Assembly (NCBI GenBank): GCA_028284155.1
Contig: JANQSF010000124.1
Span: forward strand, 1 to 64,000
Source: Phycisphaeraceae bacterium
GTDB lineage: Bacteria; Planctomycetota; Phycisphaerae; Phycisphaerales; Phycisphaeraceae
Length of the DNA: 64,000 nt
Direction of reading: 5' to 3'
The translations under genes and the position numbers were made by a program. The notes beneath the pieces were generated by a model. That model saw only the letters and a list, made by a program, of their open reading frames with translations, was not told where the DNA came from and made no database searches. This document shows, piece by piece, positions 1 to 64,000 of the stretch (positions are counted from its first letter, which is position 1; each line of letters begins with the position of its first letter).

Positions 1-60
1 CGCGACCCGCGAAGCGGTACGTGAGCTTCTCGTGGTCGAAGCCGAGCAGGTGGAGCATGG
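1..60. other. Inverted copy of bases 156-215 at the window edge
   Basis: These 60 bases are the exact reverse complement of 156-215, part of the neighbouring DUF1501 coding sequence. The match ends at base 61. The frame stays open through the inverted part, but the encoded residues do not resemble the family; homology begins at GGGVKGG, about bases 59-79. A perfect inverted copy of coding DNA beginning at base 1 is most simply a fold-back or chimeric read end at a contig edge. Confidence 0.8.
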
Positions 61-268
61 CGGCGGCGTCAAGGGCGGCACGGTGTACGGCGCGACCGAC
101 GAGTTCGGCTTCCGCGCCCAGGAAAACCCCGTCCACGTCCACGACCTGCACGCCACCATGCTCCACCTGCTCGGCTTCGACCACGAGAAGCTCACGTACC
201 GCTTCGCGGGTCGCGACTTCCGCCTGACCGACGTGCACGGACGGGTGATTCCGGAAGTCATCGCGTGA
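61..268 (+). CDS. DUF1501 family protein, C-terminal fragment
   Basis: This is the last 69 or so residues of a DUF1501 protein, a family of exported, sulfatase-fold-like planctomycete proteins of unknown substrate that are usually paired with DUF1553/DUF1549 cytochrome proteins. The recognisable end of the family is present: [17 protein letters not shown], then the [12 protein letters not shown] and DHEKLTYR stretches, and a final [10 protein letters not shown]. The N-terminal part is missing because the sequence is replaced upstream of about base 59 by an inverted copy of its own 3' region. The gene ends at TGA 266-268 and is followed by a nested palindrome. A second DUF1501 gene lies at the other end of the window on the opposite strand. 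Confidence 0.85.
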
Positions 269-273
269 CCCGG

Positions 274-498
274 ATTAACCGCGGATGACACGGATGGGCG
301 CGGATGGAACGGGTCTAAAGTCGAAGGTCGAAAGTCAAATGTCGAATCAATGACGAATGGCGAAGCACGACGGTGTGTGCCGCGTCGTTCGATTGTCAGT
401 CTTGTTTCGTCATTCGACATTCGAGTTTCTTTCGACATTTGAAGTTCGACATTCGTCATGACCCCAAATCCGCGTCATCCGCGCTATCCGCGGTTGAA
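274..498. repeat. Nested palindrome: family B inside family A
   Basis: The outer arms (274-297 and 466-498) are complementary and carry the words CCGCGGATGACACGGATG and its complement. The inner arms (321-360 and 405-460) are a different palindrome built from TCGAA, GTCAAATG and related words. Family A recurs at 27291-27400 and family B at 35001-35155. It fills the gap between two convergent gene ends and contains no gene. Confidence 0.85.
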
Positions 499-504
499 TC
501 GACT

Positions 505-1821
505 TCACTTCCCGAAGCAATACAACGTCCCGTCCACCTTCACGTAAACGTTCCCCTGGCTCACCGCGATCGTCGGGCGGACCAGGTTCGTCCCGCTCTT
601 GCCCAGTTCCGTTTCGTGCAGCGTGTCGCCGGTCTTGGCGTCGAAGACGGTTACGTGGCCCGCGTGGTTGATCGTGTAGATCTTGCCGTCCGCGCCGGTC
701 GGTGAGGCGCGGTAGATCGATCGGCCCAACTGCTCGCGCTGCCAGACGACCTTGCCCGTCTTCGGCTCAACGCACGACAGCGCCTTGCGTTCGCCGTTGA
801 GCACGTAAAACTTGCCCATGTAGTAGAGCGGCGTCGCCACATCGCTCGAGACGTTGCGGTCTTCCGACTTCCAGACCAGCCCGCCGTTGCGTGAGACGTC
901 ACCGGTCGCGCCGGTCTTGACCGCGTAAACCGGGTCGCCCTTGGGCGCGCAGGCCAACACGACCCCGCCGCCCGCCACGGCCGACGGCACCAGCCGCCAA
1001 TGCCCGATCCGCGACGGGTTCCACGTGCCCCATCGCCAAAGCTCCTTGCCCGTCTGCGGGTCATGCCCTGTCAGCGCGTCGCCGCCAGCGACGAGCAGTT
1101 CGCTCCGCCCCGCGCCCTCGTACGGGATCATCGACGTAAACGCTTCGAGCGACTCGGCCCGCGCATTTGACGGCCGAATGATGCGCCACACGTTCTTACC
1201 CGTCGCCGGGTCGATCGCCAGCAGGAACGACTCCGCCCCACGCTTGCCGCGCCCGCGCACCGGCTCATCGCGCTGCATCACGGGCAGGAACAGTTTGCCC
1301 TTGTAGAGGATCGGGCTGGAGCTGAACGTCCACAGGAACGAGAACTCGCCATAGTCCCGCGTGATGCTCCGCCGCCACGCCGGCTTGCCGTCGACCGTAA
1401 ACGCGACTAGGTCGCCCGTGCCGTAGAAGTAGACCACGTGCTTCCCGTCGGTCGTCGGCGACGGCGCAGCCTTGTTCGCCCGGTTGTCCGTCGGTTCGCC
1501 CACGCCGATCTCATGCGACCACAGCGGCTTGCCCGTCTTGCGGTCGAAGCACATGGCCATCAACTTGTGTGTCTTGTCCACGACGGTCGAGACGAACACG
1601 CGGTCGCCGTGGATGATCGGCGTCGACGCGCTGCTGCCCGGCAACTCGACCTTCCACTTGACGTTCGTGTCCTTGCCGATCTTCGTCGGCAGCCCCGTCT
1701 CCGGCGACGAGCCGTTCCAGGCCGGCCCCCGCCAATTGTCCCAGTTCTCCGCCCAGCCGAGCGGGGCCGACAGCGTCAGCGTCAACGTCAGGGCGAACAG
1801 CGTAATCAGCGTGCGTGTCAT
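505..1821 (-). CDS. Exported PQQ-like beta-propeller protein
   Basis: A 438-residue secreted protein. Residues 1-24 are a signal peptide ending at a GWA-E cleavage site. The mature part opens with NWDNWRGPAWNG, the usual start of planctomycete BamB-like beta-propellers. PQQ-type blades with repeated DxKTGKxxW motifs follow: DRKTGKPLW, DPATGKNVW, DPQTGKELW, EPKTGKVVW and DAKTGDTL. Family members act in the periplasm as PQQ-type dehydrogenase relatives or as protein scaffolds. No catalytic PQQ-dehydrogenase signature or heme motif is visible, so an enzyme role is unproven. It stands alone, with a palindrome on each side, and its 3' end faces the DUF1501 fragment. Confidence 0.8.
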   Translation of the reverse strand: MTRTLITLFALTLTLTLSAPLGWAENWDNWRGPAWNGSSPETGLPTKIGKDTNVKWKVELPGSSASTPIIHGDRVFVSTVVDKTHKLMAMCFDRKTGKPLWSHEIGVGEPTDNRANKAAPSPTTDGKHVVYFYGTGDLVAFTVDGKPAWRRSITRDYGEFSFLWTFSSSPILYKGKLFLPVMQRDEPVRGRGKRGAESFLLAIDPATGKNVWRIIRPSNARAESLEAFTSMIPYEGAGRSELLVAGGDALTGHDPQTGKELWRWGTWNPSRIGHWRLVPSAVAGGGVVLACAPKGDPVYAVKTGATGDVSRNGGLVWKSEDRNVSSDVATPLYYMGKFYVLNGERKALSCVEPKTGKVVWQREQLGRSIYRASPTGADGKIYTINHAGHVTVFDAKTGDTLHETELGKSGTNLVRPTIAVSQGNVYVKVDGTLYCFGK

Positions 1822-1933
1822 GAATCAACTCCGTGAAACTGTGGTTCGTGTGACAGCCATGATTGACCATGGAATCCCCCATGATACGGCCCGCCCCCGC
1901 AATCCCGTTCGCGGCCTGCACGCCGCTGAATCC

Positions 1934-2004
1934 TCGTGCCACGGCCGTGTCGGCCGTGCGGGCGGGCAGGGGTGGTCCACACGGCCGACACGGTCGTGGC
2001 ACGA
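1934..2004. repeat. Palindrome O (paired hairpins)
   Basis: The left arm reads CGTGCCACGGCCGTGTCGG and the right arm is its near-perfect complement, ending GGTCGTGGCACG. Each arm can also fold on itself through CACGGCC...GGCCGTG, so the unit is a pair of inverted hairpins around an 18-base GC-rich loop. Confidence 0.75.
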
Positions 2005-2393
2005 AGACGGGGCCCGATTCCGGAACCGGCCCGTGGCGGGTTGGCGGGATCCATCCTCCCCCGGGTTCAGCAAAATGGGACTTAACTGTCTATTTGTCAA
2101 TCGTTTGTGCCTCAGCCGTACGCGTGTCACCCCGACACGCCAGACCCCATTCCCAGCCCGCCAGGGCCGATTCCGTGTCAGGGTAGACACGACCCTGACA
2201 CCGTTGCGTGTCAGGGCACGCCACGTGGTGCGAGTCCGTCGAGATGGTCCGATCGCGCAGTGCATCAACCCGGGGGTGAGAGTCACCAAGTGTGCGCATG
2301 AACGGCGACGTTTGATGTGTAAACGACTGGCCGGGCAGGTGTTTGCCGAATGAAGTTTCCACGCGTTGGCGACGAATCGTGCGCGCCCGCTAT

Positions 2394-2473
2394 CGCGTGC
2401 CACTGGCGGTTCGTCCGCCAGTGCCCAGTACGAACGGCAGTCACACTGGCGGGCAAGCCGCCAGTGGCACCCG
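2394..2473. repeat. Palindrome K (paired hairpins)
   Basis: Two self-complementary arms are set as an inverted pair: ACTGGCGG-TTCGT-CCGCCAGT on the left and ACTGGCGGGCAAGCCGCCAG on the right, flanked by GTGCC and GGCAC. This is the REP/inverted-REP layout. It lies 70 bases upstream of the next gene's start codon. Confidence 0.75.
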
Positions 2474-2543
2474 AACCGGTTCTAAGTCAGGTTAAACTGC
2501 GGGGTGTCTCGTGCCCCACACCTCTCACCCAGGAGTCGGAATC

Positions 2544-3083
2544 ATGAAAAACCGTCCGATCGCCAGCGCCGCCGCCGTCGTTGTGGCCGTTTTACTCGTG
2601 GCGTTGTTCGTCTATTCAGGCGACATGCTCACCGCCGCGCCGCCGGAAGCCTCACAGCCCCCGGAAGCGCCGCAGGCTGGTGACGATCGGTTTGTCCTGA
2701 ACCTTCAGGACGACGACTTCGACGACGCGGCCGAAGAAGCCGACGAAGCGGAGCACGAAGAGCATGAACTGCACATGCACCACAGGCACTTGGAAGTCGA
2801 GCGGATGGAACTGGAGTTGCAACACGTCCGCCTCGAGTTGGCCGTCGCGATGCGCGAGGTGGCCGACGACAAGGTCGCGTCGGCGTCGCTGGCGTTGTCG
2901 CGCGTCTTCGAGTTTGTCGAAGAGCCGGGCGACGCCATCAAGCTGTTGGAACAGGCCAGGGCTGACACGAAGGACCCGGCCATCCGCCGTCTGATCCGCT
3001 TCAAACTGGCGGAACTATTTGCCGAAGACGACGATCTCGAGGCGGCTCAGCAGCAACTACAGGCGCTGATCAAAGGGGAGTGA
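2544..3083 (+). CDS. Membrane-anchored acidic/His-rich helical protein
   Basis: A 179-residue protein of unknown function. I chose ATG 2544 because AGGAG lies 8 bases upstream. Residues 8-26 form one hydrophobic segment (signal peptide or N-terminal anchor). Next comes a short Ala/Pro linker, then a highly acidic stretch followed by a His/Glu-rich stretch (HEEHELHMHHRH) that could bind metal, and a predicted coiled coil. The C-terminal third (residues 105-179) has the alternating small/large pattern of a TPR-like helical hairpin, including DAIKLLEQARADTKDP and LEAAQQQLQALI. It would be extracytoplasmic. It stands alone between palindromes K and J1. Confidence 0.7.
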   Translation: MKNRPIASAAAVVVAVLLVALFVYSGDMLTAAPPEASQPPEAPQAGDDRFVLNLQDDDFDDAAEEADEAEHEEHELHMHHRHLEVERMELELQHVRLELAVAMREVADDKVASASLALSRVFEFVEEPGDAIKLLEQARADTKDPAIRRLIRFKLAELFAEDDDLEAAQQQLQALIKGE

Positions 3084-3088
3084 TCGAG

Positions 3089-3152
3089 TAGGCCGGGCAG
3101 GTTGCCCGGCGGTTGTTCGCTCGATGACAAGTGAGTGCCGGGCAACGTGATC
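3089..3152. repeat. Palindrome J1
   Basis: The left hairpin GCCGGGCAGGTTGCCCGGC is paired with a degenerate inverted copy, TGCCGGGCAACGTG, across a loop of about 30 bases. The same unit recurs at 57206-57276 and as a single hairpin at 55951-55969. It sits between two convergent gene ends. Confidence 0.7.
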
Positions 3153-3162
3153 GGCCAGCGGC

Positions 3163-3945
3163 CTACGGCTTGACCGGTTGCGCAAACACCTCGGCCCCGT
3201 CCGGTGGCGGGACGTGGTTGGCGGGCGGGTCGGCCCAGAGGACGCGGCCGGTTGGGTCGATCACCAGGTGTTGCGAGCCGGACTCGGTGGTGTTCGGCGA
3301 TAACCGGCGTTCCCACAACCGCAAGCTGACCTGCGCGACGCCGCGGTGGAACGGTTGCGCCTGCTCGTAGGGACCGGCAATGATCAACTTGCCTTCGCGG
3401 TCGATGAAGCCCCAGCCGCCATCGACGGGCGTGAGCGCCCGTCCGTCCGCGAAGTGTGACTTGAAGTGCATGTACTCGCCGATGCGCGCGTCGTATTCCG
3501 TGAACGGTAACGCACGCGGCTCGATGGCGAAGCGGCCTCTGCGGTCGATGTACCCCCACTTGCCATCGTAGACGTTGTGATCGTCGATCTCGCCGGGCGT
3601 GCCTCCAACGTTCACGACCGCGAGCCCTTCACTGAACAAGCCCGCGTAAACAACGTCCTCCCGCAGCGTGAACGCGACTTGACCGTCCGCGCGGATATAC
3701 GCGAGGCGACGATCCCGCAAGCGGACTTGGGCCAGTCCTTCACTGAACGGCTGCCCTTCGATGAATTCACAAGGGATGACCAGCGAGCCGGTCGGGTCGA
3801 TATAGCCAAAGCGCAATCCCGACTCAGGCAACGTGAGGCGCGACACGGGCGTGAGTTGATCGCCCGGATGTGTGATTGTCGATGGAACGCAGCCGCAAAG
3901 CAGGGCCAAGGCGCCGAGCAGACTTGCGGTGTTGCGAGTTGACAT
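3163..3945 (-). CDS. WG-repeat lipoprotein
   Basis: A 260-residue lipoprotein with lipobox L-C-G-C at residues 16-19. The rest is a run of WG (KWG) beta repeats: FGYIDPTGSLVIP, LAYIRADGQVAF, KWGYIDRRGRFAIEP, GWGFIDREGKLII and LVIDPTGRVLW. Between them lie the family's (S/H)xGLAxV phrases, such as FSEGLAQVRL, FSEGLAVVN and FHRGVAQVSL. WG-repeat proteins are envelope or extracellular proteins with no known enzymatic activity. The next gene on this strand starts 33 bases upstream of its start codon side, so the two may be co-transcribed. Confidence 0.8.
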   Translation of the reverse strand: MSTRNTASLLGALALLCGCVPSTITHPGDQLTPVSRLTLPESGLRFGYIDPTGSLVIPCEFIEGQPFSEGLAQVRLRDRRLAYIRADGQVAFTLREDVVYAGLFSEGLAVVNVGGTPGEIDDHNVYDGKWGYIDRRGRFAIEPRALPFTEYDARIGEYMHFKSHFADGRALTPVDGGWGFIDREGKLIIAGPYEQAQPFHRGVAQVSLRLWERRLSPNTTESGSQHLVIDPTGRVLWADPPANHVPPPDGAEVFAQPVKP

Positions 3946-3978
3946 GGGCGTTTCCGAAGCGTCGAGCGCGACGAAGGG

Positions 3979-4695
3979 CTACCGCACGGGGATTGTTTCA
4001 TTTATCGTGCGCTTGTAACGCGCCAGTAGTCGCTCGTTCTGCGTCTCGGCAAACTGATAGCCGGCCGGCGTGATGCCGCGCACGATGTCGTCGCCTTCGC
4101 CGTTCTCCCAACGCCCGTTCGCGCCGCAACTCCCGATGCCGATGAGCACGTCGTCGCGCACGACGCCGCGGAACCGCTTGCCCCAGTAGTCGGTCATCTC
4201 CAGGCGCGTCGGCTTGCCCAGCCGCTCGTACGCGGCGACGAACTCCTTGAGCGAACGCCACGTGTGTTCCGGTTCACTCGGCGTCGGATTGCCATCATCC
4301 AACTCGCCGAGGAGCTGGTCAACGTTTTGCAAAGGTTGATCTGGTTTACCTTGCAGATGACCGCCTGATTCCAGCGCGGCGACCAACCGATCGGCCATCT
4401 CTTTCGCTCGGTCCGGATGATTCTTGACAAAGAGATCCGCGTCTAACGCGCCGAGCGCCTCGCTCCAACTGTCTGACAGTATCAGTCGGGTCTTGATGAC
4501 ACCCATCATTTCGTCAGCCATCGCGCGAGTGTGAGCCAAGGCGCGTTGCTGGGCGGCGACTGTTTGCATTCGTTTGTCGTGACGTTCTTTGACGCGCCAC
4601 CACAACGACAACAGCCCGGCAATCAGGAGTAGTGCAACCCCCGCGACGATCGCCGTCGTGGTTAGCTTGTTCTGAGTCAGTGACTTCAACGGCAT
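3979..4695 (-). CDS. Hypothetical single-pass membrane protein
   Basis: A 238-residue protein that I do not recognise. One transmembrane helix lies at about residues 14-33, followed by a helical, charged domain. Near the C-terminus, GSCGANGRWENGEGDDIVRG resembles the Ca-binding C-terminal loop of GspG-type pseudopilins (typically GPDGxxGTxDDI). There is no prepilin peptidase motif at the N-terminus, so it would be a pseudopilin-like soluble domain on an ordinary anchor; this is inference from one motif. It lies upstream of the WG-repeat lipoprotein on the same strand. Confidence 0.6.
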   Translation of the reverse strand: MPLKSLTQNKLTTTAIVAGVALLLIAGLLSLWWRVKERHDKRMQTVAAQQRALAHTRAMADEMMGVIKTRLILSDSWSEALGALDADLFVKNHPDRAKEMADRLVAALESGGHLQGKPDQPLQNVDQLLGELDDGNPTPSEPEHTWRSLKEFVAAYERLGKPTRLEMTDYWGKRFRGVVRDDVLIGIGSCGANGRWENGEGDDIVRGITPAGYQFAETQNERLLARYKRTINETIPVR

Positions 4696-4792
4696 TGGCT
4701 CGTCGCACGGTTGGATCAGGTGATCTTGAATGATACCGAAGTGACGGTTCGGGCTACGGATTGGTTTGACCGCGCATCACAGTCAGGCCCAA

Positions 4793-4970
4793 CGGGCCGA
4801 CCCGATGGAAGCCCAGGGCAGCGCCCGGGGTGATCGGCGTGCAGCGCGCGTCAAGCCCTAGAAGGGCGGCCCGAATACGACATTTCGTGTCGCCCTTACA
4901 GGGCTCAAGAGCGCGGGACCGCACACCACCCAGGGCTGCGCCCTGGGCTTTCGTCGGGTCGGCCTTTCAG
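4793..4970. repeat. Nested palindrome P
   Basis: Outer arms of about 38 bases (4793-4834 and 4926-4970) pair almost perfectly through GGCCGACCCGA...GAAGCCCAGGGC and its complement. Each arm contains its own hairpin, GCCCAGGGCTGCGCCCTGGG in the right arm. A different palindrome lies inside: CAAGCCCTAGAAGGGCG (4852-4868) pairs with CGCCCTTACAGGGCTCAAG (about 4891-4912). With D1 and F1 it fills the 476-base gap 4696-5171, where no gene is seen. Confidence 0.8.
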
Positions 4971-5010
4971 GCCTTCATGGCAACTCAATGCATCAACTTG
5001 GCTCACCGGC

Positions 5011-5089
5011 GGGTGGCTGTGAATGAGCGAATCGTTTCACGGGTTGGATGTGCCGATCCGTGAAACGCTTCGCTCATTCACGGGCACCC
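5011..5089. repeat. Palindrome D1
   Basis: The arms GTGAATGAGCGAATCGTTTC and CGTGAAACGCTTCGCTCATT are complementary over about 30 bases, with a loop of about 15 bases. The family recurs at 6472-6548 and 16967-17116. Confidence 0.8.
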
Positions 5090-5092
5090 TGT

Positions 5093-5147
5093 CCTGACAC
5101 TGGATTGCAGAGGGCGTGCCGTGTCAGGTCAAACGACCTGACCTATG
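5093..5147. repeat. Palindrome F1 (one arm decayed)
   Basis: The right hairpin GTGTCAGGTCAAACGACCTG continues as ACCTATG. The left partner is reduced to CCTGACAC. An intact two-armed copy with GTAG/CTAC ends is present at 61539-61609. F1 directly follows D1. Confidence 0.65.
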
Positions 5148-5171
5148 TGTCGATCCACCAAATCCAGTCTA

Positions 5172-6434
5172 TCAATCCCCAATCTCCGGCGGCTCATCAT
5201 TCAACGTCGTCGGCCGACCTGCTGAGATGCCGTTGACCTCGCCGGTTGCCCAGTCGACGGCGGCTTTGTCGCGGAGGACGGCGAAGTCGAGGGTGAAGGT
5301 GCGCGACGCGCCGGGGGCGAGTTTGGGGACTCGGCCGAACTTGCGTTCGACCTTGCGGTTGAAGGGGTAGCCGGTGGCCGGCTCGATGCCGGTGACGTAG
5401 CCGTCTTCGGTGGCGGCGGTGTTTTTCCAGACGGTCAGGTAGGGCAGTTCGGCCGTTGACCAGCGCACGCTCGTGCCGCGGTCGCCCGATGCATTGCGCA
5501 GTACGGCCATCGATTGGTCGGCCGCTGTGCTGTACGGTTCGTGCAGGTAGACCTCTTCAATGAAGCCCTTGGTCGGCCCGGCGTAGGTCGCGTGGTTATT
5601 GACGGCCTTGGCCGCGTGCGCGTTCATCGGCGTGACCTGCTTCGACGCGGTGACGACGGTCGCGCCCTGCTCGAGCATCGGCGGGCCGAAGTTGGCGTGG
5701 TAGATGAGTTGAAACTCCTGGTCGAACGCGCCGAAGTTGGCGATCGTGTCATTGATTCGGAACGAGTCGCTGCCCGGCTCGGTCGAGACCTGAGCCACGA
5801 GTTGGAGATTCGGACCGTAGAACATGGACTCTTGCACGACGCCGGTGACGCGGATGCGGTGGGGCGGCTTCTCGTCGACGACGACCTGCACGCTCGACGC
5901 GGGGATGTTGCCGATCTTGCCGTGCAGCGTCAGGTCCATCGTGGCGGTGTCGCCGGTGTTGGTGGTGAACTCGTCGGTGCCGGGGTGGCCGGCGAACGCG
6001 AGGCCGCAGCGGACGAGCCACTCGTTAAAACCTTCGAGCCAACCCAGCCCGCCGCGGCTTTCAAGATCGACATACGACGGGTGCACGACCTCGTGGACGG
6101 GCGAGTCCCAGCCGAGCAGGCGGTCGCCCGTCTTGCTGTCGCGCACGTCGAGGATGCTCAGCCCGCGCGTCGGGATGACGGTGATGATGATCGAGCCGTT
6201 GTCGATGTTGATCAGCTCGACGCCTTCCTGCTTGCCGCCGCGCAGCGTGACTTTTTCGACCCGCCACTGTGGGCCGAACACGGTGGAGCGCGCGAGGGTG
6301 ACGGGCTTGCTTGGCTGATGCAGGTCACGCGAGCCGTGCCCGCGCGCGGGGCGGTGCTGGCAGGCGGTGGCGAATAAGAGCAGCCCAACGGCGAGGGCGG
6401 TGGCGGTAAGTGACGTGCGTGATGGGTTTGGCAT
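5172..6434 (-). CDS. DUF4432 family protein (aldose-epimerase fold)
   Basis: A 420-residue protein matching DUF4432, a galactose-mutarotase-like beta-sandwich family. Typical phrases are IPTRGLSILDVRDSKTGDRLLGWDSP, a GGLGWLEGFNEWLVRCGL stretch (residues about 130-150), LHGKIGNIPAS and LIYHANFGPP near the middle, and YVTGIEPATGYPFNRK near the end. The reaction is unknown; a sugar epimerase or isomerase role is likely by fold. I chose ATG 6434 because the hydrophobic segment ending FATAC25 then works as a lipoprotein signal; an upstream ATG would add nine residues. Palindrome D2 lies immediately upstream, between this gene and the divergent carbonic anhydrase gene. Confidence 0.75.
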   Translation of the reverse strand: MPNPSRTSLTATALAVGLLLFATACQHRPARGHGSRDLHQPSKPVTLARSTVFGPQWRVEKVTLRGGKQEGVELINIDNGSIIITVIPTRGLSILDVRDSKTGDRLLGWDSPVHEVVHPSYVDLESRGGLGWLEGFNEWLVRCGLAFAGHPGTDEFTTNTGDTATMDLTLHGKIGNIPASSVQVVVDEKPPHRIRVTGVVQESMFYGPNLQLVAQVSTEPGSDSFRINDTIANFGAFDQEFQLIYHANFGPPMLEQGATVVTASKQVTPMNAHAAKAVNNHATYAGPTKGFIEEVYLHEPYSTAADQSMAVLRNASGDRGTSVRWSTAELPYLTVWKNTAATEDGYVTGIEPATGYPFNRKVERKFGRVPKLAPGASRTFTLDFAVLRDKAAVDWATGEVNGISAGRPTTLNDEPPEIGD

Positions 6435-6471
6435 GTGAGGTGTTTCCGGTTGATTCTGCATCGTTGAGGCG

Positions 6472-6548
6472 TGGGTGGCTGTGAATGAGCGAAGCGTTTC
6501 ACGGGTTGGGCTCAAAGTCCGTGAAACGCTTCGCTCATTCACGGGCAC
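6472..6548. repeat. Palindrome D2 in a divergent promoter region
   Basis: It has the same arms as D1 and is better preserved (GAATGAGCGAAGCGTTTCAC against its complement). It lies in the 174-base gap between two divergent start codons, so it must sit next to or within their promoters. Confidence 0.8.
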
Positions 6549-6608
6549 ACCCGACAGATCACGCGGTTGGATTGGTCGGTCTGTGACTGACCGCAATATC
6601 ATGCGGGC

Positions 6609-7250
6609 ATGTTGACAGCAATGCAAGGCTTGGAACGGTTACGTGAAGGCAACGCCCGGTTCGTTTCGGACCGCCAAGGCAACTGCGCGCAGGTCGATGA
6701 CACGACGCGTGGGGAGTTTGTCGGCGGGCAGGCACCGTTCGCGGCCGTGCTCGGCTGCGCCGACTCGCGCGTGCCGGCTGAGATCGTGTTCGACGAGGGG
6801 CTGGGGCAGCTTTTCGTCGTGCGGGTGGCTGGCAACATCGTCGCGCCGTCGCTGGTCGGCAGCATCGAGTTCGCGGCCGAGGCGTTCGGCACTCGGCTGG
6901 TCATCGTGATGGGCCACTCGAATTGCGGCGCCGTCCGCGCGACGATCGACCAGTTGCGTCAGCCAAGCGACGTGCGTTCGCCGAACCTGCGGTCGATCGT
7001 CCAGAGCATCAGCCCGAGCGTGCAACCGCTTGTCGAAAACGACGCGGGCGACGACGAAAGCACGCTGGTCGAACAGGCGGTGCGCGCCAACGTCCGCGCG
7101 TCGGCTGATCAGCTACGCAACGGCTCGGCTGTGTTGAAGGACCTCATCCGTGACGACGGGCTGGTCGTCATCGGCGCGGCGTATTCGCTTGAGACCGGCA
7201 AGGTCGATTTCTTCGACGGCGTGCCTGATCAATCGACAAACAGTGGGTAG
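6609..7250 (+). CDS. can: Beta-class carbonic anhydrase
   Basis: A 213-residue beta-carbonic anhydrase that interconverts CO2 and bicarbonate. The zinc ligands are in place: C50 in the CADSRVP motif, H103 and C106 in GHSNCGA. The Asp52/Arg54 dyad is intact. VRVAGNIV and the SIEFAAEAFG helix also match the family, and the length is normal. No signal peptide is visible, so it is probably cytoplasmic. Its last 22 bases overlap the convergent lipoprotein gene, so the two transcripts have complementary 3' ends. Confidence 0.93.
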   Translation: MLTAMQGLERLREGNARFVSDRQGNCAQVDDTTRGEFVGGQAPFAAVLGCADSRVPAEIVFDEGLGQLFVVRVAGNIVAPSLVGSIEFAAEAFGTRLVIVMGHSNCGAVRATIDQLRQPSDVRSPNLRSIVQSISPSVQPLVENDAGDDESTLVEQAVRANVRASADQLRNGSAVLKDLIRDDGLVVIGAAYSLETGKVDFFDGVPDQSTNSG

Positions 7251-7645
7251 TTTACTGGAAGGTTCGTTAGATTGGGCGCCTTAAAGTCGATGTCGACAAT
7301 CAGTTTCGGGTTGTCGCCCAGCGGCAGCGGCGCTTTGACTCGGCCGACCCACCGGCCGGGCTCCGATTCGCGCAGCGACGTTGGGAGGTCTGGGTGGATG
7401 TGGGCAGTGATCCCATCGGGTTCAAAGGGCCCAAGCCCTTGCCCTCGGACCGTTCGCAACCGGATGGAAAACGGGATGTCCTTGCCGCCCGCGGCCGGAC
7501 CGTGCTGCGTCGCGCGGACCTTGAGTCCTTCGAAGCTCGGTTCTCCCAAGACGAAGGCTGTCTCCTTGTCGATCTCGTTGCCCGTGCAGGCGGTCAACGC
7601 CGCGACGCAGGCAAGCATGAGTGCGAGAAGTGTGAGGCGGGGCAT
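7229..7645 (-). CDS. Hypothetical lipoprotein
   Basis: A 138-residue protein with a clear lipobox (L-T-A-C, Cys20) after a 19-residue hydrophobic signal. The mature part is beta-rich and contains ITAHIHPDLP and the phrase RWVGRVKAPLPLGDNP. It could be a small immunoglobulin-like envelope domain, but I do not recognise the family. It is convergent with the carbonic anhydrase gene and overlaps its 3' end by 22 bases. Confidence 0.65.
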   Translation of the reverse strand: MPRLTLLALMLACVAALTACTGNEIDKETAFVLGEPSFEGLKVRATQHGPAAGGKDIPFSIRLRTVRGQGLGPFEPDGITAHIHPDLPTSLRESEPGRWVGRVKAPLPLGDNPKLIVDIDFKAPNLTNLPVNYPLFVD

Positions 7646-7800
7646 GGGTAACTCCGGAGCGTGGAATTGTTTGTGCGCTCAACATGGCGGGTGAGGCTTA
7701 CCGAATCGGATCCCGTGGGTGAGAATGGGGAACACACGTCTAGCAGTCATGCAACGCCTGTTCCGATTAACATCCGGCAAATCACAACGGAGACTCGACC

Positions 7801-8115
7801 ATGTGTGGCATCTTGATGGGCGCTGCGATTCTCGGGATCATTGTCGCTGTCATGGAACAGGGCGAGTTTCCGGGCTGGTGGAACATGATTCTCTGTGTCC
7901 TGGCGTCAGTCGGCACGGAGTTCTTTCTCGACGCCGCCTTGCCCGACGAACTGGTCTACATCCTGGGGACCGTACTCGCGGGCGCGGTCGTTGCGGCGTT
8001 GGCGTTGTGGGGGATTGTGAAGATGACGTTCGTACGGGCGCTGATCGCGTCAGGCATTTACCTGGCGATCAAGATCGCTATCGCCGTTGTGTTCGTTTTG
8101 GTTTTTCCCCAATGA
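7801..8115 (+). CDS. Small membrane protein, three to four helices
   Basis: A 104-residue, almost entirely hydrophobic protein. Segments at about residues 3-18, 26-45, 48-70 and 78-102 could be membrane helices. GGAG lies 9 bases before ATG 7801. It has few charged residues and no recognised motif. It stands alone between a lipoprotein gene and a sulfatase gene read toward it, and the 155 bases upstream hold nothing identifiable. Confidence 0.6.
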   Translation: MCGILMGAAILGIIVAVMEQGEFPGWWNMILCVLASVGTEFFLDAALPDELVYILGTVLAGAVVAALALWGIVKMTFVRALIASGIYLAIKIAIAVVFVLVFPQ

Positions 8116-8129
8116 CTAACCGCACGCGC

Positions 8130-9638
8130 TCACCGCGTTACACTCCGCCCCGCCTTGCGGAGACGATCGGTCTCCCGCGTCAGCCGTTCGACCACGTCCG
8201 GGTGATTGTCCGCCACATTCGTCGTTTCCGCCGGGTCGGCTGACATGTCATACAGTTGATAAGGCTTGGTGAACGGCTTGCCGCGCGGGGCCTGCCTGCC
8301 GCCGGAGCCGTTGCCCAGGATGAGCTTCCATTTGCCCGCCCGGATCGCGAACATGCCCGAGGCTGAGTGGTGGATCACCGGGGCGCCGCGTTGGACCTTA
8401 CCGCCTTCGAGCATGCCCAGCAGCGACAGGCTGTCTTCCGCCTCTTTGTTTGTGAGCTTCGCGCCGGCGATGTCGGCGCAGGTCGCGTACAGGTCGGTCA
8501 GGCAGACGGTCGCGTCGTGCTTCGAGCCGGCTTTGACCTTGCCGGGCCAACGCACGAAGAACGGCACGTGGTGGCCGCCCTCATACACGTCAGCCTTCGT
8601 CCCCCGCCACGGGCCGTTGGCGCGGTGGTTCGACGCGTTATAGCCCTGCACGGTCGCGGCATCGACGTGGTCCTTCTGCGGTTGGTCATAACGGTACATA
8701 TACGAGCCGTTGTCCGACGAGTAGATCACGACGGTGTTGTCTGCCACGCCCGCGTCGTCGAGCGACTTGAGTACCTGCCCGACCGTCCAATCGGTCTGCG
8801 CGATGAAGTCGCCGTACTCGCCGAGCTTCGTCTTGCCCTTGAACCGCTTGTGCGGCTGCGTCGGCTTGTGCGGCGCGGTCAGCGGCATGTAAAGGAAGAA
8901 CGGCTTGTCGCCCTTCGACGCCTTGGCGATGAAGCCGGTCGCTTCTTCGGTGAGCTTGTCGAGCACTTCGTCGATCACAAAGTCGGCTGCGCGCGGGCCG
9001 CTGCGGACGAAGTGCGGGAACTTGACCGCCGCCTGTTGCACGCTCGGCTTCATCGTGAACTTGTCGTTGCGGATGTAGACGTACGGCGCCATGTCCAGCG
9101 ACGCGCTGACGCCGAAGTAGTAGTCGAATCCGCGGTGGATCGGCGAGTCGGTGATCGTGCCGCCAAAGTCGATGCCCGGGTCGCCCTGCCAGGACTTGCC
9201 GTCGTTCTGCTTGCCCTGCCTGGTCGGCAGTGTCATGCCCAGATGCCACTTGCCGACCGCACCGGTGCGGTAGCCGTTGCGCTTGAGCATCGACGCGATC
9301 GTCGAACGATCCTTGTCGATCAGCGGCGGGCTGTACCCGCCGAGCACGCCGCGCGTCAGCCGCGTCCGCCAGCAGTATCGGCCGGTCAGCAGCCCGTACC
9401 GCGTCGGTGTGCAGACGCCCGATGGCGAATGCCCATCCAGAAACGTCATCCCGTCGCGCGCCAGGCTGTCGAGGTGCGGCGTCGGAATCTTCGACGCCGG
9501 GTTGAGCGCCTTCACATCACCGTAACCCATGTCGTCAGCCAGGATGATGACAATGTTCGGCTTGTCGGCCGCGTGTGTCGCGAGTGCGAGCAGGCAGGTG
9601 AGCAGGAGGGCGAGCAGCAGCGTGATGCTTCGTTTCAT
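8130..9638 (-). CDS. Secreted sulfatase (S1 family)
   Basis: A 502-residue arylsulfatase-type enzyme with a signal peptide (residues 1-23, cleaved near THAADKP). The metal-binding start NIVIILADDMGYGD is present. The formylglycine motif is C76-T-P-T-R80, followed by GLLTGRYCWRTR. Later come the conserved GKWHLG stretch and the SSDNG motif. It would remove sulfate esters from an extracellular or periplasmic substrate after Cys76 is oxidised; the maturase at 23329-24714 could do this. I chose ATG 9638 because the signal peptide then starts cleanly. A GTG at 9656 in the same frame overlaps the stop of an upstream sulfatase fragment as GTGA. Confidence 0.9.
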   Translation of the reverse strand: MKRSITLLLALLLTCLLALATHAADKPNIVIILADDMGYGDVKALNPASKIPTPHLDSLARDGMTFLDGHSPSGVCTPTRYGLLTGRYCWRTRLTRGVLGGYSPPLIDKDRSTIASMLKRNGYRTGAVGKWHLGMTLPTRQGKQNDGKSWQGDPGIDFGGTITDSPIHRGFDYYFGVSASLDMAPYVYIRNDKFTMKPSVQQAAVKFPHFVRSGPRAADFVIDEVLDKLTEEATGFIAKASKGDKPFFLYMPLTAPHKPTQPHKRFKGKTKLGEYGDFIAQTDWTVGQVLKSLDDAGVADNTVVIYSSDNGSYMYRYDQPQKDHVDAATVQGYNASNHRANGPWRGTKADVYEGGHHVPFFVRWPGKVKAGSKHDATVCLTDLYATCADIAGAKLTNKEAEDSLSLLGMLEGGKVQRGAPVIHHSASGMFAIRAGKWKLILGNGSGGRQAPRGKPFTKPYQLYDMSADPAETTNVADNHPDVVERLTRETDRLRKAGRSVTR

Positions 9639-9652
9639 GGTCGTTCCCATAT

Positions 9653-9808
9653 TCACTTGATCCGAGGAAAAGAGCCCAGGTCGCTGTATCCCCTGTCATC
9701 GAGCGTGATGATCAGGGCGTTCGGCCGAGGCACGCCAGCGGCGTGCGCCGTTGCGAATGACACGAGTGCGAGCGCGAAGAGAGTTGTGGAGGCAACGGCG
9801 CGCGTCAT
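9653..9808 (-). pseudogene. Truncated sulfatase N-terminus (51 codons)
   Basis: An open frame from ATG 9808 encodes 51 residues: a signal peptide (MTRAVASTTLFALALVSF..., cleaved near TAHAA) followed by RPNALIITLDDRGYSDLG. That is the exact start of a mature sulfatase, including the DD metal-binding pair. The frame then stops at TGA 9653-9655, long before any formylglycine motif. The stop overlaps the possible GTG start of the intact downstream sulfatase by GTGA. It looks like the surviving 5' end of a deleted sulfatase, fused end to end with its neighbour. Confidence 0.75.
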
Positions 9809-9835
9809 GGGCGCATCGTAACACAGGACGGAGTC

Positions 9836-9860
9836 GCGCTAAGCCGCAAGCGGCTGTTAG
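9836..9860. repeat. Palindrome U1 carrying a stop codon
   Basis: The hairpin GCTAAGCCGCAAGCGGCTGT overlaps the end of the ATPase gene on the minus strand. The last base triplet of that gene (TAA, 9857-9859) lies at the edge of the hairpin. Near-identical copies occur inside two genes at 10375-10401 and 29826-29850. Confidence 0.7.
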
Positions 9861-11674
9861 GCCGGGGCGACGCCGCGTTGCAGGTCCTGGACGCGTTGGG
9901 CCTGCTGCCTTCGGATCGTTTCGAGCGTGAGCTTGGGGATGTGGTACGCGTCGTCGTCGTCCGTCGTGTTGCGGCAGTGTTCCTGAATGACCATGTAAAG
10001 GAACTTGAATGCGTCGCGCGGCTGCTGCATCTGGTCGAGCGCATCGACCATCAATTGGCGGTTGACGTCGTCGGTAAACAGGTCGAGCACGGTCGACGCG
10101 GATTGGCCGGCGGGCTCGGGGGGTTCGGGGGGTTCGAGCGCGACGCGTGCTGGCGCGGGTTGGGGGGCGGCGGGGGATTCGACTGGCGGTTCAAGTTCTG
10201 TCGTCACGGGCTGCTCGACCTCGATCGCCGCGCTCTCGTCGTCTGGCGTGGACCACTCGTCGAACTGACGGGTCGCGTCCTCTGGTGACGCGTCGCCCAG
10301 TTCGACATCGTCGCCCATGGTCGGGGGTGATTCGATTTCAGTGTGTGCAGGTGTCGGGTCGTTTGCGGGTGTAACGGCGCTAAGCCGCGAGCGGCTTGCG
10401 ATGGCTGAGCCCAGGCAGGCCTTCAAGCGGGTGTTGCAAAGGTCGTACAACGTTGTGCCGGACCAGGTCAGGCGGTCGACCAGGTTTTGTTTGTCGAGCC
10501 GAGCTTCCTGGAAGAAGTCGGACGACTCGCGGTGCAGCAGGTGGTTCAGCTCGAGCGGCAGCAGCAGCTTCAGGCCGAACTTCTCCTGTTGGAGGAACTT
10601 GTTATCGAGCATCGGCCAAATGATCGGGCGCATGCGCTCGGGCTTGCCCGTCACAGCCGCGGGCTCGTCCACACGGTCGACCAGCACCATCGCGCTGGCG
10701 TAGCCCATGTCCTTGATCGCGTTCAGCAGCTTGGTCGTCAGTTGGTACCGGCTGTCGTGGTCGTCTTCTCTTGGCCAGGGGCGGGGCACGAGGTCGCGTG
10801 GCGGCAGGTCGAGCAGCATCAGGCGCAGGTCGTTGGATGTGCGTCGGCTGCCGGGCATGTCGTCGAGCACGCGGCGGGTCAGGTCCCACGCCTTGTATTG
10901 ACGGACCGACCAGTAAGCCCACAGGCCGATCGCCGCGCAGACGCTGACGAGCGTGCTGGGCAGCATCCAGCCGGGCGGGTCACTCATCGCCCAGTGCACG
11001 CACACGAGCACGAGCGCGACGATGCCCACCGCCGAGGCGACGTGACGCCACCAGAGCATGGGGATCCGCCAACCGGTCTTGAGCTTGGTCCGCAGCCGAC
11101 GCCAGCGCGAAGCGACCGGCTCGCCGGGCGAATCGTCGTACAACGCCGCGAGTTGAGCGAGATCAACGCGACGCGCGTGCGTCATCTTCTTGACCTGCTC
11201 GCGGGTCTGTTGCCGATTGGACTCGTCCAGCAATTCGTCAACGATCTGCGTGACGCCGAGCGAGAGGATCGCGTCCTGGTGGTTTTCCAGCCGAACGGCT
11301 TCAAGCAGCTTTTCGGGCTTGGCCTTGGCTGACTTGCGGAAGCCAAGCCGATCGCGCTTGGCTTGCAGGATGCGGTCGAGCATCGGGTTCAGGTCGTCGT
11401 ACGTGATCAGCAGCGTGCGGTCGTCCGGGTGCGCGTCGTTGTGCTCCGCCACGCGGCGGTCGATCATCAGGCGGATCGCCGTCTTGCCGCTGCCCTTCTC
11501 GCCGAACACCACGGCCGTGGCGGGGCGATCGATTCGGCCGAGCACCTTTTCGAAGTCCGGGTGGGCGTGGGCGTCGTCCGCCAAACGCTCGAACACCCGG
11601 TCGTGCCGGGCCTCCTCGGCCGCGAACGGGTTCTCGATCAGGCCGTGATGTCGCAGGAAGCGGTCGACGTTCAT
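9857..11674 (-). CDS. KAP-like P-loop ATPase with two membrane helices
   Basis: A 605-residue protein. Walker A is GEKGSGKT at residues 58-65 and a Walker-B-like AMVLVDRVDE lies at 328-337. Two transmembrane helices (about 211-230 and 236-255) sit between them. This order is the hallmark of KAP NTPases, the group that includes the phage-exclusion protein PifA, so a membrane-tethered ATPase is likely. The C-terminal third is a low-complexity Pro/Glu/Ala linker followed by a short helical domain (about 540-605). I chose ATG 11674 because the sequence before it reads like non-coding DNA and NPFAAEE then falls near the start. Hairpin U2 is in frame at residues 422-433. Function is not established. 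Confidence 0.7.
   Translation of the reverse strand: MNVDRFLRHHGLIENPFAAEEARHDRVFERLADDAHAHPDFEKVLGRIDRPATAVVFGEKGSGKTAIRLMIDRRVAEHNDAHPDDRTLLITYDDLNPMLDRILQAKRDRLGFRKSAKAKPEKLLEAVRLENHQDAILSLGVTQIVDELLDESNRQQTREQVKKMTHARRVDLAQLAALYDDSPGEPVASRWRRLRTKLKTGWRIPMLWWRHVASAVGIVALVLVCVHWAMSDPPGWMLPSTLVSVCAAIGLWAYWSVRQYKAWDLTRRVLDDMPGSRRTSNDLRLMLLDLPPRDLVPRPWPREDDHDSRYQLTTKLLNAIKDMGYASAMVLVDRVDEPAAVTGKPERMRPIIWPMLDNKFLQQEKFGLKLLLPLELNHLLHRESSDFFQEARLDKQNLVDRLTWSGTTLYDLCNTRLKACLGSAIASRSRLSAVTPANDPTPAHTEIESPPTMGDDVELGDASPEDATRQFDEWSTPDDESAAIEVEQPVTTELEPPVESPAAPQPAPARVALEPPEPPEPAGQSASTVLDLFTDDVNRQLMVDALDQMQQPRDAFKFLYMVIQEHCRNTTDDDDAYHIPKLTLETIRRQQAQRVQDLQRGVAPA
10375..10401. repeat. Palindrome U2, in frame inside the ATPase gene
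   Basis: GGCGCTAAGCCGCGAGCGGC continues as TTGC. On the minus strand it encodes the residues IASRSRLSA, exactly at the border between the folded ATPase domain and its low-complexity linker. It is the same hairpin as U1 and U3. Confidence 0.65.
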
Positions 11675-12076
11675 GGTGGGCTTGTGGTCGGTGGGGGGAG
11701 ACTCGGCTTTCACCCTTATCGACGTAACAAGGGGGGCCGCTGGATCGCCCTTGCAGGGGCATACGGCTTGATTCGGTGCGAAAAGCCGACCTGCCTGCGA
11801 ATCGCGCAACGGGGGTATCCGGCCTGCTCGTAAATTGGGCAGGATTGTCGGACTGATGAGCATTCGAGTCCGGGCTTGAAAAACTTTGCAGGCCGATAAC
11901 AACCCATAACTATTGGCTAAATATTGATTTACGCCGCCAGATCGATACCTGTGGTCGTGAATTGAAGTCGAACTGGCATCGGCTTCGCAAATAGGGGTTG
12001 CATCGCCCGGTCGCGTGACCGGTCCTGCCCCTGGTTCCAAGGTTCAACAACCGGAAACAAGCACTAGGAGATTCGC
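11675..12076. other. Divergent promoter region
   Basis: A 402-base gap between the ATPase gene and the outer-membrane protein gene. Around 11880-11935 it has the most AT-rich patch of the first 20 kb (for example ACCCATAACTATTGGCTAAA), as expected for a promoter. I could not fix -35/-10 boxes with confidence, and I see no gene and no palindrome. Confidence 0.45.
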
Positions 12077-13102
12077 ATGCACAGCAGACGTTCAATCGTG
12101 TGGTCCTGCCCGGCCGTCCTGTTGGTCGTGGCATTCGTGACCGGCCCGGCTTTGGCTGACGTCAAGGTCGACGACAAGCTCACCCTCGACACCACGCCGG
12201 AACAGGTCGTCGCCCAGATTACGGGTCAGGCCGAGGCCGATGAGGCGCCGGCTGAGGAGCCGGAAGTCGGCAGCGCGTTCTCGTGGGAACTCGGCTTCGA
12301 CATCACCAACGCCTACTACTTCCGCGGCATCATCCAGGAAAACCAGGGCTTCATCATTCAGCCCTACGCCGACGGTAGCTGGACGATCTTCGAAGAAGGC
12401 GACGGCTTCATCAACAGCATGGCGTTCGGCCTGGGCATCTGGAACAGCTTCCACGACGGCCCCAGTGGGTCGGGCGGCGCGACCGTCGACCCCGAGTCGT
12501 GGTACGAGTCCGACCTGTACTTCTACCTGTCGTTCGGCCTGCCGCTCGACATCAGCCTGGACATCATCTACACGTTCTACACCAGCCCGAACGATTCGTT
12601 CTCGACGGTGCATGAGTTGGCGCTCGGTATCGGCTTTAACGATCAGCCGTGGTGGGAAGCGCTCGGCATCCCCGACTTCACGCTCAACCCCGGCATGACG
12701 TTCGCCTTCGAGACACAAAACACGGCGTTCGGCCCGGATGAAGGCATCTACTTCGAGTTTGGCATCGAGCCCGAGTTCATGCCCTTCGAGGAAGGCCCGC
12801 TGAAGGATCTGACCGTATCGATCCCCGTGACGATCGGTCTGAGCATCAGCGATTACTACGAGACGGCCCGCACGTTTGACGACGACCTCGGCGACTTCGT
12901 CGGCGAGAACGACGACGACGCGTTCGGCTACGTGCAGGTCGGCGTGGCCGCGAGCCTGCCCCTGCCGATCCCCGCGCAGTTTGGCCAAGCCAGCCTGTCG
13001 GCCGGCGTCAACGTCCTGTTCCTCGGCGACAGCCTGGAAGACGCGAACAACGACGACGACGTGGAAGTGATTGGCGTCATCGGCGTCAGCATCTCGAACT
13101 GA
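12077..13102 (+). CDS. Outer-membrane beta-barrel protein
   Basis: A 341-residue exported protein. AGGAG lies 5 bases before ATG 12077 and a signal peptide ends at PALA-D (residues 25-28). The mature part starts with an acidic linker, then SAFSWELGFDITNAYYFRGI, which resembles the start of TIGR02001-type barrels. Alternating aromatic and hydrophobic strands follow, with Asp-rich turns such as DDDLGDFVGENDDDAF and DANNDDDVEV. It ends IGVIGVSISN. Possibly a porin-like or structural outer-membrane protein. A strong intrinsic terminator lies 140 bases after the stop, so it is probably transcribed alone. Confidence 0.7.
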   Translation: MHSRRSIVWSCPAVLLVVAFVTGPALADVKVDDKLTLDTTPEQVVAQITGQAEADEAPAEEPEVGSAFSWELGFDITNAYYFRGIIQENQGFIIQPYADGSWTIFEEGDGFINSMAFGLGIWNSFHDGPSGSGGATVDPESWYESDLYFYLSFGLPLDISLDIIYTFYTSPNDSFSTVHELALGIGFNDQPWWEALGIPDFTLNPGMTFAFETQNTAFGPDEGIYFEFGIEPEFMPFEEGPLKDLTVSIPVTIGLSISDYYETARTFDDDLGDFVGENDDDAFGYVQVGVAASLPLPIPAQFGQASLSAGVNVLFLGDSLEDANNDDDVEVIGVIGVSISN

Positions 13103-13240
13103 GACGCACGCGACCCCGTAACGAAGTATCGCGAACGCTCGTCACCCGATCGATTCGCAATCACAAACGGCGCTTCCCGCCCACCTCCAATCTTCGTGGC
13201 CTGCCAGGAACCCAGGCCGCGAACGGGAGCGCCCACTTAA

Positions 13241-13275
13241 GGCTCGACCCACGTGGACCGGGGTCGAGCCTTTTT
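13241..13275 (+). terminator. Rho-independent terminator
   Basis: A perfect 10-bp stem, GGCTCGACCC and GGGTCGAGCC, surrounds a 10-base loop and is followed by TTTTT. It lies downstream of the outer-membrane protein gene and upstream of the ceramidase gene. It is the clearest intrinsic terminator in the window. Confidence 0.85.
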
Positions 13276-13329
13276 CCATGCGCCGGTAGAATGGCGGGCG
13301 AGCCCTTGGTCTTAACGGGAGCGCACATC

Positions 13330-14814
13330 ATGCCTCAGGTGAAATCGATCATCGTCGTTGCCTTGTTTGTGTCGAGCGGCTTGTTTGGCTTCGACTCGCC
13401 CGCCGCCGCGCAGAACGACAAACGCGCATTCAAAGCCGGCGCATCGATGAGCAACATCACCCCGCCGCTGGGCGAGTTGATCGTCGGCGGTTGGCGGCCG
13501 ATGCCCGCGACGCACATCCACGACGAGCTGTACGCCAAGTGCCTCGTGCTCGACGACGGGACGACGAAGCTGGCGATCGTCCTGTGCGACAACGTCGGCA
13601 TCCCGCAGGTCGTGTTCGACCACGCGAAGCAGCGGGCGTCGAAGGCGACGGGTATCCCCGCGTCGCGCATGTTGCTCGCCTCGACACACACGCACTCGGC
13701 CACGACCGCGCGCGGGCCGTCCAAGGTCGTCCGCGAGGACGAGCTGACCGACTACCAGCAGTTCCTGGTCAGCCGAATCAGCGACGGCATCCGCCGCGCG
13801 GTGAATCAACTCGAGCCGGCGCACATCGGTTGGGGCGCGGTCGACGAGCCGAGCGAGGTGTTCAACCGGCGCTGGTTCGTCAAGGACGACAAACTATCAG
13901 CCAACCCGTTCGGTGGGACCGACCGCGTGCGGATGAACCCGCCGCGCGGCAGCGACCTGCTGGACAAGCCGGCCGGCCCGATCGACCCGCAGGTCAGTTT
14001 CATCTCGGTGCGGAGCGTCGACGGTCGGCCGATCGCGCTGCTGGCCAACTACTCGCTGCACTACGTCGGCGGCGTCAAACCGGGCGACGTGTCGGCTGAC
14101 TACTTCGGCTACTTCGCCACATACATCGCCAAGCACCTGGGCGCGGCCGGCCAGAAGCCCGCGTTCGTGACCATGCTCTCCAACGGCACGAGCGGCGACA
14201 TCAACAACATCAACTTCACCGCCAAGACGCGCAAGCGGTACGAGCGATACGAGAAGATGCAGGAGGTCGCACGCAAGGTGGCCGACCGTGTCGCCGCCGC
14301 GCACAGCAAGGTCGAGTTCAAGGCCTGGGTCCCGCTGGCCGCCGCCTACCACGACCTGCCGCTGAAGGTGCGTCGCCCAACGCCGGCGATGCTCGAGTAC
14401 CTCGACCGCTACCTGTCGGACAAGCCGGTCGAGGGCAAGCCCCGCCACTCGCGCGAGCCGATCTACGCGATGCGCATCGCCCGCCTCAAGAACGCGCCCG
14501 ACGTGATCGAAGTCCCGCTACAGGTGGTCCGCATCGGCGATTTGGGCATCGCCGCCATCCCGTTCGAGACGTTCGCGGAGACGGGGCTTGAGCTGAAAAA
14601 GAAAGGCCCATTCGCGCAGACCTTCACCATCGAGTTGGCCAACGGTTCGTTCGGCTACCTGCCCACACCCCGTCAACACGACCTGGGCGGTTACGAGACG
14701 TGGCTGGGGACGAACTACGTCGAACGACACGCGTCGGAGAAGATCGTCGCGAAGCTGCTGGAGATGTTCGAGACGCTTCATAACTCATCCAAGCCTGCCG
14801 CAGCAAGCCGTTGA
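13330..14814 (+). CDS. Neutral/alkaline ceramidase family protein
   Basis: A 494-residue secreted protein of the neutral ceramidase superfamily, whose characterised members hydrolyse the N-acyl bond of ceramides. GGGAG lies 9 bases before ATG 13330, and the signal peptide ends near AAAQN. Family landmarks include FKAGASMSNITPP, the zinc-site motif ASTHTHSATT, LANYSLHYVGG, and FVTMLSNGTSGDINNIN, which holds the region of the catalytic Ser/metal site. Many planctomycete members are annotated only as alkaline ceramidase-like, and the natural substrate here is unknown. A methyltransferase gene follows after 13 bases. Confidence 0.85.
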   Translation: MPQVKSIIVVALFVSSGLFGFDSPAAAQNDKRAFKAGASMSNITPPLGELIVGGWRPMPATHIHDELYAKCLVLDDGTTKLAIVLCDNVGIPQVVFDHAKQRASKATGIPASRMLLASTHTHSATTARGPSKVVREDELTDYQQFLVSRISDGIRRAVNQLEPAHIGWGAVDEPSEVFNRRWFVKDDKLSANPFGGTDRVRMNPPRGSDLLDKPAGPIDPQVSFISVRSVDGRPIALLANYSLHYVGGVKPGDVSADYFGYFATYIAKHLGAAGQKPAFVTMLSNGTSGDINNINFTAKTRKRYERYEKMQEVARKVADRVAAAHSKVEFKAWVPLAAAYHDLPLKVRRPTPAMLEYLDRYLSDKPVEGKPRHSREPIYAMRIARLKNAPDVIEVPLQVVRIGDLGIAAIPFETFAETGLELKKKGPFAQTFTIELANGSFGYLPTPRQHDLGGYETWLGTNYVERHASEKIVAKLLEMFETLHNSSKPAAASR

Positions 14815-14827
14815 AGCGAGTTGGTTT

Positions 14828-15604
14828 ATGTCGCCCGACCCCACGCAACGCTTCACCGACCGGGTTGATGACTACGTCAAGGCCCGCCCGTCCTACCCGC
14901 CGCAGGTCGTTGAATTGCTGGTCGAACGCTGCGGCTTGGCTGATGGCTCGGTGGTTGCCGACGTGGGTTGCGGGACGGGTATCTTCGCCGACCTGTTGCT
15001 GCGGCACGGGCCGGGCGGCGTGCGCGTCTTCGGCGTCGAGCCGAACGACGCGATGCGGGCGGCGGCGGCGCGCTTGTTGGCGGGTGACGAGCGGTTTAGC
15101 GCCGTCGATGCGTCTGCTGAGCAGACGACGCTGGACGACCACAGCGTCGATCTGATCACGGTGGCGCAGGCGTTTCATTGGTTTGATGCTGACCTGTTCC
15201 GGGCTGAGGCGGCACGGATTAGTCGGCGGGACGCCCACGTTGCGCTGATCTGGAACGCGCGACGCACGGATTCCACGCCGTTCCTGGTTGATTATGAACG
15301 CTTGTTGCTGACTCACGGCACGGATTACGCAACGGTTCGGCATCAGGGCGTTGATCACGACCGCCGCAGCTTGGCATTCGATGGCGGTGGGTACGAGTCG
15401 GCGACGTTCGACAACGAGCAGGTGCTGGACTGGGACGGCTTCCGCGGGCGGGTACTGTCGTCGTCTTACACGCCGGCCGAAGGCACGCCGCAACGCGCGG
15501 CGATGCTCGACGCGCTGCGTGCGCTGTTCGATCGACACGCCGAGGGTGGGCGTGTGACGATCGCCTACGACACGAATGTGTTTTTCGGTCGCGCGCCCTC
15601 TTGA
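14828..15604 (+). CDS. Class I SAM-dependent methyltransferase
   Basis: A 258-residue Methyltransf_11-type enzyme. The SAM-binding motif I is VVADVGCGTGIFADLL (about residues 42-57), the acidic loop VFGVEPNDAM follows, and motif IV is LITVAQAFHWFDADLF. The AFHWFD phrase is typical of small-molecule methyltransferases near trans-aconitate or UbiE-like groups. The acceptor is unknown. It starts 13 bases after the ceramidase gene on the same strand, so co-transcription is likely. No strong ribosome-binding site is seen at ATG 14828. Confidence 0.85.
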   Translation: MSPDPTQRFTDRVDDYVKARPSYPPQVVELLVERCGLADGSVVADVGCGTGIFADLLLRHGPGGVRVFGVEPNDAMRAAAARLLAGDERFSAVDASAEQTTLDDHSVDLITVAQAFHWFDADLFRAEAARISRRDAHVALIWNARRTDSTPFLVDYERLLLTHGTDYATVRHQGVDHDRRSLAFDGGGYESATFDNEQVLDWDGFRGRVLSSSYTPAEGTPQRAAMLDALRALFDRHAEGGRVTIAYDTNVFFGRAPS

Positions 15605-15636
15605 ATCAAACCGACGTTGCCGTTAAGGTCGAATGT

Positions 15637-15788
15637 GTCCTCTGAAAACCCCTCTCCCTTTGGGAGAGGGTTGGGGTGAGGGCTCCGCGCAGTGAACGAC
15701 CCGGTTCGAACTGGGGCGCGGCTGCGTGAACCCTCACCCGGCGGCAAAGCCGCCGACCTCTCCCAAGGGGAGAGGTTGTTCAGAGGGT
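15637..15788. repeat. Palindrome H1
   Basis: The left arm (15637-15682) contains CCCCTCTCCCTTTGGGAGAG and TTGGGGTGAGGG; the right arm (15731-15787) contains the complements. Inner GGCGG-CAAAG-CCGCC forms a separate small hairpin. A second member lies at 30342-30504. Confidence 0.8.
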
Positions 15789-15825
15789 CCGAAGGTTGAA
15801 ACACCGACCATGGATGGTTGAGTTC

Positions 15826-16935
15826 ATGCCTACGCGCAACGGCACGCACAAGAACGGCACAACCCGTAACGGACACGCCAAACGCAACGGCGCGTCCGGG
15901 CGCGGTCGGCCCGCAGCGCAGCGGTATGACTGGGTCGGATTGGGCGACACGGAACTGCTCGACCTGCGGTTCTGTGACTTGGAATTGGGTCGCGTGGAAG
16001 ACGCGCCGGTCGTGGCTCGCGTCGAGCGGCTCTACGACGAATTGGCTGAACACGACATCGTGCTCCGCCCGCACGTCTGGTTCTCGTCCGAGTGGTTCAG
16101 CCCGGACGGCGTGCCCGGTATCGCGCTGCCGTTTTATCTTGGGCACGAACGGCTGACCAGGCTCGAACAGAAGATGTTCATCGAGGTCGAGGGCGCCGGC
16201 GAACGCCAGTGCATGCGCATCCTGCGGCATGAAGCCGGCCACGCCGTGTGCACAGCCTACCGCCTGCACTACCGCAAGCGTTGGCGTGAATTGTTCGGCC
16301 GATTCACCGAGCCGTACCCCGACTTCTATCAGCCCAAGCCGGACAGCAAGGACTTTGTCGTCCACCTCGAACGCTGGTACGCGCAGGCCCACCCGGCTGA
16401 AGACTTCGCCGAGACGTTCGCCGTCTGGCTGCACCCCTCGTCGCGCTGGCGGCAGCGTTACAAGGGCTGGCGAGCGATGCGCAAACTCGAGTACGTCGAC
16501 GAACTGATGCACGACATCGCCGGGCAAACGCCGCCCGTGCGTTCGCGTCAGCGCATCGAGCCGTTGAACCAACTCAAGACGACGCTGCGCGAACACTATC
16601 GCAAGAAGCGCGAGACCTACGCCGACGATTGGCCCGACTTTTACGACCGCGACCTGCGCCGCCTGTTCAGTGATCAGCCGGAACACGCGCGCCGCGAGTC
16701 GGCCGCGGTTTTCTTACGTCGCATCCGACCCGAGGTGCGCGAGGCTGTCGCCAAGTGGACGGGCGAGTACCAGTACACGATCGACCAGGTCCTGCGCGAC
16801 ATGATCGACCGCTGCAAGGAACTCAAACTCCGCGTGCGCAACGGCGAACAACAGACGCAACACGACACCACGCTGATGGTGGCCGTGCAGACGATGGCGT
16901 ACCTCTGCGGCGGGCGGCACCGCATTGCGTTGTGA
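15826..16935 (+). CDS. Putative zinc metallopeptidase
   Basis: A 369-residue protein with a zincin motif HEAGH (residues 135-139, in RILRHEAGHAV) and a likely third ligand in PAEDFAETFAVWLHP (Glu192 or Glu196). The layout recalls putative zinc-binding metallopeptidases (Peptidase_Mx-like), but I cannot place the family exactly. A Lys/Arg/Asn/Gly-rich tail precedes the domain and the C-terminus is basic and helical. No signal peptide, so cytoplasmic. ATG 15814 is an alternative start four codons upstream. The ATP-grasp ligase gene lies downstream on the same strand; the pairing suggests a joint role in making or trimming a peptide-like product, which is inference. Confidence 0.7.
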   Translation: MPTRNGTHKNGTTRNGHAKRNGASGRGRPAAQRYDWVGLGDTELLDLRFCDLELGRVEDAPVVARVERLYDELAEHDIVLRPHVWFSSEWFSPDGVPGIALPFYLGHERLTRLEQKMFIEVEGAGERQCMRILRHEAGHAVCTAYRLHYRKRWRELFGRFTEPYPDFYQPKPDSKDFVVHLERWYAQAHPAEDFAETFAVWLHPSSRWRQRYKGWRAMRKLEYVDELMHDIAGQTPPVRSRQRIEPLNQLKTTLREHYRKKRETYADDWPDFYDRDLRRLFSDQPEHARRESAAVFLRRIRPEVREAVAKWTGEYQYTIDQVLRDMIDRCKELKLRVRNGEQQTQHDTTLMVAVQTMAYLCGGRHRIAL

Positions 16936-16966
16936 GTCAGAGTGCTTTTTCGGGTGTTGCACTGTT

Positions 16967-17116
16967 GGGTGCCTGTGAATAAGCGAAGCGTTTCACGGAC
17001 GTATGACTAGATGTGGGGCAGACATCCTGTCTGCTGTTCGAACAAGCCGCAGACAGGAATCTCTGCTCCACTTCATGAGCGGAACTGTGAAACGCTTCGC
17101 TTATTCACAGCCACCC
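16967..17116. repeat. Nested palindrome: M inside D3
   Basis: The outer arms (16967-16999 and 17085-17116) are family D, AAGCGAAGCGTTTCAC and complement. The space between them, only about 15 bases in D1 and 30 in D2, is here occupied by a different palindrome M: GGGGCAGACATCCTGTCTGC (17015-17034) and its inverted partner GCAGACAGGAATCTCTGCTC. Together they account for the 342-base gap before the ATP-grasp gene. Confidence 0.85.
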
Positions 17117-17277
17117 ATCGTGAAGATCCCCGATCACACGCGACCGATAACCCCATCCAAACACGGACGGCCCTTCAGTCGCGCCTGCCACCGAGCCGAC
17201 GAATAACATGCTTGATACCCGTTTTCGCCGTTCGGCGACTGGAACTCACACACGCACCAACCGAAGCACACGCCACG

Positions 17278-18294
17278 ATGAGAAAGCTCCGCGTCCTGGT
17301 GCTCGTGCATGAAGACCTCGTCCCGCCGGCGACGCTGGACGGTCACACCGAAAAAGAGATCGCCGAGTGGCAGACCGAGTTCGACGTGGTCACCGGCATC
17401 GAAGACCTCGGCCACGCCGTCGAGCCCTGCGGCGTCGCGACCGACCTGGCGACGATCGGCAAAGCTATCCGACGGTTCAAGCCGCACGTCACTTTTAACC
17501 TGTTGGAAGAGTTCCACGGCGAGGCCGTGTACGACCAGCACGTCGTGGCTTACCTCGAACTGTTGCGCAAGCGGTACACGGGTTGCAACCCGCGCGGGCT
17601 GATGCTGGCGCACGACAAGGCACTGAGCAAGAAGATCCTGACGTACCACCGCGTGCCCGTGCCGCAGTTCGCCGTGTTTCCCATCGGGCGGCGTGTGCGT
17701 CGGCCGAAGGGGCTTGAGTTCCCGTTGTTCGTCAAGTCGTTGATCGAGGAAGGCTCGGCCGGCATCGCGCAAGCGTCGGTCGTGCACAACGACAACGCGC
17801 TGACGGAGCGTGTGCAGTTCATCCATAAGAAGGTCGGCACGGCCGCGATCGCCGAGCAATACATTGACGGGCGCGAGCTTTACGTCGGCGTGCTCGGCAA
17901 CGACCGCTTGCAGACGCTGCCCGTCTGGGAGATGAGCTTCAAGAGCCTGCCCGAAGACGCCCCGCGCATCGCGACCGCCAAGGTCAAGTGGGACGCGAAG
18001 TATCAGAAGAAGGTCGGTGTCGAGACCGGCCCAGCCAAAGACCTGTCCGACGACCTGCGGCAGCGCATCGTCAAGTTGTGCAAGCGCGCGTACCGGATCC
18101 TCGGCCTGTCCGGTTACGCGAGGATGGACCTTCGGCTGACCGAAAGCGGCGATTTCTACCTGCTCGAAGCCAATCCCAATCCGCAGTTGGCGTATGGCGA
18201 AGACTTCGCCGAATCGGCCGAGGCGGACGGCATCTCATACGAGCAGCTATTGCAGCGCATCCTGAATCTCGGCCTGCGCTACCGCGCGCGATGA
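17278..18294 (+). CDS. ATP-grasp ligase, D-Ala-D-Ala ligase-like
   Basis: A 338-residue ATP-grasp enzyme. The N-terminal domain starts RVLVLVHEDL. The central part has the ATP-binding FPLFVKSLIEEGSAGIAQ (about 148-165) and AEQYIDGRELYVGVLGN. The metal ligands are in ARMDLRL (Asp284) and LLEANPNP (Glu297, Asn299). It would join a carboxylate to an amine using ATP. It differs from true Ddl proteins in lacking their N-terminal GGxSxE motif, so D-alanine is not assured as substrate. I chose ATG 17278 because homology starts there. It follows the metallopeptidase gene, separated by a nested palindrome. Confidence 0.8.
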   Translation: MRKLRVLVLVHEDLVPPATLDGHTEKEIAEWQTEFDVVTGIEDLGHAVEPCGVATDLATIGKAIRRFKPHVTFNLLEEFHGEAVYDQHVVAYLELLRKRYTGCNPRGLMLAHDKALSKKILTYHRVPVPQFAVFPIGRRVRRPKGLEFPLFVKSLIEEGSAGIAQASVVHNDNALTERVQFIHKKVGTAAIAEQYIDGRELYVGVLGNDRLQTLPVWEMSFKSLPEDAPRIATAKVKWDAKYQKKVGVETGPAKDLSDDLRQRIVKLCKRAYRILGLSGYARMDLRLTESGDFYLLEANPNPQLAYGEDFAESAEADGISYEQLLQRILNLGLRYRAR

Positions 18295-18340
18295 GTCGAG
18301 ATTGCCGCAATGTGATCACGTCGTCTGGTACGATGGTCGC

Positions 18341-19789
18341 ATGCGAAACTTGCTGATCATTGTTGTCGCCTTTGTGCTGTTGACCAGTTTGATGAGTCGG
18401 CCCGTCTGCGCCGACGATCGGCCGAACATCCTCTGGCTGCACGCCGAGGACATGTCGCCGCTGCTCGGTTGTTACGGCTACAACATCGCGACGCCGACGC
18501 TCGACAAATTCGCAAGAAACGGCGTGCTGTTCGAGCGCTGCTACACACCCACGCCCGTCTGTTCGACCTGCCGATCGTCGCTGATGGCCGGCATGTACGC
18601 GACGAGTTTTGGCGGGCACCAGCACCGCACGATTCAGGTCGAGGGTGCGCGGGTTCGACTGCCGGAAGGTGCGGAGCCGTTACCGACGATGTTGCGCAAG
18701 GCGGGCTACTTCACCTTCAACGTCGGCGGCAAGTGGGATTACAACTTCGTCTATGACCTCAGGGCGATGTTCACGAACCCGGGCAAGCGCGGCGGTTTCT
18801 ATCGGCCGAACATGACGCTGCCGTGGAACGAGCGCAAGCCCGGCCAGCCGTTTTTCGGCATGATCCAGCTTCAGGCCGGCAAAGAAGTGCGCAAGCGCGC
18901 CGACCCGACCGACCCGAATGACGTTCGCCTGCCCGCGTATTACCCGGACCACCCCGAGGTGCGTCGTTTCTTTGCGTACCAGTACGACGCGGCGCGGACG
19001 ATGGATGACGACGTCCGTGTCATCCTCGACGCGCTGGAGCGCGACGGGCTGAGCGAGAACACGGTCGTCATCTTCCACGGCGACCACGGCATGCGGGCTG
19101 TGCGCGATAAGCAGTTTTGCTACGACGGCGGGCTGCACGTGCCGCTGATCGTCCATTGGCCGGCCAACCCCAAACTCGTCCCGCCCGGCACACGTCGCAA
19201 GGAGATCACGGCCAACCTCGACGTGACGGGCACGACGCTTGCGCTGGCGGGCATTCCGATCCCGAAACACATGGAGTGTCAAACGTTGTTCGGCGATGCG
19301 TATAAACCGCGCGATTTCGTCATCGGCGTGCGCGACCGTTGTGACTTCACGATCGACCGCATCCGCACGGTCCGCACGGATCGGTATCGCTACGTGCGCA
19401 ACTTCCTGACCGACCGCCCATACACGCAGTCGAACTACAAGGACTTCCACCGTGAGTTGAAGCCCGGCGGCGTGTTCGGCCACATCCTCGCGATCAAGTC
19501 GCTTTACAAGCAGGGCCAGCTCAACAAGCGGCAAGCATGGTTCATGTCGCCCGATCGGCCGAGCGAAGAGCTGTACGACCACGCCAGCGACCCGGACGAA
19601 ACGGTCAACCTTGCGAGCGACCCGAAGTACAAGGCGGTGCTAGCGGAGCACCGCGCGATTCTTGATCGTTGGATGAAGCAGACCGACGATAAGGGCCAAT
19701 ACCCCGAGAGCGCCGCGTCGCTCCGCGCCGTCATGCGGCGGTGGGGCGACAAGTGTGTGAACCCGGAGTACGACAGCGCCCGCCGGTGA
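18341..19789 (+). CDS. Secreted sulfatase with atypical active-site motif
   Basis: A 482-residue sulfatase with a signal peptide ending at VCADD. The start PNILWLHAEDMSPLLGCYGY and the late FHGDHGM metal-site motif are normal for heparan-type or uncharacterised S1 sulfatases. At the formylglycine position the sequence is C74-S-T-C-R78 where C-x-P/A-x-R is expected: the third residue is Thr, and the fourth is a second Cys. Whether formylglycine-generating enzymes or anSME accept this is unclear. The rest of the domain appears complete, ending with EELYDHASDPDETVNLA. It starts 46 bases after the ATP-grasp gene. Confidence 0.85.
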   Translation: MRNLLIIVVAFVLLTSLMSRPVCADDRPNILWLHAEDMSPLLGCYGYNIATPTLDKFARNGVLFERCYTPTPVCSTCRSSLMAGMYATSFGGHQHRTIQVEGARVRLPEGAEPLPTMLRKAGYFTFNVGGKWDYNFVYDLRAMFTNPGKRGGFYRPNMTLPWNERKPGQPFFGMIQLQAGKEVRKRADPTDPNDVRLPAYYPDHPEVRRFFAYQYDAARTMDDDVRVILDALERDGLSENTVVIFHGDHGMRAVRDKQFCYDGGLHVPLIVHWPANPKLVPPGTRRKEITANLDVTGTTLALAGIPIPKHMECQTLFGDAYKPRDFVIGVRDRCDFTIDRIRTVRTDRYRYVRNFLTDRPYTQSNYKDFHRELKPGGVFGHILAIKSLYKQGQLNKRQAWFMSPDRPSEELYDHASDPDETVNLASDPKYKAVLAEHRAILDRWMKQTDDKGQYPESAASLRAVMRRWGDKCVNPEYDSARR

Positions 19790-19820
19790 GTGCTGGTTAT
19801 TTCGAACGGGATGCACGAGC

Positions 19821-20597
19821 CTATGCGCCCTGCGCCGCGGCACCGTTGATCAGAGGCGTTCCACGTTCCATCTTCCGGTGGTTCCTCTTGGCCTCGCGGA
19901 CGTATGGCGACCACGTAATCAAGCGGATGATGAGCCGATTCAGCCAACCCATTGGGAATCGCATCGGCCGGACGATGTCGATCAACAGAATGACACGTGG
20001 CTTGTCCGTGTCGTTCCACACTTCGTGGTGATAGGCGTTGTCGAACACCACGAATTCACCCTCATGCCAGTGAATCATCTCGTCGTCAACCGACATCCTG
20101 CAGTCGCCCGGATCGCCGGGTACAACCAGCCCAAGATGGCAACGGATCAACCCTTTGTATTCACCCCTGTGCCGAGGGATATGCATCCCCGGGGCGAGGA
20201 TTGAAAAGAACGCTGTCTTCATGTCCGGGATGCTCTCGACGAGCCGCGCGGTTTGCGGACATTGCTTGCAGTGGCTTGGCACACAGTGGCCGTACCCATA
20301 AAGGAAGTAGGACTTCCAGCCGTCTGAACCGGTCAAAAAAGAAAGACCCGGCGATACGTCTTGCAGATTCGGAACGCGTTGCCAGTCCGGCATGATCTGC
20401 AGCAATTCATCGCGGATCGTTTCCCATTCGGCCTCGAGTCTCTCTACCCAGGGGAACTGCTTGGTGTCGAAGACCGCCGGATTCCCCACGCGTGAGAAGC
20501 GGGCGATGAGCCAATCCAGGGCATTCAGCAAGGGCACACCAAGTCCGTAGACGATGACCCTGCGAACGGCTTTGCGAAATCGCTTGATGAACTTCAT
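19821..20597 (-). CDS. Aspartyl/asparaginyl beta-hydroxylase-like dioxygenase
   Basis: A 258-residue member of the Asp_Arg_Hydrox family (Fe(II)/2-oxoglutarate enzymes such as AspH and LpxO). The double-stranded beta-helix core has APGMHIPRHRGEYKG (first His ligand H143), IRCHLGLVVP, then FVVFDNAYHHEVWN (distal His190/191) and the 2-oxoglutarate Arg in KPRVILLID (Arg201). The Cys/His-rich GHCVPSHCKQCP before the core is unusual. Hydrophobic flanks at the N-terminus (about residues 14-32) and C-terminus (WLNRLIIRLI) suggest membrane association, as in LpxO. Codon use is less GC-rich than its neighbours. It is convergent with the sulfatase gene. Confidence 0.82.
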   Translation of the reverse strand: MKFIKRFRKAVRRVIVYGLGVPLLNALDWLIARFSRVGNPAVFDTKQFPWVERLEAEWETIRDELLQIMPDWQRVPNLQDVSPGLSFLTGSDGWKSYFLYGYGHCVPSHCKQCPQTARLVESIPDMKTAFFSILAPGMHIPRHRGEYKGLIRCHLGLVVPGDPGDCRMSVDDEMIHWHEGEFVVFDNAYHHEVWNDTDKPRVILLIDIVRPMRFPMGWLNRLIIRLITWSPYVREAKRNHRKMERGTPLINGAAAQGA

Positions 20598-20771
20598 GGG
20601 ATCGTTGACTACAGAACAGACAAAAGCGAAACGTCAGAAGCGGCAATTGAAAGTTGACACGTAGCCCACGGTGGTCAACCTGCCGAGAGTCCTTACGTGT
20701 CGAGTGGACTCGACGTTGCACTTTCGCCCATACGGCTGGAATCGGTGCTGGGTTCTGTGGCAGGTGTTCGC

Positions 20772-21272
20772 CTACTGCAGCGCATCCAACGCCGTCCACA
20801 ACGCCTCGAGCGCCTCCGGCGGCGGCAGCACGTCGCTGTAACCCAACGCCTCGAGCGCCTTGACCATCGGCCGCACGGCCGACAGGTAGCCTTCACGGTG
20901 TGCTTGGACGAGGATCGACACCGCGCCTTCCGCTTTGATAAAGCTGAGTTTGGCCTTCTCCTTCACCGGCCCGTCGAGCAGGACCAGCGATGCGGGGATC
21001 GACAACGCAAGACGCAGCGTCGCCTGGTCAGACGCTTCGGCGAATTCGACGCGCGGCGGCAGGTCGATCGGTGGGGCGTCATCGACGACGACCAGCCAGT
21101 CGCGCGGCTCGGTCAGCACTTCCGCCATCGACTCCGCCACCGACCGCGCGATGACGACTCGGCCGTACAGCGTCCGCAGGAGTTTGTCTTTGCGGATGGC
21201 GATCAGGGCGCGCAGCGTCCGCTGCCCGGTGACTACCGGTCCGTCGGTCGAGGTGAGCATGCCGCGGGCCAT
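20772..21272 (-). CDS. PIN-like DUF3368 protein, catalytic acids not conserved
   Basis: A 166-residue protein. LRALIAIRKDKLLRTLYGRVVIARSVAE and, later, LLDGPVKEKAKLSF...GAVSILVQAHREGYLSAVRPMVKAL follow the DUF3368/VapC-like PIN pattern. The usual first Asp (VISDTSPL) is replaced by VVTGQRTL, and the LLDE acid is LLDG. If the alignment is right, the nuclease centre is broken. No antitoxin gene lies next to it. It could be a degenerate toxin or a PIN-fold protein with another role. The 174 bases upstream of the hydroxylase gene start hold nothing recognisable. Confidence 0.6.
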   Translation of the reverse strand: MARGMLTSTDGPVVTGQRTLRALIAIRKDKLLRTLYGRVVIARSVAESMAEVLTEPRDWLVVVDDAPPIDLPPRVEFAEASDQATLRLALSIPASLVLLDGPVKEKAKLSFIKAEGAVSILVQAHREGYLSAVRPMVKALEALGYSDVLPPPEALEALWTALDALQ

Positions 21273-21375
21273 GGCGTGAAGTTTAACCGTTTGATGTGAT
21301 AAGATGCCGACGTCAGCTTGTGGGGTCGTCAGTCGGCGTCAGCCGACCTTCCGCTCAACCCGCCGGAGCAACGCC

Positions 21376-21969
21376 ATGCAGCAGATCACCGCCATGATCG
21401 TCACGTCGGTCGTGTTCACCGCGTTCGTCGTCGTCGCCGCTCAGGACGCGGCGACCGAAGCGCCCGCCAAGGGCAAAGCCAAAGCGAAAGCCGCGGCGAA
21501 GGATGAACCCGGCCCCGCCAAGGCCGACGCGCCCAAACGTGTCAAGACCGACAACGCGCTGCTGGGCAAGTGGCTTGAAGGCGTGGCCGACGCCGTGCAG
21601 GGTCAGCCCGGTCGGTGGGTGTTCAAGGTCGGCGACCGCACGCTCATGGTCATGACCGACGAAAACGCCGACCGCATGCGCATCATGGCCGACGTCGGCT
21701 CAGCCAAGGACCTGTCGAAGGAAGACCTGCTCAAGATGATGCACGCCAACTTCGACCGCGCGCTCGACGCGCGCTACGCCGTCTTCCAGGGCCGCATCTG
21801 GTCGGTCTACATCCACCCGTTGGGCGACCTGACGAAGGCCGGCTTCGAAAGCGGCGTGCGGCAGGTCATCGGCTGCGTCGAAAACTACGGCAAGAGTTAT
21901 TCGAGCGGCGAGCTGCAGTTCGGCGGGCAACAGGAAGACGCCGAGCCGAACAAGGACGACGTGTTTTAG
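21376..21969 (+). CDS. Exported YbjN/CesT-fold-like protein
   Basis: A 197-residue protein. GGAG lies 8 bases before ATG 21376, and the signal peptide ends near VVAAQDA. A low-complexity Ala/Lys linker (about residues 28-58) follows. The folded part (about 60-180) has the pattern of a T3SS-chaperone/YbjN-like domain: WVFKVGDRTLMVMTDENADRMRIMADV, then helix LLKMMHANFDRALDARYA, strand VFQGRIWSVYIHPL and helix FESGVRQVIGCVENYG. Such domains bind partner proteins, and no enzymatic motif is present. It is followed after 67 bases by the Gfo/Idh gene. Confidence 0.6.
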   Translation: MQQITAMIVTSVVFTAFVVVAAQDAATEAPAKGKAKAKAAAKDEPGPAKADAPKRVKTDNALLGKWLEGVADAVQGQPGRWVFKVGDRTLMVMTDENADRMRIMADVGSAKDLSKEDLLKMMHANFDRALDARYAVFQGRIWSVYIHPLGDLTKAGFESGVRQVIGCVENYGKSYSSGELQFGGQQEDAEPNKDDVF

Positions 21970-22036
21970 ACAGGTGCTGAGTCAGCCCAGTGACCGGTGA
22001 CCTGTCGGTCAAGGTCCCGCGCGTCAGGAGAGTGTC

Positions 22037-23302
22037 ATGCCCGAGCTTACGCAACCCACACGTCGGGGATTCATTGCTTCGACGACATCCGGCGTCGTTG
22101 CAGCCGGCCTCAGCGCTCGGGCTTATGCCAAAAGCCGCGGCGCGAACGAGCGAATCCGCATCGGCATTGTCGGTTGCGGCACGCGCGGGTTTGGCTCACA
22201 CCTGCCGGGCGTGCGCAAGCACGCCAAAGCGGTGAACGCGACGGTCGCGGCTGTCTGCGACGTTTGGGCTCGGCCGCGGGCGGGCGCGGCGGCGCGTGCC
22301 AAAGAGTGGTTCGGGTCGGAGGTCGCGCAGTATTCAGACTACCGCGAGCTGCTCGCGTTGGAAGACATTGACGCGGTCATGTGCGCGACGCCCGATTTCC
22401 AGCACGCCCGCATGCTCGAAGACGTCGTCAACGCCGGCAAGGACGTCTACATGGAAAAGCCGTTGGCCATGAACATGGCCGAGCTGAACAGCGCTTACGA
22501 CGCGGTCAAACGCAGCGGCGTCGTCTGCCAGATCGGGACGCAACGACGCAGCGACCCGCACCACCTGGGTTGCCGCGAAGCGCTCAAGTCCGGCGTGCTC
22601 GGGCACATCGGCCGAGTCGAGCAACGCCTCAACCGCAATCGGCCGAACTGGTACATCCGCCTGCCCCGCCTCAAGCAGATGAAGAAGCAGGACATCGATT
22701 GGCCCCGCTTCCTCATGCACAGGCCCGACCGCCCCTGCGATCCGCTGTTGCTCTGTGGGTGGTACGGCTACCGCGAGTTTTCCACGGGGTCGATCGGCCA
22801 ATTCATGAGCCACTTCGTCGACACGGTCAACATGCTCACCGGCTCGACCTTCCCCACCAGCGCCGTCGCGCAGGGGGCGACCTTCACCTGGCCGGACGCC
22901 GAACACAAATTCGATTGCAGAGACCACGTGCAGACCAGCCTGATTTATCCCGAAGGCTTCCTGCTTCACTACTCGACGAACTTCGGCAACTCGGCCGGCC
23001 GAAACACGACGTTCTACGGCAACCGAGGCCTGTTGAATCTGGACAACGAACGCAAACCCTTGATCACCGGCGACGGCGCATACGACAAACGCAACGCCGC
23101 CAAGACGACGACGATCGAGCCGATCGGCGACGGCGATCACTTCGGCAACTGGTTGTCCTGCCTGCGCACTCGGAAAACGCCCAACGCGTCGATCGACGTG
23201 GGCTATCAACACGCCGTGGCCTGCATCATGTCCGACCGTGCGCGTGAATCCGGCCAGCGGCAGGTATTCGACGCGTCCAAGCGCGTCGTCAAGCCGGGTT
23301 GA
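22037..23302 (+). CDS. Tat-exported Gfo/Idh/MocA oxidoreductase
   Basis: A 421-residue NAD(P)-dependent oxidoreductase. AGGAG precedes ATG 22037. Residues 8-30 are a twin-arginine signal (TRRGFIASTTSG). The Rossmann motif is IRIGIVGCGTRGFG, and the catalytic-region motif is DVYMEKPLAMNMAE with the conserved EKP. The second half has the family's YGNRGLLNLD segment. Planctomycetes encode many Tat-exported paralogues that probably act on sugars or cyclitols from polysaccharide breakdown; the substrate here is unknown. Its TGA stop is 26 bases before the sulfatase maturase start, so the two are probably in one operon. Confidence 0.88.
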   Translation: MPELTQPTRRGFIASTTSGVVAAGLSARAYAKSRGANERIRIGIVGCGTRGFGSHLPGVRKHAKAVNATVAAVCDVWARPRAGAAARAKEWFGSEVAQYSDYRELLALEDIDAVMCATPDFQHARMLEDVVNAGKDVYMEKPLAMNMAELNSAYDAVKRSGVVCQIGTQRRSDPHHLGCREALKSGVLGHIGRVEQRLNRNRPNWYIRLPRLKQMKKQDIDWPRFLMHRPDRPCDPLLLCGWYGYREFSTGSIGQFMSHFVDTVNMLTGSTFPTSAVAQGATFTWPDAEHKFDCRDHVQTSLIYPEGFLLHYSTNFGNSAGRNTTFYGNRGLLNLDNERKPLITGDGAYDKRNAAKTTTIEPIGDGDHFGNWLSCLRTRKTPNASIDVGYQHAVACIMSDRARESGQRQVFDASKRVVKPG

Positions 23303-23328
23303 GCGACACGTCGTATCGAGCGCGCCCT

Positions 23329-24714
23329 ATGTCTCTCACGCTTGTTCAGCCGAACCGAACGTCGATCATGATCAAGCCGGTCGGGGCGCTGTGCAATCTG
23401 GACTGCACATACTGCTATTACCTACCGACCAAGTCGGTGTACGACGGTAGCGAGCACCGCATGCCGCGGGCGACGCTGGAGGCCGTGTTCGCCGGCTTCC
23501 TGCCGCGATTCGGCGACCGCGTGACGATCACCTGGCAGGGCGGTGAGCCGACGCTCGCGGGGCTCGACTTTTTCCGCGACGCGATGCGGTTTCAACGGGC
23601 GCACCAACGGCCCGGCCAACAGGTCAGCCACGCGTTGCAGACCAACGGCACACTGCTGAACGACGAGTGGTGCGCGTTTCTTAAAGACCACGACTTCCTC
23701 GTCGGCCTGTCGATCGACGGGCCGAAGCAGTTCCACGACCACTACCGCGTGACGAATACGGGCGAGCCGTCGAGCAAGGCCGTGTTTCGTGGCCTGAAAT
23801 GCCTCCAACAGAACGACGTGCCGTTCAACCTGCTTTGCGTGATCAACGACCGGAACGTCGATCACCCGGACGACCTGTGGCAATACCTGCGCAGCCTCGG
23901 CACGCCGTGGTTGCAGTTCATCCCAGCCATCGAGTGGGAGCCGGACCCGGCTGACCTGTCGCGCAACGTGCTCGCGCCGTACGCGCCGCCGCCTGCAAAG
24001 TATGGTCAGTTCCTCTGTCGAATCTTCGACCTGTGGTTCGAGCGATACCGTGACAAAGTCAGCGTGCGTTTCTTTGACAGCGTCTTGAACAAGCTCGTCA
24101 CCGGCGTCATGCCGCTGTGCATCCTCGACGGGTCGTGCCACACGCAACTGACGGTCGAGCACGACGGCGGCGTGTTCGCCTGCGACCACTTCATCGAACG
24201 CCGCTGGCAGGTCGCCCGCGTTGGCGAGCCAGACTGGATGAACGCGATCGACCTGGACGGGTCGGAGTCGGTCGGCCTGACCGTGCATGGCGGCGGGTAC
24301 GTCAAGCTCGAGACGCACGCGGGGCGCGACATCGTCGATGCGGACGACGTGCCGACCGAGTCAACCGATGCGCAGGGCCTCTCGGACGCTGACTGGTTCG
24401 ACCGCGCGGACGGTCAGCGACTGAGCGCCTTCGCCGCGCGCAAGCAGCGATTGCCGGACAAGTGCGTGCAGTGCAAATGGAAACCGTTCTGCCACGGCGG
24501 GTGCCCAAAGCACCGATCAGCCGGCGGCGAAACGCCCGAGCCGACCGTGCTGTGCGAGGCGTACATCATGTTCTACGAGCACGCGATGGAGCGACTCAAG
24601 TGGCTGGCGTCGTTCGTGCAACGCGGGCAACAACCGCCGCCGCCAGATCATTTAGCCGCGTCGCATGCGACGCGCGTCGGTGGCGTGAAAGCGCGTCGCG
24701 AGCGACGCGGATAA
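23329..24714 (+). CDS. Anaerobic sulfatase-maturating radical SAM enzyme
   Basis: A 461-residue anSME-type enzyme that oxidises the active-site Cys or Ser of sulfatases to formylglycine. The radical-SAM cluster motif is C22NLDC26TYC29YY. The family motifs TWQGGEPTLAG and LQTNGTLL follow. The SPASM domain cysteines include CDHF in the middle and CVQCKWKPFCHGGCPKHR near the end. I chose ATG 23329; an in-frame TTG at 23299 overlaps the upstream stop. The last 20 or so residues (DHLAASHATRVGG...) and the stop codon are encoded by a palindrome, so the natural tail was replaced. It could serve the sulfatases at 8130-9638 and 47690-49462. Confidence 0.92.
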   Translation: MSLTLVQPNRTSIMIKPVGALCNLDCTYCYYLPTKSVYDGSEHRMPRATLEAVFAGFLPRFGDRVTITWQGGEPTLAGLDFFRDAMRFQRAHQRPGQQVSHALQTNGTLLNDEWCAFLKDHDFLVGLSIDGPKQFHDHYRVTNTGEPSSKAVFRGLKCLQQNDVPFNLLCVINDRNVDHPDDLWQYLRSLGTPWLQFIPAIEWEPDPADLSRNVLAPYAPPPAKYGQFLCRIFDLWFERYRDKVSVRFFDSVLNKLVTGVMPLCILDGSCHTQLTVEHDGGVFACDHFIERRWQVARVGEPDWMNAIDLDGSESVGLTVHGGGYVKLETHAGRDIVDADDVPTESTDAQGLSDADWFDRADGQRLSAFAARKQRLPDKCVQCKWKPFCHGGCPKHRSAGGETPEPTVLCEAYIMFYEHAMERLKWLASFVQRGQQPPPPDHLAASHATRVGGVKARRERRG

Positions 24715-24717
24715 ATG
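24651..24717. repeat. Palindrome Y supplying the maturase C-terminus and stop
   Basis: The paired hairpins CCGCGTCGCATGCGACGCG and CGCGTCGCGAGCGACGCGG are bracketed by ATTTA and TAAAT. The TAA stop of the maturase gene (24712-24714) lies in the right bracket. The unit separates two convergent genes only 12 bases apart. Confidence 0.75.
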
Positions 24718-24726
24718 GGCGTGCGG

Positions 24727-25467
24727 TCACCGCACCTCGACCGCCAACATTGTCACGTCGTCGTGAGCCAGCGACCCGCCGGTGTGGGCCAGGATCGCGT
24801 TGACCACGGCGCGTTTGACGTTGTGAAGCGGTTCGTCGTGCGCCTCGTTGAGCACGTCGCGCAGCCTCGTCGCGCCGAACAGGTTGCCGGCCCGCGGCGC
24901 TTCGACGACGCCGTCGGTGTAGACGAAGACGCGGTCGCCGGACGACAGCTCGACCGACTCCTGGTCGAAATGCGTGTCGGGCACGACGGCCAACGGTAGG
25001 TTGGCCGGCCCGTCCGACGTGGCGGAAAGGGCGGCCGGCTTCCAGACGGTTTCGTCTTTGCGCTTGATCAACGCGGGCGGGTGGCCGGCGTAGGAAAAGT
25101 AGAGTCGGCCGTCCTGCGTGTAGAACGCGACGGCCGCCGCCGTGGTCATGACGTTCAGGCCTTGCTCGGCAGCAAAACGGTTGACTCGCGACAGCAGTTG
25201 GCCGCCTTCGCCGTCGTTCATGTTCGCGGCCACAGCCTCGTAGACCAGCTTGCTGTATTCGGTGACGGTCGGGCCGTGCCCGACCACGTCGGCTACGACC
25301 ATGCGGGTGAGCATGTCGCCGTCACAAACGCTCATGTAATAGATGTCGCCGCCCTTGCCGCCGTCCGCCTGGTCGCAGAAGAGCGACGCGGTCAGCCCGG
25401 CTGAACACACGTCGCTGTCCAGGTCGCTGAACCCGCCCCAAACATGACCGCACGTCAACCGTTCCAT
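24727..25467 (-). CDS. SpoIIE/RsbU-type PP2C serine phosphatase
   Basis: A 246-residue PP2C phosphatase domain without extra sensor domains. Metal-binding acids are in GGDIYYMSV (Asp41), VVADVVGHGP (Asp60), VYTDGVVEA (Asp185) and AHDDVTMLAV (Asp236/237). In partner-switching systems such enzymes dephosphorylate an anti-sigma-factor antagonist to control a stress sigma factor. No STAS or anti-sigma kinase gene lies nearby, so its partner must be elsewhere. It is convergent with the maturase gene. The 337-base region upstream holds palindrome E1 and hairpin L. Confidence 0.85.
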   Translation of the reverse strand: MERLTCGHVWGGFSDLDSDVCSAGLTASLFCDQADGGKGGDIYYMSVCDGDMLTRMVVADVVGHGPTVTEYSKLVYEAVAANMNDGEGGQLLSRVNRFAAEQGLNVMTTAAAVAFYTQDGRLYFSYAGHPPALIKRKDETVWKPAALSATSDGPANLPLAVVPDTHFDQESVELSSGDRVFVYTDGVVEAPRAGNLFGATRLRDVLNEAHDEPLHNVKRAVVNAILAHTGGSLAHDDVTMLAVEVR

Positions 25468-25533
25468 CGTCTGCCTTTCATCGCGTCGCCGTGCGCGGCC
25501 CGACGCTTGAAGTTCACGTCACGCGCAACGCCA

Positions 25534-25618
25534 TTGTCCAAAACGTAGGGTGCGCTTCAGCGCACCAACAACACGGGACAGTTTCCGAACGGACGTGGTG
25601 CGCTGAAGCGCACCCTAC
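25534..25618. repeat. REP-like paired hairpin element E1 with upstream tag
   Basis: A 74-bp element (25545-25618) begins GTAGGGTGCGCTTCAGCGCA and ends with the inverted equivalent. Each arm is GTAG plus an 18-base hairpin, the classic REP layout, set as an inverted pair around a 30-base spacer. The 11 bases before it, TTGTCCAAAAC, match the tag before E3. Copies E2 and E3 have exactly the same length. Confidence 0.85.
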
Positions 25619-25742
25619 GCGTCGCCCACGCCACTTTTGGGACGAGGCCAGGCCGCACCTGACACTTGGATGGATCCTACCGCGCTTTGGTCACACACGC
25701 GGAGCGTCGAACTGCCTTGTGGTTGAATAGGGCGCAGCAATG

Positions 25743-25765
25743 CCTTGGCGGACAGGCCTGTCCGC
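25743..25765. repeat. Single hairpin L
   Basis: TTGGCGGACAGGCCTGTCCG, a near-perfect palindrome in the gap between the PP2C gene and the next gene. No second arm is seen nearby. Confidence 0.5.
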
Positions 25766-25804
25766 TGCGTCTTGACGAGTCGGCCGTTAGGTCGACATGG
25801 GTGT

Positions 25805-26221
25805 TTAGCTGCTCTGTCGTTTGGCGTCGTTGCCGGCCGGTGCCGGTGCGGGCACGGGGAAGGGGATCGGCTGATTGTCAGCCGCATGGGCAGTCACATT
25901 TTCGGCAGTCGGCCGCGGCATCAGGCAGTCGGCCTTGCGTAGCGACGTCGCCAAGTCGCCGAGTTGGTCGCGATCGACGCAGAACGACTTCTGCACGTAC
26001 CAGCCGAGTTGCGCGTTGTGCGCGAGGTGTTCCAGCCGAACGTAGCCGTCTCGCCCCGGCTCAGCCTTGATTCGCAAAGCCGTGTCGGGCGTCGCGCCGG
26101 GCAGCGTGGCGATGCTCAGTTCCGTCGCACGCGGCGGGACGCACGGGCCGGCCGACAGCGGGCAGTCATGCCGTTTGGCGTCGGCGTTCGGCTGGGTCGT
26201 TTTGTCGCAATCAGGCGTCAT
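25805..26221 (-). CDS. Hypothetical protein
   Basis: A 138-residue protein that I do not recognise. I prefer ATG 26221; a longer start at 26254 would add 11 residues. The N-terminus is Cys/Asp/Pro-rich with CPLSAGPCVPP. The middle (about residues 45-110) is a compact alpha/beta segment, TALRIKAEPGRDGYVRLEHLA...GWYVQKSFCVDRDQLGDLATSLRKADCL. Its beta-beta-helix order recalls small PC4/p15-type single-strand-binding domains, but that is only a resemblance. The tail is Pro/Ala-rich and probably disordered. No signal peptide. Confidence 0.5.
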   Translation of the reverse strand: MTPDCDKTTQPNADAKRHDCPLSAGPCVPPRATELSIATLPGATPDTALRIKAEPGRDGYVRLEHLAHNAQLGWYVQKSFCVDRDQLGDLATSLRKADCLMPRPTAENVTAHAADNQPIPFPVPAPAPAGNDAKRQSS

Positions 26222-26430
26222 ATTCGTCTCGCGGCCATGCTGGGTTTGCGTCATTCCTTGAAACTGCCCGCGGATGTCCCCGGACCGCCACGGAGCGTAA
26301 ACATCAGTCTAGGCACACTATTGACACTGAGTCTCAACGGCGTTACGTCTGGCCGTCAAAAAGTCGGTACACTTTTGTGGGCCGCGTCGGGTCGCGGGCG
26401 ATCGCCCCAGGCCAATTTCGGAGGCTGCAC

Positions 26431-27180
26431 ATGTCAAGATTGCTCGTAACGTGCTTTCTATTCATTGTTTGCATGGCCTGTGGCTGCTCTGTCCCGACGC
26501 GGCTTGAGGTTTCAGATCGCCCCGTGGAACAGCCCGTGGCGACCTTCTCCATCGCCGCTTTCGACCCCGAAACAGGCGAAATCGGAGTGGCGGTGCAGTC
26601 GAAGTTCATCGCCGTCGGTGCCGTCGTGCCCTGGGTCAAGGCGGGCGTCGGAGCGTTGGCGACACAATCGTGGGCGAACACGACCTATGGCCCCAAAGGT
26701 CTGGCGATGCTCGAGGCCGGCAAGTCGCCGCAAGAGGTCATCGAGGCGTTGACGGCGGCCGACGAACGATCAGCGTTCCGCCAGGTCGGTATCGTGGACG
26801 CGACGGGCCGCGTGGCGACGTTCACTGGCAAGCGATGCAACGACTGGGCTGGCGGGCGTACGGGCAAGCACTACACCGTGCAGGGCAACATCCTCGCCGG
26901 CCAGCAGGTCGTCGATGCGATGGCTGAGGCATTCGAGAAGGCAGAAGGCGACCTGGGCGACCGCATGATCGCGTCGCTCATGGCTGGCCAGGCAGCCGGC
27001 GGCGACACACGCGGCAAACAGTCGGCTGCGCTCTATATCGCCCGGGAAAAGGCCGGCTACAGCGGCTTCAACGACCGCTATCGCGACATCCGTGTCGACG
27101 ACCACCCGGAGCCGATCAAGGAACTGCGGCGAATCTACAGATTGCACAAGCGGGTCTTCCCGCCGCCGAGAAAGCGGTGA
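26431..27180 (+). CDS. DUF1028 family lipoprotein
   Basis: A 249-residue protein. GGAGG lies 6 bases before ATG 26431. The N-terminal hydrophobic segment with MACGCS suggests a lipoprotein (Cys19). The domain begins VATFSIAAFDPETGEIGVAVQSKFIAVGAVVPWVKAG (about 37-73), which is the diagnostic start of DUF1028, an Ntn-hydrolase-like fold. The conserved TQSWANTTYGP, HYTVQGNIL and GDTRGKQSAALY follow. The family's activity is unsettled; some members carry peptidoglycan-binding domains, but this one does not. A nested palindrome follows directly after its stop. Confidence 0.88.
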   Translation: MSRLLVTCFLFIVCMACGCSVPTRLEVSDRPVEQPVATFSIAAFDPETGEIGVAVQSKFIAVGAVVPWVKAGVGALATQSWANTTYGPKGLAMLEAGKSPQEVIEALTAADERSAFRQVGIVDATGRVATFTGKRCNDWAGGRTGKHYTVQGNILAGQQVVDAMAEAFEKAEGDLGDRMIASLMAGQAAGGDTRGKQSAALYIAREKAGYSGFNDRYRDIRVDDHPEPIKELRRIYRLHKRVFPPPRKR

Positions 27181-27181
27181 G

Positions 27182-27451
27182 GAACCACAGATGGACACAG
27201 ATCAACACAGATGAGAAGAGATGGGGTGTTGAGAGCGGTTTGGTTAAACTTGCCAGGGTCATACGTCAGGTCGTCTCCACGGATTTGTATTGACCGCGGA
27301 TTGCGCGGATGACACGGATGGGAAGGGATCGGAGTGGGGGCGCTGAGTGATCAGGCGGATTCAGGATTCATCCGTGTCATCCGCGCAATCCGCGGTTAAA
27401 TCCTCTTCCACACATTCCCCATCTGTGTTGATCTGTGTCCATCTGTGGTTT
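27182..27451. repeat. Nested palindrome: family A inside family C
   Basis: The outer arms (27183-27212 and 27420-27450) are ACCACAGATGGACACAGATC and so on with complement, built from the word CACAGAT. The inner arms (27291-27321 and 27368-27400) are family A (CCGCGGATTGCGCGGATGAC). Family A also occurs at 274-498, there as the outer shell. These arms fill most of the 351-base gap before nadA; between them I see nothing else. Confidence 0.87.
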
Positions 27452-27531
27452 CCCCCGTTTCCCGACCCCGATTTCAGCGATCTGCGTAATAATGAGTGGC
27501 CCGTCCACACCCACGTGAACCGAGAACGACC

Positions 27532-28806
27532 ATGCTCTGGCAGCCCGCATTACCCGACCGCTACCACGCGATGAGCGACGACGAACTCATCGCCGCGATC
27601 GACGCGCGCAAGGCTGAACTGGGCGACAGGCTCGTCATCCTCGGCCACCACTACCAGCAGGACGACGTGATCCGCTTCGCCGACTTCACCGGCGACTCGT
27701 TTAAGCTCAGCCAACTCGCGGCTGAGCGGGTCGAGGAGGTGGGCGCGAAATACGTCGTGTTTGCCGGCGTGCATTTCATGGCCGAGTCGGCTGACATCCT
27801 CACGCCCGACGACGTGACGGTGATCCTGCCCGACCTGGGCGCGGGCTGCTCGATGGCCGACATGGCCGACCACGACGAAGCGACGCACGCGTGGGAGATG
27901 ATTGCGAAGGCATTGGGGACCGAGGGATCAAGCCACCGAGCCACCGAGGGTGTCGATGGCGAGTCTTCCTCGATGGCTCGGTCCCTCGATGGCTCGGTCG
28001 CTTCCTGCCGTGTCATCCCGATCTGCTACATGAACTGCTCTGCCGCGATCAAGTCATTCGTCGGCCGACACGGCGGCGCGGTCTGCACGTCGAGCAATTG
28101 CGAGGCTGTGTTCGACTGGGCGTTGGCCGGCGGGACCAAACCGAAGGCCGAGGGTGAGCAGATCAAGATCCTGTTCCTGCCCGACCAGCACCTCGGCCGA
28201 AACACCGCCGCCGCGATGGGCTACGACCCGGTCACGCAGATGTGCCTGTGGGACCCCAAGTCCAACGACCTGGTCGGCATGGGCGGGCTCGACAGCGACG
28301 ACATCCGCCGATCGACGTTCATCCTGTGGAAAGGCCACTGCTCGGTGCACAAGCTGTTCCGGGCGGAGCACGTCGATCAGGTGCGGGCCGATTGGCCTGA
28401 CGTGACCGTCATGGTCCACCCCGAGTGCGCGTACGAGGTCGTGCAGAAGGCTGACCGCGTCGGCTCGACCGAGGGCATCCGCAAGGCCGTCGAGGAGGCC
28501 GAGTCCGGAAGCCGCTGGGCGATCGGTACGGAAGTGCACATGGTCAACCGTTTGGCGAATGAAGCGAAAGCCCGTGATGTCGAAGTACGCATCCTGAGCG
28601 ACTGCCAATGCCTCTGCACCACGATGTACCGCATCGACCTGCCGCACCTGCTCTGGACGCTGGACAAGTTGGCCGAGGGCGAAGCCGTGAATGTCATCAA
28701 GGTCGACGATGAGACACGCAAGTGGGCGCTGGTCGCGCTCGACCGGATGCTTGAGTTGGTGGGTAGCGGGACGTTGAGGAAGAGCGATGCGCCGAGTCGG
28801 GTGTGA
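27532..28806 (+). CDS. nadA: Quinolinate synthase with in-frame palindrome insertion
   Basis: A 424-residue NadA, which makes quinolinate from iminoaspartate and dihydroxyacetone phosphate for NAD synthesis, using a [4Fe-4S] cluster. Expected motifs are present: ILGHHYQQDD, FMAESADIL, GAGCSMADM (Cys106), CTSSNC (Cys185/190), GTEVHMVNR and DCQCLCTTM (Cys358/360). Between IAKALG and RVIPICYMN, about 30 residues (130-159, TEGSSHRATEG...) have no counterpart in the family. They are encoded by palindrome S. The insertion keeps the frame and falls in a surface linker between domains, so the enzyme may still work. nadB and nadC are not in the window. Confidence 0.93.
   Translation: MLWQPALPDRYHAMSDDELIAAIDARKAELGDRLVILGHHYQQDDVIRFADFTGDSFKLSQLAAERVEEVGAKYVVFAGVHFMAESADILTPDDVTVILPDLGAGCSMADMADHDEATHAWEMIAKALGTEGSSHRATEGVDGESSSMARSLDGSVASCRVIPICYMNCSAAIKSFVGRHGGAVCTSSNCEAVFDWALAGGTKPKAEGEQIKILFLPDQHLGRNTAAAMGYDPVTQMCLWDPKSNDLVGMGGLDSDDIRRSTFILWKGHCSVHKLFRAEHVDQVRADWPDVTVMVHPECAYEVVQKADRVGSTEGIRKAVEEAESGSRWAIGTEVHMVNRLANEAKARDVEVRILSDCQCLCTTMYRIDLPHLLWTLDKLAEGEAVNVIKVDDETRKWALVALDRMLELVGSGTLRKSDAPSRV
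27918..28006. repeat. Palindrome S inside nadA
   Basis: The left arm (27918-27950) is GACCGAGGGATCAAGCCACC and onward. The right arm (27968-28005) carries GGCTCGGTCCCTCGATGGCT. The two are imperfectly complementary, and the word CCGAGCCA/TGGCTCGG occurs repeatedly. Its ends coincide with the inserted residues 130-159 of NadA, a length of 90 bases (30 codons). Confidence 0.85.
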
Positions 28807-28859
28807 GATTGATTCCCCTCTACGCGTATTCGAATCTCGATACGTGGGTGTGTACACAT

Positions 28860-29162
28860 ATGAATTGGGTCAAAGAAGCGATTGCTGCACTGGAATCGGG
28901 TAAGGCGGCACAAGTCCGCCCGCACGGTGGCTCGATGCGCGGGCGGATTAAAAGTGGCCAATTGGTGACGATCGCTCCCGTTGCCCCTGACGATGTGGTC
29001 GTGGACGATGTTGTGTTCATCCGATGGAAAGGCAATTACATTCTTCACATCGTCAGAGATACTGATGATGACCGCCTGTTGATCGGCAACAACGTCGGCA
29101 AGATCAACGGATGGGCCATGCGTGATGATGTGCTCGGTATTGTCACCGAGGTGTCCGACTAA
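28860..29162 (+). CDS. Small soluble S24/S26-like peptidase domain protein
   Basis: A 100-residue protein. HGGSMRGRIKSGQLVTI resembles the nucleophile segment of S24/S26 peptidases (GxSMxPxIxxGD), and VVDDVVFIRWKGNYILHIVRD resembles the following GDIVVFKxxxxxVxHRVV segment. A His stands where archaeal and ER signal peptidases have His and bacterial ones Lys. There is no membrane anchor and no DNA-binding domain, so it is neither a standard signal peptidase nor a LexA repressor. It could be a minimal peptidase or a peptidase-fold binding protein. It starts 53 bases after nadA. Confidence 0.65.
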   Translation: MNWVKEAIAALESGKAAQVRPHGGSMRGRIKSGQLVTIAPVAPDDVVVDDVVFIRWKGNYILHIVRDTDDDRLLIGNNVGKINGWAMRDDVLGIVTEVSD

Positions 29163-29210
29163 TCCCCGGTCAAACAAAGTGGGCTGAGTGCCAACCGCAA
29201 GAGCCCCTAA

Positions 29211-30311
29211 TCAATACGCATTCAGCTTCCGCACCGGCACGTCGCGTAAATCAATCGCCGCCAGTGTTTCGGGGATACGTTCGCCCGCGTGGCCGTCGCC
29301 GTAAGGGTGTCGCATGCGTCGCAGGTCGAGTTTGATCGCGCGCTTGATCGCGCATTTTACAGGCTCGTAGCCGTAGTCGCAATCGACGACGTTGGCGGGT
29401 TTCTCGCGCCCCGCCTGGCGCGGGCCGATGTTGACGCACGGGATGCGCAGGGCGGCGGCTTCGATCAGGCCGGCGGATGAGTTGCCGACGATGGCTTTCG
29501 CGCCGGCCAGGTGACTCAGGAACTCGGCGCGCGGCAGATGACCTTCGCCCGGTTGCAGGTCGAGTGCGCGGCGGATGCCGTCGCTGCCCGGGTCGCTGTT
29601 GGGCGCGACGGCCAGGCACCACGCGTCGTCGCCCATGTGGCCCATCGCCGACCAGACGGCGTCGAGCGTGTCGTTCATCCAGCGGCGTTCCTGCGCGTCG
29701 CGTTCGCCGACCGGGTGCTGCGCGACGATGAACGCGGGCGGGTCGTCGACCGGTTGCACGTCACGCCATCCATCTACAGCCGGCGACCCGCAGTCAAATA
29801 CGACTTCCGGGGACTCACCCATCCTCACTAGCCGCTTGCGGCTTAGCGCACTGCCCGGAAAGTGCACGTGCGCCAACTTGCTCACCGCGTGCCGCATCGC
29901 CTCGTCCGCGACACCTTCTGCCCGATCCCCGCCGTGGACATGCGCGACGCGCACGCCGCCGACACTCGCGGCCGACGCTGCGGCGAACGCCTCGATCCGA
30001 TCGCCAAGCACGATAACGAAGTCGGGCTTCATGTCGTCAAACACGGCGCCGAATCGCTCAACGCCTTTGGCCAATGCGCGCACGTCGGCCGCGCGTCCTG
30101 TCTGCCCCTTGACTTGCATCCGGACTTTTTCGTCGATGGTGAATCCCGCGTCACGCACGTCGCGCCATGTGCCCATCGTCCAATGCAGACCCGCAACGAC
30201 CGTGCGCAGCGTGAGGCGCGGGTGCGCGCGGACGGCGCGCATGACCGTCTGAAGCAGACCGAACTCGGCACGGCTGCCGGTGACGACCGCGATGGTGCGC
30301 TTGCGTGGCAT
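29211..30311 (-). CDS. neuC: UDP-GlcNAc 2-epimerase, hydrolysing (NeuC-like)
   Basis: A 366-residue NeuC-type enzyme that would convert UDP-GlcNAc (or a di-N-acetyl derivative) to the free ManNAc-type sugar for nonulosonic acid synthesis. Family motifs: VVTGSRAEFGLL at the N-terminus, IVLGDRIEAFAAA, VAHVHGGDRAEG and KAIVGNSSAGLIEAAAL near the C-terminus. The segment ALSRKRLVRMG (about residue 160) is encoded by hairpin U3. The cytidylyltransferase gene lies upstream on the same strand across palindrome H2. A nonulosonate synthase (NeuB) gene is not seen here, so the pathway is incomplete in the window. Confidence 0.85.
   Translation of the reverse strand: MPRKRTIAVVTGSRAEFGLLQTVMRAVRAHPRLTLRTVVAGLHWTMGTWRDVRDAGFTIDEKVRMQVKGQTGRAADVRALAKGVERFGAVFDDMKPDFVIVLGDRIEAFAAASAASVGGVRVAHVHGGDRAEGVADEAMRHAVSKLAHVHFPGSALSRKRLVRMGESPEVVFDCGSPAVDGWRDVQPVDDPPAFIVAQHPVGERDAQERRWMNDTLDAVWSAMGHMGDDAWCLAVAPNSDPGSDGIRRALDLQPGEGHLPRAEFLSHLAGAKAIVGNSSAGLIEAAALRIPCVNIGPRQAGREKPANVVDCDYGYEPVKCAIKRAIKLDLRRMRHPYGDGHAGERIPETLAAIDLRDVPVRKLNAY
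29826..29850. repeat. Palindrome U3 inside neuC
   Basis: ACTAGCCGCTTGCGGCTTAG is the reverse-orientation equivalent of U1/U2. On the coding strand it reads ALSRKRL. The protein length here looks normal for the family, so the hairpin may have replaced native codons or arisen by chance; the match to U1 favours a common origin. Confidence 0.5.
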
Positions 30312-30341
30312 GGCTGCGGGGGTCGAAGGGAGTGCGGTCCT

Positions 30342-30504
30342 TCCGATCCCCCTCCCTTTTAGGGAGGGGTTAGGGGAGGGTCAAACGCTAACGAGTCCAT
30401 TGATGACGTTGTTGTAGAGCGCTTGTATTGAACCGAACCGATTGACGGACGCTTCGGCGTCATACCCTCCCCCAGCCCCTCGCTCAGAGGGAGGGGGGTC
30501 GGAG
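30342..30504. repeat. Palindrome H2
   Basis: The left arm CCCCCTCCCTTTTAGGGAGG with TTAGGGGAGGGT (30348-30380) pairs with CCCTCCCCCAGCCCC and AGAGGGAGGGGGG (30465-30498). The arms are about 85 bases apart, and the loop has no recognisable content. Same family as H1. Confidence 0.75.
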
Positions 30505-30532
30505 CGGACATTGCCATTTCAACGAATCGCGA

Positions 30533-31297
30533 TCACGCCACATCGGACGTTGCGTCGACAACGCCGTGTTGCCCTTTTACCAGAATCACACGTGCCAGCA
30601 TCAGGTCGAGTTCGTTGTCCACGTCCACGACCTCGCCCGGTTGCGTGACAACGGCGCGGCGGTCGCCACCGAGGAACGCGTGCGGTTCGCCCTCGGCCGT
30701 GGTGAACAGGCTGTCGCGGGTCACGGCGATTACACCGCCGTCGAGCATATAGACCGGCGGCAGGTCCTGCCTGCGGTACACGGCGTTGTCTTCGTACATG
30801 AGCAGGGCATCGTCGGGTGTCCCCCGACTTGCACTGTCTCTGTCGTCCCCGACGCGCTTCATCCAGTACGGGTGATGCTTGCCCACGGGGCAGACGCTTT
30901 GCACACTGTCAGCCCCGGTGTCGCGCAACTTGTGGACGGCCGCGTCGATCAGCGTCGGCGGGCGGAGCGGCACATTGCCGTAAAGAATGACGACCGCGTC
31001 GAACGTGGATTGAGTATCGGCCTCGCACACCTGTGCGGCGTGACGCGCGGCCGCGTCGACGGTGGCCGTGTCGTGCGCGAGTTGGGCGGGTCGTTCGATG
31101 ACCTCAACGCCCGCGCGACAGGCCACCGTCGCGATGTCGTGTCCATCGGTGCTGACGACGACGTGATCGAGCGAGTTAGCAGCGAGGGCGTGGTCGATCG
31201 TGTGAGCGATGAGCGGCCGACCGGCGAGGTCGGCGACGTTCTTGCAGGGCAAGCCCTTGCTTCCTGCCCGGGCGAGGATGACGGCGAGCGTGGCCAT
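30533..31297 (-). CDS. neuA: Acylneuraminate cytidylyltransferase
   Basis: A 254-residue CMP-nonulosonate synthetase that activates a sialic-acid-like sugar with CTP. The nucleotide-binding start is LAVILARAGSKGLPCKN, followed by LAGRPLIAHTIDHAL, VVSTDGHDIA and the YGNVPLRPP segment (equivalent to the usual QPTSPLR, here diverged). I chose ATG 31297; the open frame continues upstream only because palindrome G1 has no stops in it. The neuC-like gene follows downstream. The product could be a sialic, legionaminic or pseudaminic acid derivative for surface glycans. Confidence 0.85.
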   Translation of the reverse strand: MATLAVILARAGSKGLPCKNVADLAGRPLIAHTIDHALAANSLDHVVVSTDGHDIATVACRAGVEVIERPAQLAHDTATVDAAARHAAQVCEADTQSTFDAVVILYGNVPLRPPTLIDAAVHKLRDTGADSVQSVCPVGKHHPYWMKRVGDDRDSASRGTPDDALLMYEDNAVYRRQDLPPVYMLDGGVIAVTRDSLFTTAEGEPHAFLGGDRRAVVTQPGEVVDVDNELDLMLARVILVKGQHGVVDATSDVA

Positions 31298-31379
31298 GCG
31301 ATTAGCATCGGCACGGTCGGTGGGGGGGCATGAGGATGTGCGATGTTCGATGTGCGATCGGCGATGTGAGGAGGTCCAA

Positions 31380-31457
31380 ATCGTAATCGTCATCGTGCTC
31401 GTAATCGTAATCGACTCTGTCGCGTTGCCGATTACGATGACGAGTACGAGCACGATT
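31380..31457. repeat. Palindrome G1 (six-base-word arms)
   Basis: The arms are built from six-base words of the ATCGTA/ATCGTC/CTCGTA type: CGTAATCGTCATCGTGCTCG pairs with ACGATGACGAGTACGAGCAC. The central part AATCGACTCTGTCGCGTTGC is shared with G2 and G3. G1 lies between neuA and proA, which read in the same direction. Just upstream, 31335-31375 has the phrase CGATGTTCGATGTGCGAT. Confidence 0.82.
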
Positions 31458-31464
31458 GGGGGCG

Positions 31465-32757
31465 TCACTCCCTGATCTGACCGTCGCCCCGCGCGACCCA
31501 CTTGTACGTCGTCAGGTCGGCTGCGCCCATCGGGCCGCGGGCGTGGAGTTTGTCCGTGCTGATGCCGATCTCAGCCCCGAGGCCGTACACGCCGCCGTCG
31601 CTGAAACGGGTCGAGCAGTTGACGAAGACGTTGCCGGAGTCGACGCCGGTGACGAACGCGTCGGCCGCGGCGACGTCGCTGGTGACGATCGCGTCGGTGT
31701 GCTTCGAGCCGTAGGTGTTGATGTGGGCGACGGCGTCGCTCAACGAATCGACAACGCGTACGGCCACGATCTTGTCGAGGTATTCCGTGCGCCAGTCGTT
31801 GTCGGTGGCTGGTGTCGCGTCGGGGAAGGCGCCGCGGGTCGTTTCGTCGCCGCGGATCTCGACGCCGCGCTCGGCCAGCGCCGCGCAGACGCGCTTGAGC
31901 AGGCCGGTGGCGACGGCGTCCTTGTGAAACAGGATTGTCTCGGCCGCGTTGCAGACACCGGTCCGTTGCGTCTTGGCGTTGACGCAGATCGACTCGGCCA
32001 TGTCGGCGTCGCAGTTGGCATCGACGTAGACGTGGCAGTTGCCCGTGTAGTGCTTGATGACGGGGATGTGCGCCTGCTCAACGACGGCGCGGATGAGGCT
32101 TTCGCCGCCGCGCGGGATGCACAGGTCGATCTGGCCTTCCTTGCGCAGCAGTTCGCCGACCACCGCGCGTTCGGGCGTATCGACCAACTGCACGGCGTCG
32201 GGGTTGACGCCGGCGTCGCGGAGGCCGGCCTGCACGCATTGACCTAACGCCTGATTCGAGTGCATTGCCTCCTTGCCGCCGCGCAGGATCGTCGCGTTGC
32301 CGCTCTTGATGCACAACGCCGCGGCGTCGGACGTGACGTTCGGCCGACTCTCGAAGATGATGAGCACGACGCCGATCGGCACGCGCATCTTTTGAAGACG
32401 AACGCCGTTGGGCAGCACGCGGCCTTCGACGATTTGGCCAACGGGGTCGGTCTGTTCGGCGATCTCGTCAACGCTGCGGGCGATGCTCAACACGCGGGCG
32501 TCGTCGACCTTCAGCCGATCGAGCATCGCATCGGACAGGCCGTTGTCGCGGCCCGCGGCAAGGTCTTGCGCGTTGGCGGCCTGAATCGCGTCGGACGATT
32601 GGCGGATGTGCTCCGCGACGCGCCGCAGCGCGTCGGCCCGTGCGGAGCCCGGCGTCGCGGCCAGATCGCGCGACGCGGCGACGGCCCGCCGCGTCAGGTC
32701 GTTGCAGTAGGCGGATACGTCTAAATCGGTAGTGGTGGCGGCGGTCATGACGGGCAT
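31465..32757 (-). CDS. proA: Glutamate-5-semialdehyde dehydrogenase
   Basis: A 430-residue gamma-glutamyl phosphate reductase, the second step of proline synthesis: it reduces glutamyl-5-phosphate with NADPH. Landmarks are RVPIGVVLIIFESRPNVTSDAAALCIKSGNATILRGGKE in the first half, IPRGGESLI, and the catalytic Cys269 in TQRTGVCNAAETIL. The end has RGPMGAADLTTYKW. ATG 32757 and ATG 32748 are both possible starts, and neither has a strong ribosome-binding site. proB is not in the window. Palindromes G1 and Q flank the gene. Confidence 0.95.
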   Translation of the reverse strand: MPVMTAATTTDLDVSAYCNDLTRRAVAASRDLAATPGSARADALRRVAEHIRQSSDAIQAANAQDLAAGRDNGLSDAMLDRLKVDDARVLSIARSVDEIAEQTDPVGQIVEGRVLPNGVRLQKMRVPIGVVLIIFESRPNVTSDAAALCIKSGNATILRGGKEAMHSNQALGQCVQAGLRDAGVNPDAVQLVDTPERAVVGELLRKEGQIDLCIPRGGESLIRAVVEQAHIPVIKHYTGNCHVYVDANCDADMAESICVNAKTQRTGVCNAAETILFHKDAVATGLLKRVCAALAERGVEIRGDETTRGAFPDATPATDNDWRTEYLDKIVAVRVVDSLSDAVAHINTYGSKHTDAIVTSDVAAADAFVTGVDSGNVFVNCSTRFSDGGVYGLGAEIGISTDKLHARGPMGAADLTTYKWVARGDGQIRE

Positions 32758-32811
32758 TTTAGGCGTTCACCGATCCAACGCATGTCTAACTCATTTCTAT
32801 TCGCTTCTTGT

Positions 32812-32940
32812 ACTTCGCGTCGCGTCTTCGCGTTTGAATCGGGTGGAGCACGTGTCCTTTGTCTGTGTTTGACGCGAAGACGCGAAGATGGGAGAGGCGC
32901 GAAGAGGGAGGAAAAGAGAAGAGGCAGAAAGAAAAGGAAG
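32812..32940. repeat. Palindrome Q followed by a polypurine tract
   Basis: TTCGCGTCGCGTCTTCGCGT (32816-32835) pairs with ACGCGAAGACGCGAAG (32873-32888). The following 50 or so bases on the + strand are nearly all purines (GAAGAGGGAGGAAAAGAGAA and so on). The gap between proA and the cdaR-like gene (32758-33037) has no gene. Confidence 0.7.
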
Positions 32941-33037
32941 CGGTCGGGGGATATCCCGCGGAAGGCTCCAAATCGAGCCATCCGCGGGCTTGGGTTGGTT
33001 GTTGAGTTGCGCGCTGTTTCCGGTGAACGGGAGACGC

Positions 33038-34063
33038 CTATTCTGGTGTCGTGGTCACCGGCTTCTTCTCGATCGAGAACGTGACCTGGTGCGGCGTGAC
33101 GACGACACCGGCGGGGACGTCAAAATCCAGTTGGCGTGTGACGGACGGCTTGCCCGCCAGGGTTTCCAGGTCGTCGCTAGTGAGTCGGAGTTCGGCGAAA
33201 ACGGGGATCTCGCTCTTCTTGATCTGATCAATGATCGCTCGCGGGCCGGTCAGTTCGACGTTGTCGGTCAGCAGCGGTTGGTTGTTGTCGGGCCTGACTA
33301 AGTACTTGCCGCTTTCGAGGACGGGGACGCGAATGTAGATCGGCACGCTGGGGATGACGGCCGTGGCCTGCTGCTTGTCGATGGTGAAGCTGACGCTGAC
33401 CGTCGCCGGTTCGGCTGAAGCGCCGGACACGCCGATGTTGCCCGGCAGGGTCACCGGCACGTCGCGGGTGACCTCCTCACCCTTGGCGATCGACGTGATG
33501 TCGGGGATGTCAGCCAGCCGGGCGACCACGGTCAGGTCGCCGTCGATCAGATCGCGTTGCGACTGCGTCATGTGCACGGTAACCGACTGGGGTTCGCGTG
33601 TCGGGACGCCGGTCAGTTGCACGTCGCCCGATTCGACGACGACCGGGGCCTGGAACGGCTTGATCCGTTCGACGTGCACGCGGGCGCTGGGCGGGTCGGC
33701 GCTGACGATGGTGACCTTGATATCACGGATCGCGGTCAACTGGTTGAGCGTTTCGCTCAGGTCGATGACCCGCTCGGTCGTGCTGTCGTCGGGTTGAAGC
33801 GGGATACGAACGGGCGCCGTGGCCAACGACCGCAGGTCGTCCACGCGGTTGGTGGGGCACTTGAACTCGATCTGGATGGGGATGGGTGCTTTGGGCGTGA
33901 TGGCCAGGTCGGTCGTGCCCTCGAACACGATATTCAGGGAGATCGTGTCGTTGTGCTGCGTCTCGCCCTCGGCGATGATCCAGACGATGGCGGTGACCAC
34001 CGTCACGAGCGCGACGGCCTCGAAGCGACCAAAGAACTCCTTGATGTTGAATCCGTCGGCCAT
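33038..34063 (-). CDS. YbbR/CdaR-like regulator of diadenylate cyclase
   Basis: A 341-residue protein with one N-terminal membrane helix (about residues 17-30) and an extracytoplasmic series of YbbR beta repeats. These carry the family phrases VHVERIKPFQAPVVVE, DVQLTGVPTREPQSVTV and VRPDNNQPLLTDNVELTGP...IDQIKKSEIPVFAEL. In Firmicutes CdaR binds and regulates the cyclase CdaA. Here its gene starts 9 bases after the cyclase gene ends, which supports the same partnership. It shares the operon with cdaA and ends before palindrome Q. Confidence 0.82.
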   Translation of the reverse strand: MADGFNIKEFFGRFEAVALVTVVTAIVWIIAEGETQHNDTISLNIVFEGTTDLAITPKAPIPIQIEFKCPTNRVDDLRSLATAPVRIPLQPDDSTTERVIDLSETLNQLTAIRDIKVTIVSADPPSARVHVERIKPFQAPVVVESGDVQLTGVPTREPQSVTVHMTQSQRDLIDGDLTVVARLADIPDITSIAKGEEVTRDVPVTLPGNIGVSGASAEPATVSVSFTIDKQQATAVIPSVPIYIRVPVLESGKYLVRPDNNQPLLTDNVELTGPRAIIDQIKKSEIPVFAELRLTSDDLETLAGKPSVTRQLDFDVPAGVVVTPHQVTFSIEKKPVTTTPE

Positions 34064-34072
34064 GGTTTGGGC

Positions 34073-34930
34073 TTACTTGGAAGGCTCGTTGGGGTCTTCG
34101 TTGTCGCTGCCCAGTTCGGTGCGTTCCATCCCGCGGGCCAACTGGGTGCGCAGGGCGTCAACGGTGAGGTTGCGTGACAATTGGCCGCGCTCCGCCAGGC
34201 TGATCGTGCCGGTCTCTTCGCTGACGGCGATGATCAGGGCGTCGGCCTCCTGGCTGAGGCCGATCGCGGCGCGGTGGCGGGAGCCGAGTTCGCTGGAAAA
34301 CTGTTCGCCCTCAGCCAATGGAAACTGCACGCCCGCGGCGACGACGCGGTCGCCGCGCACCACGACGCCCATGTCGTGCAGCGCGCTGCCGGGCCAAAAG
34401 ATCGTCTTGAGCAGGTCGCGTGACACGGCCGCGTCCAGCGTCGTGCCGGAGTCAACCAGGCCGCTGAGCCCGACCTGCCTTTCGATGGCGATCAGGGCGC
34501 CGATCTTGTTCTTGCTCAGGTAGGCGGCCGCGGCGAGCACCTCTTCGATGACGCGCGCCTTGCGCAGGCCGCGGGCCGACTGGAAGATGCCGACCTCGCC
34601 CAGCCGAACCAGCGCACGGCGCAACTCGGGTTGGAAGACGATCAGCAAGGCGATGACCGCGAACTCGACCGAGTTGCCGTACAGGTAGCGGAGCCTGGCG
34701 AACAACTGCTCGTCGCCCGAGATGGCCTTGAGCAGGGCGAAGATGATGTAGGGCACGACCAGCAGCAGGGTCGCGCCGAGGATCGCCCGCGCCCCGCGTG
34801 TCCCCCGCACGAACTGGTAAACCACGAACACGACCAGCCAAACGACGACCAGCTCAAGCCCGATCTCCCAGAAGCTGTAGTCGCCCACACGGGAGAGCAG
34901 TTGCTTGAGGTTGTCGAAGAACTGGCTCAT
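34073..34930 (-). CDS. cdaA: Membrane diadenylate cyclase CdaA
   Basis: A 285-residue cyclase that joins two ATP molecules to cyclic di-AMP. Three N-terminal membrane helices (about 23-42, 48-70 and 88-100) precede the DAC domain. The RHR motif is intact (SRHRAAIGLS, residues 218-220). The usual DGA motif reads D186-M-G (SALHDMGVVVRGDRVVAAG): the catalytic Asp is kept while Gly-Ala is changed. The helix VIEEVLAAAAYLSKNKIGALIAIER is typical. It is transcribed with the cdaR-like gene. It probably helps regulate osmotic balance and the envelope, as in other phyla. Confidence 0.93.
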   Translation of the reverse strand: MSQFFDNLKQLLSRVGDYSFWEIGLELVVVWLVVFVVYQFVRGTRGARAILGATLLLVVPYIIFALLKAISGDEQLFARLRYLYGNSVEFAVIALLIVFQPELRRALVRLGEVGIFQSARGLRKARVIEEVLAAAAYLSKNKIGALIAIERQVGLSGLVDSGTTLDAAVSRDLLKTIFWPGSALHDMGVVVRGDRVVAAGVQFPLAEGEQFSSELGSRHRAAIGLSQEADALIIAVSEETGTISLAERGQLSRNLTVDALRTQLARGMERTELGSDNEDPNEPSK

Positions 34931-35000
34931 GGGGTCGAGGGTCGGGCGAAACAGGGGTTGGGGACGTCAACAGTCTTGGAATTGGGTGGGCTGGAGGGTT

Positions 35001-35155
35001 GCGAATGTCGAAGGTCGAAAGTCAAATGTCGAAGGAATGTTGAAGTACGAAGCCCAAATGACGAGTCGGGATCGGCCTTGCTTCAGGGCCCGCACGGCTT
35101 GGTCATTCGGATTTCGTGCTTCTTTCGACATTTGACTTTCGACATTCGTCATTGG
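35001..35155. repeat. Palindrome B2
   Basis: The arms AATGTCGAAGGTCGAAAGTC (35004-35023) with extension and TTCTTTCGACATTTGACTTT with extension pair over about 40 bases. A second, inner arm pair (GAAGTACGAAGCCCAAATGAC region with GTCATTCGGATTTCGTGCTTC region) lengthens the stem. It is the only recognisable content of the 324-base gap between divergent cdaA and moxR-like genes. Confidence 0.82.
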
Positions 35156-35254
35156 CTGGCACGATTCGGCCAGGCGATCAATCATACGCCTGCCTCGGTC
35201 CCCCGCCTCACTGTTATACTGCATCGCTTTTGGCGTCGCACTTCGGAGCGGTTC

Positions 35255-36181
<927 letters not shown>

Positions 36182-36231
36182 TCGACAACGGTGAGCCGGC
36201 CCGGTTGAGCCGATGGCGAAGGAGCATTGTC

Positions 36232-37215
36232 ATGCAAAGGCCTGTCGTGATTGCGATCCTGTTGGCCGTTTGCGCCGCGCCGTTGCACGGCGCACCGGGC
36301 GACCGGTTGGACGAAGAGACGATCAAGCGCGTCCGCGAGGCCACGGTCGAGGTGCTGGTTGACGGCCGACTGATGGGGTCCGGCGTGCTGGTCAGCAAGG
36401 ACGGCATCGTGCTCACCGCCGCGCACCTGGACGTCAACAAAGACAAGCGTGTCGAACTGCTGACCAAGACGCATGGCCGACTCGACGCGGAGATGGTTGC
36501 GACCAACCTGGGGTCCGACCTGCTGCTGCTGCGGGCTGAAAAGGCCAAGGGCGCTTTCACGTTCCTCGAACTGAGCGATGTCAACACGCTCGAGCCGGTT
36601 TGGCTCAGCGGCGCGGCGATGTTCCGACACGACCTGTTGCTGGCCGGCCGAGTCGCGCGGGCGAAGCCGCACTCGTTCGAGTGGCTCGGCGACCGCAAGC
36701 ATTACGTCCACGTTTACTACATCGCGGGCCCGTCGCCGCGCGGCACGTCCGGCGGCGCGTGGGTCAACCAGCGCGGTCAGGTCGTGGGTATTCAGTCGGG
36801 GATCATCTCGGTGCAGGCCAAGGGCGTGGGCATCGCCTTCGCCGCGCCGTACGCCGTGATCCGCGAACTGCTCAAAGACAAGACCGATGTCGTTTGGCCG
36901 ACGTTCGACGCCGCGATCGAAGAGGTCTGGGAGCAGCCCGTCGGCTTCATCAAGAAGCTGCCCGAGGGGACGGAAGGGCTGGTCGTCAAGTCGCTACGCA
37001 AAGACGGCCCGCTCGACGCCGTCGGGGTGAAGAAAGACGACGTGATTCTGAAGCTGAACAGCCGGGCACACCGGTATCGCGACGACCTGTTGTTTGCGCT
37101 TTGGACCGACCACAAGCCGGGTGACGTCGTGACCATGGAGGTCCTCACGCCGGGCGCGGACAAGCCGCGGCAAGTCAAGGTGAAACTTGGGGCGCTGGAT
37201 GGGTCGTGGCGGTAG
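36232..37215 (+). CDS. Exported HtrA-like serine protease with PDZ domain
   Basis: A 327-residue secreted protease. AGGAG lies 9 bases before ATG 36232 and the signal peptide (1-22) ends at LHGAPG. The trypsin-fold triad is readable: His65 in LTAAHLDV, Asp96 in GSDLLLL, Ser173 in RGTSGGAW. A PDZ domain (about 255-320) has LVVKSLRKDGPLDAVGVKKDDVILKLNSRAHRYRDDL. It is shorter than DegP, with one PDZ, and resembles DegS-like or orphan S1C proteases. An upstream ATG at 36178 overlaps the MoxR stop (ATGA), but it would put 18 charged residues before the signal peptide. Confidence 0.85.
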   Translation: MQRPVVIAILLAVCAAPLHGAPGDRLDEETIKRVREATVEVLVDGRLMGSGVLVSKDGIVLTAAHLDVNKDKRVELLTKTHGRLDAEMVATNLGSDLLLLRAEKAKGAFTFLELSDVNTLEPVWLSGAAMFRHDLLLAGRVARAKPHSFEWLGDRKHYVHVYYIAGPSPRGTSGGAWVNQRGQVVGIQSGIISVQAKGVGIAFAAPYAVIRELLKDKTDVVWPTFDAAIEEVWEQPVGFIKKLPEGTEGLVVKSLRKDGPLDAVGVKKDDVILKLNSRAHRYRDDLLFALWTDHKPGDVVTMEVLTPGADKPRQVKVKLGALDGSWR

Positions 37216-37450
37216 GGTCGGGGACAGGGGACAGGGAACAGGAGACAGGAGACAGGGGACAGGTTTCATCGTTTGCGGAAGCCGGGTCTTTCCGAAGGTC
37301 CGGATCGGTGGTCATTTGGATCCGGGTCTGCGGAAAGACCCGGCTTGTTGCGCTATTGAGGCTCCGTTGCTCCTTGCACTTTCGACCTTCAACCTTGGAC
37401 CTTTGACTCTCGACCTTTGACTTTCGACGCCAGCACTCCGACTTTCGACC
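37213..37450. repeat. Cluster of three repeat types (V, W, B3)
   Basis: 37213-37262 is an imperfect tandem of GGGACAG/GGAGACA words. At 37279-37346 AAGCCGGGTCTTTCCG pairs with CGGAAAGACCCGGCTT. From 37375 to 37450 the family-B words (TTTCGACCTTC, CTTTGACTTTCGAC) run in one orientation without a partner arm. Together they fill the 268-base gap before the next gene. Confidence 0.75.
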
Positions 37451-37483
37451 TCCGACCCCGAACCGACCGACATACACCCATAG

Positions 37484-40258
37484 ATGCTCGTGTCGACGAC
37501 GACCCCCCGACGTCTGGCTTTGGCTGCGCTCTGCGTGGGCGCGGTCGTGTTCAGCCAGGTGGGGTTGGCTGCGGGGCAGGGTGTCCGGACGAAGCGGCTT
37601 GTGCATCTGTTCGACTTCGAGGAGGCCGACGACGGCAACTTCGAGTCGTTGCCGATGCACTGGTACGTCACCGGTCGGCCGGCGCAGTCGGGCGACGCGC
37701 AGTTCAACCGCCAGCCGTTGCACCGCAAGCTGGTGAACAAGGTCGGCTTCCCGCGTCACGGTGACGTGCGGTTCGACCATCCGCAGCGCAACCGCAAGGT
37801 CAATCACCGGTTCTACCTCGGGCTCAACGGCGACAACGTCGGGGCGTTTCTGTCGGTCGGGGCCGTGCCGGTTGTTCCGGGCAGCGACTACCTGATTACG
37901 GCCCGCGTGGCGACGACCGCGTTCAAGCACGCGCGGGCGCGCATCGTGGGCTACTTCGTGACGCGCACAGGCGAACGCATCGACGCCAGCGTCGTGTCGT
38001 CGCCGATGGTCGTGACCAACGGGCAGACGCGTGACATCTCGTTGCGGCTGCTGGGCGATCACCCCGCGGCCGCGTGGCTGGGGCTCGAACTGGAAGTGTT
38101 GCAACCGACGCGCAAGCCCGGCTCGCCTTTGGGCAAGTTCCAAGTCACGTACCGCGACGTCAAGGGCGGCGCGTGGTTCGACGACGTGGCGGTGTGGCAA
38201 GTCCCGCGCGTCGCGATCCGCACGCAAAGCCCGGTGAACGTCGTCGTCGCGCCGCAGCGGCCGAGGCTTGACATCACCGTGCGTGACCTGTCGGGCGAGG
38301 CGTTGGTCGCGCACCTGGACCTGTCGGACACGTCGCGTCGCATCATCGCGACGCAGCGGCGGGGCGTGGGGGTCAGCTCGACCGACCGCTGGAGTTGGCG
38401 GCCGCCGATCGACCGGTTCGGCTGGTACCGCGTCGACCTGCGTGTGTATCGGAAGGGTGAGACCGATCAGCCGCCGCTGGCGCACGTCGTCAACGCCTTC
38501 CTCTGGCGGCCGCGCGAGTCGTCGATGAGTGTGAGCGAAGCGCGACGGTTCGTGATCGACGCGGCCGGCGTGCCACGCGACCAGGTCGCATTGATGCCGG
38601 AATTGCTCGAAGCGACACAACTGACCGGCCTGACCGTGAGCGCATGGCAACGCGACACGGAACTGAGCGACGTGGTTGCCTACCAAGCGTGGCTCGACCG
38701 CACGCTCGCGCCGCTGTATCACCGCGGCGGCGACGTGTCGCTGGCGTTGTCGCCGTTGCCGCGGTCGCTGGAGCGCGCGGCGCGGCTGGATTACGGCGGG
38801 CCGTTGTGGCTGTTCTCGAACGCGGCGGCCGGCGGCGAAACGACGTGGACACCCTACCTGTCGCCGGTCTTCATGCGCAACGGCCAACGGGTCAAGAATT
38901 GGCGGCTGGGCACGCCGGATCGACCTGTCGCTTTTGATCTGGACGACCTGCCTTCGCGGTTGGCGTCGATCCTTGACCGGTTCCGTTCGATGACGCCGCG
39001 CCCGCAACTGACGTTGCCCTGGCGGTTGGATCAGCCGCCGCCGAACGGCCTGAAGTCGCCCGCGTGGTTCGTGATCGACGTGCCGGCCGGCGTGCAGCCG
39101 ACGCACCTGATGGATCACCTCAGTTCGTGGCAGGGGCACGCCGAGAACGTGTCACTGCGATTGACTCAGCCACCGGCTGACGTGGTGACGCAGCAGCGCC
39201 GTGTCATCGGGCTGACGCTTGCGATGCTGCACGGCTGGGCGTCGGGCGTGGATGGGTTGAGCGTGACCCGGCCTTGGGCCTGGACACACGATCGGCAGAC
39301 GTTGCTGCTGCCGGATCCCTTGCAGGGCGTCTTCGCGCAGACGGCGCACCGTTTGGCGGGTCGGACGTATCTTGGCCAGTTCGAGCCGATGCGCGGGGTG
39401 AAGGCGATGGTGTTCGACGGCCCAGCCGGCGGGATGCTGGCTGTGTGGACGACCTACGCCGACCCGAACGACACCGAGCTGAACATGTACCTCGGCCCGT
39501 CGCCGACCCGCATCGACGTGTGGGGTAACCGTGCGTCCGTGCCGCAGGTCGATGGTAAACACCGCGTCAAGGTCGGCGCGACGCCGGTGTTTATTGACGG
39601 CATCGACGCGCGGCTGGCGTTGCTGCGCGGGTCGTTCGTGATCGAGGACAGCCACATCGAATCGACCCGCGTGCCGCACCGTCGGACGATCCGTCTGACC
39701 AACCCGTGGCAGCGGCCGCTGAATGGGACGCTCGAAGTCATCGGGCCGACCGGCTGGGACTTTCGGCTGAGTCGTTTCGAGGTCGCGATCGCGCCGGGGC
39801 AGACGCGTGAGTTGCCCGTGGCCGTCGCGTTCCCCGTGTCGGAGGCGGCCGGCCAGAAGACGCTCGTTGTGCGCGCCAAGTTCGAGACGGACAAGCGATA
39901 CGAAGTCGACCTGACCGCGCCGATGACGCTTGGTTTGAAGGACATCGACTTCGACGCGAACCTGAGCGTCGTGACGGTGAAGTTGGAAGATGGGACGGAG
40001 CGGCGCGACGTGCTCGTGACCGTCCTGCTGGCCAACCGCGGGGCGAGCATGGTGAACCTGCACGCGTTCGCGGCGATGCCGGGCTTCGCTCGGCAGGAGC
40101 GGCTGATCTCGGCGTTGCGGCCGGGTCAGGCGTTGGTCAGGACGTTCCGGTTTCAGGACGGCGCGGCGAGTCTGAAAGACAACAAGGTGCGCGTCGGCGT
40201 GCGCGACGCCACGGGGCCGGCCATGTTGAATCAGGTATTGTCCGCGAACGGGCCGTGA
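37484..40258 (+). CDS. Large secreted protein, glycosidase-like architecture
   Basis: A 924-residue exported protein (signal about 1-31). Residues about 35-250 look like a jelly-roll carbohydrate-binding domain: LVHLFDFEEADDGNFESLPMHWY at the start, GAWFDDVAVWQVPR at the end. An Ig-like stretch follows. The central 350-690 region has TIM-barrel-like segments (LTGLTVSAWQRD, GGPLWLFSN, MLHGWASGVDGLSV). The C-terminal part has NEW3-like beta domains (RTIRLTNPWQRPLNGTLEVIGPTGW, VAIAPGQTRELPVAVAFP). No catalytic acids can be named with confidence, so hydrolase activity is inference. It probably faces the outside and handles glycans. Confidence 0.65.
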   Translation: MLVSTTTPRRLALAALCVGAVVFSQVGLAAGQGVRTKRLVHLFDFEEADDGNFESLPMHWYVTGRPAQSGDAQFNRQPLHRKLVNKVGFPRHGDVRFDHPQRNRKVNHRFYLGLNGDNVGAFLSVGAVPVVPGSDYLITARVATTAFKHARARIVGYFVTRTGERIDASVVSSPMVVTNGQTRDISLRLLGDHPAAAWLGLELEVLQPTRKPGSPLGKFQVTYRDVKGGAWFDDVAVWQVPRVAIRTQSPVNVVVAPQRPRLDITVRDLSGEALVAHLDLSDTSRRIIATQRRGVGVSSTDRWSWRPPIDRFGWYRVDLRVYRKGETDQPPLAHVVNAFLWRPRESSMSVSEARRFVIDAAGVPRDQVALMPELLEATQLTGLTVSAWQRDTELSDVVAYQAWLDRTLAPLYHRGGDVSLALSPLPRSLERAARLDYGGPLWLFSNAAAGGETTWTPYLSPVFMRNGQRVKNWRLGTPDRPVAFDLDDLPSRLASILDRFRSMTPRPQLTLPWRLDQPPPNGLKSPAWFVIDVPAGVQPTHLMDHLSSWQGHAENVSLRLTQPPADVVTQQRRVIGLTLAMLHGWASGVDGLSVTRPWAWTHDRQTLLLPDPLQGVFAQTAHRLAGRTYLGQFEPMRGVKAMVFDGPAGGMLAVWTTYADPNDTELNMYLGPSPTRIDVWGNRASVPQVDGKHRVKVGATPVFIDGIDARLALLRGSFVIEDSHIESTRVPHRRTIRLTNPWQRPLNGTLEVIGPTGWDFRLSRFEVAIAPGQTRELPVAVAFPVSEAAGQKTLVVRAKFETDKRYEVDLTAPMTLGLKDIDFDANLSVVTVKLEDGTERRDVLVTVLLANRGASMVNLHAFAAMPGFARQERLISALRPGQALVRTFRFQDGAASLKDNKVRVGVRDATGPAMLNQVLSANGP

Positions 40259-40272
40259 TAGTCAAGGATGAA

Positions 40273-40299
40273 GTGGTGCAGACTGGAAAGTCTGCCCAC
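40273..40299. repeat. Hairpin M2
   Basis: GTGGTGCAGACTGGAAAGTC continues as TGCCCAC. The hairpin GCAGACTGGAAAGTCTGC resembles one arm of palindrome M at 17012-17075. It lies just after the large secreted protein gene. Confidence 0.55.
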
Positions 40300-40334
40300 T
40301 ACCGGGCTTTGTCCGAAGTATCACCGGCACGCCC

Positions 40335-40408
40335 GTAGGGTGCGCTTTAGCGCACCAAGGACGCGGGGAATCCGTCCGTTTATCATGGTGCGCTGAAGCG
40401 CACCCTAC
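40335..40408. repeat. REP-like paired hairpin element E2
   Basis: It has the same 74-bp length and arms as E1 and E3. Its reverse complement differs from E3 at only three positions, so the 30-base spacer is conserved as well as the arms, and E2 is inverted relative to E3. TTGTCCGAAG occurs 16 bases before it (40309-40318). It lies between convergent gene ends. Confidence 0.88.
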
Positions 40409-40438
40409 TTGTTGGATGAAGCCTTGAGTGTGTGTTGA

Positions 40439-40840
40439 TCACGCCGCCTCGACGGCCATGTCTTGCTGACGGTCTTCCAGGTACTGCTCGAGTCGGCTTT
40501 CGTCTTCGTCGCTGGCGAACTTGTCGAAGAAGACGGCCATGCGGACCGGGCCGCGTTCACCGGATTCGTCGTGGATTCGCACGATTCGGCCGGTCGCGTT
40601 GAAGGAGATGTGCCGTCGGCCGGGCAGCGTCGCTCGGACTTCGACCTCCGTGCCCGGCTCGAGCGGGTCGTCGATGTCGAAACGCAGGCCGGAAATGCTG
40701 ACGTCGTAAGCATGACCGGTCCATGCATAACGTGGTGCGCCGGCTTTCCGCACGCGGACGAGCGTATAGGCGGGCGGCAGCTTGTGGCGGCGGTCGCGTC
40801 GGGATTCCGGTTGGTCTGGTGTCGCGATGGTGGTGGTCAT
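40439..40840 (-). CDS. PilZ domain protein
   Basis: A 133-residue single PilZ domain, a cyclic di-GMP receptor fold. The N-terminal RxxxR-type motif is in ESRRDRRHKLPP, and the DxSxxG motif is YDVSISGLRF (about 45-54). Beta strands EVRATLPG and RHISFNATGRIVRI follow. GGGAC lies 7 bases upstream of ATG 40840. Most of the protein is the domain itself, so it would act as a small adaptor that changes shape on ligand binding. Another PilZ gene starts upstream on the same strand with a 14-base gap, so the two form an operon. Confidence 0.88.
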   Translation of the reverse strand: MTTTIATPDQPESRRDRRHKLPPAYTLVRVRKAGAPRYAWTGHAYDVSISGLRFDIDDPLEPGTEVEVRATLPGRRHISFNATGRIVRIHDESGERGPVRMAVFFDKFASDEDESRLEQYLEDRQQDMAVEAA

Positions 40841-40854
40841 AGTGTGTCCCTTGT

Positions 40855-41226
40855 TCAGGCGACGTTCATCTGGGGCAGGCCGGTGATCTGAATCCCGACG
40901 TCGTAGCCGTCTTCGTCGTGTTCGCAGCGCACGACCTTGCCGTGCAGGTCGAACCCGCGCTCGCTGCCGTGCGGCGGGAAGAAGAGCGTTACCTCGGTTT
41001 CGAGCGGCAGGAAGCGCGGCGAGAACGCGCCGATGCCGGTCTGGCTCATGTCGCGCAGGTGCATCGAGCCGATTCGACCGCCGCCCTCGGGCACTTCGTC
41101 GGACCGTAGTACGGCCGTCACGTGTTGCGCGACGCGCCGGCGCATCGAGCGGCGGCGCTCCAGCGGGATCGTGTCGCCGCGTTCGGCTTCGGGATCGACC
41201 AGTCGCAGCGGGGTGGATTCGGGCAT
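40855..41226 (-). CDS. PilZ domain protein
   Basis: A 123-residue protein. I chose ATG 41226 because GGAG lies 6 bases upstream; a longer frame back to 41313 lacks such a site. After an acidic N-terminus comes the Arg-rich motif ERRRSMRRRVAQHVTAVLR and the DxSxxG motif LRDMSQTGIGAFSP. Then LETEVTLFFPP and LHGKVVRCEHDEDGYDVGIQI match the PilZ barrel. It precedes and is probably co-transcribed with the second PilZ gene. The two differ in sequence, so this is not a fresh duplication. Upstream it is divergent from the siroheme/heme gene, with 68 bases between the starts. Confidence 0.87.
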   Translation of the reverse strand: MPESTPLRLVDPEAERGDTIPLERRRSMRRRVAQHVTAVLRSDEVPEGGGRIGSMHLRDMSQTGIGAFSPRFLPLETEVTLFFPPHGSERGFDLHGKVVRCEHDEDGYDVGIQITGLPQMNVA

Positions 41227-41294
41227 GTCAGTCTCCACGGAATCGGTCCTATCATCACCAGCATCGTCCCCCTGACCGGCAGGGTTTACCCAGC

Positions 41295-42839
41295 TTGACG
41301 CAACGAGCCTCAAAAAGTCACGGACGGGTGAGTCTCGTCGGCGCCGGCCCGGGCGACCCGGGCTTGATCACCGTGCGCGGCCTGTCGCGATTGGCGGCGG
41401 CGGACGTGGTCGTCGTCGATGCGCTGGTGAGTCCGATACTTCTCGAACACGCCTCGCCACACGCGCAGGTCGTGCATGTCGGCAAGCGGGGCGGCGACGA
41501 CGAACGCACCGAGCAGTCGGCCATCAACGACCTGCTGATCGCCAAGGCGACTCAGGGCCTGCACGTCGTTCGCCTCAAGGGCGGCGACCCCTATGTGTTC
41601 GGCCGAGGCGCCGAAGAGGTCGTGAGCCTCGCCGGACACGGTGTCGAAGTCGAGGTCATCCCAGGCGTCACAGCCGGCACGGCCGCGACGCTGTGCGCGG
41701 GCATCCCAATCACGCACCGGCAGGTCGCCAGCACGGTGACGTTTGTGACCGGCCACGAAGACCCGAGCAAGGACGGCTCGGCGGTTGACTACGCGGCGCT
41801 GGCGTCGCTCGTGCGCCGGGGCGGGACGCTTGGCTTCTACATGGGCATGGGTCGGCTGGAAGCGATCGCGCGGCGATTGCTCGACGCGGGGTTGGAAGCC
41901 GACACACCCGCCGCCGTCGTGCGGTGGGGCGCGACGTCTGCGCAGAAAACGGTGCGGTCGGCGCTCGACTCGATCGCGGGCGCGGCAGACGAGGCGGGGC
42001 TCGAAGCGCCGGCCATCATCGTCGTCGGCCAGGTCGCCGCGATCGACGAGCCGGGGCTTGACTTCTACACAGCCCGGCCGCTGTTCGGCCAACGCATCGT
42101 CATCACGCGCACGCGTCAACAGGCGTCAACGTTTCGCGACATGCTCACCGACCTCGGCGCCGACGTGCTTGAAGCGCCGACCATCGCGCTGCGCCCGCCC
42201 GAAGATTGGTCAGATGTGGACGACGCTTTACGGCGGGTCGGTGAGTTCGACTGGCTGGTGTTGACCAGCGTGAACGGCGTCGAGGGTGTCGCGCAGCGAT
42301 TGGATGCGCTTGGGTTGGACGCGCGACAATTGGCCGGCGTGAAGGTCGCGTCGATCGGCGACGCCACGGCCGAGGCGATCCGCGGGCGACTTGGCGTTCG
42401 GCCGGACCTCGTCCCGGAAACGTACGTCGCCGAGGCGTTGGCCGACGCGATGATCCAGCAGGGCGTCAAAGGACAACGCATCCTGCTGACGCGGGCTGAC
42501 ATCGCGCGCAAGGCGTTGCCCGAGTTATTGACGCAAGCCGGCGCGGACGTGACCGAGCACACCGTTTACCGCACGGTGCTCGTCGATGCGCTGCCGGCCA
42601 ACGTACTCGACGCGCTGCGGGCCGGGCGGGTCGATTGGGTGACGTTCACCAGTTCGTCGACCGCGCGCAACCTGGTCGAGTTGCTGGGCGAAGAGTTGGC
42701 GTTGTTAGCCAACGTCAAGCTCGCGTCGATTGGCCCGATCACCAGCGAGACGATGCGCGACCTGGGGCTTGAGCCGACCGTGCAGGCCGAGCCCTCGAAT
42801 CTGCGGGGTTTGATTGGGGCGATGCAAGAGCCGCGCTGA
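41295..42839 (+). CDS. Fused uroporphyrinogen-III methyltransferase/synthase
   Basis: A 514-residue fusion. The N-terminal half (about 10-250) is SUMT (CobA-type), which methylates uroporphyrinogen III at C2 and C7 with SAM: VSLVGAGPGDPGLITVRG, VVVDALVSPILL, VVRLKGGDPYVFGRG and VIPGVTAGTAA. The C-terminal half (about 258-510) is HemD-type uroporphyrinogen-III synthase: GQRIVITRTRQQASTFRDML, FDWLVLTSVNGVEG, VASIGDATAEAI and WVTFTSSSTARNL. It makes and then diverts the macrocycle to siroheme or cobalamin. The start is TTG 41295 with AGGG 11 bases upstream; no suitable ATG exists. Palindrome G2 follows. Confidence 0.92.
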   Translation: MTQRASKSHGRVSLVGAGPGDPGLITVRGLSRLAAADVVVVDALVSPILLEHASPHAQVVHVGKRGGDDERTEQSAINDLLIAKATQGLHVVRLKGGDPYVFGRGAEEVVSLAGHGVEVEVIPGVTAGTAATLCAGIPITHRQVASTVTFVTGHEDPSKDGSAVDYAALASLVRRGGTLGFYMGMGRLEAIARRLLDAGLEADTPAAVVRWGATSAQKTVRSALDSIAGAADEAGLEAPAIIVVGQVAAIDEPGLDFYTARPLFGQRIVITRTRQQASTFRDMLTDLGADVLEAPTIALRPPEDWSDVDDALRRVGEFDWLVLTSVNGVEGVAQRLDALGLDARQLAGVKVASIGDATAEAIRGRLGVRPDLVPETYVAEALADAMIQQGVKGQRILLTRADIARKALPELLTQAGADVTEHTVYRTVLVDALPANVLDALRAGRVDWVTFTSSSTARNLVELLGEELALLANVKLASIGPITSETMRDLGLEPTVQAEPSNLRGLIGAMQEPR

Positions 42840-42855
42840 GGCCTCGTGTGCCCCC

Positions 42856-42941
42856 GATCGTAATCGTCCTCGTACTCGTAATCGTAATCGGTAATGCCGC
42901 GGAGTCGATTGCGATTACGAGTACGAGCACGATGACGATTT
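42856..42941. repeat. Palindrome G2
   Basis: The arms GATCGTAATCGTCCTCGTAC and ATTACGAGTACGAGCACGAT, with extensions, pair. Its central part, read on the minus strand, matches the G1/G3 centre (24 of 28 bases against G3), so it lies in the opposite orientation. It occupies the gap between two genes read in the same direction, 17 bases after a stop codon. Confidence 0.82.
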
Positions 42942-42987
42942 AGAGCACTGCGGCGATCCCGGCGCTGCTTTCCTACACTTGCTGCTT

Positions 42988-44514
42988 ATGCCTCCCACCG
43001 CCGACCCCATCCAGACGATCGCCTTCGTCAGCCTCGGCTGCCCGAAGAACCTGGTCGATTCCGAGAAGATGCTCGGCCTGCTGGCTGAGGACGGGCTGAT
43101 CCCCGTGGCCGACGAGACCGAGGCCGACGCGATCGTGATCAATACCTGCGGCTTCCTTGAGGCGTCGAAGGACGAGTCGATCGCCGAGATCGAGCGGGCC
43201 GCTGAATTCAAACGTGCCGGCTCGTGCAAGCGCATTGTCGTTGCCGGTTGTCTCGTGCAACGACACCGCGCGAAGATGCTTGACTACTGCCCGGACATCG
43301 ACGCATTGATCGGCGTGTTCGACCGCGACCGCATCGTCGACGCCGTGCGCCCCGCGTCGCAATCGCCGCAAGCGAGCGCCGCTTTAGCGGCGGGTGCTGA
43401 CGCCCCGGTCTACTCGAGCATCGCCGCCAACGCGACGCTCGCCAAGCGCGCCCGCGCGATCGAAGCCGACGGCTACTTCGAGTCCGACGCCGCGCGTCTG
43501 CGACTCACGCCGCGCCACTACGCCTATCTGCGCATTAGCGAGGGCTGCAACCAGAACTGCTCGTTCTGCACGATCCCGTCGATCCGCGGCAAGATGCGGT
43601 CGAAGCCGGTCGAGTCGATCCTGACCGAGGCCCGCGAGCTGTTCGCCGACGGCGCGTTCGAGTTGAACCTGATCGGCCAGGACACGACCAGCTACGGCGA
43701 CGACATCGGCTATGGCGCAGGTCTGTCGGGGATGTTGACCGAACTCGACGCGCTGGCGCAGGGCATTCAAGGAGGTTCCGGGGGCGCGTGGTTGCGCCTC
43801 ATGTACGCGTACCCGTCGTGTTTCACCGACGAGATGATCGACACGCTCGCCGCGCTGGCGAATGTCGTCAAGTACATCGACATGCCGTTGCAGCACATCA
43901 ACGATCGCGTGCTCGACTCGATGAAACGGCGGACCAGCCGTTCGTTGATCGAAACGTTGCTGCACAAGCTGCGCGACCGCGTACCGGGCATCGCCCTGCG
44001 CACGACGTTTATCACGGGTTACCCGGGCGAGACCGAAGACGAGCACCGCGAGTTGGTCGAGTTTGTCAGCGAATTCGGCTTTGACCACATGGGTGTATTC
44101 ACCTATTCACCCGAGCCGGGCACGCCGGCCGGCTCGCTGCACGACGCGCAGGCGGTTGACGAGGAAACCGCGCAGCGTCGTTATGAAGAACTCATGCTCG
44201 CGCAACAACAGGTCGTGTTTGATCACAACGCGAAGTTGGCTGATACGGAGTCGCCGTGCGACGTACTGATCGACGAGCCGACGGATTCGTACGTGCAACC
44301 CACGGCCGGCGTCACGAAGGGTGGTCGTTTGTATGTCGGGCGGACCGGCCGACAGGCACCGGACGTCGACAGCGTGACGTATGTCATGTCGAACGCGGAC
44401 CTGTCGCCGGGCGAGTTGGTCCGTTGCGTGACCGTCGAGGCGGATGGGTACGACCTGATCGCCCGCCCGGTGGACGAGCGATCGCCGAGTCTGCGGCTGC
44501 CGATCCTGTCGTGA
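42988..44514 (+). CDS. rimO: Ribosomal protein S12 methylthiotransferase
   Basis: A 508-residue RimO that adds a methylthio group to a conserved Asp of ribosomal protein S12. The N-terminal cluster cysteines are C18 (VSLGCPKNLVDSEKMLG), C54 (INTCGFL) and C88 (VAGCLVQR). The radical-SAM motif is C187NQNC191SFC194 followed by TIPSIRGKMRSKP. YPGETEDEHRELVEFV and the C-terminal TRAM domain are present. The linker before the radical-SAM domain (SPQASAALAAGADAP) contains hairpin T. ATG 42988 is preferred over a TTG three codons upstream. Its last 18 bases are repeated beyond element E3. Confidence 0.94.
   Translation: MPPTADPIQTIAFVSLGCPKNLVDSEKMLGLLAEDGLIPVADETEADAIVINTCGFLEASKDESIAEIERAAEFKRAGSCKRIVVAGCLVQRHRAKMLDYCPDIDALIGVFDRDRIVDAVRPASQSPQASAALAAGADAPVYSSIAANATLAKRARAIEADGYFESDAARLRLTPRHYAYLRISEGCNQNCSFCTIPSIRGKMRSKPVESILTEARELFADGAFELNLIGQDTTSYGDDIGYGAGLSGMLTELDALAQGIQGGSGGAWLRLMYAYPSCFTDEMIDTLAALANVVKYIDMPLQHINDRVLDSMKRRTSRSLIETLLHKLRDRVPGIALRTTFITGYPGETEDEHRELVEFVSEFGFDHMGVFTYSPEPGTPAGSLHDAQAVDEETAQRRYEELMLAQQQVVFDHNAKLADTESPCDVLIDEPTDSYVQPTAGVTKGGRLYVGRTGRQAPDVDSVTYVMSNADLSPGELVRCVTVEADGYDLIARPVDERSPSLRLPILS
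43376..43394. repeat. Hairpin T inside rimO
   Basis: GCGCCGCTTTAGCGGCG is a perfect stem on a three-base loop in the linker between the two cluster domains of RimO. In the coding frame it gives SAALAAG, a length-tolerant, Ala-rich insertion. Confidence 0.45.
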
Positions 44515-44638
44515 TGAATGGGGATTAGGCTTTGTCCGAAAAGTAGGGTGCGCTTCAGCGCACCACGATGAACGGACGGTTTCCCCGCGTCCTTGGTGCG
44601 CTAAAGCGCACCCTACGGGTCTGCCGATCCTGTCGTGA
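44497..44638. repeat. 18-bp direct repeat enclosing element E3
   Basis: CTGCCGATCCTGTCGTGA ends rimO at 44497-44514 and recurs exactly at 44621-44638. Between them lie 106 bases: 17 of unique sequence, an 11-base tag TTGTCCGAAAA (44532-44542), the 74-bp element E3 (44543-44616) and 4 bases. E3 has the REP-pair layout of E1/E2 and is 71/74 identical to inverted E2. The second copy no longer codes for anything. Confidence 0.9.
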
Positions 44639-44696
44639 CTTTCGGCGGAAGTGTTCCGACACGTGATCTCACAGGCACCCACGCTGAGAGTGGGCT

Positions 44697-44945
44697 CTAC
44701 TCTTCTTCTTTAAAACCACCGTCGCTCTTCTCCGCTTGAAACTCCGCGACGATCTCGCGCGCGGCGTTGGCCTGTCCGGGCAGGACGCGCACCGGGTTGC
44801 CCTGGTCGCCGGCGGTCAGGCCGTCAAGTGGGCTGTCGGTATTGTCGATGAACACCTCGATGCTGGCTTCTTCTAAACGGTCGGCCAGCAGCTTGGCCTC
44901 GAACAGCGTCGCAGCGGTGTAGACGTTGACCAGGTCGTCGGGCAT
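44697..44945 (-). CDS. DUF2007 family small protein
   Basis: An 82-residue protein. LVNVYTAATLFEAKLLADRLEEASIEVFIDN is the typical start of DUF2007, a ferredoxin-like domain proposed to act in signalling, and NPVRVLPGQANAAREIVAEF its second half. The tail is charged (KSDGGFKEEE). I chose ATG 44945 with GGAG 11 bases upstream; an in-frame GTG three codons earlier also exists. The protein is soluble. It is divergent from the next gene, with 50 bases between the start codons. Confidence 0.8.
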   Translation of the reverse strand: MPDDLVNVYTAATLFEAKLLADRLEEASIEVFIDNTDSPLDGLTAGDQGNPVRVLPGQANAAREIVAEFQAEKSDGGFKEEE

Positions 44946-44995
44946 TGGGGGCACTCCACGGGCTGTCAGGGTTTGTGGGAATCACAGGGGGGATC

Positions 44996-45592
44996 ATGAG
45001 CAAGGCAACGGGGGTCCGCACGTCTGGGGCGCAAAATGCGCTGACTGAAGTGTTATCGGAACAAGCCAAACGGGAGAGCCAACGTGCGGAATCTGCGGAT
45101 TCCGGCGTTTCGCGCTTCCATCGCGACGCATTCATGGTAGGTTTGAATGGGACCGCCATGAACGACGTGACAACCAGTTCGGAACAGGCCGCGGCCTTGC
45201 AGTATGTGCCCGCGCCGGAAGGCGTGGACGCCCCGGCTGCGCCCCAGCGGGTCACGCCGGTCAGCGACCCGCACGACCCGCGCTGGGTGCTGGCGTTACG
45301 TGTTTCCGAATCGCTCGACGGCGAGGTGCTGCCGCCGGAGCGTCGTGAGCGGCTGCTCAAGCTCGGCCGAGTGCTCGGCTTGACGCAGTTCGACGCGGCG
45401 CTGGTCATCGCCTGCGTCCAGGACCAGGCCCGCCGCGGCGTCGAGCCGCAGATGTGCCCGCGCGCCGCCGAGCCGCAACTGCGCATGATCGCAAAGCCGG
45501 GCGGTCACAAGAATCGGAGTTGGGGCAAGGTCACCGTCTGGCTCGGCTTGATGCTGCTGATCGAGTACGTTGTGTTGTTCTGGATGATGTAG
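44996..45592 (+). CDS. Hypothetical tail-anchored protein
   Basis: A 198-residue protein that I do not recognise. GGGGGG precedes ATG 44996. The first 90 residues are polar and probably flexible. A helical region follows (about 95-150: DPRWVLALRVSESLDGEVLPPERRERLLKLGRVLGLTQFDAALVIACVQDQARRG). The last 20 residues (VTVWLGLMLLIEYVVLFWMM) form one membrane helix with almost nothing after it, which suggests a tail anchor with the body in the cytoplasm. It runs in the same direction as the next gene, 9 bases away. Confidence 0.65.
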   Translation: MSKATGVRTSGAQNALTEVLSEQAKRESQRAESADSGVSRFHRDAFMVGLNGTAMNDVTTSSEQAAALQYVPAPEGVDAPAAPQRVTPVSDPHDPRWVLALRVSESLDGEVLPPERRERLLKLGRVLGLTQFDAALVIACVQDQARRGVEPQMCPRAAEPQLRMIAKPGGHKNRSWGKVTVWLGLMLLIEYVVLFWMM

Positions 45593-45601
45593 CGTCTGGG
45601 G

Positions 45602-46081
45602 ATGAACTATTCGAGTGTTTCACTCTTGACACTTGAAGAACTCAACGACCTGTTGAAGGCGACGAACTGGTTCTCACAGATAGGCGGACCGGCGGCAACC
45701 ATCGATTCGGCTTTTGCTGAGCGAATGTCGTGGGATTGGCTGCCTACCTCTCGCGATCAGGATGACCCTGTTCACGGTGACAAGTTGGTCAGGCTTGCGG
45801 AAGAGTTAAACCTTACCGACGAGCGTATAGAAGCCGAGGTCCCGATCGCGAAGGCCACACTTCAGTCCTTACGCCAGGTTCCCGATCGGTTGAGCCCTCT
45901 TGTCCAAGGTCCTCACGATTTGACACCAGCGGCCAAAGCGGGCGCGCTCTACGCCGCGCGGATGGCTGCGCGAGAGATAGCTGTTAAGAGTCCTGCCTTT
46001 TGGTGTGAAGTGATGGGCCATTACGGTCAGGGGTACTGGCCGTGTGGATTGGATGATGCCGGCGGTATCATCATCTGTTGA
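45602..46081 (+). CDS. Hypothetical protein
   Basis: A 159-residue soluble protein of unknown family. It is Trp/Leu-rich at the start (LEELNDLLKATNWFSQIG), helical in the middle (ERIEAEVPIAKATLQSLRQVPD) and ends with a distinctive aromatic patch, FWCEVMGHYGQGYWPCGLDDAGGIIIC. Codon use is less GC-biased than in the flanking genes, which may mean recent acquisition. It follows the tail-anchored protein gene by 9 bases and is convergent with the subtilisin-like gene, with 3 bases between the stops. Confidence 0.6.
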   Translation: MNYSSVSLLTLEELNDLLKATNWFSQIGGPAATIDSAFAERMSWDWLPTSRDQDDPVHGDKLVRLAEELNLTDERIEAEVPIAKATLQSLRQVPDRLSPLVQGPHDLTPAAKAGALYAARMAAREIAVKSPAFWCEVMGHYGQGYWPCGLDDAGGIIIC

Positions 46082-46084
46082 GTT

Positions 46085-47464
46085 CTACGGCGTCCACTCA
46101 CCAACCCGCCACGCGACGGCGTAGTCCCATCGTTCGTCGCTTGTGTCTTTGCGTGTGATGTGGATCGTGTGCTTGCCCGCCTTGGCCCCAGGCAGCCAGA
46201 CGTGTTCGACGTTGTCGACATCGCCGGTCGATCGGCCGACGATGCTCACGTCGTCGCCGTCGTGGTGCGCGACGCGCAGGTCGAAGTCGGCGGTGCGTTG
46301 GCCGTTGTGCCACACGGCCGGCTTGTTGTTCGCGCCGCGCACCGTCCGGCCGAGGATGCGGCGGTGCCAGACCACGACGACCGAAACGGGCAGGCCGTCG
46401 CTGGGCACGTCGATCTCGTACGTCGCGCGTTTGCCCTTGTCGAGTTGTCCGAAGTCCCAGCCCGCCGTGCCGGCCTTGCCGTCGGGCGACGCTTCGGGCT
46501 GGCTCAGAATCCAGTAGCTCTGTTCGGCGCGGCATCGGCCGGCACCCAGGTGTTCGTCCAGCGGCTTGTCCTCGGCCTGCTTCCAGTTCTTCGGCTTGTG
46601 AGCGCCGGCCATCAGCACGGCCTTGATCACCTCGCTGTGTTTGGCTGACGACGACTGCGCGTGGTTGTCCGCCACCTCGAGCAGCCGGGCCGCCACGGCC
46701 GCGACCATCGGCGTGCTGAAACTGGTCAGGTGGTGCGGCGCGACGATGTCCGGCTTGCACCGGCCCTCGCCCTCGACCTGCGTGTACCCGCCGCTGGACG
46801 ACCCGTCCCACGCGCCGACGGCGATGACGTTGTGCGCGCTGCCCAGCAGCGGCGGCACCTTCGACTTCGCACCGTTGTTGACGCCCACAAAGAACAGCAC
46901 CTCGCGTTCGTCGACCAGGTAGTCGATGCGACGCAGCACCAGCGGCGCGGATTGCGCGTCCTGACCGATCCAACTGTGCGTGAAGATGCGGATGTCGTTG
47001 TCGACGGATTGCAAGGCCGAGTCGGTACGCAAGTAGCCTTTGGTCAGCCAGTCGTGCGACGTGTAGCAGTGCACGCGCCTGACGCCCGGCGCAAGACCGT
47101 TCTGGCCATAGATGACACGGGCCGTCGCGTTCGCGTGGCCGTTCACCTTGCTCACACCGCTTTCAAGTCGGATGTCGATCCCGTCAAAGTGCTTGGCGTC
47201 GTGACGCGGCGCATAGTTGCCGGCGCCGCCTTCGACGTGGCCGAACACGACGCCCCGACCCGTGGGCGTCTTGCTGCCCAACGCGCGTTCGAGCACGTCG
47301 ATCCGCAGCCTTTGGCCGGGCGTCTTGCGTTCGACCGATTCCTGCGCACTGGATTGTGTCAGCCGCCGATCGCCCGTCATCATGAAGCCGTAGAACACCA
47401 CCACGCCCAGCGCGGTCACGCCAAACTTGAGCCATAACGGCACCGACGGGGGTCGGGAAGGCAA
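46085..47464 (-). CDS. Subtilisin-like (S8) protein, catalytic Asp not evident
   Basis: A 459-residue protein with an N-terminal membrane anchor (about 11-30). The S8 pattern is readable: His110 in NGHANATA, the oxyanion-region FFVGVNNGA...NVIAVGAWDGSS, CKPDIVAP, and the nucleophile segment LTSFSTPMVAAVAA (Ser248). Where DTG/DSG is expected the sequence is GVVFGHVEGG, so the catalytic Asp is absent or replaced by Glu78. A C-terminal beta domain (about 330-455) resembles a P-domain-like jelly roll. Activity is doubtful. The start is TTG 47464 with GGAG 9 bases upstream; no ATG fits. Palindrome G3 lies upstream. Confidence 0.75.
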   Translation of the reverse strand: MPSRPPSVPLWLKFGVTALGVVVFYGFMMTGDRRLTQSSAQESVERKTPGQRLRIDVLERALGSKTPTGRGVVFGHVEGGAGNYAPRHDAKHFDGIDIRLESGVSKVNGHANATARVIYGQNGLAPGVRRVHCYTSHDWLTKGYLRTDSALQSVDNDIRIFTHSWIGQDAQSAPLVLRRIDYLVDEREVLFFVGVNNGAKSKVPPLLGSAHNVIAVGAWDGSSSGGYTQVEGEGRCKPDIVAPHHLTSFSTPMVAAVAARLLEVADNHAQSSSAKHSEVIKAVLMAGAHKPKNWKQAEDKPLDEHLGAGRCRAEQSYWILSQPEASPDGKAGTAGWDFGQLDKGKRATYEIDVPSDGLPVSVVVVWHRRILGRTVRGANNKPAVWHNGQRTADFDLRVAHHDGDDVSIVGRSTGDVDNVEHVWLPGAKAGKHTIHITRKDTSDERWDYAVAWRVGEWTP

Positions 47465-47593
47465 GAGGGGGTCTCCGGATGGCGATCACGATCACGGACG
47501 CGGGCGATCGGGTGGTAACTCAGGTGGTATCGGACGAATCGGGGGTGGGTCTTGCACCCAAGCGCGTGGTCACGCCAACGAACATGATTCACA

Positions 47594-47671
47594 AATCGTA
47601 ATCGTGCTCGTCATCGTCAACGTAATCGACTCGGTGGCGTTGCCGATTACGAGTAGGAGCACGACTACGAT
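47594..47671. repeat. Palindrome G3
   Basis: AATCGTAATCGTGCTCGTCA pairs with the segment ending GTAGGAGCACGACTACGAT. Its centre AATCGACTCGGTGGCGTTGC continues CGATTACG and matches G1 at 26 of 28 bases, in the same orientation. It fills the gap between the sulfatase stop and the subtilisin-like gene. Confidence 0.82.
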
Positions 47672-47689
47672 GTGGGCGGTTAACGTGAC

Positions 47690-49462
47690 TCACTTGCGTT
47701 TCACATACGCGTAATAAGCCCCATAAGTCTTCCCGTCCGCCGCGTCGAACGTCGCCCAGAATCGGGTCTTGCCGGCCTTGAGTTTCACGTTGAAAACAAC
47801 TTCCTTCGCGCCGGGTTTGACGTCGGTGCTCGCGGTCACGTCGCCGATCTTGATGGTGGCCTTGACAGGTTTGATCGCGACGCCCGGCGTCGTGCGGAAC
47901 GCCCGCGCGCCCGGAACCGGGGTACCCGGCGGCAGGGCGGCGTCGAGCGGTTTGTCCGCCTCGGCCGGCCAACGTCGCAGGCGGATCTCGTAGTCGCCGT
48001 CGGCCACGACCTTCACGTTCCAGAATCCGGTGACGTTCCTGCCCGTCGCCGCCCGGCGGATGTGCGCCTGGTTCCACGGCGTCGAGCCGGTCGTGATCCA
48101 GTCGTGCGAGGTCAGCCGCGCGGGGTTCTCGCCCGGGTGGCCGAGGTAGATCGCCGTCGCATCCGCGAACGACGGGCTGATGTCGTCCCACCACGCGTCG
48201 TAGAACTTCGTCAGCCGCTCAACGACCTTCGGGTGTTGCTTGGCGACGTTGGTCTTCTGCCCCGGGTCTTTCTTGATCTCGTAAAGCTCCTTGCCGTTGA
48301 CCAGCCGCCACTGCGAGGTCATCACCGAACTCTTGCGCCACTTGATCGGGTCTTTCACCCGCTGCGAGTCGGTGACGAGGATGCGGTCAGGCCAACTCTC
48401 CAACTCGATGCCGAGCAGCGGTAGTTTGAGACTCGTCCCGTCGAACTTCACGCCCTTGGGTGCGGGGATCTGACACAGGTCGATCAGCGTGGGCAGGATA
48501 TCGACGTGCGCGGTGATCGGTTTGACGTCACGCCCGCCTTGCAGACCGCCGCCGGGCCAATGGATGAACATCGGTACGCGGTGCCCGCCGTCGTATTCGC
48601 TGCCCTTGCCCGCACGCATGCCCGCGTTGAAGTTCCGCCAACCCGCGGCCGAGCCGTTGTCGGTCGTGAACATGAAGATCGTATTCTTCTCCAGGCCTTC
48701 CTTCTTGAGGAACGCGCGCAACGCGCCGACGTTCGCGTCGATGTTCGCGATCATGCCGTAAAAGTTCGCCACGCCCACGCCCTGGCTCTCATACGGCTTG
48801 CTGAACTTGACCGGCGCGTGCATCGGTCCGTGCGGCGCGTTCGTCGAGATGTACGCAAAAAACGGCTTGCCCGCGGCCTTCTGCTGCTTGATGAATCGCT
48901 TGGCGTAGTCGAAGAACACGTCGGTGCAGAAGCCCTTGACGGGCACGGGCTTCTGGTTGTGCCAGTACGACCCGTCGAAGTACGCGTTGTCCCAATAATC
49001 AGGTGTCTGCCCCACGCCGCCGCCACCGTGACGCAGCACCTCGGTGAAGCCGCGGTCTTCCGGGCGGAATGGGTAGTTGTCGCCCAGGTGCCACTTGCCG
49101 AACATGCCCGTCGCGTAGCCGGCGTCCTTGAACACCTGCCCGACGGTCACCTCGTTCTCGCGCAGCATCGATCGCCCCATGATCGTGTGCCACACGCCCG
49201 TGCGGTTCGTCCAGTGTCCGGTGAGCAACGCGGCCCGCGTCGGCGAGCAGGTCGGCGCGACGTGGTAGTCGGTCAGCCGAAGCGCGACCTTGTGCAGCTT
49301 GTCCAGCTCCGGCGTCTTGAGGATCGGGTTGCCGTGGCAGGACAGATCTCCGTAGCCCTGGTCGTCGGTGATGATCAGGACGACATTGGGTTTGTCAGCC
49401 AGCAGCGGCGCGGCGAAGAGAGTTAGTAACAACAGAACGGCGGGGACGGTCGTGCGGAGCAT
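47690..49462 (-). CDS. Secreted sulfatase with C-terminal beta domain
   Basis: A 590-residue sulfatase. GAGG lies 8 bases before ATG 49462 and the signal peptide ends at LLADKP. The metal-site start is NVVLIITDDQGYGDLSCHGNP, the formylglycine motif C72-S-P-T-R76 followed by AALLTGHW. Then come FGKWHLGDNYP, APHGPMHAP and TTDNGSAAGWRNFNAG. Residues beyond about 470 form an extra beta-rich domain ending WATFDAADGKTYGAYYAYVKRK, seen in many planctomycete S1 enzymes. It would act outside the cytoplasm on a sulfated glycan and needs formylglycine at Cys72. Confidence 0.93.
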   Translation of the reverse strand: MLRTTVPAVLLLLTLFAAPLLADKPNVVLIITDDQGYGDLSCHGNPILKTPELDKLHKVALRLTDYHVAPTCSPTRAALLTGHWTNRTGVWHTIMGRSMLRENEVTVGQVFKDAGYATGMFGKWHLGDNYPFRPEDRGFTEVLRHGGGGVGQTPDYWDNAYFDGSYWHNQKPVPVKGFCTDVFFDYAKRFIKQQKAAGKPFFAYISTNAPHGPMHAPVKFSKPYESQGVGVANFYGMIANIDANVGALRAFLKKEGLEKNTIFMFTTDNGSAAGWRNFNAGMRAGKGSEYDGGHRVPMFIHWPGGGLQGGRDVKPITAHVDILPTLIDLCQIPAPKGVKFDGTSLKLPLLGIELESWPDRILVTDSQRVKDPIKWRKSSVMTSQWRLVNGKELYEIKKDPGQKTNVAKQHPKVVERLTKFYDAWWDDISPSFADATAIYLGHPGENPARLTSHDWITTGSTPWNQAHIRRAATGRNVTGFWNVKVVADGDYEIRLRRWPAEADKPLDAALPPGTPVPGARAFRTTPGVAIKPVKATIKIGDVTASTDVKPGAKEVVFNVKLKAGKTRFWATFDAADGKTYGAYYAYVKRK

Positions 49463-49586
49463 GTGATGCGCCTCATGTAGGAGTGAGCGGCGCATCATAA
49501 CGTATGGACCGCCCGTTCCACACGCTCGACACGGGTCGGTGGCTTGACGCCTGGCGTGGCCGTCGCGCGGCATTGTGGAGCGTGCT

Positions 49587-50486
49587 TTAACGCATGCCGC
49601 GGTGTCGGCGCAACACCGCGGCCAGGCCGATCAGGAGCAGTGTTGCACTGGCCGGCTCGGGCACACCGGGCAACAAGGCGCTGGTGAGCGTGACGTTGAC
49701 GCCCGCGTCGCCGGACGTGCTGACGGCGAACACGAGATGCTCATCGGTCACCATGGACAGGCCGGCGCCGCCGGGCACGTCGGTATCAAACAAGGTAACG
49801 GGCACGCCCTGCGAGGACAGGTCACTGAAAAAGAGCGCCGCGACGGCGTCGGCTGGGAAATCGTTCGGGATCGATTGCTGCGACGTGGCGACGGCAAAGA
49901 GGTCGCCGTCAAGCACAGTGACCGTCCAATCAATCACGTCATTGAAATCGCCGGGACCGCCGGGCAGGAACTGCATCTCGGCCGCGCCGGGGCCGCGGTG
50001 CACCTCGGACGGCTCGGTCCGCGTGAACCCTGAGTCAAACACGTTGGCCCCGTCGGCCAGGTGGGCCCGCGTGATCCAGACCAGATCGTTTGGCACAATC
50101 CGCAATTGCGTCGTGTTCGGCAGCGGTCCGTCGCTGATAACGACTTCCTTAACCAGCGGGAAGTTCTCGATGTCGTTGATGTCTTCGACGATGGGCTTGA
50201 TCTTGTCGGTGAGGAAGTCCTCGGCCCCCTGTCCGGGGTCGGCAACTTCTTCGATAAAGCCGTTGATCATCGTGAGCGGCGCTTTGAACTGAAGTTCCCA
50301 CCGCACGGTGCGGCGTGCCTCCGCGGGGTTGTTTGTCGCGTCGCCGCCGAACACAAGGATCGCGGGTGACGCGTGCGCGACCTGATGCACGGGCAAGACA
50401 CACACCGACAGATACGCGAGACTTGGAAGAAGGAGATGGACACTGAGTCGCCGGAAGTTCGGCACACGAGGTAGATTGGCTTGCAT
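49587..50486 (-). CDS. PEP-CTERM sorted secreted protein
   Basis: A 299-residue exported protein with a signal peptide (about 1-40, ending VAHASPA). The C-terminus is a textbook PEP-CTERM signal: VPEPASATLLLIGLAAVLRR, that is, the PEP motif, a hydrophobic helix and an Arg-rich end. Such proteins are trimmed by an exosortase and delivered to the surface or the exopolysaccharide matrix; the exosortase gene is not in this window. The middle region is beta-rich with no known domain. Start ATG 50486. It is divergent from the DUF1592 gene. Confidence 0.85.
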   Translation of the reverse strand: MQANLPRVPNFRRLSVHLLLPSLAYLSVCVLPVHQVAHASPAILVFGGDATNNPAEARRTVRWELQFKAPLTMINGFIEEVADPGQGAEDFLTDKIKPIVEDINDIENFPLVKEVVISDGPLPNTTQLRIVPNDLVWITRAHLADGANVFDSGFTRTEPSEVHRGPGAAEMQFLPGGPGDFNDVIDWTVTVLDGDLFAVATSQQSIPNDFPADAVAALFFSDLSSQGVPVTLFDTDVPGGAGLSMVTDEHLVFAVSTSGDAGVNVTLTSALLPGVPEPASATLLLIGLAAVLRRHRGMR

Positions 50487-50676
50487 GGCTCGATCCCAAT
50501 GAGGGGTAAACGACCAGCCTGCACAGATGATGTGGTGGCATTTTAACCGATGTGCCCCGAATAGCGTTAGAATCTGGGCATCACAGGACGGCGTGAGGCC
50601 AGGCGGGTCTTGGGTTCGATCAAGCCGTCCGCATTCCGCGATGCCCCACGCGAGGGCGCCTGCTCTCATGTAAACT

Positions 50677-53331
50677 ATGAATATGCCAAACGAAACACAC
50701 GTTTTGAGGCTGCGACTGACCCCTCAGGCCTATGTCTGGGGGCGTGTTTGCCTTGTCGTCTGCATGCTGGGCATGGTCACGGGGGTAGCCCGCGCCGACC
50801 GCGTCGCGACCGACCTGATCGCGCTCTACGAATTCACCGAAGCCAAGGGTGACACCGTCCGCGATCGCAGCCGGGCGGGCACGCCGATCGACCTGGTGAT
50901 CGACAAGCCTGGCAATGTGCAGTGGCGTCACGGCGCGCTGGTTATTCAACGTGGCGTCGCCATCCGGTCGGTCGAGCGTGCCCGGCGGCTCACCGACGCG
51001 ATCAAGCAGTCCAACGCCCTGACTGTCGAGGCATGGGTCAAGCCCGCGAATACGCGGCAGGACGGCCCGGCCCGCATCGTCACCATGTCGGACAACACCA
51101 GCAACCGCAACATCACGCTCGGCCAGGACGGCGGGAAGTACGACGCTCGGCTGCGGTCGGGTTCGACGAGCGAAAACGGCATCCCCTCGACGGCGTCGCC
51201 GAATAACTCCCTGAGTACCGACCTGACGCATGTCGTTTACACGCGCGACGCATCGGGCAACGCGCGCATCTATCTCAACGGCAAGCAAAGCGCGTCGAAG
51301 AAAGTTGGCGGCAAGCTGGACAACTGGAACACGCGGTATCACTTGATCCTGGCTAACGAACTGACGGGCGACCGCCCCTGGCTGGGCGAGATGCATCTGG
51401 TGGCGATCTATAAGAAAGCCCTGTCACCCAAGGAGGTCGAGCAGAACTTCATGGCCGGCGGCGGCACGGTCATCACCGCCGCGATGCGCGACACGAGTGC
51501 GAAGCTGTTCGAGGCCGAGGTCGCGCCGATCCTCGCCCGGCATTGCCTCGAATGTCACGGCTGGAAGTCCAAGAAGGGCAAACTCGACCTGTCGCAGCGC
51601 AACCTCGCGCAGGCCGGCGGCAAGAGTGGGCAGGTCATTCTGCCCGGCAGCGCCGCCAAGAGCGAGCTGTTCAAACAGGTCCTGTCCAACGACATGCCGG
51701 ACGACCGCCCGCCGCTGTCGCGACGTGAGAAACAACTGCTGCGTCATTGGATCGACACCGGCGCGGTCTGGTCGACCGCGTCGATCGAGCGGTCTGCTTA
51801 CGTCAAACCCATCGAGCCGGGCGGCAATTGGCTGCGTCGGCTGACCGTCACGGAGTACATCGAGACCGTGCGCGTCGCCGTCGGCGTTGACATCGCCGAA
51901 GACGCCCGCGCGACCCTGCCGCGCGACCTGCGGGCCGACGGGTTCAGCAACACGGCCTACAACCTCGGCGTCGATATGGCCCACGTCGAGGGGTTTGCCA
52001 AGCTTGCGCGCACCGTCGCGCAACGGATGGACGTACCGAAGTTCGCCGTGCGGTTTACGAAGCAGCGCAAGTTCGACGACGCGACGCTCAAGCCGATGAT
52101 CGCCGCGATGGGCAAGTGGCTGCTGCGCGGCCCGCTGGAGCCGCGCGAGATCGACGCCTACCTCAGCGTCGCGCAGGCTGTGCGCAAAGAGGGCGGCGAC
52201 TTCGACGAGGCCGTGTCGTTCATTGTCGAGGCGATGCTGCAATCGCCGCGCTTCGTCTACCGCGTCGAGAAGCAGCGGGGCGACGGCAAGCCGCAACCGG
52301 TCACCGGCTACGAGTTGGCGTCACGATTGAGCTACATCCTCTGGGGCGGCCCGCCGGACGACGCGCTATTGCGGGCTGCTGCGAAGGGAGAATTATCGAC
52401 CAAAGCGCAGGTCGAAGCGCAGGCCCGTCGCATGTTGCGTGACCCGCGTGCGCGGAAGCACTCACAGCAGTTCATCTACGAATGGCTGGACCTGGGCCGA
52501 CTCGACTACATGCGGCCGAACGCCAAGAAGTTCCCCAAGTGGGAGGACGCGCTCGCGGCCGACATGCGGGCCGAGACGCTGGCGTTTTACGATGAGGTCG
52601 TCTGGAAACAGGCTCGGCCGATGAACGACCTGTTCAATGCGCAGGTCACGATCGTGACGCCTCGCCTCGCGCATCATTACGGCCTGACCCCGGGCACGAG
52701 CGGCGGCGTGACGCGTTACGACCTGTCCGGCCTTCCCGCGCGCGGCGGCCTGCTGACGCAGGGCAGCGTGCTCACCGTCGGCGGCGACGAGGGGTCGATG
52801 GTCACGCGCGGCCTGTTCGTGCTCCACAGTGTGTTGCGCGGGCACGTCGAAGACCCGCCGCCGTGTGTCGACACGACGCCCGTGCCGACGAAGCCCGGCC
52901 TGTCGCAGCGCGGCGTCGCGCTGGCTCGGCTGGCCAACCCCGCGTGCGGCGGCTGCCACGCGCGCTTCGAGCCGTTGGCGTTCGGCCTCGAAAAATTCGA
53001 CGGCCTCGGCGTGCACCACGAGAAAGACCACCACGGCAACACGCTCCGCGACGACGGCGAACTTGCGATCCCCGGCCGCGATAAGCCGATCAAGTATCAG
53101 TCGTCCGCGCAACTTATGGACCTGCTCGCCGCCAGCGATCGCGTCAAACAGACGATGACCTGGAAGGCCACGCAATGGGCGATCGGCCGACCGCTGGACG
53201 AATCCGACACGGCTATACTGGAAGACATCCACAAGGCCGCCCAGCGCGGCGGCGGGACTTACTCAAGCCTGCTCACCGCCATCGTTACTAGCGACCTGGT
53301 ACGCAAGACACGCACGGAGCCCCAGCCATGA
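50677..53331 (+). CDS. DUF1592-type cytochrome protein with LamG domain
   Basis: An 884-residue exported protein typical of planctomycetes. After a signal peptide (about 1-40) comes a LamG/concanavalin-like domain (ALYEFTEAKGDTVRDRS...GEMHLVAIYKKALSPKEVEQNF). A PSCyt1 heme domain follows with CLECH (Cys290) and LDLSQRNLAQ. Then come DUF1587, DUF1595, DUF1592, DUF1588 and DUF1585-type segments, the last with a second heme-like CGGCHARFEPLAFGLEKFDGLG (Cys757). It probably works as an extracytoplasmic redox protein with the DUF1552 partner encoded next. ATG 50683, two codons on, is equally possible. Confidence 0.9.
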   Translation: MNMPNETHVLRLRLTPQAYVWGRVCLVVCMLGMVTGVARADRVATDLIALYEFTEAKGDTVRDRSRAGTPIDLVIDKPGNVQWRHGALVIQRGVAIRSVERARRLTDAIKQSNALTVEAWVKPANTRQDGPARIVTMSDNTSNRNITLGQDGGKYDARLRSGSTSENGIPSTASPNNSLSTDLTHVVYTRDASGNARIYLNGKQSASKKVGGKLDNWNTRYHLILANELTGDRPWLGEMHLVAIYKKALSPKEVEQNFMAGGGTVITAAMRDTSAKLFEAEVAPILARHCLECHGWKSKKGKLDLSQRNLAQAGGKSGQVILPGSAAKSELFKQVLSNDMPDDRPPLSRREKQLLRHWIDTGAVWSTASIERSAYVKPIEPGGNWLRRLTVTEYIETVRVAVGVDIAEDARATLPRDLRADGFSNTAYNLGVDMAHVEGFAKLARTVAQRMDVPKFAVRFTKQRKFDDATLKPMIAAMGKWLLRGPLEPREIDAYLSVAQAVRKEGGDFDEAVSFIVEAMLQSPRFVYRVEKQRGDGKPQPVTGYELASRLSYILWGGPPDDALLRAAAKGELSTKAQVEAQARRMLRDPRARKHSQQFIYEWLDLGRLDYMRPNAKKFPKWEDALAADMRAETLAFYDEVVWKQARPMNDLFNAQVTIVTPRLAHHYGLTPGTSGGVTRYDLSGLPARGGLLTQGSVLTVGGDEGSMVTRGLFVLHSVLRGHVEDPPPCVDTTPVPTKPGLSQRGVALARLANPACGGCHARFEPLAFGLEKFDGLGVHHEKDHHGNTLRDDGELAIPGRDKPIKYQSSAQLMDLLAASDRVKQTMTWKATQWAIGRPLDESDTAILEDIHKAAQRGGGTYSSLLTAIVTSDLVRKTRTEPQP

Positions 53332-54761
53332 CGCAGCGCCAACCTGTCAGCCGACGAACCGCTATCAAGGGCCTGGGCGGTGTCGCGATCGGCCTGCCGT
53401 TTCTTGAAGAGATGACCGCGACCTCGGCCGCGGCCGCGGTGGCCAAGACGCCTGCCGTCCCCGTGCGTGCGTTCAATGTCTTCTTCGGCTTGGGCATCCC
53501 CGCGCCGCTGCAGACCGAAGGCTTCGACGGCGTGCTTGAACCGCTCAGGCCGCTCAGCAAGAAACTGCTGATCATGCGCAACGTCGACCAGGTGCGTTGC
53601 GACGAGAAGGGCATCAACGCGCACTTCGACGGCGCTTCGGGCGCGTTCACAGCCGAGCCGCCGGACGGCGAGGCGAAGTCGGGCGGGCCGTCGATCGACC
53701 AGGTGATCCGCAAGGCCCACTACCCCAACGGCATGCCGGCCGGCATGGTGCCGACGCTCGTGGGCGGGACGTTTTTCCGACGCAGCCGGGTCAGCCGGTA
53801 TGTGCACAGCTACAACGACGACGGCACCGTCGCGGCCGCGATGCAGGAGAAGCCGCGCGACCTGTTCAACCGCGTGTTCGGTGGGGCCGACATCCCCAAG
53901 ACCGAGGCCGAGATGCGCCGCCTGCGCATCAGCAAGAGCGTGCTCGACTCGACCGTCGAGCAGTACCGTTATTACACCGGCCCGAACTCGCCGCTGGGCG
54001 CCGCGAGCAAGGCCCGCGTCAAAGACCACCTCGACCGCATCCGCGAGTTCGAGAAGCGGGCGTTCCGCATGGCCCTGCACGGCAAGACGCCGAAGCAGCC
54101 GCCCAAGAGCAAGCTCCTGCACGGCGGCCAGGCCGACCCCGGCGGCCAGGGCATCGATATCACACTCCAAGAGTTGACCGAAGAGTGGCGCTTGATGGCC
54201 GACCTCTACGCACTGGCCATCCAGACCGACCGTGTCCGCTTCGGCGCGCTGACGTTCCTCGCCGCCGGCGAACGCATCCGCCTGACGGGTCGTTATGAAT
54301 ACGCCGGCCGAAAGATTTGGGACTTCGACGATTCCAAACAACTCAACGCGTCCGGCGACAAGGGCTGCAGCCACGAGTGGTGGCACAAGTTCAACGAGAA
54401 GCGCAAGAACGAGCAACTGCGCGCCCACGCCCACATGAAGATGAACGAGGTCGCCTACTTCCTGAGCCGACTCGACGACGCCGACTCCCGCGAGGCCAAC
54501 GGCCGAACGATCCTGGAAAACGCGCTGTTCACCGTCTCGACCGAGTCCGGCGACGGCCGACACAGCAATGTCAAACGCGAACTGTCCGGCGTCTTCCACG
54601 CCATCAGCGGCGCGAACGGCCGATTCAAAACGGGGCAGATCATGGACGTGGGCGCCGAGGGGATCGACGTCTATAACAGCATGTTAGACGGCATGGGCGT
54701 GAGCAACCGCCTCGGGCCGGCGCGGCGGGATGGGCGGGCGGTGGATGGGATTCGGGTTTAG
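53328..54761 (+). CDS. DUF1552 family Tat-exported protein
   Basis: A 477-residue protein. The twin-arginine signal is SRRTAIKGLGGVAIGLPFLE. DUF1552 landmarks include VRAFNVFFGLGIP, LLIMRNVDQV, NAHFDGASGAF, SIDQVIRKAHYP and YNDDGTVAAAMQEKPRDLFNRVFGG. The fold is related to DUF1501/sulfatase-like proteins; its activity is unknown. Its ATG overlaps the stop of the DUF1592 gene as ATGA, so the two are translationally coupled, and DUF1592-DUF1552 is a fixed pair across Planctomycetota and Verrucomicrobiota. Export through Tat suggests the protein folds, perhaps with a metal, before export. Confidence 0.92.
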   Translation: MTQRQPVSRRTAIKGLGGVAIGLPFLEEMTATSAAAAVAKTPAVPVRAFNVFFGLGIPAPLQTEGFDGVLEPLRPLSKKLLIMRNVDQVRCDEKGINAHFDGASGAFTAEPPDGEAKSGGPSIDQVIRKAHYPNGMPAGMVPTLVGGTFFRRSRVSRYVHSYNDDGTVAAAMQEKPRDLFNRVFGGADIPKTEAEMRRLRISKSVLDSTVEQYRYYTGPNSPLGAASKARVKDHLDRIREFEKRAFRMALHGKTPKQPPKSKLLHGGQADPGGQGIDITLQELTEEWRLMADLYALAIQTDRVRFGALTFLAAGERIRLTGRYEYAGRKIWDFDDSKQLNASGDKGCSHEWWHKFNEKRKNEQLRAHAHMKMNEVAYFLSRLDDADSREANGRTILENALFTVSTESGDGRHSNVKRELSGVFHAISGANGRFKTGQIMDVGAEGIDVYNSMLDGMGVSNRLGPARRDGRAVDGIRV

Positions 54762-54796
54762 ATGCAGCACGCATGGCAGTGGCGCATACCTAATTG

Positions 54797-55927
54797 TCAC
54801 GGCACGTCTTCGATAGTGATCATCAAGAAGTAACCATCCGTTACATTAATGCGCGTAACGGACACCTTTAATCCGCCAACCCGACGCCACTCCTCGGAGG
54901 CCACACCTGCACGGGCAGCGTTGAGCCACTTCCTAATGTCCTCGAATGATCCGTTCGTGAGGTTTTGAACAATTGTGGCGGCACTTGCAAGGCTACTTCT
55001 GTCCTCTGCGTCATCGCTCCCGTCACGAAACACCACCGAGACTGAAGCGGCTCGAATAAACTCTGCATTGCCGACCGCTTGAATCTCGACCCCAGGGACT
55101 TCTGGATTGGCCGCCAGCCAGGAGAGTCCGCTGGAGGACCGACGCCAAGTCCATCCCCGCTCGTCATTCCACAGGGACTTGAATCGGGACAATGACCATC
55201 CGATCGCGCTGTCCGCCGTCGCGCCTGCGAACGGCGTGTAACCCGTACCGGCCCACGGGTCGGGGTTCAACTCAGCGGTAAGGTACAGGCCAATCACAGT
55301 GACAACTGCCAGTACTGACGCGCCAAAGAGTCCTCCCGCCGCGACACGCGAAGCGCGAGTGAATCCAGGTCTCTGCCATGGGCGGGCTTTGGCTTCACGC
55401 GCGTTGCCACATTCCGGGCATGGGCCGTCGTCCGTCCCTCGCAAGTCGTAACCGCACGACCGGCAGTACCCGACAAGCGACAGTTTGTGGCGGCGCCATC
55501 GGCGCACCACATACCATGCCATTGGTGGAATCGTGAACAACAGCGTTACGAACCACGCCGGGGCGACCACGGCTTTGATGGGCACTGTCAGCCCAAGGGG
55601 ATAGATATGCTGACCCCGCCATAACCGAAACTGAAAATCAACGACTTTGAATTGAGGTTCATCACGCAGTCTGGCATGCCACCTGTCCCACGTTTTTCCA
55701 CGTTCGACATGCTTGTGTACGGTCGACGATTGGGGAACCGTACGAGACTGACTCAAGTCCTCCCACGTCATTTCGAATGAGCCAAGGTCGCTATGGAAGC
55801 TGATCCACCTTCCATTCCAGCAAATGCCAGTCTGCTCGCCGCGAAACCCACGCACCCACATCGCGCACGACAAGACGACCAGAAGAAGCGATAGCGCTGC
55901 CACCAGATTGAAGCATCGCCCGAGCAC
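54797..55927 (-). CDS. Membrane protein with [10 protein letters not shown] zinc ribbon
   Basis: A 376-residue membrane protein. Helices lie at about residues 6-24, 115-135 and 200-222. Between the second and third is the zinc ribbon [11 protein letters not shown]...GPCPECG, a short module found in many planctomycete membrane proteins of unknown function. The C-terminal 150 residues are a soluble extracytoplasmic domain ending [22 protein letters not shown]. The start appears to be GTG 55927; the site before it is weak. Base composition is less GC-rich than the surrounding genes. It is convergent with the DUF1552 gene. Confidence 0.75.
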
Positions 55928-55950
55928 GGTATAAGTCTATGGCAAGAAGG

Positions 55951-56095
55951 TCGGGCGCGTTGCCCGACGTTTGGAAGTGCAACGTCTTTGAACTGCCGGG
56001 TGCCACACTTTGTCCCGAAGGGCAAAGTATGCACGGCGCGCCTTGCGTGTCCGATCGCACAACGGCACACTTTGCAAAGCCAAGGTGTGGCACCG
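55951..56095. repeat. Hairpin J2 and palindrome I1
   Basis: GTCGGGCGCGTTGCCCGAC (55951-55969) is a single J-type hairpin. I1 (55996-56095) has left arm GGGTGCCACACTTTGTCCCG, itself a hairpin through CTTTG...CAAAG, and right arm CACACTTTGCAAAGCCAAGG continuing TGTGGCACC. A second I unit lies at 56225-56310. Confidence 0.72.
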
Positions 56096-56104
56096 GACAT
56101 CGGG

Positions 56105-56225
56105 TCACCCCCGATTCAACTTCCCCATGAACCGATCCCCGCCCGGCTCCAGCATCCAGTCTTCCCAACCGAGGTGGCGACAAACCCCACCGCGCGCATC
56201 GTTTCGTCTGGGTCGGTCGTGAGCC
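56105..56225 (-). pseudogene. GNAT acetyltransferase 3' fragment, frameshifted
   Basis: On the minus strand this reads [14 protein letters not shown], then one base is missing, then [23 protein letters not shown] and TGA (56105-56107). It matches the C-terminal third of the intact GNAT gene at 57984-58499 ([26 protein letters not shown]...). The homology is cut off at 56225, where palindrome I2 begins. The upstream two thirds of the gene are absent. Confidence 0.8.
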
Positions 56226-56310
56226 GGGTGCTACACTTTGTCCCGAAGGGCAATGTGTACATAGCGCGCCTTGGATGTCCCGTACACCGAACGGTACACT
56301 TTGCAGAGCG
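56225..56310. repeat. Palindrome I2
   Basis: GGGTGCTACACTTTGTCCCG with its inverted partner ACGGTACACTTTGCAGAGCG. It starts exactly where the GNAT fragment stops and ends 7 bases before the ATG of the pseudopilin gene, so it must lie in that gene's leader. Confidence 0.7.
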
Positions 56311-56317
56311 AGTGCCC

Positions 56318-57064
56318 ATGAAGGTCCGTCGTCCCATTCAAGCCGCAGGTGATCAGCGCGCATTTACGCTCATTGAGTTGCTGGTGGTCGTCTCGCTCAT
56401 CGTCCTGCTGGTCGCCCTGCTTCTGCCGGCGCTTGGACGCGCGCGCGAGATCGGACGGCGAACGGTTTGCGCCAGCAACCTGCAGCAGATCGGCAACGCG
56501 ATGCTGAGTCAGGCGGCCGATTCGGGAGGCCGACTGCCGCTCGGCTATGTCGATAGCGCGCACGGCAGCACATACCACATGATTTGGGCGTTCTCGTCGC
56601 CGCACAAGTACATGATGCTCGGCACGCTTGTTGAATCGGGCGCGGTCGGCGGGGGAGAGGTCTTTTATTGCCCGTCGCAGAAATGGTCGTTCTTTCAATA
56701 CGACACACCGGACAACCGCTGGGACGAGCCATACACCTCGAACGGCGCGCAAAAGATCACACGCAGCGGCTACAATGTCCGGCCGTTCTTCGAAGGCAGG
56801 ACATGGGATTGGGGCACGCACTCGTCACCCGCGCCTCCGCCGAACCTCGCTCGCATTCAATCCCTACCCAGCGGCACGACGATCGCCGCAGATCTGATCT
56901 CGATAAGAACGTGGACCGATGCCAGCCACGCCGATGGCGTCAACCGGATCGGCGTCGATGGCGGTGTCAACTGGGTCCAGCGCGATGTTTTCGATGACTA
57001 CCTTGAAACCACCTTGCACGCCAGCCTCGCCGAACAGTTGTGGACATCGCTTGATGAGAACTGA
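56318..57064 (+). CDS. Pseudopilin-like protein (prepilin N-terminus)
   Basis: A 248-residue protein with a type IV prepilin signal: [31 protein letters not shown], with Phe-Thr-Leu-Ile-Glu at the cleavage site (residues 15-19) and Glu+5. [15 protein letters not shown] follows, as in the H-type (DUF1559-related) planctomycete pseudopilins. The C-terminal domain ends with [21 protein letters not shown], the usual display of a date/table-like beta turn. Planctomycetes have many such proteins of unknown role. A prepilin peptidase would process it. No ribosome-binding site is obvious; palindrome I2 is just upstream. Confidence 0.85.
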
Positions 57065-57083
57065 TCGGCAAAGTAAAGCCGGG

Positions 57084-57205
57084 TCACTCTCGCTTCCCCT
57101 TCCACATAAAACGATCACTGCCCGGTTCCAGCTTCCGGTCTTCCCAGCCGAGGTGGCGGCAAAACCCCGCCGCGTGGATCGTTTCGTCCGGGTCGGTGGT
57201 GAGCC
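57084..57205 (-). pseudogene. GNAT acetyltransferase 3' fragment, frame intact
   Basis: On the minus strand: [20 protein letters not shown], then EDRKLEPGSDRFMWKGKRE and TGA (57084-57086). The reading frame is intact but the N-terminal two thirds are missing. The 5' boundary (57205) is at the same position in the gene as in the fragment at 56225. Palindrome J3 begins right there. Confidence 0.8.
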
Positions 57206-57276
57206 GGCAACTTAGGCCGGACATATTGCCCGGCGGTTGGACACACTTAGAGATCAAATGCCGGGTAACGTCCCCG
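57206..57276. repeat. Palindrome J3
   Basis: GGCCGGACATATTGCCCGGC pairs with ATGCCGGGTAACGTCCCCGG, and the loop of about 25 bases contains ACACACTTAGAGATCAA. It abuts the GNAT fragment and lies upstream of the next gene on the + strand. Confidence 0.65.
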
Positions 57277-57318
57277 GTATGCGGCGTGAATCCGACTTCC
57301 CATTGTCACTGATCACCC

Positions 57319-58008
57319 ATGCCCACACGACGCATCATCGATACGCTCGACGTCAATCCTTACACCTTCGACGCCGATGCCGAGTCGGCTGAGCGTCGTC
57401 ATATCGAGACCTTTGCCGAGGGCAGCGACGAGGCCGTTCGACTTGCCCACGCCGCGGTGGATGCGTTCAAACGCGTCGCGCGTAACCGTTGCATCGACGA
57501 CGACGCGTTAGCGGTGTTCGCGCAGGCGATCCGTTCGCTGGACACGGCAGCGCTGTCTCTGGCGGGCAAGTACCTGATCGCCGTGCGCGGCCTCTACACG
57601 AACGACCGCGAGGGCAATCGGCTGGCCGTCGCCTGGGACGACACGCTGCTTGGACTGGTGAACGACCCGAAAGCGGATGTGCGTGTCAACACGCTTTGCA
57701 TCGTCGCGAAGCACATCACCAGGCTGGGCGAGCCGACAGCCCTGTACGTGATTGGTATCGGTCTGAAGGACCGGTCGTATCACGTCCGCCTGGCCGCGAT
57801 CGACGCGGCGCTTGCCGGCGGCTGGGCGGCGAGTGTGCCCGTACTCGAAGCGATGCGCGAGTCGGAGACGCACGCCAAAGTGATTGAGCGACTCGATTGG
57901 TGTCTGACCCTGCTGAAAGGCGGCGCGATCATCGACAATGGATATGAAACGACCCGCGCACCGGGCGGCGGAGTGAGGACGCGCTACGTCGGCGACGACG
58001 TCGGTTGA
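57319..58008 (+). CDS. HEAT-like helical repeat protein
   Basis: A 229-residue soluble protein. It appears all-helical, with repeats of the kind DAALAVFAQAIRSLDTAALSLAGKYL, DDTLLGLVNDPKADVRVNTLCIVAKHI and ALYVIGIGLKDRSYHVRLAAIDAALAGG. The DPKADVRVNTL and DRSYHVRLAAI phrases are the HEAT-repeat signature (D-x-x-x-x-V-R). Such proteins bind other proteins; no enzyme motif is seen. Its last 25 bases overlap the 3' end of the convergent GNAT gene. Confidence 0.65.
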   Translation: MPTRRIIDTLDVNPYTFDADAESAERRHIETFAEGSDEAVRLAHAAVDAFKRVARNRCIDDDALAVFAQAIRSLDTAALSLAGKYLIAVRGLYTNDREGNRLAVAWDDTLLGLVNDPKADVRVNTLCIVAKHITRLGEPTALYVIGIGLKDRSYHVRLAAIDAALAGGWAASVPVLEAMRESETHAKVIERLDWCLTLLKGGAIIDNGYETTRAPGGGVRTRYVGDDVG

Positions 58009-58499
58009 CCCGTGCTATTGCGTTGGACCGATGGCCTTGCCTTCCGCATGAACCGATCCCCGTCCGATTCCATCTTCCAGTCTTCCCAGCCGAGGTGACG
58101 GTAAAACCCCACCGCGCGGATCGTTTCGTCCGGGTCGGTCGTGAGCCAGACCTCATCCCAACCCTCGGAAAACAGCCAGTCTTCGACGAGCGTTAATAGA
58201 TGCTTGCCGATGCCGCGGCCCTCGTATTCAGCCAGGACGGCGATGACCCACATCTCGCCGTTGGTCTTGTTGCCCATCGCGAACCCGACGACCTGCCCTT
58301 CCGCCTCGCACAGCCAGCCGCGGTGTGAGTCTTTGAGCAAGTCGCGCACCGAGTCGTGCGTGATGCCCAGCGCCGTCAACTCCTCCGCGCCGCGGTCGTT
58401 GTCCCACGTGCGGATGCGCACGTCGAAGATGGCGTCCATGTCGCCGGGGCCGATCTCGCGGTAGGTCGGCGGGGTTGGCTGTTCTTGGGGTTGTCGCAT
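57984..58499 (-). CDS. GNAT family N-acetyltransferase
   Basis: A 171-residue acetyltransferase. The order of GNAT motifs is complete: REIGPGDMDAIFDVRIRTW at the start, WLCEAEGQVVGFAMG, then the acetyl-CoA motif MWVIAVLAEYEGRGIGKHLLTLVEDWL (EGRGIG as R/QxxGxG), and [14 protein letters not shown] at the end. The substrate could be a small molecule or a protein amine and is unknown. The Ser/Thr/Pro tail after RKARPS is not conserved in the two fragments nearby. It is convergent with the HEAT-like gene, overlapping by 25 bases. Confidence 0.88.
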   Translation of the reverse strand: MRQPQEQPTPPTYREIGPGDMDAIFDVRIRTWDNDRGAEELTALGITHDSVRDLLKDSHRGWLCEAEGQVVGFAMGNKTNGEMWVIAVLAEYEGRGIGKHLLTLVEDWLFSEGWDEVWLTTDPDETIRAVGFYRHLGWEDWKMESDGDRFMRKARPSVQRNSTGQPTSSPT

Positions 58500-58588
58500 G
58501 ATCGGAGTTTAGAGCGCTCGGTGCGAGCCATTATGATGAATCTACAGAATGTAATCGACACGGGGTCGATTTGAACAGGGGCGCGCCA

Positions 58589-59980
58589 ATGACACGGATC
58601 AAAATGGTCGAGTCGACAGGCGTCGGGTGGGCACTGCCCACCCCTGAGCACGGCAACCTGACGACAGGCGATGGTGGGCAGTGCCCACCCGACGGTTGTC
58701 GGAGGCAGTCTCACGTAAAGCCCGGCCTGTTCTGGCTCTGTTTATGCGTGCTGGTTTTCGGTGCGTACACAAGTGTCATGGCCAATCCGCCGTCGCTCGA
58801 CGACGCGCACAAAACGCCGGCCGGGCCGATGGTCGGGCACACGACGGCGACGTCGGCGCTCGTGTGGATGTACACGCCCGCGGGGACCGATGTGCTGGTC
58901 AGGTTCGGCCCCGCCGGGTCGTCGAAACTGGTGCATTCAGCCAAACTGAAGTCGACCCCGACCACGAAGATGGGCGCGATCGGCCGCGTCTGGCGGGCCG
59001 AGTTGAACGACCTGAAACCGGCCACGCGTTACGAATTCGCCGTGCACCTGAACGACGGCAAGTCGCTGCCTGAACACCGCGGGTCGTTTATGACGGCCCC
59101 GGAAGCGGGCGAGCCGGTAAAGTTCCGGATCGGTTTGACGTCGTGCATGAAGGCCAAGCAACCGCAGGGATCGCTGTCGTTGTTTTACGACGACAGGCCG
59201 GACGTGCACCTGACGCTGGGCGACACGGTCTATTCCGACTCGACCGACCCGAGGTTGCAGTGGAAGTACCACCTGCAGTACCGGCAGATGGAACGGTTCG
59301 CGAAGGTCGTGCGGTCGATGCCGACGTACGCGATGTGGGACGACCACGACTACGGGCCGAACAATTCCGATGGTGGTGCGAAGGGCAAGGAGAATTCGTT
59401 GGCCGGCTGGACACTGCTCTGGCACAACCCGCCGACCGGCACGCCGACCACGCCCGGCGCGTTTTACAAGTTCACCTGGGGCGACGTCGAGTTTTTCGTC
59501 GTCGACGGCCGATACTACCGCTCGCGCGGCAAGGCTAAAGACGACGAGACCAAACGCATGCTCGGCGACGCGCAGTTCAAGTGGTTGATCGACGGGCTCA
59601 AGTCGTCGAAGGCGAAGTTCAAGGTCATCGCGTCGGGCAGCACGCTGCACCACAGCCTGCACGACGGTTGGCGGATCTACACGTTCGCCCGCCACCGCCT
59701 GTTCGACGCGATCAAGTCGAACAAGTTCGACGGCGTCGTCTACTTCGGCGGCAGCCTGCACCGCTCGCTGGCGTGGGAGCACCACGAGTCGGACCGCGTC
59801 GGCTACCCCCTGGTCGAGGTGATCTCGTCCGGCATCGCCAACAGCAAGACGCTCAGCTACGCGACGGTCGACTTCGACACCACCCTGCCCGACCCGACGA
59901 TGACCGTCCGCGTGCGACTGGGCACGGGCAAGATCAAGCAGGAACAGACGTGGAAGTTGTCGCGGTTGTCGCACAAGTGA
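58589..59980 (+). CDS. PhoD-like phosphatase with palindrome-derived N-terminus
   Basis: A 463-residue secreted protein of the PhoD/alkaline phosphatase D family. The N-terminal Ig-like domain has GHTTATSALVWMYTPAGTDVLVRFGP. The metallophosphatase core has LTSCMKAKQPQGSLSLFYDDRPDVHLTLGDTVYSDST, AMWDDHDYGPNNSD and a final YFGGSLHRSL. AGGGG lies 9 bases before ATG 58589. The signal-peptide core WLCLCVLVFGAYTSVMA comes only after about 45 residues; the section before it (VGWALPTPEHG...GQCPPDG) is encoded by palindrome N. So the palindrome appears to have lengthened the N-region of an existing signal peptide in frame. Confidence 0.87.
   Translation: MTRIKMVESTGVGWALPTPEHGNLTTGDGGQCPPDGCRRQSHVKPGLFWLCLCVLVFGAYTSVMANPPSLDDAHKTPAGPMVGHTTATSALVWMYTPAGTDVLVRFGPAGSSKLVHSAKLKSTPTTKMGAIGRVWRAELNDLKPATRYEFAVHLNDGKSLPEHRGSFMTAPEAGEPVKFRIGLTSCMKAKQPQGSLSLFYDDRPDVHLTLGDTVYSDSTDPRLQWKYHLQYRQMERFAKVVRSMPTYAMWDDHDYGPNNSDGGAKGKENSLAGWTLLWHNPPTGTPTTPGAFYKFTWGDVEFFVVDGRYYRSRGKAKDDETKRMLGDAQFKWLIDGLKSSKAKFKVIASGSTLHHSLHDGWRIYTFARHRLFDAIKSNKFDGVVYFGGSLHRSLAWEHHESDRVGYPLVEVISSGIANSKTLSYATVDFDTTLPDPTMTVRVRLGTGKIKQEQTWKLSRLSHK
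58622..58694. repeat. Palindrome N inside the PhoD-like gene
   Basis: The left arm CGTCGGGTGGGCACTGCCCA and right arm TGGTGGGCAGTGCCCACCCG are inverted copies, each itself a hairpin (GTGGGCACTGCCCAC). In frame they read VGWALPT and GQCPPDG. Confidence 0.85.
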
Positions 59981-60282
59981 GGGAGGACGCTGCTATTGCC
60001 ACGCTGCGCAAAGTTGTGCATCGAACAGTCACATGGCAGTGCCCTCGCCGGGCGGGCCTCTTCAATCGCCAGAGTGGCTTGGCGCTTCGCTTTAACGGAA
60101 TGGCTTCGCCTTGCAGACGACATGAGTTGGGGGGGCTTCGCCGCCAGCCCCCCAAGCCCCCCGACTCCCCCACGGAAGTCGAGATGTAAGCGTGGTCCAT
60201 TGAATGCACGCGTGTGTCGTGCATCTGCCCGGACGTCAGGAATAATCACGACAGGTCATCATGGAAGTCGTTCCTGCTCGCA
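59981..60282. other. Intergenic region with G-rich hairpin R
   Basis: This 302-base gap lies between two convergent genes. At 60128-60157 TTGGGGGGGCTTCGCCGCCA pairs with AGCCCCCCAAG downstream, giving a GC hairpin whose arm contains seven consecutive Gs. The sequence before it has the words GGCTTCGCC and CTTCGCTTTAACGGAATGGC. I see no gene. Confidence 0.6.
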
Positions 60283-61395
60283 TCACGGCTCGTACCCCCA
60301 CGCGTCGAAGCTCGGCCGCCAGGCGTCGTACAGCTTTTGACGCAACGATTCGGGCAACTCGTCGTATTCGTTCTTCTTGTAACCCAAAAGCGATTCGACA
60401 TAGGCGTGCAGGTCCGGTTCGGCGTCGTCGAAGCTTGGCAGGTCGAGTGCGTCGTAAAGCGCGCGGAGTTGGCCGACCGGGTCGGCTTCGAGGTCGGTGA
60501 AGCGGACCTCGTGGAATCGGCCGGCGGGGATCAGGTCTTTCTCCTCGAAGAACCGGTCGTACACGATGCGGTACTGCTCGATGGCCTGGTCTTCCAAGCC
60601 GTCGTACTGCGGTCGTTGAAACGTCCAAGCCGGCGCCATCTTGCGCACCGTGTGCAGGCTTGACCGGAAGACATCGAACGGGTGTCGGTGGATGTGAACG
60701 AACCGCGCCCCCGGAAACATGTCGAGCAACAAGCGGATGCGGCAGGTGTGCCCCGGCGACTTGAGCACGAGCGGGCGGTTGTACTTGAGCGTGAGTTTCT
60801 GCAGGAACAGGCGCAGCGCGTCTTTCCATTGCGTCAGCTCATCCGGGGCAAGACCGTCGAGCGTCAGGTAGCGGTCGTATTGCCGGGCGTTGCGTGGGAA
60901 GGCCATGCCCATGAGGATGGATTGGCCGGTCAGTACGCACATGGCCAACTCGTCTTCCTGCGGCTCGTCCATGCCGAGTTTGACATTGTCCTGCAGCCGC
61001 TTGGGCGGCATGAACAGGTTGACGAACGCCCGGTTCAGACGCTCGGTGGTCAGGAACGTGTGCGGGAACAGCACGTGGTACATGTTGGGGTAGGCGAAGC
61101 GCGTGTCGCGGGTCAGCAGGTTGTGCAGGTGCGTCGTGCCGCTCCGCCAGATGCCGAGGATGAACAACGGCGGCTCGATCGGCGTTTCGCGGATACGTCG
61201 GCCGAACCGTAACTGTTCGACGCAATAAGGCGGAACATTCAGCAGCGAGCTGAATGTCGTGGCGGCTGCCCTCAGCCAGTAGCGTGGATCGACGGCGAAG
61301 CGGTTGGCCCGCAACGTGCGCCACCAGCCCGGCGGCGTCATCCCCGACAAACCGCCGGGGCTGACCGTATTCATGAACACTTCACGCCACGACAT
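60283..61395 (-). CDS. Sulfotransferase family protein
   Basis: A 370-residue enzyme of the Sulfotransfer_3 type, which moves sulfate from PAPS to a hydroxyl or amine. The 5'-phosphosulfate loop is GIWRSGTTHLHNLL (81-94), and the 3'-phosphate motif RFVHIHRHPFDVFRSS (231-246) includes the conserved Arg and Ser. LKSPGHT sits between them, as expected. It ends SFDAWGYEP, typical of this planctomycete group. It may be membrane-associated through RYWLRAAATTFSSLLNV. The acceptor is unknown; it runs opposite in chemistry to the sulfatases in the same window. ATG 61374 is an alternative start. Confidence 0.87.
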   Translation of the reverse strand: MSWREVFMNTVSPGGLSGMTPPGWWRTLRANRFAVDPRYWLRAAATTFSSLLNVPPYCVEQLRFGRRIRETPIEPPLFILGIWRSGTTHLHNLLTRDTRFAYPNMYHVLFPHTFLTTERLNRAFVNLFMPPKRLQDNVKLGMDEPQEDELAMCVLTGQSILMGMAFPRNARQYDRYLTLDGLAPDELTQWKDALRLFLQKLTLKYNRPLVLKSPGHTCRIRLLLDMFPGARFVHIHRHPFDVFRSSLHTVRKMAPAWTFQRPQYDGLEDQAIEQYRIVYDRFFEEKDLIPAGRFHEVRFTDLEADPVGQLRALYDALDLPSFDDAEPDLHAYVESLLGYKKNEYDELPESLRQKLYDAWRPSFDAWGYEP

Positions 61396-61538
61396 GACAC
61401 ACCGCCAGACGACGTCACTCGCGCGCGGTCGGGCTGCGATTCAGTTGGCCGCGCGGGTGGCCTGTGCGACTGTAGTGTCGCGGGACGGGCGCGTGTCACG
61501 ATCAGCCAGTCGGGCGGCGTAAGTCCGTCGGTCCGTAC

Positions 61539-61609
61539 GTAGGTCAGGTCATTTGACCTGACACCGGGTCGCCAGCACGCAGCCGTGTCAGGTCGATGAC
61601 CTGACCTAC
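61539..61609. repeat. REP-like paired hairpin F2
   Basis: A 71-bp unit that begins GTAGGTCAGGTCATTTGACC and ends with the inverted form GGTCGATGACCTGACCTAC. Like the E elements, each arm is GTAG plus a hairpin (GTCAGGTCATTTGACCTGAC). It lies 6 bases past the stop of the WD40 gene. The rest of the 220-base gap (61396-61538) shows nothing recognisable. Confidence 0.8.
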
Positions 61610-61615
61610 AAAGCG

Positions 61616-62719
61616 TCAGGTCGTCGGCCGCGATGCTTCAGGCGTGCGGAATAACACGAGCGGTGAGTAGTTGCCGATGTAGTTGCCGTCTTTGTCCACC
61701 CGTCGGCCGTTGCCGTTGCTGCCCGAGTTGGTCGCGGCGACGACGAACGTCTTGCCGTCGGGGTGGGCGGCCAGGGCGCGGCAGTTGAGCACCTTGGTCT
61801 CGTGCAGCGGTTTCTCGTCGCCGACGCGGTGCGTGTAGAACCGGCCGTTGCCGGGCACGCCGGTCGTCACGGCCATGACGGATTCGCCCTGGCTTCCGGG
61901 GGCATCGGATAGGAGATGCAGATCGACGACGTGGCCGTCCTTCGGCTCGCCGTGCGTCATCGTGTGTTCGAGTTTCGATGTGGCGACGTGAAAAACGAGG
62001 ACGGTGGGCGTGCCCTGCATCGTCGCGCCGCGTGTCGGTTGCGAGCCGGCGACGAACAGGCGTTGGCCGGCCGCGTCGAATGTCACGACACGGAGGCCGC
62101 CGACATCCTGGATGCGGTCGTACTTATAAAGAATCGACGCGTCAAAGGTGCGCACTTGCTTGCCCGACTCGACCGACCACTGCACGACCCGCCCACGCTC
62201 GTCGCCGGTGACGACAGTCTTGCCGTCCGGCGCGAAGGCGATCGCGTAAAGGTCGTTCGGCTGGTCTTTGATCACGCGGCCCGGCTTGCCGTCGTTGGCT
62301 GACCAGAAGCGGATCGTCCGGTCTCGGCCGCAGGTCGCCAGCGTCCTCCCGTCCGGGCTGACGGCGACGCCGCGCACCCAGCCGTCGTGCGCTTCATCGA
62401 CTTTCCAAACGGGTATTGGTTGTTCGTCGTGGATCGGCCAGGCGATCAGCGCCCCCCATGAGTCGGCCGTGTAGACATGTTTCGACTGCGCCGCCGCGGG
62501 CACAGCCAGCGCATCGACCCAGCCGTGATGCCCCCGCATCGGCGCAAGCTCGACGAGTTTGTCGCCCTCGACCCGCCAGCGACGCACGGACGCGTCATAC
62601 CCGCCGGCGACGAGCAACGCCCCGTCGGCCGTGAACCGCGCGCGGGTGAGCTGGCGGTCGCAGTCGAGTGTGGCGACCTTCTTCGGCGAGGTCAGTGCTG
62701 GGAACGTGCTTTGCGGCAT
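61616..62719 (-). CDS. WD40 repeat protein
   Basis: A 367-residue WD40 beta-propeller. Blades are readable as repeated dipeptide-ended strands: LTRARFTADGALLVAGGYDASVRRWRV, HHGWVDALAVPAAAQSKHVYTADSWGALIAWPI, GWVRGVAVSPDGRTLATCGRDRTIRFWS, LYAIAFAPDGKTVVTGDERGRVVQWSV. The last blades are looser. No signal peptide, so it is probably an intracellular scaffold, although relatives in planctomycetes are often fused to kinases or cytochromes. I chose ATG 62719 over TTG 62728. Confidence 0.85.
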   Translation of the reverse strand: MPQSTFPALTSPKKVATLDCDRQLTRARFTADGALLVAGGYDASVRRWRVEGDKLVELAPMRGHHGWVDALAVPAAAQSKHVYTADSWGALIAWPIHDEQPIPVWKVDEAHDGWVRGVAVSPDGRTLATCGRDRTIRFWSANDGKPGRVIKDQPNDLYAIAFAPDGKTVVTGDERGRVVQWSVESGKQVRTFDASILYKYDRIQDVGGLRVVTFDAAGQRLFVAGSQPTRGATMQGTPTVLVFHVATSKLEHTMTHGEPKDGHVVDLHLLSDAPGSQGESVMAVTTGVPGNGRFYTHRVGDEKPLHETKVLNCRALAAHPDGKTFVVAATNSGSNGNGRRVDKDGNYIGNYSPLVLFRTPEASRPTT

Positions 62720-62750
62720 TGTTAGCAATCAGGCTAGTCGTTATTCAGGC

Positions 62751-63029
62751 TCACTTACGACCGCGAATCCAGTAGGGTGATTGGTGTGTGGCTTCTTCCT
62801 CAGTAATCATCTCGTTGTCTTGAGGCACGTATACGAACACGTATGGCGTGGGCCTTACGGGCCGTCTCGGGACGGTATAGAAGACCGCGAATACGAACCG
62901 GTCGGCCTCAGCCGCGCGTAGTCTCGTACCGCCATGCTGCAGTTTGGGGTGCGCATTCTTAAAGTATTCCCTGGCGCGTTTTGCGGCAGTTCTTGTATCT
63001 CTGTTAAAGATTGACTTTAAGCAGAACAC
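62751..63029 (-). CDS. Hypothetical small protein (lower-GC cassette)
   Basis: A 92-residue protein with a GTG start at 63029, supported by AGAGG 8 bases upstream. KRAREYFKNAHPKLQ is a helix, then ADRFVFAVFYTVPRRPVRPTPYVFVYVP forms beta strands, and it ends HQSPYWIRGRK. The pattern looks like a small alpha/beta domain protein; I do not know the family. The 62.7-63.45 kb stretch has clearly lower GC than the rest of the window. It lies 118 bases after the next hypothetical gene on the same strand. Confidence 0.55.
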   Translation of the reverse strand: MFCLKSIFNRDTRTAAKRAREYFKNAHPKLQHGGTRLRAAEADRFVFAVFYTVPRRPVRPTPYVFVYVPQDNEMITEEEATHQSPYWIRGRK

Positions 63030-63147
63030 TACGTAATCCTCTTTACATCAACGCCAAGACTGCCGGATGGACTCCGTGATTTTCGGCCTGTAATGACTTT
63101 TACGGCAGTCGTTTCGTCTCCCGTGTTGGCGGCCATATTCGTGTTCG

Positions 63148-63456
63148 TCAATCGTTACGCTTGTTCGAGAGCACGGACCAGAATTCCTTATAACGTGCAA
63201 GTACGAAGTCCGAATTGACCAGTGTGCGATCAACAGCATTGAGGTACGTTTGACGTTCCGTATTCATGTAGTAGTCGTGTCGGGATTCGTTGCCTTCATT
63301 GATGAGTGAAGGAATGTTGTGCAGATGATCCGCCTCGACCTCGCACTGGAACGTATGACCACCATGAGCCAGTTCACGGATCCTCAGCAGCCCGCAATGA
63401 AGGATGCCCAAGTATGCGGCCTGGCGATCGTCGGTACTTGGTTGAAGGGTGCTCAA
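63148..63456 (-). CDS. Hypothetical small protein, coupled to DUF1501 gene
   Basis: A 102-residue helical protein of unknown family. The start is TTG 63456, which overlaps the DUF1501 stop as TTGA. A near-perfect AAGGAGGT lies 6 bases upstream of it, inside the last codons of the DUF1501 gene, which makes this rare start convincing. CEVEADHLHNIPSLINEGNESRHDYYMNTERQ is its most distinctive segment. It is less GC-rich than its neighbours. Coupling to a DUF1501 gene is unusual. Confidence 0.6.
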   Translation of the reverse strand: MSTLQPSTDDRQAAYLGILHCGLLRIRELAHGGHTFQCEVEADHLHNIPSLINEGNESRHDYYMNTERQTYLNAVDRTLVNSDFVLARYKEFWSVLSNKRND

Positions 63457-64000
63457 CTCAACACCTCCTTCACCGGATGCATGTCGTCATGCGCGATCGG
63501 CAGCGGCTGACCGTTGTTGTCGTACTCGGCGAAGCGTGTGTCGATGCCCAGCGCCGTGAACCACGTGTGGAACATGTGGCCGATGTCGTACGCGTCGGAC
63601 GTGACCCAAGTACCCTCGTCGTTTGTTTGGCCGACGACGTGTCCGTGCCTGACGCCCGCGCCGGCCATGGCCAGCGACCAAGCCTCCGGCCAATGGTCGC
63701 GGCCGTAATGACCGTTGACCCGCGGCGTTCGGCCGAACTCGCTCATCGCGATGACCAGCACGCGTTTGTGCAGGCCGGTCGCGTACAGGTCTTCGATGAT
63801 CGCGCTGAACGCCTGGTCGAACTTGCCGATCAGGCTGGCCGTGCCGTTGAAGTGGTCGCCGTGCGTGTCCCAGCCGTAGCTGTTGACCTTCACAAACCGC
63901 ACGCCCGCCTCGAGCATCTTCCGCCCAATCAGCATGTGTCGGCCGAGGTCGTGTTCGCCGTATCGCTGTACGTCGTTCTTCGAGAACGTGCTGGCGTCGA
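63453..64000 (-). CDS. DUF1501 family protein, 5' end beyond the window
   Basis: The C-terminal 180 or so residues of a DUF1501 protein; the frame remains open to the window end (reading ...FSKNDVQRYGEHDLGRHMLIGRKMLEAG). Conserved parts include RFVKVNSYGWDTHGDHFNG, VIAMSEFGRTPRVNGHYGRDHWPEAWSLAMAGAGVRHGHVVGQT and the AYDIGHMFHTWFTALGID end. DUF1501 proteins have a sulfatase-like fold and are usually Tat-exported; a DUF1549/DUF1553 cytochrome gene would be expected just outside. Its final codons carry the ribosome-binding site for the next small gene. Confidence 0.9.
   Translation of the reverse strand, partial: DASTFSKNDVQRYGEHDLGRHMLIGRKMLEAGVRFVKVNSYGWDTHGDHFNGTASLIGKFDQAFSAIIEDLYATGLHKRVLVIAMSEFGRTPRVNGHYGRDHWPEAWSLAMAGAGVRHGHVVGQTNDEGTWVTSDAYDIGHMFHTWFTALGIDTRFAEYDNNGQPLPIAHDDMHPVKEVLS

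Follow-up and report, generated by a model that had tools for sequence, protein, structure and literature searches.

The end of rimO raises the question of how the last 18 bp of an intact gene come to stand a second time on the far side of a short repeat element, termed E3. The original prediction held that an 18-mer including the rimO stop codon is repeated exactly, just beyond E3. Our analysis of the window, by which we mean the whole 64-kb stretch of DNA under study, agrees with it in every coordinate: CTGCCGATCCTGTCGTGA is found at both sites listed in Table 1, with a spacing of 124 and a gap of 106 bp, and the left copy contains the TGA stop of rimO (44512-44514). A search of the 64-kb window for a third site, allowing up to 3 mismatches, found none. 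RimO homologues in the family stop at about the same position, many of them with the ending LPxxx*, and the rimO copy is therefore the native and the right copy the derived one. The order rimO-DUF2007 with a short gap was also seen, by inspection, in the relative G029 (L068).

Table 1. Features of the rimO-E3 locus, with positions in the window.
Feature	Position	Strand	Evidence
rimO, radical SAM methylthiotransferase, intact	42979..44514	+	ORF; Pfam UPF0004 + Radical_SAM + TRAM_2; homologues in at least 33 family genomes
Native (left) 18-mer, starting with CT and covering the five final rimO codons and the stop	44497..44514	+	sequence match, RimO homologue ends
12-nt spacer between rimO stop and E3 left inverted repeat; missing behind the right 18-mer	44515..44526	+	
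Intact terminal inverted repeat AGGCTTTGTCCGAAAA on the left side of the MITE-like shell of E3	44527..44542	+	
E3 core, head-to-head GTAG-tagged REP pair; one mismatch to the family consensus	44543..44617	+	
E3 hairpin 1	44547-44564		
E3 hairpin 2	44595-44612		
Foot CTAC	44613-44616		
Joint GGT|CT, at the site of the missing normal right end GGTGGGCCGGTGACATTTCGGACAAAGCCTA; CT at 44621-44622, 4 nt past CTAC	44618..44622	+	
Derived (right) copy of the rimO end	44621..44638	+	
DUF2007 gene, neighbour	44697..44954	-	ORF, Pfam

A chance match had been judged very unlikely, and our controls bear this out. The window contains only two exact repeats of at least 18 bp within 250 bp, one of which is the rimO-end 18-mer, and eight Markov resamples of the window yielded 0 or 1 repeated 14-mers each. 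Moreover, we compared the left with the right flanks of 60 copies of the element, using all 3540 mismatched left/right pairs of the same family as controls. With the hairpin foot as anchor, the match beside E3 (18/18) exceeds every one of these control pairs. The duplication is real and not due to chance.

The element to which E3 belongs is about 125 bp long, and its 60 copies were collected across the 7.2-Mb genome. Its consensus reads TTAGGCTTCGTCCGAAAA-(GTAG hairpin 1 - spacer - hairpin 2 CTAC)-GGGTGGGCCGGTGACATTTCGGACAAAGCCTAA, that is, a head-to-head GTAG-tagged REP pair (REPIN-like) in a MITE-like shell bounded by terminal inverted repeats. A short hairpin has GTAG at its foot, present as GTAG followed by GGTGCGCTTCAGCGCACC and as the mirror image thereof. 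The REP arms of E3 are inverted and head-to-head (44543-44565 and 44594-44616), a layout seen in most of the 60 copies, and the DNA fold is strong (z = -4.9). The terminal inverted repeats of the shell are AGGCTTYGTCCGAAA and TTTCGGACAAAGCCT, of which E3 retains only the left one; its core is nearly perfect and its right end is replaced by the copy of the rimO end. E3 is a copy of this nested element that has lost its right end. The stretch GTGACTTTCGG that follows the E3 core resembles the right inverted repeat weakly (its score is reached by about 7 among 1720 GTGA sites of the background, p ~0.004); we do not take it for a remnant of the tail, because so decayed a tail would not fit a core this well preserved. 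We looked for a parental insertion sequence sharing these inverted repeats, but the additional matches were either different REP-type elements or more copies of the element itself. The element was found only in its own genome among 400, being absent from the 399 others sampled from the order; relatives in the family, too distant to reveal an empty site, share about 71% protein identity, and their intergenic DNA could not be aligned by eye.

Several repeats elsewhere deserve mention. Further copies of the element lie in the window at 40325-40424 (full-length, minus strand) and at 25534-25618 (spacer divergent, inverted repeats degenerate). The sequence AGGCTTCGTCCGACAAGTAGAGTGGGCCGGTGATATATCGG (L249, 1557-1610) resembles the shell without the REP pair and may represent an ancestral form. 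The same genome contains, in at least 30 copies (L251, L257-L286), a second family of REP pairs, which is longer (about 116 nt) and reads GTAGGGTGGGCC...GGCCCACCCTAC. Finally, the window holds a 58-nt direct repeat (55995-56052 and 56223-56280, 228 bp apart) that is 86% identical, includes an exact 21-mer and forms part of a different class of palindromic repeats (CACACTTTG...CAAGGTGTG).

A genome-wide search for similar duplications beside other copies of the element, as had been proposed, found three more (L024, L028 and L037), all among copies without a right end. The matches anchored at the hairpin foot comprise 31/36 positions in L024 and 29/32 in L028, each above all 3540 controls, and 17/21 in L037 (p = 0.0003, same controls). 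Together with E3, flank copies are thus present in 4/10 copies that have kept the left end and lost the right inverted repeat, compared to 0/39 copies with both ends (Fisher p = 0.001). They begin 0-4 nt from the end of the core and vary in length from 18 to about 36 nt. Those of L024, L028 and L037 have diverged (81-91% identity). The copied pieces are the end of the adjacent gene in L024 (a PQQ-repeat-like protein, named by inspection), the start of a queC-like gene in L028 (likewise named by inspection) and the surroundings of the stop codon of an unnamed gene in L037. Flank alignments that allowed gaps at loose penalties gave no useful information. A similar but shorter case, with a 17-nt flank similarity at the foot, is L266 of the second REP-pair family. 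In L002, the right flank (C37:2100-2190) is a diverged in-frame homologue of the C-terminus of the adjacent dehydrogenase-like gene and lies directly at the hairpin foot. L210, a copy whose left end is lost, lies with its left flank within a repetitive CTCGTAATCG stretch, which is also found directly at its right end.

The lost ends themselves share a signature. Read outward from either side, the usual sequence at a lost shell end is CTAC, 2-4 nt and then CT. With lost ends defined by low inverted-repeat scores, so that a small number may only have decayed, CT starts 3-5 nt after CTAC at 16/24 of them, whereas 12% would be expected (p = 8e-10); among all dinucleotides and offsets tried, CT at 3-5 gave the strongest signal. 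At kept ends CT occupies this position in 7/90 cases. The joints read GGGTCT (3 cases, including E3), GGGCT (6 cases), TTTTCT or TTGTCT (4 cases), or otherwise. The copied stretch begins in the left flank itself at CT in E3, whose 18-mer starts with these letters, and in L024, and at CA in L028; because of this, CT appears to mark a cut in the copied site and not merely an inherited element end. Purified TnpA_REP cuts in vitro at C|T located 5' or 3' of REPs, and one such enzyme also at C|A; it has discrete distant cut sites and rejoins the ends (PMC8266576). The joints thus lie near the REP at C|T (the 16/24 ends) or C|A (L028), as expected for a TnpA_REP strand-transfer product. The duplication at the rimO end is a scar at a REPIN-like element, with joints that match RAYT cutting.

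The explanation that we favour, if with some reserve, is that a RAYT-like enzyme may well have joined the 3' foot of E3 to C|T in the rimO end, whereby the flank was duplicated and the right end of the element removed. On single-stranded DNA, a HuH transposase of the RAYT/TnpA_REP type would have cut at two C|T sites, one in the rimO end and one immediately 3' of the REP pair, and linked the 3' end of the element (...CTACGGGTC) with the T at the rimO cut. The resulting joint would represent the junction of an excised circle made up of the rimO end and E3, or that of a sister-strand exchange; once the product was re-inserted or resolved at this same site, rimO would be intact, and E3 would lack its right end and be followed by 18 nt of the gene end. 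We favour such a joint because flank copies are confined to copies that have lost the right end and start next to the end of the core, because lost ends are enriched in CT and CT and CA are cut sites of TnpA_REP, because the core has the GTAG-plus-hairpin form that such enzymes recognise, and because the genome encodes two Y1 proteins whose best match is the REP-associated transposase model.

The two Y1 proteins score 49.5 and 59.2 bits, below the cut-off of 80 bits, and the stretches examined around both genes contain no hairpin of the element; a cognate RAYT flanked by the same REPs was not found in this draft genome of 96% completeness. Both the low scores and the missing neighbouring copies count against RAYT action, as does the restriction of the known reaction to in vitro experiments. 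Just upstream of one RAYT-like gene lies a perfect 29-nt inverted repeat (L255, 1296-1375) that is unlike the element and possibly that enzyme's own repeat. RAYT action would also have to account for two details. One is the source of the C in the C|T of the foot, because full-length tails have no CT at this position; the other is the lack of a second element after the right 18-mer, for which a further step would be needed. The L002 locus, where a strongly diverged flank homologue adjoins a pristine element, suits recombination better.

Among the rivals, template switching ranks before recombination with a diverged allele, which in turn ranks before a true long target-site duplication. Template switching in replication or repair would be driven by the hairpins and need no transposase: the nascent strand would fold into a hairpin, slip to the left flank, copy 18-40 nt and jump past the element. 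We consider this unlikely, if still a serious contender. It would fit break points that always lie at the hairpin foot, the strong DNA fold and the variable copy length, and GTGA, which ends the 18-mer and occurs in the normal tail of the element (GGTGAC), might have served as microhomology. It does not, however, predict the CT at the joint, nor the CT joints at lost left ends that have no flank copy.

Unlikely to a similar or slightly higher degree is recombination with a diverged allele, in which DNA from another strain, carrying rimO and E3, would have taken the place of the resident gene as far as the hairpin foot, with the resident end left beyond it (homology-facilitated illegitimate recombination). 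The divergence of the copies in L024, L028 and L037, where several differences are synonymous or stop-for-stop, speaks for it, as does L002, where the C-terminus of the neighbouring gene has diverged (QVQAEP..TVH* / QVPAEP..TVH*) beside a nearly perfect element. Against this, the copy at E3 is 18/18 identical, yet the sequences after the two copies are unrelated, and CT joints are not predicted; the codon argument rests on few sites. A codon-phase argument for allelic divergence was abandoned, as there were too few sites and the apparent case, L266, proved not to be a gene end.

The original prediction saw in the duplication a footprint of the event that placed E3, either a long target-site duplication or template switching. 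The tie to an event at E3 stands, and template switching is retained as a rival, but the evidence speaks against a simple target-site duplication. Insertion of a shortened element, reaching from the left inverted repeat to CTACGGGT, with an 18-bp duplication would place direct repeats against both its ends, as is the case in L028 and nearly so in L024. This is nevertheless improbable in view of the variable length, the complete lack of such duplications beside two-ended copies, in contrast to copies without a right end, and the 12 extra nt on the left side of E3. As to the short target-site duplication typical of a MITE, the element ends are often TA but palindromic with the inverted repeats. 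We know of no transposase that makes long duplications of this kind, and for a REP element the duplication is, as had been remarked, odd. Finally, chance or an assembly artefact, the latter conceivable in one draft assembly of 161 contigs, is hardly credible at all: E3 surpasses every control pair, the 142-bp span can be crossed by ordinary reads, and an assembly error is unlikely because three more loci in the genome have the same arrangement with diverged flank copies.

How REP elements move has been called a "central but unresolved issue" (PMC3116915), and the TnpA_REP study describes the mechanisms as poorly understood (PMC8266576). What is new here is that the joints coincide with CT, where REP-associated transposases cut. 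Genomic CT joints that match the specificity of the purified enzyme, if they are combined with duplication of a flank, would represent scars left by the reaction in vivo and supply a testable structure for its intermediate. It is conceivable, but rather doubtful, that REPINs spread in this genome through RAYT-made circles or sister-strand joints that take in adjacent gene ends, the gene-end copies being in vivo footprints of this process. Compared to known systems, the element resembles REPINs and GTAG REP dimers in its GTAG foot with a short palindrome, its head-to-head pairs of about 100 bp and its tens of copies, mostly between genes (PMC3116915; PMC3733652). It differs from them in having a shell with its own inverted repeats, a lineage-specific sequence and flank copies joined at the foot. 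GTAG families have been reported from Planctomycetes, where tandem REP clusters include flanking DNA of variable length (PMC3116915; PMC3733652). GTAG-15 dimers of A. variabilis (PMC3733652) likewise consist of a REP pair inside a longer palindromic shell, although the sequences differ and no transposase parental to the shell was found here. Finally, strand transfer by TnpA_REP/RAYT resembles the joints described here in its use of C|T (and C|A) to the left or right of an adjacent GTAG REP; that work, however, was done in vitro (PMC8266576), whereas our joints are read from the genome and the enzyme is putative.
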